IMG/VR virus record: IMGVR_UViG_3300031507_000014 | Location: 1-44,193 of that record | Direction: 5' to 3' (one strand) | Source: a virus | Length of the DNA: 44,193 nt | Part shown: piece by piece, positions 1 through 44,193 of the stretch | Layout of the letters: every line of letters starts with the position of its first letter | How positions within the stretch are numbered: the first letter of the stretch is position 1 | Made by a program: the position numbers and the translations under genes | The notes under the pieces: generated by a model | Databases searched by the model: none | The model's input: only the letters and a program-made list of their open reading frames with translations | What the model was told of the DNA's origin: nothing

Positions 1-23
1 AAGATGCCGTGGGACAACCAATC

Positions 24-173
24 ATGACCCTATTCCGTATCCTATTCTTAGCTGCATTCAGTTGGTGCATATTCGTTCTCATAGGCTGCATCAGCTTTGA
101 GCTTTGGCAATTGGCGTTGCCTATTCGCGGGATTCTTTGGTGGTCATTTGGCACAGGAGAACCTCCGCAATGA
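24..173 (+). CDS. Small membrane peptide (49 aa)
   Basis: The frame from the ATG at 24 runs to a TGA at 171-173. Residues 2-30 are almost entirely hydrophobic (Leu, Ile, Phe, Val, Ala, with two Cys), which predicts one membrane-spanning helix and a short tail. It is the first gene of the plus-strand block, and the next gene starts inside its stop codon (ATGA at 170-173), as most genes here do. I do not recognise a family. Superinfection exclusion or host-envelope modification would be possible for such a peptide, but nothing in the sequence proves it. The main doubt is its short length. Confidence 0.5.
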   Translation: MTLFRILFLAAFSWCIFVLIGCISFELWQLALPIRGILWWSFGTGEPPQ

Positions 174-370
174 CCCAATCGACCTACGCCTATCCCCACC
201 ACTTCAACAACCATGTGATTGATTGGTATTTGTGGAACGAGCTTCAACTTCGTACTGACCGTCTACTATATGGCACATCATTCAGCATGGGGGGACGCAG
301 AATATCTCCAAAGAAAGTGATTATCTATGACTCCGAAGACTGGACCCGATATGATGGAGAATTGTTGTGA
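170..370 (+). CDS. Small protein of unknown function (66 aa)
   Basis: The frame is open further upstream, to an ATG at 104. The ATG at 170 is preferred because it overlaps the preceding stop as ATGA, the standard junction in this block. The product is hydrophilic and rich in aromatic residues (Tyr, Trp, His), with no hydrophobic segment, Cys pairs or family motif that I recognise. It lies in the run of very small early genes where phages usually keep host-takeover proteins. Function is unknown. Confidence 0.55.
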   Translation: MTQSTYAYPHHFNNHVIDWYLWNELQLRTDRLLYGTSFSMGGRRISPKKVIIYDSEDWTRYDGELL

Positions 371-492
371 TCAAAGGCTTATGGTGTTTACTATTCCATC
401 GCCGCTGGCGTTATCAGAAATCAGCAGCAGGTGATTGGAAATTCATGTGCTGTAACAAATGCGACATTACATGGATGGAGCCGCGCATATGA
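367..492 (+). CDS. Tiny cysteine-containing protein (41 aa, GTG start)
   Basis: A GTG at 367 overlaps the previous stop (GTGA), and the frame closes at 490-492, where the next gene starts with ATGA. The basic N-terminal half is followed by Cys-Cys-Asn-Lys-Cys near residues 28-32, a knuckle that could be half of a zinc site. Tight overlaps at both ends are the main reason to call it. It could be a degraded zinc-ribbon protein. No function can be assigned. Confidence 0.45.
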   Translation: MIKGLWCLLFHRRWRYQKSAAGDWKFMCCNKCDITWMEPRI

Positions 493-872
493 CCCTCTAC
501 AATCTCAAAACCGACGGCGACCAATACCGTATAACCAAATTCACCAACAACCTCGATGTCGAATCCTCCTACCTTCTCAGTCTTAGTGAATGTGAATGCC
601 CCGCAGGCCACCGTCCAACCTGTCGGCATCGACAGATGCTTCCAGACATGCTCGCCTATGACATGGCAAATACTGGGATGTTTTACGACTTCGAAACTAA
701 GGTCGTGCTCCAATCGACCGTCGAGGAATATCCTGAGGTTGAGGCCGAAGCCCTTGATGGTGAGATAATCAACCCAAGTGAAATTGATTCGTCATACGAT
801 ATCAGCATTCCAGCAGGCGTTAAGGACGTTACGCCCCATCCCTCAATCGGCCCAATCAAACGTAGGATCTAA
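489..872 (+). CDS. SWIM-like zinc-finger protein (127 aa)
   Basis: The ATG at 489 is chosen because it overlaps the previous stop; an in-frame ATG at 459 would overlap that gene by more. Near residues 34-46 the protein has Cys-x-Cys, seven residues, then Cys-x-His (CECPAGHRPTCRH). This fits the SWIM zinc-finger pattern CxCx(n)CxH, which binds DNA or proteins in other families. The C-terminal third is acidic, then ends in a basic tail, PSIGPIKRRI. Near-identical tails occur on the genes ending at 2018 and 5497. The zinc site is seen as a pattern only. A DNA- or protein-binding accessory role is inference. Confidence 0.7.
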   Translation: MTLYNLKTDGDQYRITKFTNNLDVESSYLLSLSECECPAGHRPTCRHRQMLPDMLAYDMANTGMFYDFETKVVLQSTVEEYPEVEAEALDGEIINPSEIDSSYDISIPAGVKDVTPHPSIGPIKRRI

Positions 873-875
873 CCC

Positions 876-1145
876 ATGTCCATCATCGACGATTTCGCAG
901 ACATCGCAAAGAGAATGAAAGGGGAGTCTTGGCCAAAGCCGAAGGTTGAGGAACCAGCACTTGATGAACCAATGGGATTGCCTGTTGCCAATTGGCGAAT
1001 ATATGGTATTGACCCAGGAGAATCAGTATCCGCACCTCCTATTCAAGCTCCAAAGCCAATACTATGTACGGTCTGTCAAGGATCGGGCCTAGATCCAACT
1101 GGCCGTCTATGCTATTGTTGCAAAGGCAAAGGCTTAGCTACATGA
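876..1145 (+). CDS. DnaJ-type cysteine-pair protein (89 aa)
   Basis: The start ATG lies 3 bases after the previous stop. The first 60 residues are Pro- and acid-rich and probably disordered. Near the C-terminus are two CxxC units followed by Gly repeats, CTVCQGSG and CYCCKGKG. These match the CxxCxGxG repeats of the DnaJ zinc domain, so one zinc ion is probably bound. With only two repeats it is a half site and not a chaperone. Such knuckles are common in small phage proteins of unknown role. The next gene starts in its stop codon (ATGA at 1142). Confidence 0.65.
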   Translation: MSIIDDFADIAKRMKGESWPKPKVEEPALDEPMGLPVANWRIYGIDPGESVSAPPIQAPKPILCTVCQGSGLDPTGRLCYCCKGKGLAT

Positions 1146-1483
1146 CTCACCAACTCCCCACCGCTCGCCCATCATGGGCCATCACCACATGGATCGATGA
1201 CAATCACATCTACGCCGAGATCCCATCCACAATCGGCAATCCATACATCACCAAATTCCCCATCACCGAAGGAGGGCTAAGCCAAGCCCTTAACTTCCTC
1301 CGCAAACGATACGAACTCGCCCCAAGTGCCGAAAAGGACTACACCAAGCCCCCAGTCGAGCCCGGCTACGTTTGCCAATCAGCAGGCGCATCGGTTGTGT
1401 ATCGAAAGCAGAACAAGGTTGTACAGACCGATACTGAACGGGCAACTGCGTTGAATGTGCTTCGTAAGCTGGGATTGGTGTGA
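1142..1483 (+). CDS. Unknown phage protein (113 aa)
   Basis: The frame extends upstream to 1064, but the ATG at 1142 overlaps the preceding stop and begins a cleaner protein. Residues 1-60 look like a small alpha/beta domain, ending in a helix near LSQALNFLRKRYE. The C-terminal 50 residues are mixed polar and end in a helix, ALNVLRKLGLV. I recognise no family or catalytic motif. The final LRKLGLV resembles the LxxLGL part of the tails at 2018 and 5497, but lacks the KRRI ending. Confidence 0.6.
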   Translation: MTHQLPTARPSWAITTWIDDNHIYAEIPSTIGNPYITKFPITEGGLSQALNFLRKRYELAPSAEKDYTKPPVEPGYVCQSAGASVVYRKQNKVVQTDTERATALNVLRKLGLV

Positions 1484-1599
1484 TGATCGAACACATATTT
1501 GCAGTGATTGGCCTCATAACCCTAACCAAATGGCTCCACGAACGTTGGCGAACCCGCCATGACAAAGGCTATGACTCTAGCAAATGGGGTGCGTTTTGA
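1483..1599 (+). CDS. Tiny membrane peptide (38 aa)
   Basis: The ATG at 1483 shares a base with the previous stop and the frame ends at 1597-1599. The first 16 residues are hydrophobic (MIEHIFAVIGLITLTK) and predict a short N-terminal anchor. A basic, aromatic tail with a WxxxRWRTRH stretch follows. The next gene begins inside its stop region. The call rests on the neat overlaps and the membrane-peptide composition. No family is recognised. Confidence 0.45.
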   Translation: MIEHIFAVIGLITLTKWLHERWRTRHDKGYDSSKWGAF

Positions 1600-2018
1600 G
1601 TGACCCCTACCTCATAGCCCACAAAGTCCGAGGCGAAGCCGCATTCGACATTGGCATTCAAATGAAATGCCCAGAGTGCTATCACACTGAGACCCTTCAC
1701 TACGTTAGTGAAGAAACGCCAAAGCAAGTCAGCGGTCATGATCCTTTTTGCTCTGAGTGCGACGGCCTTGGCTATTGGTGGATCATCCCCACCAGCGGCC
1801 ATCGGGCGTATCCGTGGTTATTCAACAAATTAAGTGAATATAAGAATCCCGATGGGTATTCTGCAAGTGATTGGGGTGAGATGCCTGATTCCTGGCCCGA
1901 CCACTACCCACCCCGCGTAGAACCAAAGTCCCCCAAACGCTCCCTCCTCGCTGAACTTGGCCTTGCCAAACCACAAGGTCACCCGGCGATTGTGGGGAAG
2001 ATTAATAGGAGAATATGA
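1596..2018 (+). CDS. Double-CxxC zinc protein with KRRI-type tail (140 aa)
   Basis: Two starts are possible: an ATG at 1584, or a TTG at 1596 that overlaps the preceding stop as TTGA. I take the second because it matches the junctions around it. Two CxxC pairs, CPEC near residue 25 and CSEC near residue 53, are spaced for one treble-clef or ribbon-type zinc site. The C-terminal 25 residues read LLAELGLAKP then HPAIVGKINRRI. They match the tail of the protein ending at 5497 (ALGLKP then TIKRRI) and of the one ending at 872. The last codons also hold the AGGAGA ribosome site for the next gene. Function is unknown. Confidence 0.65.
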   Translation: MSDPYLIAHKVRGEAAFDIGIQMKCPECYHTETLHYVSEETPKQVSGHDPFCSECDGLGYWWIIPTSGHRAYPWLFNKLSEYKNPDGYSASDWGEMPDSWPDHYPPRVEPKSPKRSLLAELGLAKPQGHPAIVGKINRRI

Positions 2019-2330
2019 ATGGACCGTCGTAAATTCCTAATCGGCCTATTTGGCACCGCAGCAATTGTAGCCGCAGGGCCATTGCCCGCCGTACTTGAGG
2101 CTATGCCTGAAGATCAATTCAAGGAGATCTTTCGCCGTGCGGGTATAGCTATGAAGGAAATATACCTCACACCAAATGGCGATTACATGTTCGCCAAGAT
2201 CAACTACCTACTCCAAGACCCTTGGGTTAAGATTGAAATCCCAGACGATGCCAAGCCACTTAAAGCTGAGAGTGATCGGATTGGTGAAGAGCAAATTGCT
2301 CGTATAAAGAAGGAGTTCAACGGTGGCTGA
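2019..2330 (+). CDS. Small protein with twin-arginine leader (103 aa)
   Basis: The start is set by AGGAGA 5-10 bases upstream, which lies in the end of the previous gene. The N-terminus MDRRKFLIGLFG, then a hydrophobic stretch to about residue 28, fits a Tat leader (twin Arg at 3-4, then Phe-Leu), with a possible cleavage site after the Ala/Pro-rich segment. The remaining 75 residues are hydrophilic, with no cofactor-binding motif that I can see. A Tat-targeted phage protein would act in or beyond the inner membrane. A plain N-terminal anchor is the alternative. The next gene starts inside its 3' end. Confidence 0.7.
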   Translation: MDRRKFLIGLFGTAAIVAAGPLPAVLEAMPEDQFKEIFRRAGIAMKEIYLTPNGDYMFAKINYLLQDPWVKIEIPDDAKPLKAESDRIGEEQIARIKKEFNGG

Positions 2331-2562
2331 ATACCCAACCTACGAAACCGAAGCAGGCCAAGCATCCGAAGCCCTTACCTACCAACGCGCGTGTGAACAC
2401 CTTCGCCTAGCAGCCGAGTGTATGTACGTCCTCGGCCATCTCCGCAAGGCCAACGATGATGAAGTCATCGGCTCAGGGTTCCTTGGTATTGGTCAGTTGT
2501 TGGAGAAGATGGTTGGCCAAGTAACGAAGTTGGCAACCGGATCGAGAATGAGGATGAATTGA
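2323..2562 (+). CDS. Unknown small helical protein (79 aa, GTG start)
   Basis: A GTG at 2323 overlaps the last codons of the previous gene, and AAGGAG lies upstream at good spacing. The sequence is predominantly helical, with one central cysteine pair (Cys at about 24 and 33). It has no recognised motif. The position within the tight early operon supports it being expressed. Function is unknown. Confidence 0.6.
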   Translation: MAEYPTYETEAGQASEALTYQRACEHLRLAAECMYVLGHLRKANDDEVIGSGFLGIGQLLEKMVGQVTKLATGSRMRMN

Positions 2563-2563
2563 G

Positions 2564-2773
2564 ATGACACCAAAGCAAAAGGCCAATTCACAACGAGCGT
2601 GGGATATTCGAACTCTGTGTGGAATCTATGCACAAGCATATAAGCATGGTGATCTTACGACAGCCGAATCAAAAGCCATTCTCGCCGCATGTGATAGTGC
2701 TCTACAACGTATTCGTGGTGAGTCCGAGACAGCCAAGCGCAAACGAGAACGTGAAGAGGCAATGAGTGCATGA
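2564..2773 (+). CDS. Unknown small helical protein (69 aa)
   Basis: The ATG follows the previous stop by one base. The protein is alpha-helical with a strongly charged C-terminal helix (many Lys, Arg and Glu after residue 52), suggesting coiled-coil or nucleic-acid contact. It overlaps the helicase start by four bases (ATGA at 2770-2773), so it is probably translationally coupled to it and may work with it. No family is recognised. Confidence 0.6.
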   Translation: MTPKQKANSQRAWDIRTLCGIYAQAYKHGDLTTAESKAILAACDSALQRIRGESETAKRKREREEAMSA

Positions 2774-4194
2774 CCCACCCACCCACCGAAGAACAACAAC
2801 TCATAATCTCCGCAACCAAAACCACCACCTCCAACCTAATGGTCAACGCCCTCGCAGGAACAGGCAAGACCTCCACCCTCGAAATGCTCGAAGGCGTAGC
2901 CAAGCAAAAGCCAATCCTCTACCTCTGCTTCAATAAACGCAACGCAGACGAAGCCACCGCCCGTATGCTTGGCTCAACCACCGTTCGCACATTCAACGCC
3001 CTGGGTCATCGTATCTGGGCCTCGGCAATCGGCAAAGGCATATCTCTCGACACTAAGAAGACCTACAACATCGTCAAGGAGATCACCGATGACGTTAGAG
3101 GCCCTGAATCCAGAACCATCTGGAATGCGTACGATCAGGTACGGCAAGGTGTCGAGATGGCAAAAGCAGTGGGTTACGTGCCAGAAGGCGTCAACCCCAG
3201 CGCAACAAGGCTCGCGTCACGAAATCTACTTCACACTATCCTCGATGAAGAACCAGACGATCTCGTGTCAGATCTCATCGACGCCGTTTTACGAAGAAGC
3301 ATTAAGCTTTCATATGAGGGGAGCATTGACTACAATGACCAAGTATATATGTCCGCATTGTTTGGTGGTGCATTCCCTAAGTTCCCGCTTACTTTGGTAG
3401 ATGAGTATCAGGATTTGAATCCTGTGAACCACGAAATGATCCGCAAGCTGGTTGGCGATAGGAGATTGATCGGTGTCGGAGACCCACATCAGAATATCTA
3501 TGGATTTAGGGGAGCTAAGTCTAATGGAATGGCTGAGGCAGTTACCCACTACGCTGCCAGTGAACTCGACCTTAGTGTATCGTTTCGATGCCCCGAGAGA
3601 ATCGTACGCAATGCTCGCTGGCACGTCCCCCATTTCAAATGGTTCAACCCCGGAGGAGAAGTTGGTGTCAGAGATTATCACGCCGCAGCAGACTTCGAAC
3701 CAAACGCCGTCTTCATCTGCCGAAACAATGCACCGTTACTTTCTCTTGCGTTTAAGCTTATTGCTCACGGACACGGTATTAACCTCGTCGGTAGCGAAAT
3801 CGGTCCAAGAATCGTTACGACCCTTAAGAAGCTTGGAAACGGAGAATTGGGAAAAGAACAGGCGCTTAGTGGAGTGGATCAGTGGCTTGAAGCTAAGCTA
3901 GCCAAAAGCTCCAAGACTGCCCCAGACATGGCTGAATGCATGCGGATCATCATTCGCCAAGGCTCCGACCTAGGCCAAGCTATTGGCTATGCGGAGCACC
4001 TCTTTAAACAGCGCGGTGCGATCCAACTCATGACCGGGCATAAGTCTAAGGGGCTAGAATTCCCTCTCGTCTATCATCTCGATCCGCATTTGATTGGCGA
4101 AGGTCCGCAAGATCGCAATGTGAGGTATGTGATACAGACCCGATCCTCTGATCGCTATTTCGAAATCGACTCCCGAACCATCCAATGGAGCTAA
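2770..4194 (+). CDS. UvrD/Rep-like superfamily 1 DNA helicase
   Basis: All main SF1A helicase motifs are visible in order: a Q-motif-like TEEQ near residue 6, Walker A AGTGKT at 29-34, Walker B LVDEYQD near 212, and motif III GDPHQNIYGFRGA near 240. A motif IV-like SFRCP follows, then motif V TGHKSKGLEFP near 425 and motif VI VRYVIQTRSS near 455. At 474 residues it is shorter than host UvrD (about 720), mainly from loss of the 1B/2B insertions. It should unwind duplex DNA 3' to 5' using ATP, for replication restart or recombination next to the nuclease at 5494 and the Sak4-like ATPase. The start overlaps the previous gene as ATGA. Confidence 0.93.
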   Translation: MTHPPTEEQQLIISATKTTTSNLMVNALAGTGKTSTLEMLEGVAKQKPILYLCFNKRNADEATARMLGSTTVRTFNALGHRIWASAIGKGISLDTKKTYNIVKEITDDVRGPESRTIWNAYDQVRQGVEMAKAVGYVPEGVNPSATRLASRNLLHTILDEEPDDLVSDLIDAVLRRSIKLSYEGSIDYNDQVYMSALFGGAFPKFPLTLVDEYQDLNPVNHEMIRKLVGDRRLIGVGDPHQNIYGFRGAKSNGMAEAVTHYAASELDLSVSFRCPERIVRNARWHVPHFKWFNPGGEVGVRDYHAAADFEPNAVFICRNNAPLLSLAFKLIAHGHGINLVGSEIGPRIVTTLKKLGNGELGKEQALSGVDQWLEAKLAKSSKTAPDMAECMRIIIRQGSDLGQAIGYAEHLFKQRGAIQLMTGHKSKGLEFPLVYHLDPHLIGEGPQDRNVRYVIQTRSSDRYFEIDSRTIQWS

Positions 4195-4195
4195 G

Positions 4196-4372
4196 ATGCC
4201 TAAGCTGTTAATCATCTACGATTTAAATGACAAAGTTAGCGGATTCAAACCCGAAGATGCCAAGCGTATAGGCATAAAGGAAGCGTCCTTATCCATCAAT
4301 GAGGATTTGGAGAATACCGATATCTACGCCTTAGCACGCAAACTAGCCGAACTTCTCTTGGAGCAACTGTAA
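4196..4372 (+). CDS. Unknown small protein (58 aa)
   Basis: The ATG is one base past the helicase stop, and the frame ends TAA at 4370-4372, overlapping the next ATG. The product begins with a beta strand (MPKLLIIYDL), has an acidic middle and ends in an amphipathic helix. It looks like a small folded domain, but I do not recognise it. Its fit between two real genes with no spare space is the main support. Confidence 0.5.
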   Translation: MPKLLIIYDLNDKVSGFKPEDAKRIGIKEASLSINEDLENTDIYALARKLAELLLEQL

Positions 4373-4725
4373 TGCCAATCCCGTCCAATCGAATGTCCTA
4401 CCGCGACATCTATGAAATCTACGACAAGGCCCTAGACGACCCCAAAGGCATCCGCCTAGTCTTCGACAACCATGCCTCTGCGCGCAATTATCAAATGCGG
4501 ATGAACAACGCTCGGGCGATTGATCGTAAGGAAAACCTCCGCACGTATCCAATTGGCGACCCAATGCATGGGCAGTCACAGTATGATGTGCTGCAAGTCC
4601 GCATTCGCCATGGGGAGGATGGGTCGATATTCCTCTACGTGGAGCCAAAGGACAAGAATGCGCCGGAGATTGAATCTCTAAGCGAAATCGAAGCGGAGGA
4701 TGGCGATGCCCAAACTCTCACCTGA
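4372..4725 (+). CDS. Unknown phage protein (117 aa)
   Basis: The ATG overlaps the previous stop (TAATG). The sequence alternates helices (YRDIYEIYDKAL; residue 30-55 region rich in Arg and Asn) with a beta hairpin near residues 70-90, ending in a very acidic tail (about 25 residues with many Glu and Asp). Basic residues in the first half and an acidic tail could suit a DNA-mimic or a regulated DNA-binding protein, but this is speculation. No family is recognised. Confidence 0.6.
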   Translation: MPIPSNRMSYRDIYEIYDKALDDPKGIRLVFDNHASARNYQMRMNNARAIDRKENLRTYPIGDPMHGQSQYDVLQVRIRHGEDGSIFLYVEPKDKNAPEIESLSEIEAEDGDAQTLT

Positions 4726-4948
4726 ACTCCTCCGCGCAATCTGGGAACGGGCTCAGACCGAGGAAATCGGTATTAGCATTCCAGCCACTGATCCGATCCT
4801 GTTTCGCCACAAGCTAATCATGGCGCGGGATTCTTGGGCTGATAAAGAAGCCTTCACCAATCTTATGACCTTCTGTCCAGAGGGGATTAAGGAAGTATTC
4901 ATTGTGCGGAAAACAACGGAGATACCTGATGCCCCGCCCTTCCCTTGA
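4706..4948 (+). CDS. Unknown small protein (80 aa)
   Basis: Two in-frame ATGs exist at 4700 and 4706. The second has GGAGG six bases upstream, so it is preferred. The gene overlaps the acidic 3' end of the previous one by 20 bases. The product starts with a helix (SPELLRAIWERAQ), followed by mixed alpha/beta sequence and a Pro-rich end. No conserved motif is recognised. Confidence 0.55.
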   Translation: MPKLSPELLRAIWERAQTEEIGISIPATDPILFRHKLIMARDSWADKEAFTNLMTFCPEGIKEVFIVRKTTEIPDAPPFP

Positions 4949-5117
4949 CGTTACCCGAGCCGAGATCAACCTATTCACCAAAGACAAGGCCACGATGATT
5001 GCGCATTATGGCTCTGGTCAGTGGACTGGGGTTATAAGGGAATTGGTACAGAATCATTGCCGAATGATTAGGGCGAATGTGAAACCAAGGACGGTGGGAG
5101 ATTTGAACAATGATTGA
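4929..5117 (+). CDS. Small ribbon-helix-helix-like protein (62 aa)
   Basis: The ATG at 4929 follows a GGAG 8-10 bases upstream. An upstream in-frame start at 4902 would lie deep in the previous gene. The product, a short strand followed by two helices with basic residues, is the right length and layout for a small DNA-binding protein. I cannot match it to a family with certainty. It could regulate the early genes; other readings are open. Confidence 0.5.
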   Translation: MPRPSLDVTRAEINLFTKDKATMIAHYGSGQWTGVIRELVQNHCRMIRANVKPRTVGDLNND

Positions 5118-5262
5118 AATTCCCCCCTCAGTAGCATTTTGCCTAATTGGCTTGGGTATTATGTGGGTAGGATTCGGTGTCGGTGAGATAATTCGGGCCG
5201 TTGGTTACTACAACTATTATAGTGAACCAGCTTTGGATAACAAAGAGGCTAACGATGACTGA
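5110..5262 (+). CDS. Small single-span membrane protein (50 aa)
   Basis: The ATG at 5110 overlaps the previous gene by 8 bases, and the stop at 5260-5262 overlaps the next start. Residues 5-30 form one hydrophobic helix rich in Gly, Ile and Val, followed by a Tyr/Asn-rich polar tail. This suits a one-pass inner-membrane peptide. Such early phage peptides often affect the host envelope, but there is no direct evidence here. Confidence 0.5.
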   Translation: MIEIPPSVAFCLIGLGIMWVGFGVGEIIRAVGYYNYYSEPALDNKEANDD

Positions 5263-5497
5263 CGAACTCAATGACATCGACTACCTCATGACCCTTGATC
5301 CAATGTCCCTATCCACCGCCGAAGGGACCTTAGGCCGCAAACGTCTCGACGCTATCATCGCCTACCACCGCAATCAACGTGCGGTTAAGGAAGCTGGTGG
5401 CAAACGGCCGAAGAAGGATAGCGGACCTGCGGTGAAGATTGATCTGCAAGCGCTTGGGTTGAAACCGGTGATGCCGACGATTAAGAGACGCATATGA
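5255..5497 (+). CDS. Small basic protein with KRRI tail (80 aa)
   Basis: The ATG at 5255 fits the overlap pattern; an in-frame start at 5201 would bury the previous gene. The N-terminal half is acidic and helical, and the middle is Lys/Arg rich (GGKRPKKDSG). The end is ALGLKPVMPTIKRRI, matching the tail of the protein ending at 2018 over the LGLxKP and IxRRI positions. The next gene starts inside these codons (ATGA at 5494). The N-terminal domain is unknown. The tail looks like a recruiting peptide on a small adaptor, which is inference. Confidence 0.6.
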   Translation: MTDELNDIDYLMTLDPMSLSTAEGTLGRKRLDAIIAYHRNQRAVKEAGGKRPKKDSGPAVKIDLQALGLKPVMPTIKRRI

Positions 5498-6564
5498 AGA
5501 AGGCCAATCAACCCCTCAGCCCATTCCTTCCAGGCACTCGCATTCAATACGCATGGGACTCAACCTCAATCGGCTATATAAAGACCTGCCCTCGCCTATA
5601 CCAATACATAATGCTCGACGGCTGGACCCCAAAGGAAGACTCCGTTCACCTTCGCTTTGGGCAGGAATATCACAAGGCATTGGAGGAATATGATGGAGCC
5701 AAGATCAGTGGCCAGAATCATGAGGAATCAGTGCGTTCAAGTATTCTTAATCTTCTTCACCGGATACATGACTGGAACCCTGATGTCTCTACTCGCGCTG
5801 GGAACTATAAGAATCCTAGGACACTGATTCAACTTGTCTTGGACTACCTCGACAAATACCGCGACGACCCTGCGCAAACCATAATCCGCGAAGACGGCTC
5901 AGCGGCGACTGAGGTGAGTTTTAGGTTTGAGCTTGATTGGGGACCGGAGGCAGGATATCAACCAACTCCAATTATGATGAATGCCGAAGGTTTGGAAGAG
6001 CCAATTGATATAAGGCCAGGACGGATAACATACGTAGATAAAGGTAGCTCAATAGAGTTAAAGCCAGTACAAGGCCAACCCTACATCCTCTGCGGCCACC
6101 TCGATCGCGTCGTCACGTTCAACGACCAGATCATGGTGATGGATCACAAAACCACAACCACCGCCGCAGGCTCCTACTACATGAACCAATGGTCGCCAAA
6201 CAACCAAATGTCCCTCTACACCCTTGCAGGCCAAGTGGTTCTTGGTGGGGTCATCAAGGGAGTGATTATCAGCGCAGCCCAGATCCTCCTCGACAAACCC
6301 AACGCATTCGAACGCGGGTTCACATTCCGCACCCCAGCGCAGACGGAGGAATGGATACAAGACCTCCGCATCCATCTTCACATGGCGGAGCAATATGCCA
6401 CCATCAACTATTGGCCTCAAAATGACACCGCGTGTGATAAGTTTGGTGGGTGTAAGTTTCGTGGAGTATGTAGTAAGGACCCAAGTGTACGTGAAGCGTT
6501 CTTAAAAGCCGACTTTATCAAACTACCGGAGGAAGAGAGATGGAATCCCTTGAAGCCAAGATAG
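5494..6564 (+). CDS. RecB/Cas4-type PD-(D/E)XK nuclease, probable Fe-S cluster
   Basis: This 356-residue protein fits the PDDEXK family of RecB, AddB and Cas4 nucleases. Near residue 30 is the early conserved cysteine in TCPRLYQY; GHLDRV near 205 holds the first metal-ligand Asp. VMDHKTT near 220 is the D-x-K core, followed by a QMSLYTLA helix (the QxxxY motif). Near the C-terminus CDKFGGCKFRGVC gives three more cysteines, which together with the first fit the 4Fe-4S staple of Cas4/AddB enzymes. It should cut DNA ends, perhaps with the UvrD-like helicase in an AddAB-like job. There is no cas1 or cas2 nearby, so it is not part of a CRISPR locus. Confidence 0.88.
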   Translation: MKKANQPLSPFLPGTRIQYAWDSTSIGYIKTCPRLYQYIMLDGWTPKEDSVHLRFGQEYHKALEEYDGAKISGQNHEESVRSSILNLLHRIHDWNPDVSTRAGNYKNPRTLIQLVLDYLDKYRDDPAQTIIREDGSAATEVSFRFELDWGPEAGYQPTPIMMNAEGLEEPIDIRPGRITYVDKGSSIELKPVQGQPYILCGHLDRVVTFNDQIMVMDHKTTTTAAGSYYMNQWSPNNQMSLYTLAGQVVLGGVIKGVIISAAQILLDKPNAFERGFTFRTPAQTEEWIQDLRIHLHMAEQYATINYWPQNDTACDKFGGCKFRGVCSKDPSVREAFLKADFIKLPEEERWNPLKPR

Positions 6565-6692
6565 AGGAATCACTATTGGAATACTTTGAGAACTTCTTTC
6601 CCTGCTATGACATGACTAAATACACCGCAGAACTATTGAAATGGCTCAAAGATGATGGGTTAGAAATATGTCAAATAAATCCAGACGAATAA
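6540..6692 (+). CDS. Small acidic helical protein (50 aa)
   Basis: The ATG at 6540 sits after GGAAGAGAG inside the nuclease 3' end and overlaps it by 25 bases. The product is acidic (about a quarter Glu/Asp) and helical throughout, with two cysteines. It could be a small partner of the nuclease, based only on the overlap. No family is recognised. Confidence 0.5.
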   Translation: MESLEAKIEESLLEYFENFFPCYDMTKYTAELLKWLKDDGLEICQINPDE

Positions 6693-6695
6693 TTA

Positions 6696-6962
6696 ATGGG
6701 CACTAACCCAACTGGCTGCACCGAATGGGAAAGAGATTATGATCCAATCACGGAGAAGCCAATGAAACCCCAAACCCGTATCATATTGCCCTTGCTCAAA
6801 GCCCGCATCACCGACCGATCGCCAACCCACTTCACCATTAGCTTCGGTGCGGAACATGGTTCGCCAACGACCATTCGATTGGCAATTAATACCGAAATGC
6901 TCGATCTACGTGATGGAGATTTGTTAACCCTATACACAGAGGTGCTACTTGCCAAATCCTGA
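6696..6962 (+). CDS. Unknown small beta-rich protein (88 aa)
   Basis: The ATG at 6696 follows the previous stop by three bases but has no ribosome site. A second ATG at 6762 has GGAGA five bases upstream and would give 66 residues. From 6762 the protein reads as a compact beta-rich domain (strands RIILPLL, HFTISF, TIRLAI, LLTLYTEVLL). The extra 22 residues are polar. I list the longer form because space is otherwise never left empty here, but the shorter start is quite possible. No family is recognised. Confidence 0.55.
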   Translation: MGTNPTGCTEWERDYDPITEKPMKPQTRIILPLLKARITDRSPTHFTISFGAEHGSPTTIRLAINTEMLDLRDGDLLTLYTEVLLAKS

Positions 6963-7155
6963 CACAACACCATCATGGCAGCGTTGGCCTCCAAACTGTT
7001 GTGAAACATGCACTGGATGGGCCCCAATTGATGAATGGACAGGCCGGTGCAATCAATCACCAGTTAACTCAGGAGATGTAACCGACGCAAGATTCCGTTG
7101 CCAAGACTTCAAAAGGAAATCAGATGCCCAGCTTAAGCCAACATCAGAGCAATGA
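6949..7155 (+). CDS. Cysteine-rich small protein (68 aa, TTG start)
   Basis: The frame has no ATG in a useful place; TTG at 6949, inside the previous gene, is the likely start. Four or five Cys (CCETC near residues 17-21, Cys near 34, RCQDF near 52) can form a zinc or Fe-S knuckle of the CxxC...C...C kind. Its 3' end overlaps the ATPase start by 32 bases. It belongs with the other small Cys-containing proteins of this block. Function is unknown. Confidence 0.5.
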   Translation: MPNPDTTPSWQRWPPNCCETCTGWAPIDEWTGRCNQSPVNSGDVTDARFRCQDFKRKSDAQLKPTSEQ

Positions 7156-8005
7156 ATACACCAAACTCCTTATCGAAGGCGACTCTGGCTCTGGCAAAAC
7201 CGGCGCACTCGCCTCCCTTGTCTCTGCCGGCTTCTCCCTCCGCATCCTAGACATGGACAATGGCCTCGATGGGCTCAAACAATTCATACTCCGAGACTCC
7301 CCAGACAAGATCGACAACGTCGAATACCGCACGCTTCGAGATAAATATAAATCTGGCCCCGAAGGCCCTGTCATCGCCGGTACCCCCAAAGCGTTTGTGG
7401 ATGCTGTTAAACTACTTGACCGTTGGAAATACACCGATGGAGGGAGTGAGACTGACCTTGGTGTGCCAAGCGAGTGGGGATCAAACTGCATCCTTGTCAT
7501 TGATTCCCTCACGTTTCTATCGGACGCCGCATTTGCGTTTCGCGAGCCTTTGGCCCCGCGTGGTAAGGATGGCAAGCACGATGCAAGGGCGGTCTACAAA
7601 GACGCTCAAGATGCAATTGAGAGTGTCTTGGCCTTCGTCACTGGCGAAAGCTTTAGAACCAACGTCATCGTCACGAGCCATATACGATATATCGAGAACC
7701 CAGACGGTTCGAAGAAGGGTTACCCAACTTCTGTCGGAAGCGCACTTGGGCCTATTATCCCAAGATATTTCAACAGCGTTGCGCTCTGTGAAAACAAAAA
7801 CGGGAAGCGACAAATAAGCACAGTCGCCACGGCGATGATCGATCTCAAGAACCCAAAGCCATTCGACATGGCAAAGTCATACCCAATCGACATCGGACTT
7901 GCAGAATTCTTTGGGGTCCTCCGGGCCGCTCCAAAGGTTGCCGAAGCCACTAAGGTGGTTGAGGTGGTTAAACCAAAGGCCCTTACATTAGCGAGGAAGA
8001 TCTAA
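7124..8005 (+). CDS. Sak4/AAA_24-like RecA-fold ATPase (recombination)
   Basis: The start ATG has AAAGGAAATC upstream. Residues 19-26 are a Walker A loop, GDSGSGKT, and Walker B is ILVIDSLTF near 125-133. A sensor-like VIVTSHIRY near residue 185 is typical of the phage family known as AAA_24 or Sak4, single-strand annealing and recombination ATPases with a RecA core. It is 293 residues, normal for that group. A ssDNA-binding protein candidate follows at 8219, the usual partner. It probably promotes annealing or strand exchange during replication or repair. The C-terminus LARKI weakly recalls the KRRI tails elsewhere. Family assignment is strong; exact activity is inferred. Confidence 0.85.
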   Translation: MPSLSQHQSNEYTKLLIEGDSGSGKTGALASLVSAGFSLRILDMDNGLDGLKQFILRDSPDKIDNVEYRTLRDKYKSGPEGPVIAGTPKAFVDAVKLLDRWKYTDGGSETDLGVPSEWGSNCILVIDSLTFLSDAAFAFREPLAPRGKDGKHDARAVYKDAQDAIESVLAFVTGESFRTNVIVTSHIRYIENPDGSKKGYPTSVGSALGPIIPRYFNSVALCENKNGKRQISTVATAMIDLKNPKPFDMAKSYPIDIGLAEFFGVLRAAPKVAEATKVVEVVKPKALTLARKI

Positions 8006-8190
8006 TGGATGATATGAAAATACAAATTCTATTAGCCATTCATCATGAGCTATTACCTTCAGCCAATCTATCAGAACATCAGCGACCTTACTCAGTTCAA
8101 ACTCGCTTGGAAAAGATTCAGAAACTGATCATGGAGGAAATTGAAAAGCCAACACCAGCCAAAACCGAAGACGACGAAATCCCATTCTAA
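8005..8190 (+). CDS. 61-aa protein with SSB-like acidic tip
   Basis: The ATG overlaps the previous stop (TAATG). The first 45 residues are helical, with no room for an OB fold. The last residues, KTEDDEIPF, closely match the acidic tip of bacterial SSB (E. coli SSB ends DDDIPF), which docks SSB-interacting proteins such as PriA, RecQ, RecO, Exo I and the Pol III chi subunit. A Pro/Lys linker precedes the tip, as in SSB. The gene sits between the recombination ATPase and the likely phage ssDNA-binding protein, whose own end lacks this tip. It may supply the tip in trans or compete with host SSB. Only the motif is seen; the role is inference. Confidence 0.7.
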   Translation: MDDMKIQILLAIHHELLPSANLSEHQRPYSVQTRLEKIQKLIMEEIEKPTPAKTEDDEIPF

Positions 8191-8218
8191 ACCCAACCAA
8201 CCGAAAGCAAACAACCAA

Positions 8219-8683
8219 ATGGCAAATCAAATCTCTGACATCCTCGACAAGCCCTCAACCCAGATTGACAAGCCTAAGCCCCTGCCTGTTGGCACCTACC
8301 TCTGGTCCGTTCAAGGCTTACCAAAGCATGACAAGTCGACAAAGAAGCAGACGCCATATGTCGAATTCACCTGCAAATGCCTCTCCGCATACGACGACGT
8401 GGACGAAGAAGCCCTTGCGGAATGGGCAACCAAGGCCGATGGCACCATGCGTGCACTGCAAGACTACACCACTCGGCTTACGTTCTACATCACCCCTGAC
8501 TCCGTCTATCGGCTTCAGGAGTTCTTGGATCATTGTGGCGTTGCGGATGAGGAGAAGTCGACTCGGCAATGTATTGACGATACACCAAATTGCCAATTCG
8601 TGGCGAGCATCGTTCATTCGGCATCTGACGATGGCACTACGGTCTATGCCAATATCGGCAAGACCGCACCGGTTGAGGAATAA
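8219..8683 (+). CDS. Probable ssDNA-binding protein (154 aa)
   Basis: The frame opens at 8141 inside the previous gene, but ATG 8219 begins the recognisable protein. After a linker of about 15 residues, LPVGTYLWSV begins a beta-rich domain with TPYVEFTCKCLSAY and RLTFYI strands, a helix at VYRLQEFLDHCG, and a last strand pair ending VYANIGK. Similar proteins follow Sak4-like ATPases in many phages and are annotated as ssDNA-binding or DUF669-like proteins. Beta content and position support that role here. The C-terminus TAPVEE has acidic residues but no DDxIPF tip. The annotation is by context and general look, not by a clear signature. Confidence 0.6.
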   Translation: MANQISDILDKPSTQIDKPKPLPVGTYLWSVQGLPKHDKSTKKQTPYVEFTCKCLSAYDDVDEEALAEWATKADGTMRALQDYTTRLTFYITPDSVYRLQEFLDHCGVADEEKSTRQCIDDTPNCQFVASIVHSASDDGTTVYANIGKTAPVEE

Positions 8684-8686
8684 TCT

Positions 8687-8935
8687 ATGACAACAGAACG
8701 TGAACAAACCTATGGCGAAAAGGCTGTTGGCCTCACCTTCAATCCCTCTGGAATGGGTGATGTTGATAAGCTGAAGAAGCTATATGCCGAGATCATCGAT
8801 CACATGGATGACTTCCGCAAGGGCTATATCAAACGGGGCGATAATCCCGAGATGGTACGTTATTGCTCCGTTGCCATTACCGAAGCGCAAACAGCGCAGA
8901 TGTGGGCAGTGAAAGCAGTGACCTTTCGCGGATAA
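8687..8935 (+). CDS. acb2-like: Acb2/Tad1-like anti-defence protein (cyclic nucleotide sponge)
   Basis: The start has GAGGA seven bases upstream. The 82-residue protein has the pattern I associate with the Acb2/Tad1 hairpin family (once DUF7681): Y9-GEKAVGLTFNPSG, a first helix DKLKKLYAEIID, a short break, then a second helix ending AITEAQTAQMWAVKAVT. Acb2 proteins form oligomers that trap the cyclic di- and trinucleotide signals of CBASS, and related proteins trap the Thoeris signal. Its usual length is 80-95 residues, so this copy is complete. A strong hairpin follows the stop. The family call is from memory of the motif. Which nucleotide it binds cannot be read from sequence. Confidence 0.75.
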   Translation: MTTEREQTYGEKAVGLTFNPSGMGDVDKLKKLYAEIIDHMDDFRKGYIKRGDNPEMVRYCSVAITEAQTAQMWAVKAVTFRG

Positions 8936-8945
8936 CCAGTAATTA

Positions 8946-8975
8946 GATGGGGTCGGTATTGCCGACCCCATCTTT
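8946..8975 (+). terminator. Terminator-like hairpin after the Acb2-like gene
   Basis: GATGGGGTCGG and CCGACCCCATC form a perfect 11-bp stem at 8946-8956 and 8962-8972, with a five-base loop TATTG and TTT directly after. It occupies most of the only real gap in the plus-strand block (8936-8992). The U tract is short, so it may act as a partial terminator or attenuator, or protect the 3' end of the upstream mRNA, with the genes from 8993 onward read at a lower level. Confidence 0.6.
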
Positions 8976-8992
8976 AACTCAATGGAGCCACA

Positions 8993-9433
8993 ATGGTCAA
9001 ACTCCCAGGCATAACCGAAGAACTCAAACGGAGGCCCGTGTTCGATGTTAATTCCTTACTCGGGGAAGCTGAAAACCACACGGAAGAAAGGCTCAAAACG
9101 CGGGTCGAAGTGCCACATGACCCCACTGGAACGGGGGTTAGCCATTTCAGCCCGTCGGGAGGGAATGTCGATCCTCAAGATAGCCCGAGCCCTAAACCGC
9201 AGCGAGCTCACGATCATGAATCTGTTGCGGAAGACGCCATCAATCCCGCGCACTATCGGCGCCATCCGAGCGGGATTGAGTGTATTGAAGTCACGAGGCA
9301 TATGAACTTCAACGTAGGGAATGCGATGAAGTATCTCTGGCGCTACATGGACAAGGGCGATCCGGTGGAGAACCTTAAGAAGGCACAGTGGTATATTGAT
9401 GATGAGATTCGCCGGTTGGAGGGGAAGAGATGA
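8993..9433 (+). CDS. DUF3310 protein with long N-terminal extension (146 aa)
   Basis: GGAG lies five bases before the ATG. Residues 83-140 carry the DUF3310 signature: INPAHY, IECIEV, NFNVGNAMKYLWR, then an acidic/basic helix PVENLKKAQWYI. DUF3310 proteins are common in phages next to replication genes; the T7 relative gp1.7 has been linked to nucleotide phosphorylation, but the activity of this form is not established. The first 82 residues are polar, Pro/Ser rich and unlike the usual short leader. No good start exists between 9113 and the conserved part, so the extension is probably translated. Another frame across the same DNA encodes an HTH (9045-9305). Confidence 0.8.
   Translation: MVKLPGITEELKRRPVFDVNSLLGEAENHTEERLKTRVEVPHDPTGTGVSHFSPSGGNVDPQDSPSPKPQRAHDHESVAEDAINPAHYRRHPSGIECIEVTRHMNFNVGNAMKYLWRYMDKGDPVENLKKAQWYIDDEIRRLEGKR
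9045..9305 (+). CDS. Nested HTH protein in an alternative frame (86 aa)
   Basis: This frame lies wholly inside the DUF3310 gene. ATG 9045 has GGAGG ten bases upstream. The product has a basic N-terminus, then MTPLERGLAISARREG, and SILKIARALNRSE followed by LTIMNLLRK. This is a convincing helix-turn-helix (glycine turn, then IARAL-x-R-S as in resolvase/HTH_38-type domains). The last 20 residues overlap the conserved DUF3310 start and may be incidental. The competing frame here codes low-complexity, unconserved sequence, so both may be used. A small regulator of the replication operon would fit. It may instead be a fortunate reading; homologues would decide. Confidence 0.45.
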   Translation: MLIPYSGKLKTTRKKGSKRGSKCHMTPLERGLAISARREGMSILKIARALNRSELTIMNLLRKTPSIPRTIGAIRAGLSVLKSRGI

Positions 9434-9702
9434 GAATTAACGTATATACCGAAGAATTAATCACAGTTGGCAACAATCCAGTTATGGCTGAGATTGTAAC
9501 AGCGGATTATATTTCATCTCGAACAGGCCAGCCAATGACTAATTATGGCATTCGTATCTATCTTAAGTCTCATCCTGATTTGCATTATGTTCCACCGCGA
9601 GATGATGATCGTTCAGCAGTGACATTTTGGTGTGGACCAACTCGAAAGCATGCCGAAGACTATTGGCGTTTTGTAGGCAAAATGGCTTTTGGTGTAGCGT
9701 GA
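9430..9702 (+). CDS. Unknown small protein (90 aa)
   Basis: The ATG overlaps the previous stop as ATGA and GAGGGGAAGAG stands just upstream. The sequence alternates short strands (INVYTEELI, NYGIRIYL) with loops and ends in a helix (KHAEDYWRFVGKMAF). It looks like a small alpha/beta domain, but I do not recognise a family. It is directly upstream of, and overlapping with, the UDG-exonuclease gene, so a replication accessory role is possible. Confidence 0.6.
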   Translation: MRINVYTEELITVGNNPVMAEIVTADYISSRTGQPMTNYGIRIYLKSHPDLHYVPPRDDDRSAVTFWCGPTRKHAEDYWRFVGKMAFGVA

Positions 9703-10802
9703 CCCCTCTAGTCATAGTTGGCGAAGCCTGGGGGTCTGAAGAAGCCCGTATTCAACAACCCCTAGTCGGCCCTTCCGGCATTGAACTCCTTACCCAACTC
9801 GATGAAGCCCAAATCCTCTCTCTAACCGGAGAGGATAAGTCGTATCTCAGACGTTATTGGGACACCAGAGACCCCAACTGTCTTGATGCAATATGGAGAT
9901 TACACGCAGATGAAATCCACCGAACCAACGTCCTCAACTTCCACCCCCACGCCAATAAGCTGGATACAGTCTGCGGACCCAAATCACTCGGGGTCACTGG
10001 GTATCCTGCACTCATCAAGTCGGGATACCTTGATAGTCGGTATGAGCCAGAGCTTGAACGCCTTGGCGAAGAACTTGTTTCTCATAACCCTAACCTTATT
10101 CTTGCTCTTGGGAATACTCCTCTTTGGGCTCTGGCAGGTAAGACAGGAGTTAGTAAGCTTAGAGGGACAACTCTCTACTCGACCCATACAGCTACCGGGT
10201 TTAAGCTTTTGCCCACCTATCACCCCGCCGCAGTCCTTAGACAGTGGGAGCTTCGACCAACGGTTATAATGGACCTAATGAAAGCCAAAAGGGAGTCAGC
10301 CTATGCCGAAATCATCCGCCCGAATTGCGAAATATGGATCGAGCCCAGCCTCGACGACATCTCCCGCTTCATCACCGAATATGTCCAAACTTGCGATCTA
10401 CTATCTGTCGATATTGAAACGGCAGGAATCCGTGTCACATGCATTGGCTTCGCTCCCAGACCAGACCTTGCAATCGTTATTCCATTCGATGACGTACGCA
10501 CAACGACGGGTTGCTATTGGCCTACTGCAAAGCATGAACAATCAGCATGGAAGCTTATACGTGAGGTGCTTGAGGATGGCTCAATCCCAAAGCTCTTCCA
10601 AAACGGCGTATACGACATTGGCTTCCTCATGCGAAGCTACGGAATTCTTGTCAAAGGCGCTAGGGAAGACACGATGCTCCTCTCGCATGCCCGCCAGCCG
10701 GAAAGTCTCAAAGGACTAGGTTACCTCGGCTCAATCTTCACAGACCATGGATCGTGGAAGCATATGCGGAAGAAGCATGAGACAGTAAAGAGGGATGAAT
10801 GA
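9699..10802 (+). CDS. Uracil-DNA glycosylase fused to DNA polymerase 3'-5' exonuclease (part)
   Basis: The GTG at 9699 overlaps the previous stop (GTGA); the frame is open to 9627. Residues 1-200 look like a family 4/5-type UDG: VGEAWGSEE at 8-15, VGPSG at 23-27, a NVLNFHP strand at 77-83, LALGNTPLWALAG at 135-147 and LLPTYHPAAVLRQ at 170-182. The CxxC Fe-S ligands usual at the start of family 4 are not seen. Residues 225-367 hold DnaQ-like exonuclease motif I (SVDIE; D238, E240) and motif II (QNGVYD; D306). Motif III is missing here and appears in the next gene. It probably removes uracil and proofreads for the polymerase at 10799. Confidence 0.85.
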   Translation: MTPLVIVGEAWGSEEARIQQPLVGPSGIELLTQLDEAQILSLTGEDKSYLRRYWDTRDPNCLDAIWRLHADEIHRTNVLNFHPHANKLDTVCGPKSLGVTGYPALIKSGYLDSRYEPELERLGEELVSHNPNLILALGNTPLWALAGKTGVSKLRGTTLYSTHTATGFKLLPTYHPAAVLRQWELRPTVIMDLMKAKRESAYAEIIRPNCEIWIEPSLDDISRFITEYVQTCDLLSVDIETAGIRVTCIGFAPRPDLAIVIPFDDVRTTTGCYWPTAKHEQSAWKLIREVLEDGSIPKLFQNGVYDIGFLMRSYGILVKGAREDTMLLSHARQPESLKGLGYLGSIFTDHGSWKHMRKKHETVKRDE

Positions 10803-12316
10803 AGATCATCTCTACGCAGACATCAGACCCCAATCAGTTGACGGAGTTTGAAAAGGATCAATGCTATAACGGACTCGATTGTTGTATTACTCGTGAAGTC
10901 TTTGATGCTATGAGGTTCGGCCCCAATGAACAAACCATGGAGGAGGCACAGACCTACGCCTTCTCCAAGGCCCTCCAAGGGCCAGTGCTTGAGATGAATG
11001 CCCGAGGCATCCTCGTAGACCAAGCACGCCGTAACGAGGTCCTTGAGGAGTACCACGACGCATTGGATCAACTAGAACGCCAGCTAACGCTTATTGTCCT
11101 CGAAGGCGTGGGGATGAAGTGGTTTAACTGGCGATCGAATGATGATCTTAAAGCCCTGTTCTACACCCACCTTCAAATCCCGGAGATCAAACGCTATGGC
11201 AGGCCTACAGTCGATCGTGATGCTTTGGAGAAGATGGAGCAATACACCGTCACCAAGCAGATTATTGCACATATGTCCGCTATGCGGGAGCTTGCTAAAG
11301 ACATCGGAGTGCTTAAGACTGAGATTGACTCGGACGGACGGATGCGAACCAGTTACAATATTGCTGGAACTAACACCGGACGATTTAGCAGTTCTTACTC
11401 CGAGTATGGAACCGGAGGCAACGTACAGAATATCAAAGAATCCCTGCGATCTGTATTTGTTGCGGACTCGGGATATAAGTTCGCCAAGTTCGACGCAAAG
11501 TCCGGCGAGTCCTACGTCGTCGGCGCAATAGAATGGAACCTGTTCAATGATCCGACATACCTTGACGCTGTCGATTCCGGTGACGTGCATACAGCCGTTG
11601 CTAGAATTTGTTGGCCAGAACTTAAATGGACTGGAGTATTGGACCAAGATAAGGATATTGCGGAGACACCCTACTATCGCCATTATACATATAGATTTAT
11701 GTGCAAGAAGCTTGGCCATGGCTCAAACTATGAAGGACAACCTACTACTCTGGCTCAACAGTCAAAACTCCCAGTTAATGTCGTCAGGCAATTTCAACCC
11801 AAGTACTTCACCGCATTTCCAGCTCATCTCCAGTGGCACGCATGGGTCAAGGCGCAGGTATGGGCTAAAGGCTATATCGTCAACCTTGCCGGACGGAAGC
11901 GATGGTTCTTAGGCAGGCGGAACGATGCGGATGTGATTCGTGAGGCGATTGCATATGATCCGCAAGGTTCCTTGGCTGATATCGTCAATCAGGGAATGCT
12001 CAACACATGGCGCCAACGACCAGCCATACTCATGGCGCAAGACCACGACGCAACAACATGGATGTACCCGGAGGAGATGGAAGATGAAGTTGTGCCAAAG
12101 CTACAACGTATGCTCGCGGTGGAGGTGCCGCTCAACAACGGTCGCCTATTGGCTATCCCATATGATTGCCAAATAGGTTGGAACCGAGGGAAGTATGATG
12201 CACGGAAGAATCCCAACGGACTCGTCAACTACAAAGGGCATGATAATCGCCAAAGACAAACGGAAGCTGGAATCTTGGATAGACAGTTTCGTCGAGCAGA
12301 CCGGAAATTTAGATAG
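10799..12316 (+). CDS. Family A DNA polymerase (exonuclease motif III plus polymerase domain)
   Basis: ATGA overlaps the previous stop, with AGAGGG as ribosome site. Near the N-terminus CYNGLD (Y23, D27) is exonuclease motif III, completing the site begun in the previous protein. Then come the thumb, TGRFSSS at 193-199, motif A KFDAKSGES (D232, E237), motif B from R299 through KK303-304 to Y311, and motif C QDHDA (H416, D417). Both catalytic aspartates are present; the usual Glu after HD is Ala418. At 505 residues it is a polymerase-domain length without the full exonuclease. This should be the replicative polymerase. Its last 120 bases overlap the next gene in another frame. Confidence 0.93.
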   Translation: MKIISTQTSDPNQLTEFEKDQCYNGLDCCITREVFDAMRFGPNEQTMEEAQTYAFSKALQGPVLEMNARGILVDQARRNEVLEEYHDALDQLERQLTLIVLEGVGMKWFNWRSNDDLKALFYTHLQIPEIKRYGRPTVDRDALEKMEQYTVTKQIIAHMSAMRELAKDIGVLKTEIDSDGRMRTSYNIAGTNTGRFSSSYSEYGTGGNVQNIKESLRSVFVADSGYKFAKFDAKSGESYVVGAIEWNLFNDPTYLDAVDSGDVHTAVARICWPELKWTGVLDQDKDIAETPYYRHYTYRFMCKKLGHGSNYEGQPTTLAQQSKLPVNVVRQFQPKYFTAFPAHLQWHAWVKAQVWAKGYIVNLAGRKRWFLGRRNDADVIREAIAYDPQGSLADIVNQGMLNTWRQRPAILMAQDHDATTWMYPEEMEDEVVPKLQRMLAVEVPLNNGRLLAIPYDCQIGWNRGKYDARKNPNGLVNYKGHDNRQRQTEAGILDRQFRRADRKFR

Positions 12317-13436
12317 CCCGTTGTTGTTTAGGAAGTGGTCTGCGATTAGTACCATTGCGGCGGTTGTGGAGCAGAAGGTTTGGGTACGGACCTCACGACC
12401 GATGCATCCGAACCTTTACGTGTTAATCCTCGGCCACCCAGGCGTTGGCAAAACCAGAACCATCCGAGAGGCACGATCTTATGTCATTGACCTACCAGAC
12501 TTTCATCTTGCCCCTATCAGTCTCACTTTTGCTTCTCTCGTCGACTCATTGGTACAAGCCAAGAGGTTTATGGTACGATTACCTGATCCTCCTCTTGAGT
12601 ATAATAGTATGTATATTGCTGCTGACGAGTTGGGTGCGTTTGTTCATAAGCATGAGGACGATATGATCGCAGGCCTATCTGCCTTCTACGATCCAGATCC
12701 TTATACCCAATCCCGACGGATGTTTAAAGGCGATAATATCAAAATCAAAAGTCCCCAACTCAACATGCTCTGTGGCTCAACCCCATCAAACCTAATGAAG
12801 TTCATGCCCGAGGGTGCTTGGGAGCAGGGCTTCACCTCACGACTGTTAATGATCTTCAGCGATGAAAGGATAGTTGGCGATGACTTTGCCCCAAAGGTAC
12901 ATAATCACAATGCGGCCCTCGAATATGACCTCAGAATCATTAATAATCTTACCGGAGAATTCGAGGTCACCGAGGATTATCGAGATGCAGTCAATAACTG
13001 GAGAGCCGTTGGTGAAATACCAGTGCCCTCTCATCCGAAGCTTATTCATTACGTCACTCGACGACGGGCGCATCTTTATAAACTGTCAATGATTGCCTCA
13101 CTCGACAAATCCAACAGCCTGATCCTCACAAAGGCAGACTTCAACCGAGCCATGGGCTGGCTCCTTGAAGCCGAAACCGCAATGCCGCAGATCTTCAAGG
13201 CAGGGGCAGGCTCCGCCGATGGCCAAGCCCTTGAAGAAATCATGTACTACATCCAAACCTCTGACGTTGGCAAAGGTGTGCCAAAGCACCGCATCATCAA
13301 CTTCGCCAAAGACAAAATCCCACTCCACTCAATCCTCCGTATTGTGGAGATCCTTGAGGGGAGTGGGAAGATTCAGGCGATTGGGGTGGATAAGAGGACG
13401 GGGCAGCAGATTTATAAAGTCATCGGCGAGACTTGA
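12195..13436 (+). CDS. DUF3987-like ATPase, probable replicative helicase
   Basis: Candidate starts are 12195/12198 (GAGGG 4-7 bases upstream) and 12240 (poor spacing); I prefer the first pair. From 12195, Walker A is GHPGVGKT at 80-87 and Walker B MYIAADELG at 139-147. A sensor-like LNMLCGSTP follows near 195, then an arginine-rich GAWEQGFTSRLLMIF stretch. The order and spacing resemble DUF3987 proteins, often annotated as phage helicase-primases, but no primase domain is visible in 413 residues. It may unwind DNA for the polymerase. The long overlap with the polymerase end (about 120 bases) is unusual here. It is the last plus-strand gene. Confidence 0.75.
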   Translation: MMHGRIPTDSSTTKGMIIAKDKRKLESWIDSFVEQTGNLDSPLLFRKWSAISTIAAVVEQKVWVRTSRPMHPNLYVLILGHPGVGKTRTIREARSYVIDLPDFHLAPISLTFASLVDSLVQAKRFMVRLPDPPLEYNSMYIAADELGAFVHKHEDDMIAGLSAFYDPDPYTQSRRMFKGDNIKIKSPQLNMLCGSTPSNLMKFMPEGAWEQGFTSRLLMIFSDERIVGDDFAPKVHNHNAALEYDLRIINNLTGEFEVTEDYRDAVNNWRAVGEIPVPSHPKLIHYVTRRRAHLYKLSMIASLDKSNSLILTKADFNRAMGWLLEAETAMPQIFKAGAGSADGQALEEIMYYIQTSDVGKGVPKHRIINFAKDKIPLHSILRIVEILEGSGKIQAIGVDKRTGQQIYKVIGET

Positions 13437-13501
13437 GTTGATCTCTAATCTGACATGCCCGGTAAGTTGCTAGTGCTACCATCGGCAACCCAACCAATGT
13501 G
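13437..13501. other. Convergent junction between the two transcription blocks
   Basis: The plus-strand stop at 13436 and the minus-strand stop at 13502 are separated by 65 bases. I find only weak inverted repeats, such as GGTA/TACC around 13466-13485, and no hairpin followed by a U tract. Transcripts probably run into each other or terminate by Rho. Confidence 0.6.
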
Positions 13502-13843
13502 TTAATGACGAGGCAAATCGTCCTGATGTGCTCTTCCACGATTGCTCCTTTGGATACTTGGGAAGCGGCTGCCCATTCTATCCTTTGTCTTCCTCAAAGT
13601 CAGCGCAACAGCATTAACCGCCATAGCTAACAGCCCAGCCCAGACAATCCACAACAATGACATTTGCGAATTGTCATGAACCACCGCGTTGGTTAGCAAC
13701 ACAACCAACGACCCAAGCGATCCCCGCCTAACCCACTGTAACCACGTTGGCGCGACTTGATTAATAACATCATGTTCCGTCAACGTCATCACAGTCAGCA
13801 CCAAGAACACCCCGCCGATATCAATCCAGCCATACAAGTCCAT
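13502..13843 (-). CDS. Three-span membrane protein, possible holin-type (113 aa)
   Basis: Three hydrophobic segments lie near residues 8-25, 42-56 and 63-82, followed by a basic, Arg-rich tail of about 30 residues. That layout (three spans, charged C-terminus) is found in class I holins, and the gene closes the lysis end of the late block. It has no specific holin signature, and two other membrane proteins nearby are equally good candidates. A role in the timing of lysis or in envelope disruption is inference. Confidence 0.6.
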   Translation of the reverse strand: MDLYGWIDIGGVFLVLTVMTLTEHDVINQVAPTWLQWVRRGSLGSLVVLLTNAVVHDNSQMSLLWIVWAGLLAMAVNAVALTLRKTKDRMGSRFPSIQRSNRGRAHQDDLPRH

Positions 13844-13845
13844 TA

Positions 13846-14139
13846 TTAAGACCTTTCATAGGATCTTGAATATAGGTCGAACCATTTCAACGCGCCTAGG
13901 CAAATGGTCCAACCCCCTAACCCACAAAGGTAAACAATCACGTCATGCCAATTTGGTGCGTTTAAATACTGAGCTATAGCCGGGCCGACATAGTTGGCGG
14001 TTACGCCGCCAACGAAGATGGTACCTAGGACGTCTTTGAGTTTGGTCCGTCGTAAGATAATTATCCCTGAAAATGCTCCTTGTATGCCGATGGCGATCTC
14101 TCTTAGATTCAACCCATAGAAGTCATTGGCCATTTCCAT
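13846..14139 (-). CDS. Small membrane protein, holin candidate (97 aa)
   Basis: The N-terminal segment is amphipathic (LREIAIGIQGAFSGIIIL). After a short basic stretch RRTKLKD there are two more hydrophobic regions (VLGTIFVGGVTANYVGPAI and VIVYLCGLGGWTICLGAL). It ends in a polar, Tyr/Arg tail. The basic loop between spans and the Gly-rich helices look like phage holins annotated in similar late clusters, and I rate it the best or second-best holin candidate with the protein at 15112. Confidence 0.65.
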   Translation of the reverse strand: MEMANDFYGLNLREIAIGIQGAFSGIIILRRTKLKDVLGTIFVGGVTANYVGPAIAQYLNAPNWHDVIVYLCGLGGWTICLGALKWFDLYSRSYERS

Positions 14140-14142
14140 TCC

Positions 14143-14637
14143 TTAGTGTGGTATCTCCACGTGGGTTGATAGGATCATCATCAAGTCTCGCGGGTCGACG
14201 AGATGGGCCGGGACTGTGATTGGCCAGCGAAAGAAGCCAACTTCGCGAAGCAACAGGAACATCTTTGCCGAGCACACGGAATGGTATTTCTTATGATGAT
14301 GGCCAGGGAATAGGAAGCCCCAAGGTGCGGACCAGTCATAGGGCTCGCCAATGGCTTTGCGGGCGGAGGTGTAGAATTGATCGGATTGGGGTTGAGTGAC
14401 TGGCAGTTCTATCACAATCGCACACGGCCCATAGTTCCGATCGATATAGATCTCCTTCGTATCATACCCCATCGGCCGTTCTTGCATTCCGCCATGACCG
14501 AACTGACCAATGCACGTCCATTCAGGCGTAACGCATTCGGCATGGGTGGGGATAAAAGGCATCCCCACCATTCCAGATCGCCAGACAATTGCGCCGCAAG
14601 CAAAGCCTTTATGGCGAACGAAGCGGATGCGGATCAT
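14143..14637 (-). CDS. Permuted papain-like (NlpC/P60 or YiiX-type) enzyme (164 aa)
   Basis: The start overlaps the previous stop (ATGA at 14634-14637). After an N-terminal segment of about 30 residues, THAECVTPE supplies an early His, and HSVCSAKMFLLLRE near residue 120 supplies a Cys-Ser at the head of a helix. His first, then Cys, is the circularly permuted order seen in YiiX/YaeF-type papain-like peptidases and amidases. A DWSAPWGFLF stretch lies just before the Cys, as in that group. It could cut peptidoglycan peptides or lipid amides during lysis. No signal peptide is seen. The catalytic residues are proposed from pattern only. Confidence 0.6.
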   Translation of the reverse strand: MIRIRFVRHKGFACGAIVWRSGMVGMPFIPTHAECVTPEWTCIGQFGHGGMQERPMGYDTKEIYIDRNYGPCAIVIELPVTQPQSDQFYTSARKAIGEPYDWSAPWGFLFPGHHHKKYHSVCSAKMFLLLREVGFFRWPITVPAHLVDPRDLMMILSTHVEIPH

Positions 14638-15128
14638 AAGCCAGGAACCAAGGTAGCAAGCCCAGCGCCGCCTGAGATCACAATCCCAATGAACCCAACA
14701 ATATCCTTCTTCACCATTGATGCGACTGGCGAGCAGGCAATCATGAATGCCGAATCTGGTTGTAAGGCATTGCGGAGCTCTACAATCCGCTCGAACTTGG
14801 TTATGATCGCAGGATCAGGAACTGGTAATGGTTGGCCATCAGGGCCATTTATTGCCTTTTGGCGAATGTTGATCAAATCGATCCATGCGCCATAACACGG
14901 TGCAGTGACCTTAGACCCTGATGCATCGGCCATGAGCTTGGCATACTTCAAGTCGTCTAATAGCTTCACATCTAGTGCGCCAATGATGTTCTCCAATGGA
15001 TCGCTAGAGGTTGCAGGCGCTTGGCGAGCATTAAGCCCTAATGGATCGATAGGGAGCTTGAGCTTGTTCTGAGCCAAGGCCGAGGTCGACACCAACATCA
15101 TCACCAACAGGCTAATGAACCGCAACAT
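14634..15128 (-). CDS. Secreted protein with C-terminal hydrophobic segment (164 aa)
   Basis: The N-terminus is a clear Sec signal peptide: Arg at 3, hydrophobic core to about residue 17, and STSALAQ as the cleavage site. There is no lipobox Cys. The mature part is helical, with two cysteines (in TAPCYG and IACSP) that could pair in the periplasm. The last 25 residues are hydrophobic and Gly rich (VGFIGIVISGGAGLATLV), suggesting membrane insertion. It lies between the holin candidate and the papain-like enzyme. A spanin-like or lysis accessory role is possible, but it lacks spanin hallmarks. Confidence 0.65.
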   Translation of the reverse strand: MLRFISLLVMMLVSTSALAQNKLKLPIDPLGLNARQAPATSSDPLENIIGALDVKLLDDLKYAKLMADASGSKVTAPCYGAWIDLINIRQKAINGPDGQPLPVPDPAIITKFERIVELRNALQPDSAFMIACSPVASMVKKDIVGFIGIVISGGAGLATLVPGL

Positions 15129-15408
15129 GATCCACCTCCTTTGCTGCCACGGGCGGAACTACTGCTTCCACAACAGCCTTCAATGTCTCGTCCTTTGCCT
15201 TCGATCCGCTGGATGAACTGAAGTAATAGGAATAAACCTCCTTCAATGTGCCTGCGAGCACACCAATGATTGTCATCAGCACACCTTGAACGGTGTCGGT
15301 CATCTGCACTGCGTGAAGAAGTAGGATCAGCACAATGGCCGACATTATGGTGATGATCGCCACTGCTAGAAAGCCCTGGGTATCGGGCCAGTACCATGGT
15401 TTATTCAT
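15112..15408 (-). CDS. Probable holin (98 aa, two spans)
   Basis: The frame extends upstream to 15510, but the ATG at 15408 begins MNKPWYW and overlaps the endolysin stop as ATGA, so that start is chosen. Two hydrophobic helices (about 12-33 and 40-57) are followed by YSYYFSSSSGSKAKDE, a tyrosine-serine segment that I associate with phage holin-like proteins, then an acidic/Val-rich tail. It is directly downstream of the endolysin, the classical holin position. This is the best placed of three membrane proteins here. Confidence 0.7.
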   Translation of the reverse strand: MNKPWYWPDTQGFLAVAIITIMSAIVLILLLHAVQMTDTVQGVLMTIIGVLAGTLKEVYSYYFSSSSGSKAKDETLKAVVEAVVPPVAAKEVDHVAVH

Positions 15409-15929
15409 GTCTGCGGTCCTTTCAACATTGATAACGCATTCGTCTTCACACTCGCCGTACGGTTCAACCAACCTTGTGTGAATCGAGGTTGGTGAAGGGA
15501 CTTGTACCAATTGGCCTTGGTTGCGGAGAACTTCTCAATCAGGCCTTTGGCGTCGCAGTTGCGGATTGCTTGACGACTGACGGCCCCAATGCGTCCGTCA
15601 GGGTTCACACCAAGGGCCTTCTGCAACAACACCGCTGCACGATGCGGACCTGCATTCACTGCCATGTCAAAGTAGAGATAGTCGATGCCGATTGGCAAAT
15701 TATCACACAATGGCATCCAATATTCATCGTGATAGATCTGGGCAATGTCATGTGCAGACGCCTTCCACACATCTGATGACGGCCAACCCTGTTCCTTACT
15801 CCACGCATCATACTCCCTCTGTGTAATCCCTCGTGATGTCCTACCACCATGGTCTGCTGGATCGTCATCATTCCCACCTTCACTCTTTAACACAAGTGCT
15901 AAACAAGCCTGAAAGTTATCTGCGCTCAT
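15405..15929 (-). CDS. Endolysin, GH108-type muramidase (174 aa)
   Basis: The N-terminal half matches glycoside hydrolase family 108 (N-acetylmuramidase): the catalytic Glu17 in KSEGGNDDDP, followed by DHGGRTSRGITQREYDAW. The second half has YFDMAVNAGPHRAAVLLQKA and LGVNPDGRIG, as in the peptidoglycan-binding region that usually follows. Length is standard. It cuts the glycan strands of peptidoglycan to free progeny. It has no signal peptide, so it needs a holin; the likely one follows at 15112. The start overlaps the stop of the large ejection protein by one base. Confidence 0.92.
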   Translation of the reverse strand: MSADNFQACLALVLKSEGGNDDDPADHGGRTSRGITQREYDAWSKEQGWPSSDVWKASAHDIAQIYHDEYWMPLCDNLPIGIDYLYFDMAVNAGPHRAAVLLQKALGVNPDGRIGAVSRQAIRNCDAKGLIEKFSATKANWYKSLHQPRFTQGWLNRTASVKTNALSMLKGPQT

Positions 15930-18900
15930 TACTTTTCCTCTCTTGGTTTAGTCGTGCCTTTCAGTGTCCCCCGTGCAATGTCCCCAAATGTCTTGGGGTG
16001 GGCTTGTTGGTTAACGAGATCGATGCCAAAGCGAATGGCGTTGTCGACTGTCTTTGGTGCCATTCCAGTACCATGGCCTAAGGCAGTTAGGGTATCGCCA
16101 ACGGTCTTGCCCATCCGGGCTTTGGTGAATGCGTCTTTGCGGCCGAGATCCTTTGCGGCTTTGACAATGTCATGCAGGGGACTGGAGATCAGCCCCACAC
16201 CCACATCCTGACCGCTAAGCATACCATGCACAATATCACGAGCATATAGAACCGAGGAAGAAAGCCCAAGAAGGGATGCCGTTGCGGCATGCTCGAGCCA
16301 TCCTCGTTTGTCATCGGTGGTTAGGCCAGTGACCCATTCTTCAACTAGGGTTGGCCAGATGACGTAGGTGAATACGTCTCGCGCAATCCCAGGGATATTC
16401 TTAGCCGCTTCGTTAAGCTTGTTCTGTTCCATCAATCCCCAAGTATCATGTATGTCCTGCGCAAGCTCTATACGTCTCTGCATAACAGTACCAAAAAACC
16501 CATACACAGAAGTAAGCCAGTTGTGGAGAGCACCTCCACCTCGGACCAAAGCAGGTTGATTAGTGACTGCCGTAGAGCCATGAGCCAAGCGCACCGCTGC
16601 GTCGGCTTGGTCGATTGATTCGCCATGAGAAAGTCCTTTCTCCTCCATCGCGGTACGATAAGCTGCTAACCAAGTAGGCTTGGCACTGAGCATATCTGAT
16701 TGGGCAATCAACCAACTACCGCCTTGGATTATGTTTTCACGAATGTTCTTAGCACCTTCGATCTCTGAATGAGCGCCAAAGATCGTATCCTGCCAATGCC
16801 GTTCGCGGCGCTGAACCTCCTCACTCCAATGCATGATGAACTCATGATTGGCTTGGGTTAGGGATGGTGATCGGCCGTAGAGATCTTGAGTAGCACGGAG
16901 GAAGTTCTTGGTACCAACTTGGCGAGCAGATAGAACCCATGCGGTTGGGCCATGTTTGAGGGCGGTGAAGGGGTTATAACCTATGTAGGTCGAGATAACA
17001 TTCTGGCGCAGCCATTCAGATATCTGCCTACCCTTGGCTGCGGCTTTGGAGGGGATAGACTCCTGTCCAGCAATAGCTTTAAGCCATGGCAAGAGGAAGT
17101 TGCGTCCATTGTACTCCGCACCATAATGACCCGTGATTGAGTTGGATAGGCCTGGGTCTTTGAATAGCTTTTGTGTTTCGAGCACAAACGAACGGAACGA
17201 GATGTCATGAATCATCTGCCCAATACGGACAGGCGTCATATCAGGGTTCAAGTCCAGAGGATAAGCTGCTCCGCTTCGTTTCTTCGTGTATCCATTGGAA
17301 GTACTGATATGGCCGAAATCTCCGTCATCATAAGCCCCATCTCGGATAGGAGACTTACCTTCAATATCGGGGTGTTTAATAAGTGGATGGTACCATCCTT
17401 CAAAGTTACCATGTATGTTGGATATTGGTTCGAGAGGGATCTTGTCGATGGTAATGCCATGGATGTGTTCATACTCCTGATCAGCGAGTTTGACGAGATC
17501 GCCAAAGACATCCTTGCCAAGCTTCTGCGCACGGACCCAATCACCTTGGCGAGTATTGACCTCAAGCCATTTCATCAGCGCGGCTGGATCAGCACCATAG
17601 CCCTTGGCGAGCACGTTCCAGTTGCCCTTGTTACCAGCATTCTGCAACATGGTTGCGACATTGCCCCGGGTGAAGCGGATGAATGGCTGGCCTGTGGTTG
17701 GGTCGTTGAATGGTGCTACGACGAGTTTGTCCTTATCCTCAATCTCGCCAATGGCTTGATACTTCCTTGCGAACTCACGCTGAAGGGCGGATTTGCGATT
17801 GGCTGCTGCGGCAGCGGGATAGGTCACGTACTTGTTAAAGACTGATTGCGGATCACGGTTCCCCATACGGTTGAGGAAGGTTTCCATGTTCGTGACCGAT
17901 GCCAAGAAGGTCTTCGGCAAATCCTTCAGCTTATCCCATCGGGTCTTAGTGGCGTTGATTGGATTAAGTGGGAACTGTTCCACATGATCCTTCATCTCAT
18001 CAATCACCGCCTTCCGATCCGCACTCTCACCGGCTTTAATAATCTTCTGCTCATCCCTCGCGTTCTTAATCAGCGCATCAATCGTCTGCTTCGCACCCAT
18101 GAAGTCATGAGTGGTAAGACTATCCACGGTCGACAATTTACCATCAACAATAACATCAGCAATAGGAATATCCCTATACCCATAGCTCTCTGCCAACTTG
18201 GCATCGGCAAATTCCTCCAAGGTCGCTTGTCGACGATCAAGGTTTTCTTGGATATTCTCCAATGATCGGCCAACTTTGTACCCCATTTGTTGGAGGAGGT
18301 TTTGGATATGGTTTAGGTATTCGGGTTCGATACCTTTGACGTCAGCTTTGCGGAATGGCTTTGCAGCTTTGTCGAGCTTGGCTTTGGCCTTTTCTACGTC
18401 TCGGGCAAATTGGGCATAGATAGTGTTGAAGTACTGCGCCTGCTTAGAGGTAAAGGCATCAGCGGGCTTGTTGTTAAGCAAGGCTAGCTCGGCATTCTTC
18501 CCGTGCTTCCCCGCTTCCCGCAACCACTTGTCACTATCTATTGCCCGCATAGGAAGAGCGTCGAACTTCTCCTTAGCCGCAGAGACAAGTTGGTCCTTGG
18601 TGATTGATCCAAATGTTGAGCCTGCCATTCCTGCAAGGGCGTGAGTCTCTTCGTGGAGTAGGTCGAGTTGGTTTTGGCTAAGGATCTGATCTTTAGCCTC
18701 CTCGAGAATGTTCTTTTCAAGGAATCCATGTTCGACTTCCATCCTTCGGGCGATTTCTACGTCGATTAGATGGCGTTGGAATCGCTCTTTGCCGAGGCCT
18801 GTGGCTTTGCGGGTTTCATTGAGGCGGATTAGCCCAGCGACCATTTGATCTCCAGTCGGATAACCAAAGAGATGGGCGATGTCGTCGGGTTTGACACCAG

Positions 18901-21847
18901 TTCGGCCGGTGATGTAATCATTAGGCAAGGCGGCGAGTTGCTCTTTGGTCAGGGATTCACGGTCGAGCTTATAGGTATTGTCGAGCTTCTTCCCATTAAA
19001 CTCAGCACTAGCCAAGAACTTGTCGGCGGCAACGTCTGGTCGGGCGTTGATGTCACGGAGCACGTCCGGGCGCATGGCTTCGGACTTAGCCTTCCAATCC
19101 GCGGTTTGGCGCTTGGTTTGATCCGCAAGGACTCGACGTGAGGATGCAGCCAGATCGGCCTGTTGCCTCGCTTCGATCAACTTCATATACCGCTGATACT
19201 GCGGCACGGTCATGGCTATGTCTTTAGCCGCACGGAATGGTGGGGAGGCTTCGGTGCCAGAGCCGGGTTCGAGAGGAGCGGATAGTTTAATATCAACAGG
19301 ACCTCGTTTGGCCCCACTAATACGTTCGCCTGTAATATTCTTAGCATTGGGGAATTGCTGTTTAATCTGCTCTACGATATCTCTAATCTGAGCAGTAGAT
19401 AAATCTTGCCCGTATTTGCGAGATGAAGCCCAGCCAACGTTTACAGTCTCTGCATCTTTAGCACCATGTAATTGTAACGCCCCAACCTCTTTTCCATTAA
19501 CATCACGAATACGATATGAATTATAAGTTTCATCACTACGACGTGGATCAAGAGTAAGCTTATCTTCAGGTCGTACAGCCATTTGAGCAGGCTCAGATCC
19601 AATCTCCGGCCCAAGCTGCTCACCACGTCCACGGACTTCGCCAGATTCGATCTTGCCGAACAGGTCTTGATAGGTTGGTTCAGCCCCAAGCACCCGACGG
19701 AGATGGCCTTTGATGGCCTCAATTAGTTGATCAAGCTTTTCAAATATCCGATCCACAGCAGTGAACGTCGCTGGATCTCGTTGGCCCTTCTCCGTTCGCC
19801 AAGTACGGAATGCTTCAGCTACGGATTCTTCGAGCTTGCCTCGGGAATCTAATGTCTTATAGCGTTTGTCGATATCGAACCGCTGATTCCAACCTTCAGC
19901 TTCGGACGCAGCTTTAAGCACTCCACGTTCTTCATCCGTGAACCTATCCCACAATCCATGCACGGCTTCATGACTGAAGATCGCCGCAGGATCATCCGCA
20001 CCGAGGGAGATCATGATTAGGTTGCGGCCATCGCGGAACTTCTGATGCAAGCCTGATGCACGACCACCGGGGTATTGAATGGAGTCGACGAAATTGACTT
20101 TAGTCGAGCGTGAGAGGATTCGATCCGCGTCGTTAAGAATGTCATTGATGGTCTGATTTTCAACTCTTGTACGATTCTCACCAAACTTGGCAAAGACGTT
20201 GTAGCCGGGATATGGTTCGACCCAGGTTCCGGTGGTGAGGTCGCGGAATTGTTTGTCAGTGGCAGATGGATCGGTATCAAACTCACTAAGCTTAATCTTA
20301 GCCAATGGCGAAGACATCTCCACTCCAGCGGCTTCCCTTGCACCAGAGATGCGATGACCGGTTAAGGTTTCGGCATTGGGGAATTCGGCTTTGAGTTGGC
20401 GAATCAATGATCGCATTAAAGCTGGCCCGAAGTTATTGGGGTTGTAGTATTCCCCAAGGCCGTTAATCATTTCGACGTAGAGATCTTTGCCGCCTTTCTG
20501 TTCACTGAGATTGATAGTGCCAACTGATTGGCCGTTCTCATTAATCATGTCGAAGTCATGGAAGCCTTGCTCGGGACCAAAGGTTCCACCCTCAGACGCA
20601 AGCCGCTTAAGCTCAAGCTTCCTATCCCCGATTGAAAACATCGGCTCCATGCCATTTGCGGCACGGACTACTGGAATGGTCTCGTCAACGGTCGGGATAG
20701 GTGGCGGTGCGGCCTTTAGATCCTCAGCTTCCTTCGCCGTAATCCCTTCCGGCACAACCCGTAGATCATCATGCAGCGCCTTGTGTACCTCAGGGTCAAC
20801 CTTGGCAATCCAGTCCGCCATTGGGACTGTAATATCCGCCCCTGTCTCCTTAGCCACCTCAAGCTGTTCAGCGAGATTGGGCACCCAGCCTAGAATCCCG
20901 TCGTCAGCGCTAGGAAGCTTATCGCCATAAAGGCGCAACGCCGCTTCGCCACTAATCCCCATGGTTGCGCCATTGGTGTGTTGATCCACGAAGTCACGAA
21001 GAAGCTCAGGCGCACGTTCACGGCCAGGGACAGCTTGGGCGTCTTTGATCTTTTCATCAAGGAGGTCGAGGGCAGATTGATTGAGTTCGGTTTTGAGCTT
21101 GTCGATCTCTGGGTGGATACCAGCAGGTGGAACCTTATCTGAGGCAAGCCAAGGACGGGCTTTGGCAAGGACCTGCATTGGCCCTTCGGCTCCGCCACCA
21201 AGGCCTTTGACGCCGATATCCCCTCGCATCATAGAGTATTCGGCCATGCCAGCTACGTCATCGGCGAGCTTCTTGCCACCAACGGATTCGAGCATGTCAT
21301 GTGAGGCGTGGATTGCGCCACCGATTGAACGAGATAGGCCTTCAAAGCCAACTTCACCAAGGCCTACGATTTGGCCCAAGGCTCCATATGCGGCCGTTGC
21401 GGCGTGACTACCCCCGGTCATGTCGAAGGTTTTGGCAAACTCCTCGTCAGAGCCAAAGCCCGTGTAGAACTTCCTTGTGTTGATTGGTTGATCGCCAAAG
21501 CCTTCGCGGAATGATTTGCCAAGACCGGTTAGGCCATCGGATAGTTTGTCGAGTTCGCCATAGGAGTCGTTGAAGATCTGTGAGTTGAGCGGATGCCGTT
21601 GAACGAAGTCGGCAATGTATTGATTCCGCCCTACGATCACATTCGACGCAGCGACCTTGGTGTTTCGTTCAAAGGATTCAAGGTCACCACTAATGATTGA
21701 GGCTGGAACTCCAGTCACCTTCTCAAGCTGATAGGCCCGTGCGGAGTCATCGGGATTAACATCAGCATTTGCCGCAACGCGAGATGATGCACCAGCGCCA
21801 TAGATATTGCGGATCGTGCCGGTGTAGTCGAGATCGTCATCGGCCAT
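15929..21847 (-). CDS. Giant virion ejection/polyvalent protein (1972 aa) with zincin motifs
   Basis: The largest gene takes the place of T7 gp16 after two smaller ejection proteins, so it probably travels in the capsid and enters the host cell. Residues 626-630 (HEAVH), with a later EESVAEAF, fit a gluzincin-type metalloprotease. A second HExxH (HEETH) is at 1065-1069. Two related alpha/beta modules with TGxRISGA motifs lie near 425-510 and 770-850. Near the C-terminus, around residues 1720-1790, the sequence resembles large polyvalent protein domains (AAVRLAHGSTAV then VYGFFGTVMQRR). Long helices fill much of the rest. The start overlaps the previous gene by 11 bases. Enzyme activity is proposed, not shown. 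Confidence 0.85.
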   Translation of the reverse strand: MADDDLDYTGTIRNIYGAGASSRVAANADVNPDDSARAYQLEKVTGVPASIISGDLESFERNTKVAASNVIVGRNQYIADFVQRHPLNSQIFNDSYGELDKLSDGLTGLGKSFREGFGDQPINTRKFYTGFGSDEEFAKTFDMTGGSHAATAAYGALGQIVGLGEVGFEGLSRSIGGAIHASHDMLESVGGKKLADDVAGMAEYSMMRGDIGVKGLGGGAEGPMQVLAKARPWLASDKVPPAGIHPEIDKLKTELNQSALDLLDEKIKDAQAVPGRERAPELLRDFVDQHTNGATMGISGEAALRLYGDKLPSADDGILGWVPNLAEQLEVAKETGADITVPMADWIAKVDPEVHKALHDDLRVVPEGITAKEAEDLKAAPPPIPTVDETIPVVRAANGMEPMFSIGDRKLELKRLASEGGTFGPEQGFHDFDMINENGQSVGTINLSEQKGGKDLYVEMINGLGEYYNPNNFGPALMRSLIRQLKAEFPNAETLTGHRISGAREAAGVEMSSPLAKIKLSEFDTDPSATDKQFRDLTTGTWVEPYPGYNVFAKFGENRTRVENQTINDILNDADRILSRSTKVNFVDSIQYPGGRASGLHQKFRDGRNLIMISLGADDPAAIFSHEAVHGLWDRFTDEERGVLKAASEAEGWNQRFDIDKRYKTLDSRGKLEESVAEAFRTWRTEKGQRDPATFTAVDRIFEKLDQLIEAIKGHLRRVLGAEPTYQDLFGKIESGEVRGRGEQLGPEIGSEPAQMAVRPEDKLTLDPRRSDETYNSYRIRDVNGKEVGALQLHGAKDAETVNVGWASSRKYGQDLSTAQIRDIVEQIKQQFPNAKNITGERISGAKRGPVDIKLSAPLEPGSGTEASPPFRAAKDIAMTVPQYQRYMKLIEARQQADLAASSRRVLADQTKRQTADWKAKSEAMRPDVLRDINARPDVAADKFLASAEFNGKKLDNTYKLDRESLTKEQLAALPNDYITGRTGVKPDDIAHLFGYPTGDQMVAGLIRLNETRKATGLGKERFQRHLIDVEIARRMEVEHGFLEKNILEEAKDQILSQNQLDLLHEETHALAGMAGSTFGSITKDQLVSAAKEKFDALPMRAIDSDKWLREAGKHGKNAELALLNNKPADAFTSKQAQYFNTIYAQFARDVEKAKAKLDKAAKPFRKADVKGIEPEYLNHIQNLLQQMGYKVGRSLENIQENLDRRQATLEEFADAKLAESYGYRDIPIADVIVDGKLSTVDSLTTHDFMGAKQTIDALIKNARDEQKIIKAGESADRKAVIDEMKDHVEQFPLNPINATKTRWDKLKDLPKTFLASVTNMETFLNRMGNRDPQSVFNKYVTYPAAAAANRKSALQREFARKYQAIGEIEDKDKLVVAPFNDPTTGQPFIRFTRGNVATMLQNAGNKGNWNVLAKGYGADPAALMKWLEVNTRQGDWVRAQKLGKDVFGDLVKLADQEYEHIHGITIDKIPLEPISNIHGNFEGWYHPLIKHPDIEGKSPIRDGAYDDGDFGHISTSNGYTKKRSGAAYPLDLNPDMTPVRIGQMIHDISFRSFVLETQKLFKDPGLSNSITGHYGAEYNGRNFLLPWLKAIAGQESIPSKAAAKGRQISEWLRQNVISTYIGYNPFTALKHGPTAWVLSARQVGTKNFLRATQDLYGRSPSLTQANHEFIMHWSEEVQRRERHWQDTIFGAHSEIEGAKNIRENIIQGGSWLIAQSDMLSAKPTWLAAYRTAMEEKGLSHGESIDQADAAVRLAHGSTAVTNQPALVRGGGALHNWLTSVYGFFGTVMQRRIELAQDIHDTWGLMEQNKLNEAAKNIPGIARDVFTYVIWPTLVEEWVTGLTTDDKRGWLEHAATASLLGLSSSVLYARDIVHGMLSGQDVGVGLISSPLHDIVKAAKDLGRKDAFTKARMGKTVGDTLTALGHGTGMAPKTVDNAIRFGIDLVNQQAHPKTFGDIARGTLKGTTKPREEK

Positions 21848-23954
21848 CGGATGACTTGCCTTTGGTTTGCAGTTGCCGAAGAACTTGGCCTGCGTAGATG
21901 CGTTGGATCATGTCGTCAGTTGGCATAATCCCACGTTCGTCTTGGACTTGTTGAACAATGGCTGCGCGATGTTTGTCTGGCACACTGACGTTGTAGACCG
22001 GATCGGAACTGAAGTTAGAGCCAAAGTATCCTGTCCCAGGAACTCGTTGAAGAAGCTGTTGGCCGATCTCGGTTATGGCCTTGGCATCGGCGGGCTTCTT
22101 GTTGTCCTGGGCGTAGAACTCAAGTGCGTTCTGAAGCGAGCCGACGAATCGATCATAGCCATCAGCGTCGCCCTTGCGGGTGATTTGTGCCGATTCCATC
22201 GTTGGGCGGAGGATTTGAAGGGCGTGCATCACGCGAGGATCGGCTTCGGCATTGGCCTTCTTGGAGATCTGGAGGTTGACCAACTCTTTGCGTGCAGACA
22301 TCGGCAACGCCGCACCAACCACATCCGTGTCCATAAACGCTGCGGGGTCTGATTGGGCCATGCCCTTAAGGCGTTGATATTCGATAAGGTTGTCTTGGGT
22401 CCAAGCAGTGTCGCCTTTGGCATTATGTGCAAGTACGGTCATGTATCGACGTTTGTCACTATCCTGCATCTTTTGCCAAGCGGCTTCGACTTCAGGGCCT
22501 TGGGACTTGAGTTCTTCCACAGTGGTTGGGATCTTGCCATCCTTGCCTGCGCCAATAAGACCACCTTCGACTGTTTGGCGATTCTTATAATCATCATCCC
22601 GTTTGGCCGCTAGGGTCATGTTGTGATCGGTGATAATACGCGATTCGGCATAGTCGGCCAATAGGGGATCATTCGGCGACATGGCATCAGCCTTGGTCCG
22701 ACCCGAGGCGATTTGATCCTGAAGCCCAGCGTTGCGGGCTAGGATTGCGTTGGTATTACGCAGATAGCCTGGGACGGTTGTCCCATTGGCATCCTTGGCA
22801 TTGCCAGCGTCTGCTACGGACTTGCCAGAGAACCACTTACTTGCAGCTTCGTTAAACGATCCGCCATCCTGCATGTATTTGCCAAACACGGATTCGAATA
22901 GCTTATCTTGCGCACTTGGTGATTGCAGAAACTCCTTCCCAGTCATCGCTGGCATTCCAGCCTGCTTGAGAAAGTCCGGAAGAAACTCTTCCATTACTTG
23001 ATATCGACCAAGAGCGCGTCCATGGCTTGTTTGGACTCCAAGGGACTGATAGTTGTTGCCGGATTCGAAAGTGCCAATTGCAAGCTTAGCCTGTGGCATA
23101 GATACAGGCTTTGATCCCCAACTGAGATCGCTGCCAGACATGACTTCAGATGATATATTTCTCGCCCCAACTGTGTGCGTTGCGTCACGTACGATCGCAG
23201 TGAGCTTTCCGATATCTTCGCCATTTATCTTTCCGTCCTTTGTGGCTTGTCCAAGAAGCTTATCTGCCATGAAGGGTTGTTGTCTGGCGAGCCCTGCAAT
23301 GCGGTCATACCACAAGTCGGAGACGGCTTTGTGATTGGCGTTGTCGATTGTGTCGGAGTCTGCACCTTTTTGCTGCCATTGCGCCGTGGTTTCTTTGATG
23401 GTCGTGGCGACATGTTCTTGGAAGCCTTTCTCATCGGTTGGGTCGACTAAGGCAGCGTTGCGGGAGGCTTGTACTCGGGCAGCAGATGCGCCGATGGAAT
23501 AGCTTTTGTTCTCAGAGGCTGCGTGGCCAGCGCCATTGAAGATAGTCCGGCCCATAGTGGAGAAGCTTTCACTCTCAAATAGCTTCTGGGACATTGGATT
23601 AGATAGGCTGTTCTGGATATCTAGTCGGGTCTTCTTAAGACCATCGATATAGCTTGGATAGGCCTCGACTGCATCCTTACCTTGCAAGGCGCTATAGTCC
23701 GCATGAGCCTTACCTGCTTGTTCGGCATAGTTGGCTGCGGCAGCGTTAGCTTCGCTGTGGTTCTTAAGCTGTTGCATAGCATCGGCACGAGACCAGAGCT
23801 CGTTGCCGACTTCGCGGAAGCTGCCACCTAGTTCGGTTAAGGCTTGGGCTGTAGCTCCGCCAAAGGCTGCGGTTGGAGTATCAGCAGAGTATCGCGGAAT
23901 CGGTGCGTCTTCAGGAGCTACGCTTGGAACGCCTGTGTATGGGACATTAGCCAT
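21837..23954 (-). CDS. Internal virion protein with lytic transglycosylase domain (705 aa)
   Basis: The frame is open to 24017, but the ATG at 23954 begins MANVPYTGVPSVAPED, typical of this family, and overlaps the previous gene by 8 bases, so it is preferred. The first 270 residues are helical, as in T7 gp15. At residues 294-315 FESGNNYQSLG and GRALGRYQVM mark a lysozyme-like transglycosylase fold with catalytic Glu297, followed by a AASKWFSGK helix. The remainder is helical. It probably opens peptidoglycan during DNA entry, with the proteins at 15929 and 23947. In T7 the transglycosylase is in gp16; here it is in the middle-sized protein. Confidence 0.88.
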   Translation of the reverse strand: MANVPYTGVPSVAPEDAPIPRYSADTPTAAFGGATAQALTELGGSFREVGNELWSRADAMQQLKNHSEANAAAANYAEQAGKAHADYSALQGKDAVEAYPSYIDGLKKTRLDIQNSLSNPMSQKLFESESFSTMGRTIFNGAGHAASENKSYSIGASAARVQASRNAALVDPTDEKGFQEHVATTIKETTAQWQQKGADSDTIDNANHKAVSDLWYDRIAGLARQQPFMADKLLGQATKDGKINGEDIGKLTAIVRDATHTVGARNISSEVMSGSDLSWGSKPVSMPQAKLAIGTFESGNNYQSLGVQTSHGRALGRYQVMEEFLPDFLKQAGMPAMTGKEFLQSPSAQDKLFESVFGKYMQDGGSFNEAASKWFSGKSVADAGNAKDANGTTVPGYLRNTNAILARNAGLQDQIASGRTKADAMSPNDPLLADYAESRIITDHNMTLAAKRDDDYKNRQTVEGGLIGAGKDGKIPTTVEELKSQGPEVEAAWQKMQDSDKRRYMTVLAHNAKGDTAWTQDNLIEYQRLKGMAQSDPAAFMDTDVVGAALPMSARKELVNLQISKKANAEADPRVMHALQILRPTMESAQITRKGDADGYDRFVGSLQNALEFYAQDNKKPADAKAITEIGQQLLQRVPGTGYFGSNFSSDPVYNVSVPDKHRAAIVQQVQDERGIMPTDDMIQRIYAGQVLRQLQTKGKSSDGR

Positions 23955-24489
23955 TGAACAACCCCGATTGCCGACTCGACAGCCATTTGTCAGCCACAGA
24001 CCCGGCGGTGGAGACAAGGCTGGATGTTAGAGCAAGATTTCCAGCTTGGCTAGCGTTGGAGGATGCCATGGTGTAGAGCCCGGCTTGGTTTATGTCTTCG
24101 ACGGATTTGACGTTGTAGTCGTAAGCAACCTTGGACGCATTGGCTCGGATTTGATCCATATCCATTTGAGTCACTTTGCGCTGAGAAATCTGCACATCTC
24201 GATTTGATCCAGTATTAACGTCAAATCCAGACGCAGCTTGGCCTGCTTTGATATGCCCTAGTTCCTGCGCACCCTTCATTCCAGCGATTGCAGCTTGTTG
24301 TTCGCCTTTGTTAAGTGCATAATCTGCGTTCTGTTTGTCGATATCGGAGTTGATCTTCACTACCTGAGACTGGTAATTATACACCTGTGACTGGGCTTCA
24401 TAGGACTGCTGCTTCCCCTTGCCTTGCATAATCCCGCCAATGAGGGTGCTAGCAAGTCCAATTCCACCAATAACCGCAGGGCCTGCCAT
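23947..24489 (-). CDS. Small internal virion protein, T7 gp14-like (180 aa)
   Basis: It begins with a glycine-rich hydrophobic helix (VIGGIGLASTLIGGIMQG), continues as long charged helices with many Gln and Asn, and ends with SSLVSTAGSVADKWLSS. This shape (hydrophobic N-terminus and long coiled helices) and its position just ahead of the larger ejection proteins match gp14-like internal core proteins that form the channel in the outer membrane. The start overlaps the previous stop by one base. Confidence 0.8.
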   Translation of the reverse strand: MAGPAVIGGIGLASTLIGGIMQGKGKQQSYEAQSQVYNYQSQVVKINSDIDKQNADYALNKGEQQAAIAGMKGAQELGHIKAGQAASGFDVNTGSNRDVQISQRKVTQMDMDQIRANASKVAYDYNVKSVEDINQAGLYTMASSNASQAGNLALTSSLVSTAGSVADKWLSSRQSGLFNG

Positions 24490-24905
24490 TATAGTTTTCC
24501 TATTTCAAACGGGACTAATTCGCCAATGGGAGAGGTGAACTTGGCACCAAGCCATTTGAGCCAACGCTGGGAGTCGGGATTGGTGCGAACGCAGTGGCCG
24601 ATGATTAATGGGTATTTGGTGAGGATCTCATCGATGACTTCTTTCGAATGGCGAGCGAAGACGAATTTATATCGATCCAACGCTGGAGTGTCGATGAACC
24701 AGAGGTATGCGGCGGAACAGATTAATGTCCCAGTGACAATACCGAATACGCAGATGATGTTGTCATCAACTTCCGCAGCCCAGACACAGGTTGAACCTTG
24801 AAGATATTGATTTATGACATCCCGCTCGGCATCAGATTGCGGATTGAGGCAAGGCAATAAATCCAATCGCTCTGACCGTGGTATGAGATTGATAGACTTA
24901 ATCAT
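24489..24905 (-). CDS. GNAT-fold-like internal virion protein, gp13/DUF2833-like (138 aa)
   Basis: It lies between the nozzle and the gp14-like gene, the slot of T7 gp13. The layout is that of a GNAT fold: central strands VWAAEVDDNIICVFGIV and SAAYLWFIDT, a helix HSKEVIDEILTKYP, then a strand and SQRWLKWLGAKF, the part where acetyltransferases show their last helix. There is no good acetyl-CoA loop (R/QxxGxG/A), so enzyme activity is doubtful; a structural or assembly role like gp13 is more likely. Confidence 0.7.
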   Translation of the reverse strand: MIKSINLIPRSERLDLLPCLNPQSDAERDVINQYLQGSTCVWAAEVDDNIICVFGIVTGTLICSAAYLWFIDTPALDRYKFVFARHSKEVIDEILTKYPLIIGHCVRTNPDSQRWLKWLGAKFTSPIGELVPFEIGKL

Positions 24906-27763
24906 CCCCCAGTCCTCTTGGCTTGATGTTCGTCTACGTTCAATATGACACCAAGGATGGTGGCAGGATAGGGATTCGATTGGCGAAAGCAGGTTTGGCC
25001 ATAGACGGTATAGGCTGGGTCGAGGATTGACTTGGCATCACCTGTGACGAGATCGGTGATGACTTGGGATGGGAGGCCGGTGAGCATGGTGCTGATATTG
25101 CCTCGGATTAGGTCTTTCATGGCAACTAGGGTAGTGAAGTCCGAGCCAACACTTAGCCCAAGGGTCTCAGCCACACGGGCATCTACGTCTTGAATCTTCT
25201 TCACTCGGCCTTGGATGGTTGGTTCGCCAAGGTCAACTGCAAGGGTTTGGAGATCACAGGTGTAGCCAATGCCGACTGTTACCTTGGAGGCTGCAACTCC
25301 GAGGGTAAACTGTCCGCTAACTGGCATAACAAACGGAGTGATGATAATTCCGTCCGCAAGACCAGTAACCGTAAGACCAGCCAGATGTTCAGCCCCAGAG
25401 AAGCTAGTAGCAGGAGCACCAGTATATTGAAGACCAGCATCGACACACCAAGCATCGGTTACTCCTGCTGTGAAGATGCGTTCCGCAAAGCGTTCGATGT
25501 ATTGAACAACATTGCCATTTACGGTTCGTTGGACGATTGAGTAAACAGCATCAACTGTGCCTGCTGGGGTTGATTGTTCGGTGATTGTGGTGACGGCTTG
25601 GAATGTGCCAAGGGTTGTGGAATGGGCCCAACCAATGAAGTCTTGTTCCTTAAGGAAAGTAAGGGTGAGCATAGCTCCATCGGATCGAACAGCCCAGAGC
25701 ATTTTGAACGGTTCTTCTGCCCATGACCAACTGGTTACGTTGAAACCGTAGAATAGATGAGAGGCGAGGATGGATATGTCTGTGCCGGTATAGACGTTTG
25801 CGTAGATGTTGTAAGAGGAATCACGGACGATTGAGCCTTTGGCTTGAACGTAGAGAACGTCATAGTTAGCTATGATTGGTTGGATATCGCTAACGCCGTT
25901 GAATGACTGGGCATTGGCGACTAAGGCAGTTGGGGTAATGGCTGACCCTGGGGAGCCACCGTTGATTAGCCACGAGGCTCGATCGGTGAGGACTAATAAG
26001 CCCGTGGTTTGGCTAACCATGGACTTAATTGTATTGAGTTGGCCAGAGACTAGAGTGGCGGTTATTGAATCCGTTGCTTGTGCTGGGCTTGAGACGTTGA
26101 AGTTATAATACGCTCCGGGTTGAGACATATAGAAGGTTTGGGGCGATGCGGTCGGGCCGGCTAAGATTAGGCGTTGCTGAAAGAATGCTGGAACAGATGG
26201 AAATCCATTGGAACTAGTGGATAAGGTAGCAGTGGCAGTGGCCGCGCCTGCGGAGAAGGTTACTGTTGGAACGCTTAAATATCCAGCACCGGAGTTCAAA
26301 ACTAAGACTTGCCCTACACCCCAAGTAAGAGTGGCTGTAGCACCTGTGCCTGCGCCTGAGGTTGACTGTTGAGCTACAGGATTGGCGGGAGTTGTACCTG
26401 AGGTTACAGAACCTGGGTTTGATGGTGCTACTGTAATCGCTTGCCATGCTGTAATGACACCAGCCGCTACGGTTTTGACTACAAGAATCACGCCATTGGT
26501 AAATGTGACTGTGTCACCAATAACATATCCAGCACCTCCTGCGGCGACTGCTGGTGTGCCTTGAACTTGAAGCACGACTGAAAGGGAACCAGCAATTGTG
26601 GAGGCTGCACCGGTTAGAGATGCCAGAGGGACGGTTGTGTAAGTTCCAGCAGCGGTGACTGTTACATGATCAACCCCTGAGCCTAAGAATGGATTCTTGG
26701 CAATTGGTGGTGTTTGGACAAAGTCTGGGGCGATGTTTGAATCAACAAACACATTCCCCGGGGCTGAGGTTGAGCCAATAAAGCCAAATATAGCTGTGGC
26801 GGATATGATACCAAAGTAACTGATTTCAGCTTTATATACGTTATAGCCCACCGCACCAGCTACTGCTCCCCAAGTTACTGAAATAGAACCTGCTACAACT
26901 CGTTGATCGTAAATAGGTCCTAGGTTTCCTACGCTTGATGGCGATGACTCTTGGCCATTCGCATCGATAGAGGTCACAACATAACCAACAAATGTGGCAT
27001 TTGGATTAGTTCCAGGGGCCGGAAATGATCCATTTAAGGCCGTAATTGCTGGAGCAGTGGCAGTTGTGCCGATGGTTATGGGAAGTAAGGTCCAATTAGT
27101 CGCAGTGACAAGGGTGAGGACATAAGGTTGATAGGATGGATGGCAAAGGACCATCTGGTTGACGTTTTGGGCGTATTTGATCTTAGCAAGATCGGCTGCG
27201 AGATATGGGGAGGTAATGGTATAAACACGTGAGGATGTGCCACCTGAGGTGTATGCCCCAAAGGCAGTTGAGTTGATCGCCACACCGTTGAGGTTGGCGA
27301 TGGTTACGGCATTGCCGGCAACGTTGGTAACGGAGAAATAACGTCCGTTGAGTTGGGTCATGCCAGCTACGGAAGCAACGAATATCCAATCACCGATGGC
27401 ATAGGTATTGCCAACAATGGTTAATACGCAAGGATTGGCTTGAGTTGCGCCTGTGATGGCGATTGAGGACTCAAGAACTGGTGCACCGTTGAAGAAGAAC
27501 CGAACGTAGCGATCGCCAAACTCTAGTACGTAGCCCACGGTGAAGGAGGCTTGGAAGGGGAGTAGGCGGACTGCGGTTGCGGATTTATAGCATTGGAGGA
27601 TGTATTTGGTCCCGGTTCGGGTGGATGCTCCACCACGATAGTCAACGAACCAGTTTAGGAGTAGGGCTGCGCCGGATTTGTATTTGGCAAGATCAACGCG
27701 GGAGTAGAGCTTTGGCGACCATTCGCCAGAGTTGAATGAGGCTTGGATATGTTGTTCAGCCAT
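24902..27763 (-). CDS. Tail nozzle (tail tubular protein B-like, 953 aa)
   Basis: The frame extends to 27781, but ATG 27763 overlaps the adaptor stop (TAATG) and gives the recognisable N-terminus QASFNSGEWSPKLYSRVDLAKY, then GGASTRTGTKY and LPFQASFTVGYVLEFGD. These are hallmarks of podovirus nozzle proteins. It should form the hexameric tube below the adaptor. Near residues 365-515 is a Gly/Thr-rich beta insertion (GAGYVIGDTVTF, later ANPVAQQSTSGAG) that also occurs in the adaptor. The C-terminal third contains QRLILAGP and VWAVRSDGAML-type blades, then YIERFAER, typical of the family. Confidence 0.9.
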   Translation of the reverse strand: MAEQHIQASFNSGEWSPKLYSRVDLAKYKSGAALLLNWFVDYRGGASTRTGTKYILQCYKSATAVRLLPFQASFTVGYVLEFGDRYVRFFFNGAPVLESSIAITGATQANPCVLTIVGNTYAIGDWIFVASVAGMTQLNGRYFSVTNVAGNAVTIANLNGVAINSTAFGAYTSGGTSSRVYTITSPYLAADLAKIKYAQNVNQMVLCHPSYQPYVLTLVTATNWTLLPITIGTTATAPAITALNGSFPAPGTNPNATFVGYVVTSIDANGQESSPSSVGNLGPIYDQRVVAGSISVTWGAVAGAVGYNVYKAEISYFGIISATAIFGFIGSTSAPGNVFVDSNIAPDFVQTPPIAKNPFLGSGVDHVTVTAAGTYTTVPLASLTGAASTIAGSLSVVLQVQGTPAVAAGGAGYVIGDTVTFTNGVILVVKTVAAGVITAWQAITVAPSNPGSVTSGTTPANPVAQQSTSGAGTGATATLTWGVGQVLVLNSGAGYLSVPTVTFSAGAATATATLSTSSNGFPSVPAFFQQRLILAGPTASPQTFYMSQPGAYYNFNVSSPAQATDSITATLVSGQLNTIKSMVSQTTGLLVLTDRASWLINGGSPGSAITPTALVANAQSFNGVSDIQPIIANYDVLYVQAKGSIVRDSSYNIYANVYTGTDISILASHLFYGFNVTSWSWAEEPFKMLWAVRSDGAMLTLTFLKEQDFIGWAHSTTLGTFQAVTTITEQSTPAGTVDAVYSIVQRTVNGNVVQYIERFAERIFTAGVTDAWCVDAGLQYTGAPATSFSGAEHLAGLTVTGLADGIIITPFVMPVSGQFTLGVAASKVTVGIGYTCDLQTLAVDLGEPTIQGRVKKIQDVDARVAETLGLSVGSDFTTLVAMKDLIRGNISTMLTGLPSQVITDLVTGDAKSILDPAYTVYGQTCFRQSNPYPATILGVILNVDEHQAKRTGG

Positions 27764-28863
27764 TAGTACATACCAAAGCAATCACCCCATTGGAAACCGT
27801 CGTAGGGTCCAGAGGTGTAGCTATTGCCAAATGCATTGCCGCGGAAGCGGATGAAGTCAGGGGTTACGTCGTTGACTACAAGGCCTTCATTGCCATCGGC
27901 AACGCGGGCTTCCATGATCCGTTCGTTGACGAGTTTGATTAAAGAGTTGGCCTTGTCACGGGAGTTTTCCTTGAGTGCCATCATCATGGCACTGGCGACG
28001 AGGTTGATCCAAGCGGTTTGGAATAGGGAGTCCATGACGTTGGGATCGGTGACTTGGCTGACGTAGCTAAGGGTGGCGAATTCTTGGTTGGTGAGGATTA
28101 CGCGTTGGGGTTGGGCAGGAGAGGATTGAGTTAGGGTGAAGGTTGCGTTGATGCCAACGCCAGTGGTTGAGCCTTGGGCAACTGGATTGGCTTGGGTGGC
28201 GAAGTAGGATCCGCCGAGAGGTGTGGCCTCGCCATTGACTTGGTTGACGACAGAGACGGTGGCGATCACCCCACCTGGGGCAGTGAGGACTTGAAGCTGA
28301 ACAGGCGCACCAATCGGGGCTACACCAGTTGCTCCAGCGGCTAGGGTGATGATATCGCCTACGGCGTGGCCTGTGCCGCCAGCGGAGACAGCGGCAGCTG
28401 TGACTGGAAGGAAGTAGTCGGTTTGAACAGCGTATCGAATTGGCTGGCCCCACCAATAGGATGAGGCACCTCCGGTTACGGCTGTGGTGATCGGAATTCC
28501 GCTGGTGAATCCAGTTTGGGTTGAGGGGATGATAAAGGCTGGACGAAGGCAATCGACAGGGTATTGATATTCATAGGCCCAAGGTGGCGGAGGTTGGCCT
28601 GGGGCCCAGAGAGTTGTGGCGGCGGAGGTGTTTTCAGGGGTTCCTGGGCTAGAGGTGATATAGGTGAGGTTAGCTGTCCGCATAGCACAATTCCACGGTG
28701 CTTTGCGGAGCAGGTCGTCCCGAGCGTTGGCGAAGATGAGGTTGAACTGAATGGCTTCGTTGGAGAGTGGTGTGCCAGTTGGTCCAACCTCACTTGCCGC
28801 AACGGTCGTGCGGGTGCCGAGGACTTGTAGCGATCGGTTGCAGATGTCTACAAGTGCGGTCAT
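27763..28863 (-). CDS. Tail adaptor (tail tubular protein A-like, 366 aa)
   Basis: The N-terminal helices (DICNRSLQVLGTR, then FNLIFANARDDLLRKAPWNCA) and YQYPVDCLRP are typical of gp11-like adaptors that join portal and nozzle. LVASAMMMALKENSRD and a helix to about 335 near the C-terminus complete the helical bundle. Residues 159-246 form a beta-rich insertion (GTGHAVGDIITL, ANPVAQGSTTGVG) that interrupts the fold and is repeated in the nozzle. Typical adaptors are about 200 residues, so the insertion explains the length. Downstream overlap with the nozzle suggests coupled synthesis. Confidence 0.88.
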   Translation of the reverse strand: MTALVDICNRSLQVLGTRTTVAASEVGPTGTPLSNEAIQFNLIFANARDDLLRKAPWNCAMRTANLTYITSSPGTPENTSAATTLWAPGQPPPPWAYEYQYPVDCLRPAFIIPSTQTGFTSGIPITTAVTGGASSYWWGQPIRYAVQTDYFLPVTAAAVSAGGTGHAVGDIITLAAGATGVAPIGAPVQLQVLTAPGGVIATVSVVNQVNGEATPLGGSYFATQANPVAQGSTTGVGINATFTLTQSSPAQPQRVILTNQEFATLSYVSQVTDPNVMDSLFQTAWINLVASAMMMALKENSRDKANSLIKLVNERIMEARVADGNEGLVVNDVTPDFIRFRGNAFGNSYTSGPYDGFQWGDCFGMY

Positions 28864-28866
28864 GAG

Positions 28867-29082
28867 TTATCGCTTTCCTTGGCTTCCACAGACGCCACAG
28901 TTGTCACCACCGAGGCCAGGCATGCCAGAGGACTGGCCACCGGATGGCTGTTGGCCATTGCCGAAGTTATCACCATGAAGGCCTGGGCCATTGCCATCCA
29001 TGATGTTCTTCGGCCCTTGCGGAGCCATGTAGTTGCGGACATCGCCAACATTGGGCTTGCCGCCATCGCGAGTGAGGGACAT
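28867..29082 (-). CDS. Small glycine-rich late protein (71 aa)
   Basis: The ATG overlaps the previous stop (TAATG). The product is Gly, Asn and Pro rich and probably unstructured, with NCGVCGSQGKR at its end; the two Cys form CxxC. The same GSQGKR ending closes the protein at 29323. The last codons hold the AAGGAAAG ribosome site of the adaptor gene. It is a likely minor structural or linker protein. No family is recognised. Confidence 0.6.
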   Translation of the reverse strand: MSLTRDGGKPNVGDVRNYMAPQGPKNIMDGNGPGLHGDNFGNGQQPSGGQSSGMPGLGGDNCGVCGSQGKR

Positions 29083-29318
29083 TAGATTCGCCTTCCATTG
29101 GATTTGGGTTCATCGTCATCGGCACCCTCCTGCACAGCACCAAGGGTCAATGGCCCAGCGGTGGGTGGCACTTCATCCGGCTTGGCCATTTCCATATGCG
29201 CGTTGTTGTGTTCGTTTAGTTTGCGGAACGCTGCGTCATGGATGGCCTTGAGGCTGGGCTGATCACGGGTTTCCTTCTGGATATGGAGAAGGGCCGCAAT
29301 CTCATTCACGTCCATCAT
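29082..29318 (-). CDS. Small late protein (78 aa)
   Basis: The start follows AAGGAAAGAGG. The N-terminal two thirds are helical and charged (LLHIQKETRDQP, AAFRKLNEHNNAH), and the rest is Pro and acidic residue rich, ending SNGRRI. The gene lies in a cluster of four small proteins between tailspike and adaptor, so a minor virion part or assembly factor is likely. No family is recognised. Confidence 0.6.
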   Translation of the reverse strand: MMDVNEIAALLHIQKETRDQPSLKAIHDAAFRKLNEHNNAHMEMAKPDEVPPTAGPLTLGAVQEGADDDEPKSNGRRI

Positions 29319-29322
29319 GGGC

Positions 29323-29526
29323 TTACCTCTTTCCTTGGCTTCCGGCTTTGTGAGTGACTTGGCTTACCATCGGGGCTTTGAGCCCACGACCTTCGTACAT
29401 CGGCACCGAGTTGGTGCGGACTTGCTTAATGCCTAATTCAGCAGCGTAGGCGGGGTTAACCCCACGACTCACTGGTTCGGTCTTGGAGCTTTCGCTCACA
29501 TCACGCGTTGCTCGACCCTGTTTCAT
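29323..29526 (-). CDS. Small basic late protein (67 aa)
   Basis: The ATG lies inside the previous gene (26-base overlap). The sequence is basic, low in hydrophobic residues, and ends AGSQGKR. It shares the last six residues with the protein at 28867, and the DNA under them (15 identical bases) contains the ribosome site of the gene that follows in each case. It is probably a small flexible virion or assembly protein. No family is recognised. Confidence 0.55.
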   Translation of the reverse strand: MKQGRATRDVSESSKTEPVSRGVNPAYAAELGIKQVRTNSVPMYEGRGLKAPMVSQVTHKAGSQGKR

Positions 29527-29902
29527 TTGGCTTCTCCTTTGGTTTGGCTAGTTGGCGAGTGTGGTCCCATTTGTTCTCCGGGTCTTTCGCCATATCCCGT
29601 CGAACCTTTTCAAACACACCACCATCGGTATGCATTTCTTCAAGCAATTGCCGATAGCGATCGTCACAGCGTTCCATCTCGGCATGGACATGACGAGGGA
29701 CTTGTTGGCCTCCTTCGTGGTAGAGGTTGATAATGTCGTGAACGTCGTGCATGTACATAATGAACCGACGCATCTTTTCTGGGATTTCACTCTCTGCGTC
29801 GACCATGTAGTTGATTACCTTGGTCATCATTTCACGGATGGATTTAAGCTCCTTTCCCATGCGATCAAGGCGGTCTGAGTCGGTGAGGTCTGGGTCTGCC
29901 AT
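29501..29902 (-). CDS. Helical late protein (133 aa)
   Basis: The product is nearly all helix, with heptad-like leucine, methionine and isoleucine spacing (ELKSIREMMTKVINYMV, then RRFIMYMHDVHDIINLY). The C-terminus is Lys/Glu rich. It could be a coiled-coil assembly factor or part of the tail. The gene overlaps the next by 26 bases. It lies directly downstream of the tailspike, so a spike chaperone is conceivable, but this is only context. Confidence 0.6.
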   Translation of the reverse strand: MADPDLTDSDRLDRMGKELKSIREMMTKVINYMVDAESEIPEKMRRFIMYMHDVHDIINLYHEGGQQVPRHVHAEMERCDDRYRQLLEEMHTDGGVFEKVRRDMAKDPENKWDHTRQLAKPKEKPNETGSSNA

Positions 29903-29910
29903 TTGGTTCC

Positions 29911-31917
29911 TTACTGTTGTTCTAACACACCGCCAATGGCGTATGTATGTCCTGAAACACCGGGGAAAGTTGAATCGTATAGAAACACAGACATTGTAGT
30001 ACCACCGCTAGAAACTGCTGCGGCTAAGGCCTTACCTATGTTGAAGTCCTCACCTGCAAATGGTGAATTACTTGCGGCTGTTACACCTGAGGGTAGGCCA
30101 ATGACAAAGTCTGTGGCACAGGTTCCATTTGTTGTGTCGACAAGATTAACCTCAATCTGCACTGTCTTGCCAAAGATCTTATACCGCCCTGTGATTGTGC
30201 TGGTGGTAATTGTACCTGTGCCACATGAGAATGATGGGGTATAGGTTGTCCATGCTGCACCATCGGGAGATATACTGGTTAAGATCCATCGAGAGGATGT
30301 GCTGTCATAGACAAAGGTTGCCGATGAATTTGCCGAAGGGGATAGGACAACAGTACCTCCGGTTAATGTAGCAATGCGATTGGCTGCAGTTGATGAGGCG
30401 TCTTCGTTTATAATAGACATGGTCTGCGAAACGGCGTTTGTGATGCGTAAGACTTGTCCCGCAGCGCCACCGGTAAAGCCGCCAATGCTAAAGGCACCTG
30501 TTGGGCCACTAGCGCGTAGGTAGGAATATTGGCCTGTTGCTACACCAATGTTTGAGTTAAGGCCATTAGCAAGGGTAACTGCACCTTGTGGTGAACGAAC
30601 AACGCCAAACTCCGCACCGATATTAGAGCTAATGTCAGACGTAGTTAGAGCTGAGACAGAAACGATGCCATTGGAGTTCCCAGTGACGTTGTTGCCTTTT
30701 ACCACATGTCCGTCACCAGTTAGGCTAATACCATTGGTTTGACTGGTTGAGAGATTGCCATTGATGATGCCAACACCGGCATTGATTTGAATACCCGATA
30801 CTTTGCCAGAGACCGCAGCAGCTCCATTGCCGAATATGGCATTGCTACTAACGACTGTGTAATTGGCATTGCTGTTTATGCCCGAGTACGAATTGCCAAC
30901 GATGGAGTTGCCAACGAGTTCGGTTACGTTGTTATTGACGGTTAGGTTGATACCATGTCCCACATGCGTTGCGGTGGTGCCTTGGTTTACGCCACAAGCT
31001 GTTGTACCTGCGATTTCTATCTCGGCATTTTCAACTCGTTCGGTAGAGGTACTAAATGTGTCCATGTAGATTTCGTCGTCACAATCTTGGCCAAAGAATC
31101 CGCCAATGATCCTAGGACCTTGAAGGATTATAGCTCCGCTTGTGCCGAGAAGGCGTACGCCCTTGCCAAGGTTTGCGAATGTAGCTTGGTTAATTATTTC
31201 ACCTGTGGAAGAGGTGCAGGTTACTGCTTCCCAACGAACACCATCTCCGTTGCTTTGTTGGCTTAGGTTATTAATCAAAGACCATTGAAGACCCTGACAA
31301 CCATCGGCATTTGTGACATATATACCGTGATTCTGCGCATTGTTGGCTATGGAGTTTTGTAGCTTATTGAAGCTTGCTCCAGCTAAGCGGAAGTCATTAT
31401 AATGATTATCAATCCAGACCTTGTCGATGTTGGCATAATCACAGATAGTATTACAGTGAATGCCATCTTGACCACTGATAGCAGGACTTCCAGTACGGGT
31501 TAGTTTTAAGTCATGAATGTATACATATGACGTTCCGTTAGTGATATTGAAGGTATTGTTAGTACAGGTTGATGTAAATATAGTTGCGCCAAATCCATCA
31601 CCATAGATCTCTTGGCCATTGGTGCTGATAGAAGGGCAGGTGCCGGATATCTTGTACGTTCCTTTGGGTGCATAGATGGCTTTGCCAGTGGCTAAGGCAG
31701 AGGTTAGAATAGATGTGGCATCAACAACACCAGTGGGATCAGCACCGAGGGAGATTAGATTAAGTGGTATTGTCCCATTTTGAACATAGGCAGTTGAGGC
31801 ACAGGCATTGGAGTTGTCATTAACAGGTCGAGTTGGACAAGTTAGGTTGCCTTGGGCCAGTACCAAGGACGGCAAAAGACAAAGCCCTAGAGCTATAATG
31901 ATGCGCTTTAGAATCAT
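29911..31917 (-). CDS. Tailspike-like beta-helix protein with Sec signal peptide (668 aa)
   Basis: The frame opens at 31989, but ATG 31917 overlaps the previous stop (ATGA) and begins a textbook signal peptide: MILKR, a Leu/Ile core, and LPSLVLAQG. Soon after, LISLGADPTGVVDAT and APKGTYKISG mark the start of a pectate-lyase-type beta-helix, followed to about residue 420 by short repeats rich in Asn, Gly and Ile. A fibre-like domain then has GQVLRITN, NEDASS, NRIATLTGGTVVLS and a RWIL strand, before a small C-terminal domain. It probably binds or cuts a surface polysaccharide. A cleavable leader on a virion spike is not usual. Confidence 0.85.
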   Translation of the reverse strand: MILKRIIIALGLCLLPSLVLAQGNLTCPTRPVNDNSNACASTAYVQNGTIPLNLISLGADPTGVVDATSILTSALATGKAIYAPKGTYKISGTCPSISTNGQEIYGDGFGATIFTSTCTNNTFNITNGTSYVYIHDLKLTRTGSPAISGQDGIHCNTICDYANIDKVWIDNHYNDFRLAGASFNKLQNSIANNAQNHGIYVTNADGCQGLQWSLINNLSQQSNGDGVRWEAVTCTSSTGEIINQATFANLGKGVRLLGTSGAIILQGPRIIGGFFGQDCDDEIYMDTFSTSTERVENAEIEIAGTTACGVNQGTTATHVGHGINLTVNNNVTELVGNSIVGNSYSGINSNANYTVVSSNAIFGNGAAAVSGKVSGIQINAGVGIINGNLSTSQTNGISLTGDGHVVKGNNVTGNSNGIVSVSALTTSDISSNIGAEFGVVRSPQGAVTLANGLNSNIGVATGQYSYLRASGPTGAFSIGGFTGGAAGQVLRITNAVSQTMSIINEDASSTAANRIATLTGGTVVLSPSANSSATFVYDSTSSRWILTSISPDGAAWTTYTPSFSCGTGTITTSTITGRYKIFGKTVQIEVNLVDTTNGTCATDFVIGLPSGVTAASNSPFAGEDFNIGKALAAAVSSGGTTMSVFLYDSTFPGVSGHTYAIGGVLEQQ

Positions 31918-32267
31918 ATGTTTGAATCCATCACAGTAAGAGCGTTGGTAGTGCCAGCAGAGGCAATTGCTTGCCATGCTGTTTGGCATTCGCCGGTAAT
32001 GGTGAGTGAGCCACCATTACCAAAGACACGAAAGGATCCACCAAGGGCAGCTAGGGTTGGGGTTAAAGTAGTACCGGTAGCGGTAGTAGTTGGTGAGACA
32101 AAGATATCATTAGTCCCAGGATTGTGGAATGTAATTGAGTTGCGCTGGGGATTAGCCGGCGCAACTGATATGTTATTGGCATTAGTCACGGTGTTAAATG
32201 CATACACCTTCCCACCGGAAGCGGATGCCACTGTTCCGGGTGACCCTGGGTTGGTGAAGATTGTCAT
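31914..32267 (-). CDS. Small beta-rich late protein (117 aa)
   Basis: The product is rich in Thr, Asn, Ala and Gly and appears all-beta (ITFHNPGTNDIFVSP, GSFRVFGNGGSLTITGE). NSITFHNPGTNDIFV is the kind of sequence found in small phage decoration or head-fibre-like proteins. No signal peptide is present, unlike its neighbours. The start overlaps the previous stop by one base and its end overlaps the tailspike start. It is probably a minor virion or fibre-tip component. Confidence 0.65.
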   Translation of the reverse strand: MTIFTNPGSPGTVASASGGKVYAFNTVTNANNISVAPANPQRNSITFHNPGTNDIFVSPTTTATGTTLTPTLAALGGSFRVFGNGGSLTITGECQTAWQAIASAGTTNALTVMDSNI

Positions 32268-32797
32268 TACACTCTCCGTTCAGCGGTCTTGCCTTGAAGT
32301 AAGGTGGCCATCAGCTTTTGGTTCATGGCAAGCATATCGGTCATGGTCTTCATAATCTCTGCCATGCCCTCGATCTTGACGACATTGGCTTCGGATTGGA
32401 TTCGAGCTTGCTCAGCCTGGAAGCTTTCCATCACATGTTGGCCAAAGGACATGTCGGCATTGGGTGCCATTCCCCAACGCTTGGCGAAGGTTGCGGAGAC
32501 GGACTTGGCTTCGTCGTCAACAGGGATCATGTCGGGAGTTGGGTCGCCGATGAAGATGATGTCGTCTTTGTGCTCTTCACCGGTACGCCGTGCGACGATG
32601 ATTTCCCCAGCGACTACTTCGCCGCGAGGGTTGCGATATTGAACGTTCCAACAATTGGGATCATCAACGTCGAGTTGAAGAGGAACCTTAAGCCGAGTGC
32701 GGATCTGTTTGCCAGTCGCGCGATCAGTTTCGTTATACTCCCATTCGTTATTTTCGACTGAGAGATAGTGGGAAGTGGAGAGACGCCAGCGAGCCAT
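32267..32797 (-). CDS. Unknown late protein (176 aa)
   Basis: The N-terminal 85 residues look beta-rich (RWRLSTSHYLSVEN, then EVVAGEIIVARRTGEEHKDDIIFIG). The C-terminal 60 are a long helix with many Gln, Glu and Met (ESFQAEQARIQSEANV, then KTMTDMLAMNQKLMATLLQ) that could oligomerise. Similar proteins lie in the head-tail region of related phages, as far as I recall, without assigned function. A structural role is likely from position. Confidence 0.65.
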   Translation of the reverse strand: MARWRLSTSHYLSVENNEWEYNETDRATGKQIRTRLKVPLQLDVDDPNCWNVQYRNPRGEVVAGEIIVARRTGEEHKDDIIFIGDPTPDMIPVDDEAKSVSATFAKRWGMAPNADMSFGQHVMESFQAEQARIQSEANVVKIEGMAEIMKTMTDMLAMNQKLMATLLQGKTAERRV

Positions 32798-32809
32798 AGT
32801 GTAGTCCTT

Positions 32810-33268
32810 TCAGGTTAAGTCTTGGCCAAGGATATAGACATCACAAGTAGCGGCAGAACCTTGGGCGGTAGTTAGGGAGAGATAAAGAGGTGAGGTAGTT
32901 GAACGAGTGGTGGATAAGTTAGCGCCGGCGTTGAGGGTAGCAGCTAATAGGATGGTTGATGCAGTTAAGGCGCTATAGACTTGTGTATTAGCAACTAAAG
33001 CAGTACCGCCCTTAGCAGTTGTCGGATAGAATCCTCCAGCCGCAGTGGTCATAGAGATTGTGCAATTGGTAATCCAGATTGCGGAGATGTTGTAGACCAA
33101 GGCCGAGATTGGGATCGCTTGATCAGTAGTGACGTTGAAGTTGGCAGTACGAAGTGTACCAAGAACTCGACTGGTTCCAGCATTAATACCAGAAGAGATA
33201 ACGGTCTGGGCCGCTGATGGCGTGATGCCAATAACAATGGCAAAGAGTGCTAAAAGGAGCCGTTTCAT
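32810..33268 (-). CDS. Secreted beta-rich late protein (152 aa)
   Basis: The open frame goes back to 33319, but ATG 33268 overlaps the previous stop (ATGA) and gives a Sec signal peptide: MKRLLLALFAIVIGITPSAAQT. The mature part is Ser, Thr and Ala rich, all-beta, with two Cys (ITNCTIS, ATCDVYILG) that could pair outside the cytoplasm. It sits in a run of similar genes. The composition is like decoration or fibre domains. The mature protein may be on the virion or remain in the host periplasm; sequence does not decide. Confidence 0.7.
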   Translation of the reverse strand: MKRLLLALFAIVIGITPSAAQTVISSGINAGTSRVLGTLRTANFNVTTDQAIPISALVYNISAIWITNCTISMTTAAGGFYPTTAKGGTALVANTQVYSALTASTILLAATLNAGANLSTTRSTTSPLYLSLTTAQGSAATCDVYILGQDLT

Positions 33269-34527
33269 TGGACTGTTCCGTGGATGAAGCCAACGGTGGA
33301 GAGCGTTAGCGTTCCGCAAGCGGTGGATGAGATTGCGGCGGTTATACCGGTGGAGAAGAACTCAAAGGGTTGCGGAGTGTAGTTGATACCGCCAACTCCA
33401 CCTGCGGCGATTGGGATACAGTCTTGCAAGGCATTGGCAGCGGTTCCAGCGGTGGTTGCGCCATTGCTTGGGGCGGCGATGGAGTTGAAGATCATAAGCC
33501 AGCAGGCAGCGGTGCAATTGGCATATGCGCCGATTAAGTGACCGGGAGAGGCTTTAAGGACGGAACTAGATGCAGCCGAGCCAGCTATAGTGGAGATTGC
33601 GGTGATTGGATTGCCTGAGGAGTCACCAATGGTTACTTGGTTGATTTGCATCGTCGAGCCCGCTGTGGGGCCTACGGTGTTGTTGACGACGACGAATGAA
33701 GCAGGGAGTTGGTTAACGTCAGGGCCTAAGGCTCCACGAGTGGTGTAGGCTACAAGGAGGAGTTGGCCATTTACTTGGTTCTCCATGTACCAGAGGATGT
33801 TGTCACCGCGGAAGTAGATGACGTATTTGTAGGAACCAGTATCGGTGTGTTGCGGAGTGCAAGCACAGCCCGCACTGAATGATCCAACTGCACCGGAGAG
33901 AGATTGAGTGGAGGCTGGGGTTATGCCTTGAGCCACAGATAGATCGGCGATAATGGTTTTGGTACCTGAGGCCCAGGTTACCGCACGAAGCTTGCCGTCA
34001 ATGCCATCTTCAAAGCCAACACAGTTGGTGCAATAGGCTGCGGCCGTGGGAGTAGTTGGGATCGTGCCGAAGCCGATGTATTCAACGGTATTGGTTGTGG
34101 ATGGGTTTGAGAGGTTGATGTTGGCTTGGAAGAAGACATAGCCTGGGTTCTTGTCGAAGAAGATCAGCTGTGTGGTGAGGGCTGAGAAGCCGTTAGCGGT
34201 TGTGTTGCCAACGAGGGTGGTTTGACCCACAGCGTTAGAGGCGATAGTACCACCAGAACCAGAGGTTGGCGATTGCCAACGATTGATGGTATTGAGGGTA
34301 CCGGCAGAGAAATCGTCGACGAAGAGTTGTTTGGTTTGATCGGGCCAGTTTTGAACCCAACCACCGTTGGTAGTGGGAACGGCACCGATGGGGACACCTT
34401 GAGAGCCGTTGGAGAATGATCCGGCTTGAGGGACGACGTTGGCGCCGCCTTGGATTGGGAACTGCTGGGCCAGCAGCGGCGATGCCAGCCCGAAGAGAAG
34501 GATAGATGCCGCTACTAGCTTTCGCAT
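33265..34527 (-). CDS. Secreted lectin-like (jelly-roll) protein (420 aa)
   Basis: ATG 34527, not the upstream start at 34545, begins MRKLVAASILLFGLASPLLAQQ, a Sec signal peptide. From about residue 70, LFVDDFSAGTLNTINRWQSP, then QLIFFDKNPGYVFFQANINL, VEYIGFG and DGKLRAVTW, have the order of strands seen in concanavalin A-like/LamG or GH16-related folds. No catalytic ExDxxE is seen, so binding is likelier than cutting. The last 110 residues form a further beta domain with several Cys (CTAACW, QDCIP, STACG). It probably recognises sugar. It is coupled to the protein at 32810. Confidence 0.7.
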   Translation of the reverse strand: MRKLVAASILLFGLASPLLAQQFPIQGGANVVPQAGSFSNGSQGVPIGAVPTTNGGWVQNWPDQTKQLFVDDFSAGTLNTINRWQSPTSGSGGTIASNAVGQTTLVGNTTANGFSALTTQLIFFDKNPGYVFFQANINLSNPSTTNTVEYIGFGTIPTTPTAAAYCTNCVGFEDGIDGKLRAVTWASGTKTIIADLSVAQGITPASTQSLSGAVGSFSAGCACTPQHTDTGSYKYVIYFRGDNILWYMENQVNGQLLLVAYTTRGALGPDVNQLPASFVVVNNTVGPTAGSTMQINQVTIGDSSGNPITAISTIAGSAASSSVLKASPGHLIGAYANCTAACWLMIFNSIAAPSNGATTAGTAANALQDCIPIAAGGVGGINYTPQPFEFFSTGITAAISSTACGTLTLSTVGFIHGTVQ

Positions 34528-34538
34528 TTGGTTGATCC

Positions 34539-35867
34539 TTACCAAGAGGTTACAGCGATGAATCCGTCACCGCCTTTGCCGCCAGTGCCGGTTGTAGCAA
34601 CGGCAGTACAGGCACCACCAGAGATACAGGCTACGCCTCCACCGCCACCACCACCACCATGGGTACCAGCACCGCCAGCACCTGGGTTGATTGTGGATAG
34701 GGTTGAGGACGCCCCGCCACCACCTCCGCAACCGATTTGGTTGGCGGCGAATGCGGCGGTTGAGACGCCTGGGGTTGTGGCAGAGGAGGTAACAGCGCCA
34801 CCAGCAGGAGCAGTGTTGCAACCAGTAGATCGTCCACCGGCTCCGCCAGCAGTGGTTGCAGGTGCGGTTGTGATACCACCACCAGAACCTCCACCTGGGG
34901 CTGAGAAGGTAGAGTCACCTCCAGCTACACCAGCTGCGCCTGCGGCTGTACCGCCTGCACCTCCTGCTCCACCACCGATGCTTTGGGAAGTGCCGCCGGT
35001 GAGAGATGATCCACCAGCGCCACCAGCAAAGACAGCAGCGCCACCAGTGGATGTGCCGACGTTGCCAACTGCGGCAAAGCCACCACCTGAGCCACCTCCA
35101 GAGCCACCAGCGCCGGTAAGGCCAACACCACCACCACCCCCGCCAAAGGCTTGGATGATAGGAGTGCCACCGCAGGCAGCGGTTCCGCCGAAGCAAGTGT
35201 TACCTCCGACGGTTCCCGATGCGGTATTAGCAGCAGCAGCCGCAGCAGCGCCGATGGTGAGGACTTGGCTTGCGCCGAGGTCGGATGCACGGAAGACTTG
35301 CTCGATACAAGCTCCACCACCTCCCCCTGCACCTCCGCCCCAAGCAGTACCTGAAGCAGGACCTACACCAGCGCCTCCGCCTCCTCCTCCGGCTCCGCAA
35401 GCAAGAACCCTAGCCCAGGCAATGCCTTTGCGTGCGGTCCAAGTTGCAGCGCCAGCGGTTTGGAAGACTTGAACATCAGATGCGGAGATGGTTGCGGCCC
35501 AGTTTGAGCCATTGGTTGGGGTTAGGGATACGCGAGAGAATGCGCCGGTGAGGACAATGGAGGTTGTGGCTCCATTGATGGTTTCGCCGGAGGCTGGGGT
35601 GATGGTGAGGGTGTTGGTTGAGGTCACGCCACCGATTACGTCGATTACGTCAAGGGAGATGGCAGGACAGGTTTGACCGACACAAGAAGCACCTGCGGAA
35701 GGCAGGGTCCAGATGCGTGCGGCGGTGAGGGCCACGGAGGTGATAACGCGTTGGTCCGTGGAGAGCATGGTGTAGGCAGCGTCACCGATGGGAGTGGAGG
35801 TGGTGACGGCAAGTGCGGGAGATGCCAGTAGGGCAAGACCCAGGACAAGTGCGAGGATCTTGTTCAT
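34539..35867 (-). CDS. Secreted glycine-rich fibre-tip-like protein (442 aa)
   Basis: ATG 35867 overlaps the previous stop (ATGA) and begins MNKILALVLGLALLASPALA, a signal peptide; the frame is open to 36035. Residues 20-160 have strands as in phage fibre proteins (RVITSVALTAARIWTLPSAG, then ITPASGETINGA, then NWAATIS). The remaining 280 residues have many short poly-Gly runs separated by Ser, Ala and Thr, ending KGGDGFIAVTSW. Such polyglycine sandwich tips bind receptors in T-even-like adhesins. The GC-rich repeats could recombine and vary. A proline-rich frame on the other strand is the complement of this gene and not a gene. Confidence 0.8.
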   Translation of the reverse strand: MNKILALVLGLALLASPALAVTTSTPIGDAAYTMLSTDQRVITSVALTAARIWTLPSAGASCVGQTCPAISLDVIDVIGGVTSTNTLTITPASGETINGATTSIVLTGAFSRVSLTPTNGSNWAATISASDVQVFQTAGAATWTARKGIAWARVLACGAGGGGGGAGVGPASGTAWGGGAGGGGGACIEQVFRASDLGASQVLTIGAAAAAAANTASGTVGGNTCFGGTAACGGTPIIQAFGGGGGGVGLTGAGGSGGGSGGGFAAVGNVGTSTGGAAVFAGGAGGSSLTGGTSQSIGGGAGGAGGTAAGAAGVAGGDSTFSAPGGGSGGGITTAPATTAGGAGGRSTGCNTAPAGGAVTSSATTPGVSTAAFAANQIGCGGGGGASSTLSTINPGAGGAGTHGGGGGGGGVACISGGACTAVATTGTGGKGGDGFIAVTSW

Positions 35868-36307
35868 GACGAACTCATGCAGATGTAAGAGATGACTAAG
35901 CTGGTAGCTGATGCATAGTTGAAGACAGCGGTAGTGGTAGTAGTTGCTAAGAACAATGGCCCAGCATTGGTAACAGTAGTCGACATCTGACAAGATGGTG
36001 CCGTAACGAAGGCTGTACCGAAGGTGAGAGTACAAGCAGTAGTACCACTTGAACCAGTAGTGATCTTGCCAGCAACATCAGTACCAGCAACAGTTGGAGT
36101 TGTACCGCAAGTACCAACTGTGGGTACTGGTCGTACACTGGGGGTAATAAGGATATGGCCCTGGAAGTAGGTATTGAGTAGGGAGTCAAACCCAATCGGT
36201 CCGCTAGGGTCTTGAGAGAGTTGGACCGACTTGGTAACGTTCTGGGCATAGACAAGGCCAATGGAGAGGCCAAGGATGAGGAGGATTGGGGCTAGGATTC
36301 GACGCAT
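35864..36307 (-). CDS. Secreted fibre-domain-like protein (147 aa)
   Basis: A signal peptide is clear: MRRILAPILLILGLSIGLVYAQN. The mature part opens with KSVQLSQDPSG, then from residue 65 has the pattern VGTCGTTPTVAGTDVAGKI, TACTLTFGTAFVTAPSCQ, then ISYICM. I associate it with C-terminal domains of phage fibre and host-surface proteins. Four or five Cys in this stretch suggest disulfides, consistent with export. Function is probably host attachment or decoration, but it has no proven relatives here. Confidence 0.7.
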   Translation of the reverse strand: MRRILAPILLILGLSIGLVYAQNVTKSVQLSQDPSGPIGFDSLLNTYFQGHILITPSVRPVPTVGTCGTTPTVAGTDVAGKITTGSSGTTACTLTFGTAFVTAPSCQMSTTVTNAGPLFLATTTTTAVFNYASATSLVISYICMSSS

Positions 36308-36310
36308 GGG

Positions 36311-36955
36311 TTATTCCTCCGTCCAAGTTACAGAGCCATTTAGCACGCCAGAGGAGATTGAGATGGTGTTGAGGTTGATGCAGAGTTGCTGGGCAACGCC
36401 ACGAAGAGTTGGGACTTGGACATTGTTCTCGATGTCACGGCCCCAGTCGAAGATAGTCATGGCAGGTTGGGTTGCTACAGAGGTGACAGATAGGGCCATG
36501 TTTGCCGAATCGATATAAACCGGTGCGGCGTCATTGATGGTCGGCACTGCAGTGTAGGAGACAAGAACCGCAGAGGCTGAGGTGTTGGCAGCTTGGCCGG
36601 TATCGCGAGAGGCGATTTGGGTTGTGATACCGGGGTTAGCTGTGGTTGTGCCGATAGTACCGCCAGTGTCAGCCGTGGCACGTTTGACCACGGTGACTGG
36701 GAGTTGGACCAAGGTGCCGGCTGAACCGCCGATCACCATGCGTACTACACGCACGACTTTAGTTGCCGAGCCAGCGATGCAGACTTCATCGGTTGCGGAG
36801 GCAGGGGGGACTAGGCCGATGAAGGCTGAAGAGTAGGTTACCTTGGGGAGATAACCCGTGGTGAGGCCAATCTGAGGCACAGCATTGATCTGAGCCGATG
36901 CGGGACAAAGGGCCAATAGGCCCAATGCCGCAGATACAAGGAGGAGCTTTTTCAT
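36311..36955 (-). CDS. Secreted beta-rich late protein (214 aa)
   Basis: ATG 36955 is preferred over 37039. It follows AGGAGC and opens a signal peptide, MKKLLLVSAALGLLALCPASAQ. The mature part is beta-rich, with two well-spaced Cys (DEVCIAGS and QQLCINLN). A middle section, RVVRMVIGGSAGTLVQLPVTVVKRA, and the later stretch TRDTG...VLVSYTA, resemble head or tail decoration proteins. It lies just after the cement protein, and could be a head-fibre relative that acquired a signal peptide, or a true secreted protein. Confidence 0.7.
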   Translation of the reverse strand: MKKLLLVSAALGLLALCPASAQINAVPQIGLTTGYLPKVTYSSAFIGLVPPASATDEVCIAGSATKVVRVVRMVIGGSAGTLVQLPVTVVKRATADTGGTIGTTTANPGITTQIASRDTGQAANTSASAVLVSYTAVPTINDAAPVYIDSANMALSVTSVATQPAMTIFDWGRDIENNVQVPTLRGVAQQLCINLNTISISSGVLNGSVTWTEE

Positions 36956-36965
36956 GATTGGCTCC

Positions 36966-37493
36966 TTAGTTGGCAATCGCAATACCCGGTGGATAGCCAC
37001 CAAGCACAGCGTTGTTGGTTGATTGATACATCTGATCATGGCGATCGAGGACGATGAAGGACGAGATGTTGCCAGACACCGCGCCGACTGAGGTGTAGAC
37101 TAGACGAAGAAAGCGAGGAATGGCGACACCGGCTGGGGGTCGGGGCATGTCCATGTCGAGGAGACGTGCACCGGCTACGAGTTGGGCCGTGGTGTAGACA
37201 GCGGAGACGTACCAAGTGGAGTAGGTGGCAGGGGCGCCTGAGCCGTTGTCGGTTGCGCCTTGGAGGGTTACGGAGAGGGAGGTGCCACCAGTGTAGGCAG
37301 TGGTAACCTGAACCAAGAGTTTGAGTGCGGGATCGTCACCGATGCCGATGTCCCGTGCGCCTTGAAGGTTGGCGAGGACAGGCAGACCACCACCAGAGAT
37401 GTGGAGATCAATGACGTTGGTGGAGTTTTGCGTTGTGCCATTTGGGTTGACCAAGGCCGCAACGTCGAATGCTAGAAATCCATCGAGAATCAT
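36966..37493 (-). CDS. Bbp16-like capsid cement protein (175 aa)
   Basis: It directly follows the major capsid gene. MILDGFLAFDVAALVNP, STNVIDL, ARDIGIGDDPALKLLVQV and RFLRLVYTSVGAVSGN are the pattern of the Bbp16 family of BPP-1, where it caps the capsid lattice. Length is normal for that family. It should stabilise the shell after expansion. Confidence 0.85.
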   Translation of the reverse strand: MILDGFLAFDVAALVNPNGTTQNSTNVIDLHISGGGLPVLANLQGARDIGIGDDPALKLLVQVTTAYTGGTSLSVTLQGATDNGSGAPATYSTWYVSAVYTTAQLVAGARLLDMDMPRPPAGVAIPRFLRLVYTSVGAVSGNISSFIVLDRHDQMYQSTNNAVLGGYPPGIAIAN

Positions 37494-37505
37494 GGGGTTG
37501 CTCCT

Positions 37506-38549
37506 TCAGGTAACCTGGGCTTCGTTGTTGAGGATCGCGTCACAAGTACGGACGGGGAGACCGCGGAAGGTGGTGATGACCTTACCTTGGAATTCCTCGA
37601 GGCGGAGCAGGACGTTGGTTTTGTTCATGGCCTGGAGGTCTAGGTAGGTTCGGATAACACGGTTGCAGTACATCACAACCCGGCCCATGTTGGCCCGAAT
37701 GTCAGGGGTGTCGGAGGATTGGATCGCGGTGGCCGAGGCAGGTGCGGTGGGTAGGCGATAGAGTGCACGGACAAGGAGGTTGATCAGATTCGCGGCCGAG
37801 ACGCCGGTAAGCTGAGTCACGTCGATGTTCGCCACACGCGCGGTGTATCTCCAATCACGAAGGACGAGGCCAATCTCCCACTTGAAGTGATCGCGATAGG
37901 CTTGGTAGGTGTTGCCAGATGCGTCTTGCACAGGCCATTCACCCATGTCGCGGTGTTGGAGACCAGTGATCTTGCCCTTGGGGAATGTGGCATGGGTGGT
38001 GTCGGATCCCCAAGTCGTGATCCAGATCGAGGAGTTGGTTGTGGATACACCACCGCCATCGAGGACGTTGTTGGCGGTTTGGGATGCGGAGGTGGTCTTG
38101 GTTGAGTAGCGCGGGGCGAAGCCAGTGAAGCGTTCGGGGTTGGTGAACTGATTGCCGTAGATGAGCGTTGCGGCGATCTGTTGTGACATGCCTTCGAGGA
38201 AGGCACGGACTTCGGACAGGCGAAACTCAGCGGTGTTGCCATTCAGGTCGGCGATGTCTTTGTCGATCACCGCGTAGGTTTCGAGGTTGCCACAGGTGTC
38301 GACGATCTGGGCGGTGGTCGATTTGGCATTGGGGACGCCTTGGTTCAACAGACGCCAAGTGGCCTGAGGGAGGCCGGTGCGGACCGTGGTCTTGTGTCCG
38401 GTTGGGAGGTTACCTTCAACAACGAGCATGTCATCGAGGATCTCGTTGGTTTGGGAAAGGAGTTCGATGATGGAGGCGATGCGGTAGCCGTCTTCGAGCC
38501 GCTTCGCCCAATCGGCGTAGGTTAAGGCTAGTGAGCCAAGAATTGCCAT
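37506..38549 (-). CDS. Major capsid protein, Bbp17-like (347 aa)
   Basis: It follows the scaffold and precedes the cement gene, the standard order. Recognisable stretches are YADWAKRLEDGYRIASIIELLSQTNEIL, GHKTTVRTGLPQATWRLLN and LNGNTAEFRLSEVRAFLEGM, as in BPP-1-like capsid proteins with an HK97 fold. There is no clear delta domain or protease nearby. Its mRNA leader has an inverted repeat (38562-38632), with the AAGGA ribosome site just past the stem, which may affect expression level or mRNA stability. Confidence 0.92.
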   Translation of the reverse strand: MAILGSLALTYADWAKRLEDGYRIASIIELLSQTNEILDDMLVVEGNLPTGHKTTVRTGLPQATWRLLNQGVPNAKSTTAQIVDTCGNLETYAVIDKDIADLNGNTAEFRLSEVRAFLEGMSQQIAATLIYGNQFTNPERFTGFAPRYSTKTTSASQTANNVLDGGGVSTTNSSIWITTWGSDTTHATFPKGKITGLQHRDMGEWPVQDASGNTYQAYRDHFKWEIGLVLRDWRYTARVANIDVTQLTGVSAANLINLLVRALYRLPTAPASATAIQSSDTPDIRANMGRVVMYCNRVIRTYLDLQAMNKTNVLLRLEEFQGKVITTFRGLPVRTCDAILNNEAQVT

Positions 38550-38561
38550 GGGTTATGGTTC

Positions 38562-38632
38562 CTTAGAGAGGTTGAGGGGATAGGCGTGGGTCGTCAGGAT
38601 GAGTCTGGGCATTGCCGTTCAACCTCTCTGAG
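38562..38632 (-). promoter_or_regulatory. Inverted repeat ahead of the capsid gene
   Basis: AGAGAGGTTGA (38565-38575) and its exact reverse complement TCAACCTCTCT (38619-38629) lie 43 bases apart; one mismatch later, two further pairs extend the stem. It fills the only long gap (89 bases) in the late block, between scaffold stop and capsid start. On the minus strand, the far arm ends just before the AAGGA ribosome site. It could be an mRNA processing or stabilising hairpin, or a switch for capsid translation. No U tract follows, so it is not a standard terminator. Confidence 0.55.
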
Positions 38633-38638
38633 GTCTCA

Positions 38639-39325
38639 TCATGATTGCTTAAGGTTAGGGAACATCGCTGCGGCGATGGAAACTGGTTCCTTGGAGCCGG
38701 GTGCTTTTTGGCCTAGAGGAGATGGACCGCCTCCGGCTACGTGTTTGCCTTCGCTCAAGGACTTGCCCCAGGAGTTGAGGGCCTTGACGATTGTTGGGTG
38801 ATTGCCGAGACCGGATAGGTTCATGACTTCGTCGAAGGAAGCACGTTGATCGGCAGGTAGGGAGGCTTTGAGTTTGCCAATGTTCTCACGCACGTCGGTG
38901 CGGAGGCCATCGCCGGAGGCGAGAGTGGAGTCCTTGAGGACGTCTGCTCGCCATCCAGAGACCATGTCATTGAAGGCGGTTTGCGGAGCGCCTAGGGTTT
39001 TGGTCATGTCCTTGCCGTAGAAGTCGACGAGTTTCTGGGCTTGGTCTTGGGTGAGACCTAGGTCTTTGAAGACAGCGGAGGCTTCCTTCAACGTGTCTGG
39101 GTTGAGGGTCTGGCCATCGGCGAGTTTGAAGTCTGCATAGGTTTCGGGGACAACCGGTGCGTCAGGCGTCTTCGGTTCGGTAGGGGTCGTAGTCGTCCCC
39201 GCCAAGGATGTCGATTGATCCTTCAGCGTCCCGTCGGGAAGGCGAGCTTCCGGGGTATTGTTCAACACTGGTTCCTTCGGAAGATCGAGGACCGGAGGTT
39301 CGGTTGTCACTGTCACGTCGCTCAT
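38639..39325 (-). CDS. Scaffolding protein (228 aa)
   Basis: A hydrophilic, helical protein with Pro/Thr-rich N-terminal half and charged helices (NPDTLKEASAVFKDLGLTQDQAQ, then LVDFYGKDM), directly upstream of the capsid gene. This is the position, size and composition of tailed-phage scaffolding proteins; the LGLTQDQAQKLVDFY stretch is very common in them. Its C-terminus (AAAMFPNLKQS) probably contacts the capsid protein. The N-terminal coding region overlaps the previous gene by 164 bases in another frame. Confidence 0.88.
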   Translation of the reverse strand: MSDVTVTTEPPVLDLPKEPVLNNTPEARLPDGTLKDQSTSLAGTTTTPTEPKTPDAPVVPETYADFKLADGQTLNPDTLKEASAVFKDLGLTQDQAQKLVDFYGKDMTKTLGAPQTAFNDMVSGWRADVLKDSTLASGDGLRTDVRENIGKLKASLPADQRASFDEVMNLSGLGNHPTIVKALNSWGKSLSEGKHVAGGGPSPLGQKAPGSKEPVSIAAAMFPNLKQS

Positions 39326-39614
39326 TGAATTCTCTCATGGCTAGGATGAATTGGTCTGGGGTGAAGGCGATTATGTCGTTAAGGAGACGTAGGCCTGCGT
39401 TGCGTTCGCCATCCCATATTGCAGATAGGCGAACGGATTCGATGGTATTGATTTCGAATATATGGCATGCGGTGAGTTGGTCCCAGATATAGCGTCTGCC
39501 GATTGGGGTGAACATAAGGGTTTGGAGAACGGATGCGCGTTCGAGGTCGGCGATCTTTGCGGCCTTTTCTTGGGCGCGGATGGATTTGCGATCGGCTGCG
39601 GAGGCTTGGGACAA
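39162..39614 (-). CDS. Bbp19-like protein (150 aa, TTG start)
   Basis: A TTG at 39614 adjoins the portal stop. It is the only start before the conserved sequence. LMFTPIGRRYIWDQLTACHIF and GERNAGLRLLNDII match the Bbp19-like phage domain found between portal and scaffold in BPP-1-like phages. The C-terminal 50 residues are Ser/Arg/Asp-rich, and their codons overlap the scaffold start by 164 bases, an unusually long dual-coding stretch. Function is unknown; a head-assembly role is likely from its position. Confidence 0.75.
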   Translation of the reverse strand: MSQASAADRKSIRAQEKAAKIADLERASVLQTLMFTPIGRRYIWDQLTACHIFEINTIESVRLSAIWDGERNAGLRLLNDIIAFTPDQFILAMREFNERRDSDNRTSGPRSSEGTSVEQYPGSSPSRRDAEGSIDILGGDDYDPYRTEDA

Positions 39615-41354
39615 TTATTGAACTCCGATCTGTTGCGCTGCGGGTTGGCCATTGCCGATGTTTGCGTCGGCCATGTTCTTTGCGGACTTGGAGAGTTGCT
39701 CCGCCATTGCGGCTTGTTGCATCTGCTGTTGCTGTTGGGCTGCGGCGTCGCGAATTGCTTTGAGTTGTTCTGGACTGCGGATCATCTTCGGATCGTTTTG
39801 AAGGAGCTTGGAATACTTTTCGATCATGAAGTCTGTGTCGATGTTGTCCATTGTGCCAGGCTTAATGCCTTCAAGGGTGCCAGCGAATTGGGCCACACGT
39901 TCGATTCCACCTGCGGCTGCGGCTTGTTGGCTTTGGCTGAGCATGGAGACGTAGTCGATGGTGATCATTTGTCCCGCGATCTCTGACGGAGCAGGAGGTA
40001 GAAACCCAGGAATACGAGAAGCAATAGCGAACACGCGATCAATAGCGGGTCCCAAGACTTCGTAATCAATACGCTCCAAAGCCGGGCCCAACAGAACCAT
40101 AGATTCAGCCCGTCGCATATCCCATTCCATTGCGGTGACATTACTTCGCGTCTCAAATTGGCTGGCAGTCATTAGCACGTCGTTGAAGAAGATCTTGCCA
40201 AGGCGAGTGTAGCATTCCTTTAGGTCTTCGGTGATTTCACCGACGGGGAACTTGGTGTCGTAGACGGAGGAGAAGCCTGGCTTTCCGCTAGTAGTGTAAC
40301 CGCTAACATATGTAATTCCTCCCGGGAGTAAGGACGCTGGCTGGTTCTTAAGTTGCATGTCAGCGACAAGAGGTGGGTTAACCATCTTATCGATTGCTTG
40401 TGCCTTGCGTCGTTGTTCAAGTTGCACCTGCTTTTGGGTTGGGAGGCCGTCCATGGCGACTGATCGGCCATAGGCATCGTTGGAGACTAGGTCCCAACGG
40501 CCGATGATTGCCATTTGTTCATGGAAGCCGCCGATGTAGAGGAATCCTGGACCTTGGCCCGGTGCGCCGCCTTGAGGGGATGTGGAACCACCCCATTCCC
40601 AATAGACTTCCCAGAAGGACCATTTTGGGGATAGGTCAAAGCGCTCGGCGTCGCCTGGGGTTAGGGGTTCGACTGCGTGGGCGATGATGATTTCACGGGT
40701 ACGGTTTGCGCCGGATGGGTCGTCGTATAATGCCAGACAACTGGCAGAGCAGTTCTCTCGTCCCCAACGATTGACGACTGCGTCGACGGTCATGGTGAAT
40801 TCGCGATAGAATATGCGAGGGCGGTATTGGCCGTCGATGTCGACGTAGTATTCGCCGAAGCATGGGTTGTAGCAGTTGATGACGTTGTCGTAGTCTTCGT
40901 AGATTAAGAGGACGGCGGTGCCAAATATAACCAAGTCGAAGTAGAATGTAGCAATGCAGTTGTAGAAGTTTGATTCACCGAAGATAAGGTAGAGGAGCCG
41001 CTCACATTCGGCGAGCCACAAGGAGACTGGAGAAGTTTGCGTTGAATCAATCTTACCAACGCGTAACTTGAACCAAGGACGAGTAGGACTAGACTTGCCA
41101 CTGACAAGCCCACTAGCAAGGTTACGGGCACAGATCACTCCTGTTTCATCGAGGATGTGTTGGTTGATGGGCGAACCACGGTAGGCTTGGTTAGGGGTTA
41201 TGATCCATTTGTAACGACGAGGGAGGAAGTAGTCGGCTAGTTCGCGTGCGTGGGTCCACCACGAATAACGGTTTACGCGTAGGCCCATGAGTCGGCCTAC
41301 ACAGAAGGTGTAGAGGGATTCGTGTTTAGGACTTAGCGTGCGTGGTGTTGGCAC
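39615..41354 (-). CDS. Portal protein (head-tail connector, 579 aa)
   Basis: The start is a GTG at 41354; an in-frame ATG further in would lose the conserved WWTHARELADYFLPRR. The stretches ICARNLASGLVSGKSSPTRPWF, FYFDLVIFGTAVLLIYED and GEYYVDIDGQYRPRIFYREF are typical of the T7-like/BPP-1-like head-tail connector family. It forms the dodecameric vertex through which terminase pumps DNA. The C-terminus is a Gln/Ala-rich helix, as in other portals. It lies after the terminase gene and small intervening genes. Confidence 0.93.
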   Translation of the reverse strand: MPTPRTLSPKHESLYTFCVGRLMGLRVNRYSWWTHARELADYFLPRRYKWIITPNQAYRGSPINQHILDETGVICARNLASGLVSGKSSPTRPWFKLRVGKIDSTQTSPVSLWLAECERLLYLIFGESNFYNCIATFYFDLVIFGTAVLLIYEDYDNVINCYNPCFGEYYVDIDGQYRPRIFYREFTMTVDAVVNRWGRENCSASCLALYDDPSGANRTREIIIAHAVEPLTPGDAERFDLSPKWSFWEVYWEWGGSTSPQGGAPGQGPGFLYIGGFHEQMAIIGRWDLVSNDAYGRSVAMDGLPTQKQVQLEQRRKAQAIDKMVNPPLVADMQLKNQPASLLPGGITYVSGYTTSGKPGFSSVYDTKFPVGEITEDLKECYTRLGKIFFNDVLMTASQFETRSNVTAMEWDMRRAESMVLLGPALERIDYEVLGPAIDRVFAIASRIPGFLPPAPSEIAGQMITIDYVSMLSQSQQAAAAGGIERVAQFAGTLEGIKPGTMDNIDTDFMIEKYSKLLQNDPKMIRSPEQLKAIRDAAAQQQQQMQQAAMAEQLSKSAKNMADANIGNGQPAAQQIGVQ

Positions 41355-41475
41355 TTGGGACCATTGGTGGTTGGCGTTCGGCGGACATTTGGGCTGCGGC
41401 CATGAGGATCATTGGGTCGTCGGGCTTTGGGCGGGAGGCCTGAGATGGGATTGAGGAGAAGGGTACTACTGGCAT
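41326..41475 (-). CDS. Small late peptide (49 aa)
   Basis: ATG 41475 lies next to the previous stop, and the frame ends at 41326-41328, inside the portal start (29-base overlap). The product is Pro, Met and Ser rich with no strong secondary structure. It fills a gap of about 120 bases between genes. It is probably real because of the neat junctions, although such a short, low-complexity reading cannot be certain. No function is apparent. Confidence 0.45.
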   Translation of the reverse strand: MPVVPFSSIPSQASRPKPDDPMILMAAAQMSAERQPPMVPSANTTHAKS

Positions 41476-41476
41476 G

Positions 41477-41746
41477 TCATTGGCCTACAAGGGTTTTCTG
41501 CCCACTTTCACCACTAGGCACCGCTGAGGAGCCGATGAAGCTTGGCTGTGCGGATTGACCGCCTCCGGGTTTGCCTGTTGGACCTTGGGCAGGTGCAGCA
41601 GAAGCGGCTGGGGGTGGAGCAGGTGCTTGCGGAGTTGGGGCAGAAGGAGCAGCGGAAGCAGAAGAACCACTACCGATTGCGGCAGAGGCACCAGCGCCCG
41701 CGAGACCGGCGAGGGCAAGACCTGTGAGGGTTACGGGGTCAACCAT
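41477..41746 (-). CDS. Small Ala/Pro/Gly-rich protein (89 aa)
   Basis: It begins with a hydrophobic Gly/Ala helix (TLTGLALAGLAGAGASAAIG), then has a long Pro/Ala-rich, probably disordered region, and ends SGESGQKTLVGQ. Similar proteins stand between terminase and portal in related phages, without known function. The start overlaps the terminase stop by one base. A membrane-active or virion-associated role is possible. Confidence 0.65.
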   Translation of the reverse strand: MVDPVTLTGLALAGLAGAGASAAIGSGSSASAAPSAPTPQAPAPPPAASAAPAQGPTGKPGGGQSAQPSFIGSSAVPSGESGQKTLVGQ

Positions 41747-43284
41747 TATGCACTCATCCTTTCGTTTGAATAGGGGTTGTATTCATGTTCAGCACCAGCG
41801 GGTTTGGCGACTGCACCAGCGAACTCCCAGCCTGCGTCGATGGATTTGGCAAGGGGTCCGCCAAAGGTGAGGCATAGGGCATCGAGATCGTCGAGGATTA
41901 GGTTGGGGTTGTCTTCCATTAGGTCTTCTTTGGAGACCAGTTGGATGGCGTCTTGTTTGTTAAAGGTGTAGCGAATGGCGAGCATTGCGATGCGGAGTTC
42001 GGGGTCGTTGGGGAGGATACCGGTCTTGAGCCAGGCTCGGCAAGCGCCGGCCATTGCGGAACGCATGTTGGCGTACTTTTCGCCGGAGTTGTCATTGGCA
42101 ATGCCGGTGATTGAGTCCTTGGCGCCGAATTGAACTTCGGTGATGAACATCCGTTGTTGGCGACAGTTGTCGACTACGCCACCACCAACGCCACCGCCGT
42201 CGATGAAGATACCATCTGGGTGCCATTCGTAGGCTGCGTCGTGGATACGGTTGGCTAGTTCGACAGTATTAATTCCATTATAGCGTCGCCTCTGGATTGA
42301 CCGGGCGTCACGTCCCTTGCGTGGAAATATAACACTATTGTTCTGTCCAAAACGCGCAACATCCACCCCGAGTGCCAATGGCGTGAACGCATCCACAAAT
42401 ACTTCCCGATCGGAGGACATAGCCGCGTCGATATCAGCGGCGCTAAAGAACTCCATCTCACCAACACGCGGAAACTGACCAAGCACACGAATTCGAACGA
42501 AGTCGGAGTCCAAGCCATAGGCTTTGATCCACTTGTCGAATCGAGGCTTGTTGGTGACTTTGACGGAACGGGAATCGATCTGGCGAGTGTGCCAGAATTC
42601 ATGATGTCGACCTCCTTCGAAGCATTCTTTGAATCTACCGGAGTTGCGGGTTGGGTTGCCGAATACGAGCCAGAGGATTTCGGTGTTGTCATCGGTGAGT
42701 GCGCCTTCTGCGGTTTCCCAGATTACGTCACTGATTTCGCTGGCCTCGTCGAAGATGAGGAGGATGCGTTTGCCTTGGTTGTGGAGACCAGCGAAGGCTG
42801 CTGGGTTCTTCTCGGACCACGGGATCATATCTATCCGCCACGTGCGTTCCCGATCCGGGTCTTTGGAGAAGAGGGCCGTTGCGGTGAGTTGGAAGTGGTC
42901 GCGTGTGAACCAAGAAAGGTTGAACCACTTGCCGAGTTCCGCCCAAGTCTTGGTCTTGAGTTGGGTTTCGGTGTTGGCTGTGATGACACCGCGACAGTCG
43001 GGAAATGTACAGAATGCCCAGAGGATGATCCAGGCGACGGTAGCGGACTTGCCAATGCCGTGCCCGGAGGCGGTGGCAATTTGGATAGCTTCCGATGGGT
43101 TGAGAAGGCCACTGCGGATGAGCTCCATGAGGTCGCGGGACCAGTCGTCTGGGCCTTCGAAGCGTTCTAAGACAGTGCCGGATTGGCCCCAGGGGTAAGC
43201 ACCGAGGGTGAAGGCGAGGGGATCGCCAGAGACGGAAGCGAGCCAGTCGTGGAGTCCGTCGGATGAGAGGCCGCTTTCATTCAT
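41746..43284 (-). CDS. terL: Terminase large subunit (512 aa)
   Basis: Walker A is SGHGIGKS near residue 73-80, Walker B RILLIFDEAS near 172-181, and the coupling motif LVFGNPT near 208. The RuvC-like nuclease has ALGVDVARFG near 303 (first Asp) and GIFIDGGGVGGGVVD near 353, with DDLDALCLTF near the end. It drives ATP-dependent DNA packaging and cuts concatemers. Length and motif order are normal. Which DNA end type it makes cannot be read with confidence. It overlaps the previous gene by 8 bases. Confidence 0.94.
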   Translation of the reverse strand: MNESGLSSDGLHDWLASVSGDPLAFTLGAYPWGQSGTVLERFEGPDDWSRDLMELIRSGLLNPSEAIQIATASGHGIGKSATVAWIILWAFCTFPDCRGVITANTETQLKTKTWAELGKWFNLSWFTRDHFQLTATALFSKDPDRERTWRIDMIPWSEKNPAAFAGLHNQGKRILLIFDEASEISDVIWETAEGALTDDNTEILWLVFGNPTRNSGRFKECFEGGRHHEFWHTRQIDSRSVKVTNKPRFDKWIKAYGLDSDFVRIRVLGQFPRVGEMEFFSAADIDAAMSSDREVFVDAFTPLALGVDVARFGQNNSVIFPRKGRDARSIQRRRYNGINTVELANRIHDAAYEWHPDGIFIDGGGVGGGVVDNCRQQRMFITEVQFGAKDSITGIANDNSGEKYANMRSAMAGACRAWLKTGILPNDPELRIAMLAIRYTFNKQDAIQLVSKEDLMEDNPNLILDDLDALCLTFGGPLAKSIDAGWEFAGAVAKPAGAEHEYNPYSNERMSA

Positions 43285-43501
43285 CTACACAGACTCGATG
43301 AGATAGTAGTGAACATGCGCCTATTAGCATTCCACCATTTTCACAGCGACTAAAACCAGTACCAATAGTGCCTTCGTTTGTGACGTAGGCAATACCAACC
43401 CCAACCATAGTTCCAGCTTTTGCCATTTCTAATGCTTGTTCTAGACGATAGATAACATCTTCTTGGGCCTCATTAGTTTTGGTTATTAGCTTTAATGGCA
43501 T
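43277..43501 (-). CDS. Unknown small protein next to terminase (74 aa)
   Basis: The sequence has a charged helical first half (EAQEDVIYRLEQALEMAKAG) and a second half with strands VGVGIAYVTNEGTIG and FSRCENGGMLIGACSLL. I have the impression of a conserved phage protein found beside replication or terminase genes, but cannot name a family. It overlaps the terminase start by 8 bases, and so is probably translated together with it. Confidence 0.6.
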   Translation of the reverse strand: MPLKLITKTNEAQEDVIYRLEQALEMAKAGTMVGVGIAYVTNEGTIGTGFSRCENGGMLIGACSLLSHRVCVDE

Positions 43502-43620
43502 TGGCTAGCCTCGCTTAGGAGTCGGCCAGCGGCGCAGAGATTGTTCCGTTCAAGACAACCACGCAGCCTGCTGGCCTTCCCTAGGCCCTTGGCGCGCAGA
43601 CTCACCGAGGACTTAGCCAT
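43492..43620 (-). CDS. Tiny basic peptide (42 aa)
   Basis: ATG 43620 lies inside the end of the small terminase gene (8-base overlap) and the stop at 43492-43494 overlaps the next start. The product is basic with three Cys and no family signature. It exactly fills an otherwise empty stretch, like the other tiny overlapping genes here. It may still be chance. Confidence 0.4.
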   Translation of the reverse strand: MAKSSVSLRAKGLGKASRLRGCLERNNLCAAGRLLSEASQCH

Positions 43621-44193
43621 TCTTGCTCTCTAATAGTTGGGGCTCGGCGTCGATTACCTGGGCTCGGGAAGCATCACGGAGTTGACGAGCACGTTCGAGA
43701 TTCTTGGCGAAGTCTACGTTGATGTTGGTTACGGTGGATTTCTTGACTAGGCCAGTTCGATCTGCTGTGTCAGCAAAGACACGCAGCGCACGATCCATGG
43801 GAATGAGTTCACCTTCTTCATCAGCTTTGTCAAAGTGCTCAGCAATGGTGCGGAGGGCCTTGACGTTGACTTCGTTGGCAAGGGCATAGCGTTCGGCCTC
43901 GGCATCGATGTAGGCCTCGTCGACGTCCTTGCGGTATTTGGCGACGAGGTCCATGAAGGATGGGTCGGAGTGGAGGATATAGACTCGGGCGATTGAATAG
44001 CCGGTTTGCTCGGCAGCGAGCTTAGGCCGCACACCCATGGCGATGAGACGAGCTAGGCGATGGTGAGGATCACGGAATCGTTGAGGCCCAAGAGGAGTAG
44101 TACGCTTCTCACGTAGGCAAGCAAGATCATCCACCGTCAGCGAGCGGATGGGGCCAAGTTCAAGTTTAACTCGCGGGAGACGGCCGCGGGTGA
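43613..44193 (-). CDS. terS: Terminase small subunit, runs off the right edge
   Basis: The frame is open to the window edge, with a GTG at 44134 as the only internal start of note. The upstream codons (LPRVKLELGPIRSLTV) read like real protein, so the gene probably begins beyond the window. FRDPHHRLARLIAMGVRPKLAAEQTG and YSIARVYILHSDPSF give a helix-turn-helix as in small terminases, followed by a long charged helix and a Glu/Asp-rich middle. It recognises the packaging site and loads TerL. It leads the late operon. Confidence 0.8.
   Translation of the reverse strand, partial: TRGRLPRVKLELGPIRSLTVDDLACLREKRTTPLGPQRFRDPHHRLARLIAMGVRPKLAAEQTGYSIARVYILHSDPSFMDLVAKYRKDVDEAYIDAEAERYALANEVNVKALRTIAEHFDKADEEGELIPMDRALRVFADTADRTGLVKKSTVTNINVDFAKNLERARQLRDASRAQVIDAEPQLLESKNG

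Follow-up and report, generated by a model that had tools for sequence, protein, structure and literature searches.

Gene content and organization of the locus

The window, as we term the whole 44,193-nt stretch of IMG/VR virus record IMGVR_UViG_3300031507_000014 that was analysed, contains at positions 8687–8935 of its plus strand an open reading frame (ORF) that starts with ATG, stops with TAA and encodes an 82-residue product, as an earlier sequence-only reading had noted. That reading placed the ORF in a replication block, which was borne out: the gene order is UvrD-type helicase, PD-(D/E)XK exonuclease, Sak4-like ATPase, the gene at 8222..8683, the ORF, DUF3310, UDG plus 3'-5' exonuclease, family A polymerase and DUF3987, with the gene at 8222..8683 unassigned. 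The features closest to the ORF are:

7124..8005, plus strand: Sak4-like ssDNA-annealing ATPase (PF13479, phrog_124)
8222..8683, plus strand: upstream partner gene, whose stop lies 3 nt 5' of the putative sponge gene (no Pfam or PHROG match)
8675..8679, plus strand: GAGGA, a Shine-Dalgarno-like element 7 nt 5' of the ATG and within the end of the upstream gene (sequence)
8687..8935, plus strand: Acb2/Tad1-hairpin family protein of 82 residues, predicted cyclic-nucleotide sponge (PF24729, AlphaFold2, hhalign to canonical Acb2 groups)
8945..8973, plus strand: hairpin with a 12-bp perfect stem and a 5-nt loop (-26.5 kcal/mol, z -5.7)
8993..9433, plus strand: DUF3310 gene, 3' of the hairpin (PF11753, 45.8 bits)

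When the ORF was compared with four relatives, the ratios of synonymous to non-synonymous codon changes were 9:1, 26:4, 29:7 and 30:10. As these changes are mostly synonymous, the gene is under purifying selection, and since 266 of the 270 candidate stretches retrieved from viral contigs with a single-sequence query also encode relatives, it is a real gene and not a chance ORF. The product of the partner gene at 8222..8683 could be guessed to be an ssDNA-binding protein, because the gene adjoins Sak4.

Several other features of the window were recorded. The DUF3310 gene at 8993–9433 encodes about 75–80 N-terminal residues beyond its family match, and translation may in fact begin further downstream. 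The family A DNA polymerase at 9627–12316 is split into two genes, UDG plus 3'-5' exonuclease and then polymerase, that overlap by 4 nt (10799–10802); in one relative locus (L002) and others like it, the two polymerase parts also match separate ORFs. On the minus strand, 15929–21847 encodes a 1,972-residue protein with only a sub-threshold LPD22 match, which is probably a virion protein because of its size and place.

A hairpin follows the gene and its upstream partner

The hairpin that the sequence-only reading had placed after the gene is real, and its stem is the longest among the three perfect hairpins with a stem of at least 9 in the window, with no terminator called at 8945–8973, where the T-run is short. 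Of 84 loci examined, 46 have the partner gene next to the putative sponge gene, 27 of them on its upstream and 19 on its downstream side. In a hand-picked set of 30 distinct in-group loci, 12 carry a strong hairpin (z <= -3) 3' of the putative sponge gene. Leaving out two loci that lack a detectable partner homologue (L006 and L030), the hairpin is present in 12 of 15 loci with the partner upstream versus none of 13 with the partner downstream, a comparison among related loci for which no p-value is given. Since the hairpin tracks the partner-upstream arrangement, it is probably a terminator at the 3' end of a unit common to both genes. This result, together with the 3-nt distance to the upstream gene, contradicts the earlier suggestion of a separately tuned gene. 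The stem sequences of the hairpins are mostly unrelated across relatives, and annotated terminators likewise lie 3' of acb2 in PaMx33. At positions 1921–1951 of L002, the stem is as at 8945–8973 and the loop is its exact reverse complement (TATTG versus CAATA), which looks like an inversion of the stem-loop.

The 82-residue protein matches the Acb2/Tad1 hairpin family

The sole Pfam match of the 82-residue protein was to the Acb2/Tad1 hairpin family, PF24729 (34.4 bits, E 2.5e-8), for which the curated gathering cut-off is 27 bits, and all 34 relatives scanned against Pfam matched PF24729 at E <= 0.001 and no other family. The best PHROG was phrog_717 (E 7.3e-8); PHROG 717 is given as the source of the Vs.4 homologues of Jenson et al. 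2023 in the accessible part of that paper (PMC10097602). The motif text of the sequence-only reading, YGEKAVG...NPSG...AITEAQTAQMWAVKA, is found in the protein as quoted.

Relatives are numerous in viral contigs, where a query with an alignment found them encoded in 426 of 481 candidate stretches; we retained the best 80 of the 266 relatives from the single-sequence query and the best 80 of the 426 from the alignment query. Relatives were also encoded in 25 of 71 candidate stretches from bacterial genome contigs, and phage records gave 158 matches at E <= 1e-3, every one below 60% identity. Our literature search found no paper that names the accession PF24729, and it found no functional test, binding or phage data for the branch described below, which we refer to as the FNPS branch. 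Annotation of Acb2 homologues has already reached environmental phages, Statler being one example (PMC13348362, as seen in excerpt).

To compare this branch with proven Acb2 proteins, PaMx33-type (75 sequences) and T4-type (32 sequences) groups were collected separately and aligned by local hhalign to a profile of 77 distinct branch sequences, a set that also served for residue counts and from which cut or truncated members (L147, L166 and L169) and exact duplicates had been dropped. The branch profile matched the PaMx33-type group with E 1.5e-8 and a score of 46.8, versus 16.6 for the best of 60 column-permuted controls and 10.2 for the reversed profile, and the T4-type group with E 7.5e-5 and a score of 29.4, versus 19.6 and 9.7 for the corresponding controls (again the best of 60). 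Runs with the global-mode flag scored lower (E 3.6e-7 for PaMx33-type and 2.2e-3 for T4-type), and the local runs were used instead. A sequence search of the PDB with the window protein alone matched no Acb2, and a 34-row profile reached PaP2 Acb2 at E 0.28–0.29 only. Another profile, A2, found PaP2 at E 1e-22 and Vs.4 at E 1e-18 in the PDB and was left unused, as it contained T4 and PaMx33 themselves; MAFFT placed these two in A2 with the N-terminus out of register, and hhalign was preferred.

The predicted fold has an Acb2-like layout

The AlphaFold2 model of the 82 residues (pLDDT 93.5) is all-helical, with a short N-terminal helix (9–14) followed by two long antiparallel helices, H24–50 and H54–79. 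In the accessible text of PMC12043709, Acb2 is described as having a short helix at its N-terminus and then two long antiparallel ones, and Tad1 as having an N-terminal four-strand beta-sheet followed by two helices; the predicted layout of the 82-residue protein matches that of Acb2, not Tad1. The first Foldseek match in the PDB was 7uq2, T4 Vs.4/Acb2 with cGAMP (probability 0.98, E 0.96), with no PDB match at E 0.001 or better. VIA-align also placed 7uq2 first, aligning 64 residues at 2.3 A (Z 7.9). Taken alone, the fold match to 7uq2 is weak, because unrelated helical bundles reach Z 7.5, versus 7.9. In a viral model library, the two best-ranked models (E 6.5e-4 and 2e-3) carry the name Acb2/Tad1 hairpin protein. 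The assignment to the Acb2/Tad1 hairpin family made in the sequence-only reading is thus upheld by a PF24729 match above the cut-off, PHROG 717, an Acb2-like secondary structure and a significant profile match with both canonical Acb2 groups.

The branch keeps helix-3 residues and replaces the N-terminus

In T4 Vs.4, cGAMP is contacted by Y8, H11, K23, R79 and F82, and hexamer formation relies on L29, A66, A73 and A77 (both from the accessible text of PMC10097602). The counterpart of K23 in the extended T4 hhalign alignment is K30, conserved in 77/77 branch sequences, and the hhalign pairing gives K76 (76/77) as the counterpart of R79 and M72 (77/77) as that of M75. Counterparts of the hexamer interface are also kept, with A63 (77/77) for A66, A70 (75/77) for A73 and A74 (73/77) for A77. 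T65, present in 74/77 sequences, corresponds to T4 T68; in a T4-like phage, replacement of this residue by M reportedly lowers binding (accessible text of PMC12657230). In the PaMx33 alignment, K26 and R85 stand opposite K30 and K76. We take Y11 and K26 to be key residues of PaMx33, Y11 presumably being its base-stacking tyrosine.

The N-terminus is where the branch departs from the canonical proteins. These begin KGY, with GY in 69/69 PaMx33-type and 32/32 T4-type rows that have letters there, and this GY motif with its base-stacking tyrosine is absent from the 77-sequence branch, in which the canonical N-terminal segment is replaced as a block by TYGEKAVGLTFNPSG. Within the new segment, F18 and N19 are found in 77/77 sequences and P20 in 76/77. 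F18 falls on T4 Y8 in the extended T4 alignment, with low confidence in that part, and a second N-terminal aromatic, Y/F9, occurs in 75/77 sequences; judging by the alignment, F18 or Y/F9 might stand in for the stacking tyrosine. T4 H11 pairs with S21 or K12, and the stacking F82 of T4 pairs with T79, which is followed by W/F/Y80 (76/77). The Pfam profile match starts at position 1, which holds the GY, in T4 Vs.4 and PaMx33, and at position 11 in the window protein. The sequence-only reading had named a lack of the nucleotide-contact residues as evidence against its proposal: K23 and R79 have the counterparts K30 and K76, whereas Y8 and F82 align to no aromatic with confidence. On sequence grounds, the protein belongs in PF24729 on a branch of its own and is not Acb2 proper, because the GY N-terminus is absent, F82 pairs with T79 and the Pfam match begins only at position 11.

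A proposed role as a cyclic-nucleotide sponge

On the combined evidence of sequence and model, the 82-residue protein is probably a cyclic-nucleotide sponge directed against CBASS-like signalling, and we infer for it a hexameric state, ligand binding, an anti-CBASS effect and early timing. The all-helical protein would probably assemble like Acb2 (T4 Vs.4, PaMx33/PaP2 gp24-p26), with its two long antiparallel helices packing via the small last-helix residues A63, A70 and A74 to give a hexamer, and ligand would be held between subunits by K30 at the start of helix 2, K76 in helix 3 and the conserved N-terminal loop FNPS. Made early in infection with the replication genes, the sponge would bind cyclic oligonucleotides from host CBASS, or from related signalling, and would not degrade them, so that effectors stay inactive.

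CBASS is available as a target in the class of the nearest relative from a bacterial bin, since 19 of 151 genomes from this class encode CD-NTases (SMODS), and nothing links this phage to a CBASS host. This relative (85%, with the same gene order) is encoded on a single 7.4-kb contig in a Terriglobia MAG (L142), a link that may be a binning error. Of four bacterial genomes that directly hold relatives, the Terriglobia MAG included, none encodes SMODS. One Avibacterium paragallinarum genome carries an identical branch member at five loci on two contigs (L153–L157), which suggests multiple related prophages.

The same scaffold may serve another ligand, and members of the FNPS branch would then sponge a different nucleotide signal: cyclic trinucleotides, oligoadenylates of type III CRISPR and ADP-ribose derivatives are examples. 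We hold this reading only tentatively: the dinucleotide-stacking N-terminus is replaced as a block by an invariant TxGEKAVGxxFNPS with no GY while the helix-3 scaffold is kept, but counterparts of K23 and R79 are also kept, the N-terminal alignment is of low confidence and F18 may replace Y8. It is a sub-case of the sponge explanation, not its opposite. An alternative would be a helper of replication or recombination that works with the Sak4, ssDNA-binding and polymerase genes and has only the hairpin scaffold in common with Acb2. Such a role would suit a gene that stays in the replication block in this phage group, often adjoins its partner and in the window follows it so closely, yet we find it improbable, as Pfam membership and the contact residues favour a sponge and relatives at 40–58% identity lie elsewhere: between lysis genes and terminase in Pmp11 and Aaphi23, between terminase and portal in DSL-LC05, and amid a series of small early genes in EcP1. 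Such scattered places are more in keeping with an accessory gene for counter-defence than with a replication factor.

The Pfam hairpin family name also covers Tad1, and the sequence-only reading had offered Thoeris as a second target. An anti-Thoeris sponge of the Tad1 kind, with gcADPR as its ligand, is nevertheless very hard to reconcile with our model, which lacks the N-terminal four-strand beta-sheet attributed to Tad1 in the accessible text of PMC12043709, so the Thoeris half of that proposal finds no support; neither sequence nor fold searches matched a Tad1 chain, which alone proves nothing. Returning to the sponge explanation, it is conceivable, if doubtful, that the FNPS branch is a separate hairpin-sponge lineage, present in environmental phages as well as in prophages of several bacterial phyla, and that its replaced N-terminus confers a range of ligands so far undescribed for either Acb2 or Tad1. 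The relatives in viral contigs add a large branch to a known sponge family, and since this branch differs exactly at the base-holding residues of proven Acb2 proteins, it bears on how the ligand range of the scaffold is set.

Comparison with known systems

With Tad1, the window protein has the Pfam hairpin family name in common and differs in that its model has no N-terminal beta-sheet domain. The homologues in Enterobacter phage EcP1 (gp26), DSL-LC05 and Pasteurella phage Pmp11 belong to the same FNPS branch (55–58% identity), but they occupy other genome places and are annotated as hypothetical proteins only. PaMx33/PaP2 Acb2 (PDB 8H2J, 8IXZ) is likewise in PF24729 and has the AI..T..QT/G.M core in common with the window protein, whereas its KGYRDLS..EI..MN segment is TYGEKAVGLTFNPSG here and its AQP tail is missing here. 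T4 Vs.4/Acb2 (PDB 7UQ2; PMC10097602, as far as its accessible text describes it) is alike in PF24729 membership and in its short N-terminal helix followed by two long antiparallel helices, and its K23, R79, A66, A73, A77, M75 and W76 correspond to branch K30, K76, A63, A70, A74, M72 and W73. It differs in its GYKPH N-terminus, a Y8 in unambiguous register and a QP tail, all missing here, and in F82, which is T79 here with W/F80 adjoining; identity to the window protein is about 22% in the structural alignment. The 82-residue protein is a fresh relative within a known sponge family and no new kind of system.

Follow-up and report, generated by a model that had tools for sequence, protein, structure and literature searches.

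A predicted module of Sec-exported, disulfide-bonded spike and lectin-like proteins in uncultured relatives of Bordetella phage BPP-1

The window, a 44,193-nucleotide stretch of virus DNA from IMG/VR, belongs to an epsilon15/BPP-1-like podovirus that encodes six late proteins with predicted Sec signal peptides between its cement and tail genes. The cluster is interpreted as a receptor-binding module whose components would be made as Sec-exported proteins. Export is well supported from sequence, with cleavage and export themselves inferred. Docking of the spikes on the virion is an inference made without virion proteomics, an isolate, or a known host. The combined reading, in which exported spikes and lectin-like proteins oxidize in the periplasm and dock on adaptor-bearing virions at lysis, is favored with moderate confidence.

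Assignment to the epsilon15/BPP-1-like podoviruses rests on a homologous major capsid protein and a Bbp16-type cement gene directly after the capsid gene, and the window has both; a further trait of the group, a conventional fiber gene with the MTVST...GNG N-terminal domain behind the ejection protein, is missing from it. The capsid protein shares 42-54% identity over its full length with those of epsilon15, phiV10, BPP-1, and their relatives. A Pfam Bbp16 match confirms the cement label that the sequence-only reading had given to the gene at 36966-37493. The genes concerned are:

37506..38549, minus strand: major capsid protein (phrog_212, E 2.5e-79), the query for collecting relatives
36966..37493, minus strand: cement protein of the Bbp16 family, without a leader, upstream border of the cluster (PF21190, E 2.2e-8, over the curated cut-off)
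36311..36955, minus strand: fam9 protein with a Sec leader (mature 193 aa, 2 Cys; SD GGAG directly before the ATG)
35864..36307, minus strand: fam10 protein, lectin-like, with a Sec leader (mature 126 aa, 4 Cys)
34539..35867, minus strand: fam43 protein, glycine-rich and adhesin-like, with a Sec leader (mature 422 aa, 10 Cys; ATGA overlap)
33265..34527, minus strand: Sec-leader protein fam25, lectin/LamG-like by eye only (mature 400 aa, 8 Cys)
32810..33268, minus strand: fam44 protein, small, with a Sec leader (mature 132 aa, 2 Cys; start and preceding stop overlap as ATGA)
32267..32797, minus strand: fam5 protein, without a signal peptide, syntenic in nearly all relatives (176 aa)
31914..32267, minus strand: fam13 adaptor, a small β-sandwich without a signal peptide (117 aa; AlphaFold2 pLDDT 83)
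29911..31917, minus strand: tailspike with a Sec leader (668 aa, mature 647 aa, 12 Cys; its ATG and the stop codon of 31914-32267 overlap as ATGA)
27763..28863, minus strand: tail protein in the bbp14 position, without a leader, downstream border of the cluster (phrog_394, E 3.2e-31)
14634..15128, minus strand: separate signal-peptide protein with a hydrophobic C-terminus, encoded in the lysis region (mature 145 aa, 2 Cys)

A rule-based predictor was used for signal peptides instead of SignalP. It recovered 14 of 19 exported E. coli proteins and made 3 false calls among 66 other proteins. All seven signal peptides proposed for the window were found, and the six calls among its 13 gap genes have a probability of about 1e-6 at a 3% false rate. 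The predicted leaders, with the +1 residue after the slash, are MILKRIIIALGLCLLPSLVLA/Q, MKRLLLALFAIVIGITPSAA/Q, MRKLVAASILLFGLASPLLA/Q, MNKILALVLGLALLASPALA/V, MRRILAPILLILGLSIGLVYA/Q, MKKLLLVSAALGLLALCPASA/Q, and MLRFISLLVMMLVSTSALA/Q. The six late leaders claimed by the sequence-only reading are thus borne out. The seventh, at 14634, also has a signal peptide, but its gene lies two genes after the endolysin (15405-15929) and its product has a hydrophobic C-terminus; because of these features it is treated as a different matter.

The true starts are internal ATGs at 31917 for the spike, followed by 33268, 34527, 35867, 36307, and 36955, with 15128 for the lysis-region gene. Position 36955, where the region described from the letters alone ended, is the start ATG of the cluster's first signal-peptide gene. 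The genes starting at 31917, 33268, and 35867 do so in an ATGA overlap with the preceding stop codon, and the ATGs of the other three late genes lie 3-11 nt behind the preceding stop. SD-like motifs precede 55% of the signal-peptide starts in relatives vs 9% of random positions. The possible objection that the true starts lie downstream of the leaders is unlikely because these overlaps, spacings, and SD-like motifs belong to the leader starts.

Relatives were picked by the capsid protein alone. Signal peptides were called on 181 of 561 capsid-to-tail gap genes vs 22 of 619 genes upstream and 21 of 728 in outgroup phages. The signal peptide is nearly all-or-none within each family (27/28 homologues of fam10, 24/30 of fam9, 0/46 of fam5), and the core virion families lack it. 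The leaders meet the criteria for Sec and signal peptidase I, namely a positive n-region, a hydrophobic core, an AxA site, and no lipobox, and Gln occupies +1 in 139 of the 181 proteins. Bacterial lipoproteins were not supported, with a lipobox and Cys at +1 in 0/160. A few RR leaders look Tat-like (L008:7894, L041:4170, and L073:6320) and the bulk are Sec. Display by a C-terminal membrane anchor was not supported, as in only 23/160 proteins does any part of the mature chain reach even borderline hydrophobicity. A C-terminal F, Y, or W, one part of the criterion for a Lom-like barrel, occurs in 27/160.

The mature proteins encoded by the seven window genes contain 2, 4, 10, 8, 2, 12, and 2 cysteines, an even number in every case. 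An even number was found in 118 of 123 distinct mature signal-peptide proteins (p = 4e-29), and the controls gave 80/195 for core virion proteins, 38/80 for other leaderless gap proteins, and 168/448 for outgroup proteins. Cysteines are also gained and lost in pairs. The fam10 pair is retained jointly in 13 proteins and lost jointly in 4, and the pair in the spike motif is complete in 38, absent in 8, and reduced to a single Cys in 2, both of which have a differing Cys arrangement at the mature N-terminus. Odd-Cys spikes account for 10/63 in a wider, less filtered set. Parity and paired gain and loss are the strongest new evidence, and they indicate that the signal-peptide proteins evolved as disulfide-bonded and hence exported proteins. 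Oxidizing folding in the periplasm, where the disulfides would form, is well supported on the same grounds.

The large signal-peptide protein at 29911-31917 is the window's spike, with its presence in the virion not directly shown. Its mature N-terminus, QGNLTCPTRPVNDNSNACASTAYV, precedes a putative pectate-lyase-like β-helix segment, and its core matches pectin-lyase, pre-neck appendage, and tail collar proteins of isolates (E 3e-5 to 0.07) and no Pfam family. The chain runs from the leader into a short, conserved motif that starts at or soon after the predicted cleavage site, and does not meet the tailspike criterion of an N-terminal virion-binding domain in the same chain. The fam43 protein matches phrog_863 tail fiber assembly (E 1.5e-13), the AlphaFold2 model of fam10 is a β-sandwich with structural matches to fiber tips and H-type lectins, and no Pfam family matched fam25. 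The impression that several of these proteins resemble tailspike, lectin, or fiber domains with paired cysteines holds up in both fiber-type resemblance and even Cys counts.

The fam13 and fam20 adaptors are unrelated leaderless families; fam13, which matches small caudovirus proteins (E 1e-5), is paired with no spike N-terminus other than D.SN..A.T.FV, and fam20 with none other than QCNGxF (18/0 and 0/7, p = 2e-6). A larger classifiable set of 42 fam13 and 24 fam20 cases contained none that were crossed. The window and L003 have identical capsid proteins, yet adaptor and spike both differ. In a motif scan of 2.9 million contigs, all 58 QCNGxF...CG sites lay directly after a leader on contigs with a fam20 match. 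L072:14486 joins the fam20 adaptor signature to a pectate-lyase-type spike that has 7 Cys and no leader, L012:4436 joins the GPSIGW core of that signature to a leaderless fiber with an S74 chaperone, and in L192 fam13 stands alongside a leaderless spike without the Cys pair. The existence of leaderless spike relatives means that export is not needed for spike function. An HMM built from five isolate fibers did not find the conventional MTVST...GNG fiber N-terminal domain in the window, and this domain occurs in only 4 loci of the capsid-selected clade. Of 24 complete gaps, 22 contain a signal-peptide spike; L039 is without such a spike and has the conventional fiber.

The clade consists of soil phages that are uncultured and related to Bordetella phage BPP-1. 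Only two of its loci turned up in 84,980 species genomes, both in MAG contigs (L084, called Terriglobia, and L085, called Telmatospirillum); one 36 kb and one 5 kb contig are insufficient to settle the host. None of the 385 and 299 genomes examined from the respective classes contained the QCNGxF motif. Among 50,697 phage isolate records there was no match to the fam20-type leader spike start, fam9, or fam10, and of the cluster queries only the β-helix body of the window spike matched.

In the proposed mechanism, host Sec would export the spike and five further lectin- or fiber-like proteins late in infection. Signal peptidase I would cleave them, usually before Gln; this step is well supported by the leader sequences and actual cleavage is inferred. 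The proteins would then fold and form disulfides in the periplasm, as Cys parity supports. Capsids bearing the tail and a leaderless adaptor, which is fam13 in the window and fam20 in others, are inferred to assemble in the cytoplasm as in other podoviruses. The pools would mix at lysis and the mature spike N-terminus would dock on its matching adaptor, an inference from the pairing and the adaptor-signature fusions to a leaderless spike. The spikes thus probably fold outside the cytoplasm with disulfides and join the particle only when the cell bursts. We put only slightly better than even weight on the full two-compartment scheme, in which oxidized periplasmic spikes snap onto cytoplasmic capsids with adaptors at lysis and the adaptor/spike cassette is exchanged between lineages. 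Such a scheme needs a late meeting of cytoplasmic adaptor and periplasmic spike, and the sequence gives no timing.

The suggestion that the phage exports fiber-like proteins is strongly supported by family-conserved signal peptides, even Cys numbers, and Cys-pair co-loss. That they are virion parts is favored by fiber replacement, adaptor/spike pairing, and adaptor-tailspike fusions, without direct demonstration. Signal peptides and Cys parity require export only, so the proteins could instead be never virion-bound, acting as secreted depolymerases or lectins that remove surface polysaccharide near the lysing cell, or as Lom-like or decoy proteins that block receptors on debris or superinfecting phage. 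Lambda Lom, whose gene lies in the tail region, bears a leader (PMC12309495), and some cluster members weakly match arabinofuranosidase or concanavalin-like domains. This explanation would, however, leave the window without a recognizable receptor-binding protein and the strict pairing and the signatures fused to leaderless fibers unexplained. We consider it unlikely, and it remains possible for the smaller proteins of fam7, 9, 10, and 12.

The export and pairing evidence also fits spikes docked before lysis at or through the inner membrane on particles finished at the envelope, and M13 G3p is an example of an adhesin that has its leader processed and can be added to particles at the membrane (PMC8310372). 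This route is improbable in a window whose endolysin (phrog_315) is normal and whose head and tail genes are those of a podovirus; few signal-peptide proteins have a candidate anchor, and no export apparatus was seen. We give very little credence to leaders that do not serve export, either retained on a virion protein, where they would form a hydrophobic tip or a membrane-active peptide, or bypassed by downstream starts. Virion parts do normally fold in the cytoplasm and the leader is hydrophobic, but the AxA sites with Gln at +1, even Cys numbers, start-site signals at the leader, and motif placement at or soon after the predicted cleavage site all stand against it.

If docking at lysis is correct, receptor-binding proteins of a common soil phage group are exported and disulfide-bonded, and such spikes are missed by fiber searches built on known virion-binding N-termini. 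Phage host range would then include the Sec, signal peptidase, and Dsb functions of the host. Cys parity offers an easy check of sequences from other viromes for such modules, and where spikes meet the virion becomes testable with one protein pair. Textbook tailed-phage assembly is wholly cytoplasmic. In open-licence papers, whose silence is weak evidence, no tailed phage was found whose receptor-binding proteins carry signal peptides, and we could not find an earlier description of an exported-spike construction there. Phage DGR target proteins are stated to have no signal peptides (PMC6199706).

Tailspikes and fibers of epsilon15/BPP-1-like phages (bbp9/Mtd, phiV10 p25, PfDIW6 gp17) share with the window spike a related virion core, late-region receptor-binding position, β-helix or lectin-like domains, and variable C-terminal parts. 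They lie behind the large ejection protein and have an MTVST...GNG..T.FPF virion-binding domain and no signal peptide, whereas the window spike has a Sec leader, a position between the cement and tail genes, and a separate leaderless adaptor. M13 G3p has disulfides. It is a receptor-binding virion protein made with a Sec leader, and leader peptidase processes it (PMC8310372). G3p has a membrane anchor and is added to particles as they are extruded at the membrane, whereas the window comes from a lytic tailed podovirus and most of the cluster proteins lack an anchor, and the criterion of a G3p-like C-terminal anchor is not met (only the 23/160 borderline stretches, anywhere in the mature chain). 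Lambda Lom resembles the cluster proteins in having a signal peptide and a gene in the tail gene region (PMC12309495), but it is a host outer-membrane β-barrel and not a spike, and has no adaptor partner. Secreted and SAR endolysins are phage proteins exported by Sec late in infection (e.g. PMC12571629); unlike the cluster proteins, they are lysis enzymes and not receptor-binding.

The window, a 44,193-base viral record from IMG/VR, encodes a capsid protein 42–54% identical to those of phiV10, BPP-1, epsilon15, and related phages. The Bbp16 cement protein is present, the head-tail, tail, and ejection genes lie in the usual order, and a search with the first 20 kb found no near DNA relative among isolates. 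In BPP-1, phiV10, and PfDIW6, the cement-tail stretch is limited to one or two small genes without leaders, and the fibre sits behind the large ejection protein. In contrast, this stretch (the gap) covers ~8 kb and 12 genes in the window, no fibre gene follows the ejection protein, and no conventional fibre domain was found anywhere in the window. The features discussed are:

29911–31917 (−), spike with a Sec signal peptide (leader)
31914–32267 (−), leaderless putative adaptor, family fam13
34539–35867 (−), glycine-rich leader protein
35864–36307 (−), leader protein, family fam10
36311–36955 (−), leader protein, family fam9
34528–35472 (+), 314-aa ORF antisense to the glycine-rich gene, probably a composition artefact
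14634–15128 (−), protein of the lysis region with a signal peptide, two cysteines in the mature chain, and a hydrophobic C-terminus (GFIGIVISGGAGLATLVPGL); its position and shape point to a spanin-like role, but it lacks a lipobox
2019–2330 (+), early gene for a 103-aa phage protein whose start (MDRRKFLIGLFGTAAIVAAGPLPA) resembles a twin-arginine (Tat) leader

The sequence-only reading had claimed seven signal peptides, and all seven are real leaders according to a rule-based predictor whose calibration used annotated E. coli genes (14/19 exported proteins found, 3/66 others called). The true starts of the leader genes are internal ATGs. Of the six late leader genes, three (31917, 33268, and 35867) overlap the preceding stop as ATGA, and the remaining three start 3–11 nt behind it. 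Across relatives, an SD-like motif is found at 55% of leader starts versus 9% of random positions. Cleavage between A and Q is predicted in 139/181 leaders of the clade; the resulting N-terminal Gln could cyclise to pyro-Glu. Cluster proteins of some relatives carry Tat-like RR leaders (L008:7894–8613, L041:4170–7166, and L073:6320), so export may use Tat besides Sec in places.

Searching with the capsid protein gave at least 599 relatives, of which 80 were kept. Leaders occur on 181/561 clade genes between the capsid and tail genes versus 22/619 upstream in the clade and 21/728 in outgroups. The pattern is nearly all-or-none per similarity family: leaders are carried by fam10 (27/28), fam7 (30/35), fam9 (24/30), and fam12 (22/26), and by no member of the capsid, scaffold, portal, tail, fam5, fam8, fam13, or fam20 families. 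The predictor also called leaders on 5/66 cement-family ORFs; these calls are unresolved and likely longest-ORF artefacts. Some relatives have a second leader-protein group ~7–9 kb upstream of the capsid gene (L010:3059–5082, L017:2308, L055:3152, L069:1544, and L076:2934), which includes 541–577 aa proteins starting QGYLN with even cysteine numbers.

Unpaired cysteines are expected to be avoided by proteins whose folding takes place in an oxidising compartment. Cysteine numbers are even in 158/163 mature leader proteins with any cysteine, and in 118/123 after repeat removal (p = 4e-29), compared to 134/330 leaderless late virion proteins (80/195 after repeat removal). No bias towards even numbers is seen in non-core gap proteins without a leader (38/80) or in outgroup proteins (168/448). 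All seven mature proteins of the window have even cysteine numbers (2, 4, 10, 8, 2, 12, and 2). One pair is invariant in fam10; the other is present together in 13 sequences and lost together in 4. Both cysteines of the spike N-terminal motif are present in 38 sequences, neither in 8, and one in 2 with a different cysteine arrangement at that position. Even numbers occur in 27/32 motif-selected spikes and 53/63 complete spikes of the wider adaptor-selected set. This parity is strong evidence, from sequence, that the leader proteins are exported and disulfide-bonded. The export of fibre-like proteins proposed earlier is supported by conserved leaders and cysteine parity, and is inferred for living cells.

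In the window spike, a pectate-lyase-like segment resembles isolate proteins of the tail collar, pre-neck appendage, and pectin-lyase types; the glycine-rich protein matches a tail fibre PHROG. The fam10 AlphaFold2 model (pLDDT 74) has a leader helix and a β-sandwich. Its best structural matches are tail-fibre, H-type-lectin, and tailspike receptor-binding domains, with significance only for uncharacterised phage proteins. A leader spike is present in 22/24 loci with a complete gap; L039 lacks one and has a conventional fibre domain. Weak ArabFuran-catal and Laminin_G_3 matches were seen on cluster members L032:17503–18426 and L074:14150–14983, only the L074 ArabFuran match exceeding the Pfam cut-off; members of this type have leaders in some phages and not in others. 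In some relatives, the cluster also contains a multi-spanning membrane protein, fam28 (L005:3940, L023:2492, L035:12563, L039:8449, L060:12439, and L071:6339), which is O-antigen polymerase/ligase-like by eye and possibly a receptor-modifying gene.

One of two unrelated leaderless proteins directly precedes the spike. Mature spikes start Q..xCPTRPxGDNSNACAxTxFV after fam13 and QCNGVFxxNTVCGN after fam20. The adaptor by spike-start table is 18/0 and 0/7 in capsid-selected loci (p = 2e-6), and adaptor-selected loci gave 42 and 24 matching pairs and 0 crossed, the rest being motif variants, gene insertions, mis-called ORFs, or unclassified starts. HNH-endonuclease-like ORFs (by eye) lie between the adaptor and spike positions in L028 (9058) and L149. 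The same capsid protein occurs in the window, which has fam13, and in L003, which has fam20; their spikes differ as well, indicating that adaptor and spike are exchanged jointly. When all viral contigs were scanned blind for QCNG[VIM]F-x5-CG, 58 sites emerged. Every one lies immediately after a leader (55 assigned by rule and 3 by eye), on a contig that has a fam20 match. The available stretches of L237, L262, and L247/L266 show no capsid or tail marker of the window, so the cassette may have spread beyond this lineage.

The sequence-level evidence consists of leaders, real starts, conservation, cysteine pairing, adaptor/spike pairing, and the lack of a conventional fibre. On the simplest reading, the adaptor acts as the virion-side anchor and the leader spike is its exported partner. 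Leader proteins would be exported, cleaved, and oxidised in the cell, the leaderless adaptor would sit on the virion, and the mature spike would dock onto it at lysis. The leading rival, that the proteins are exported but never join the virion, also accommodates the leaders and cysteine parity. Adaptor/spike pairing argues against it for the spike, as do fusion genes: L072:14486 is a leaderless spike of the pectate-lyase type, with 7 cysteines, fused to the fam20 signature, and L012:4436 is a leaderless fibre that begins with the GPSIGW core and has an S74 chaperone. In a third informative exception, L192, fam13 lies beside a leaderless spike that keeps the motif and has lost the cysteine pair. 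The pairing and fusion evidence argues less strongly against the rival for the small proteins (fam7, fam9, fam10, and fam12).

No tailed phage with exported spikes was found in the open-licence literature. Filamentous phages do have receptor-binding virion proteins with a Sec leader, as in M13 G3p (PMC8310372), and tail-region genes that encode a leader, such as lom, have also been described (PMC12309495). Two-compartment assembly, if confirmed, would be a mode of assembly new to tailed phages.
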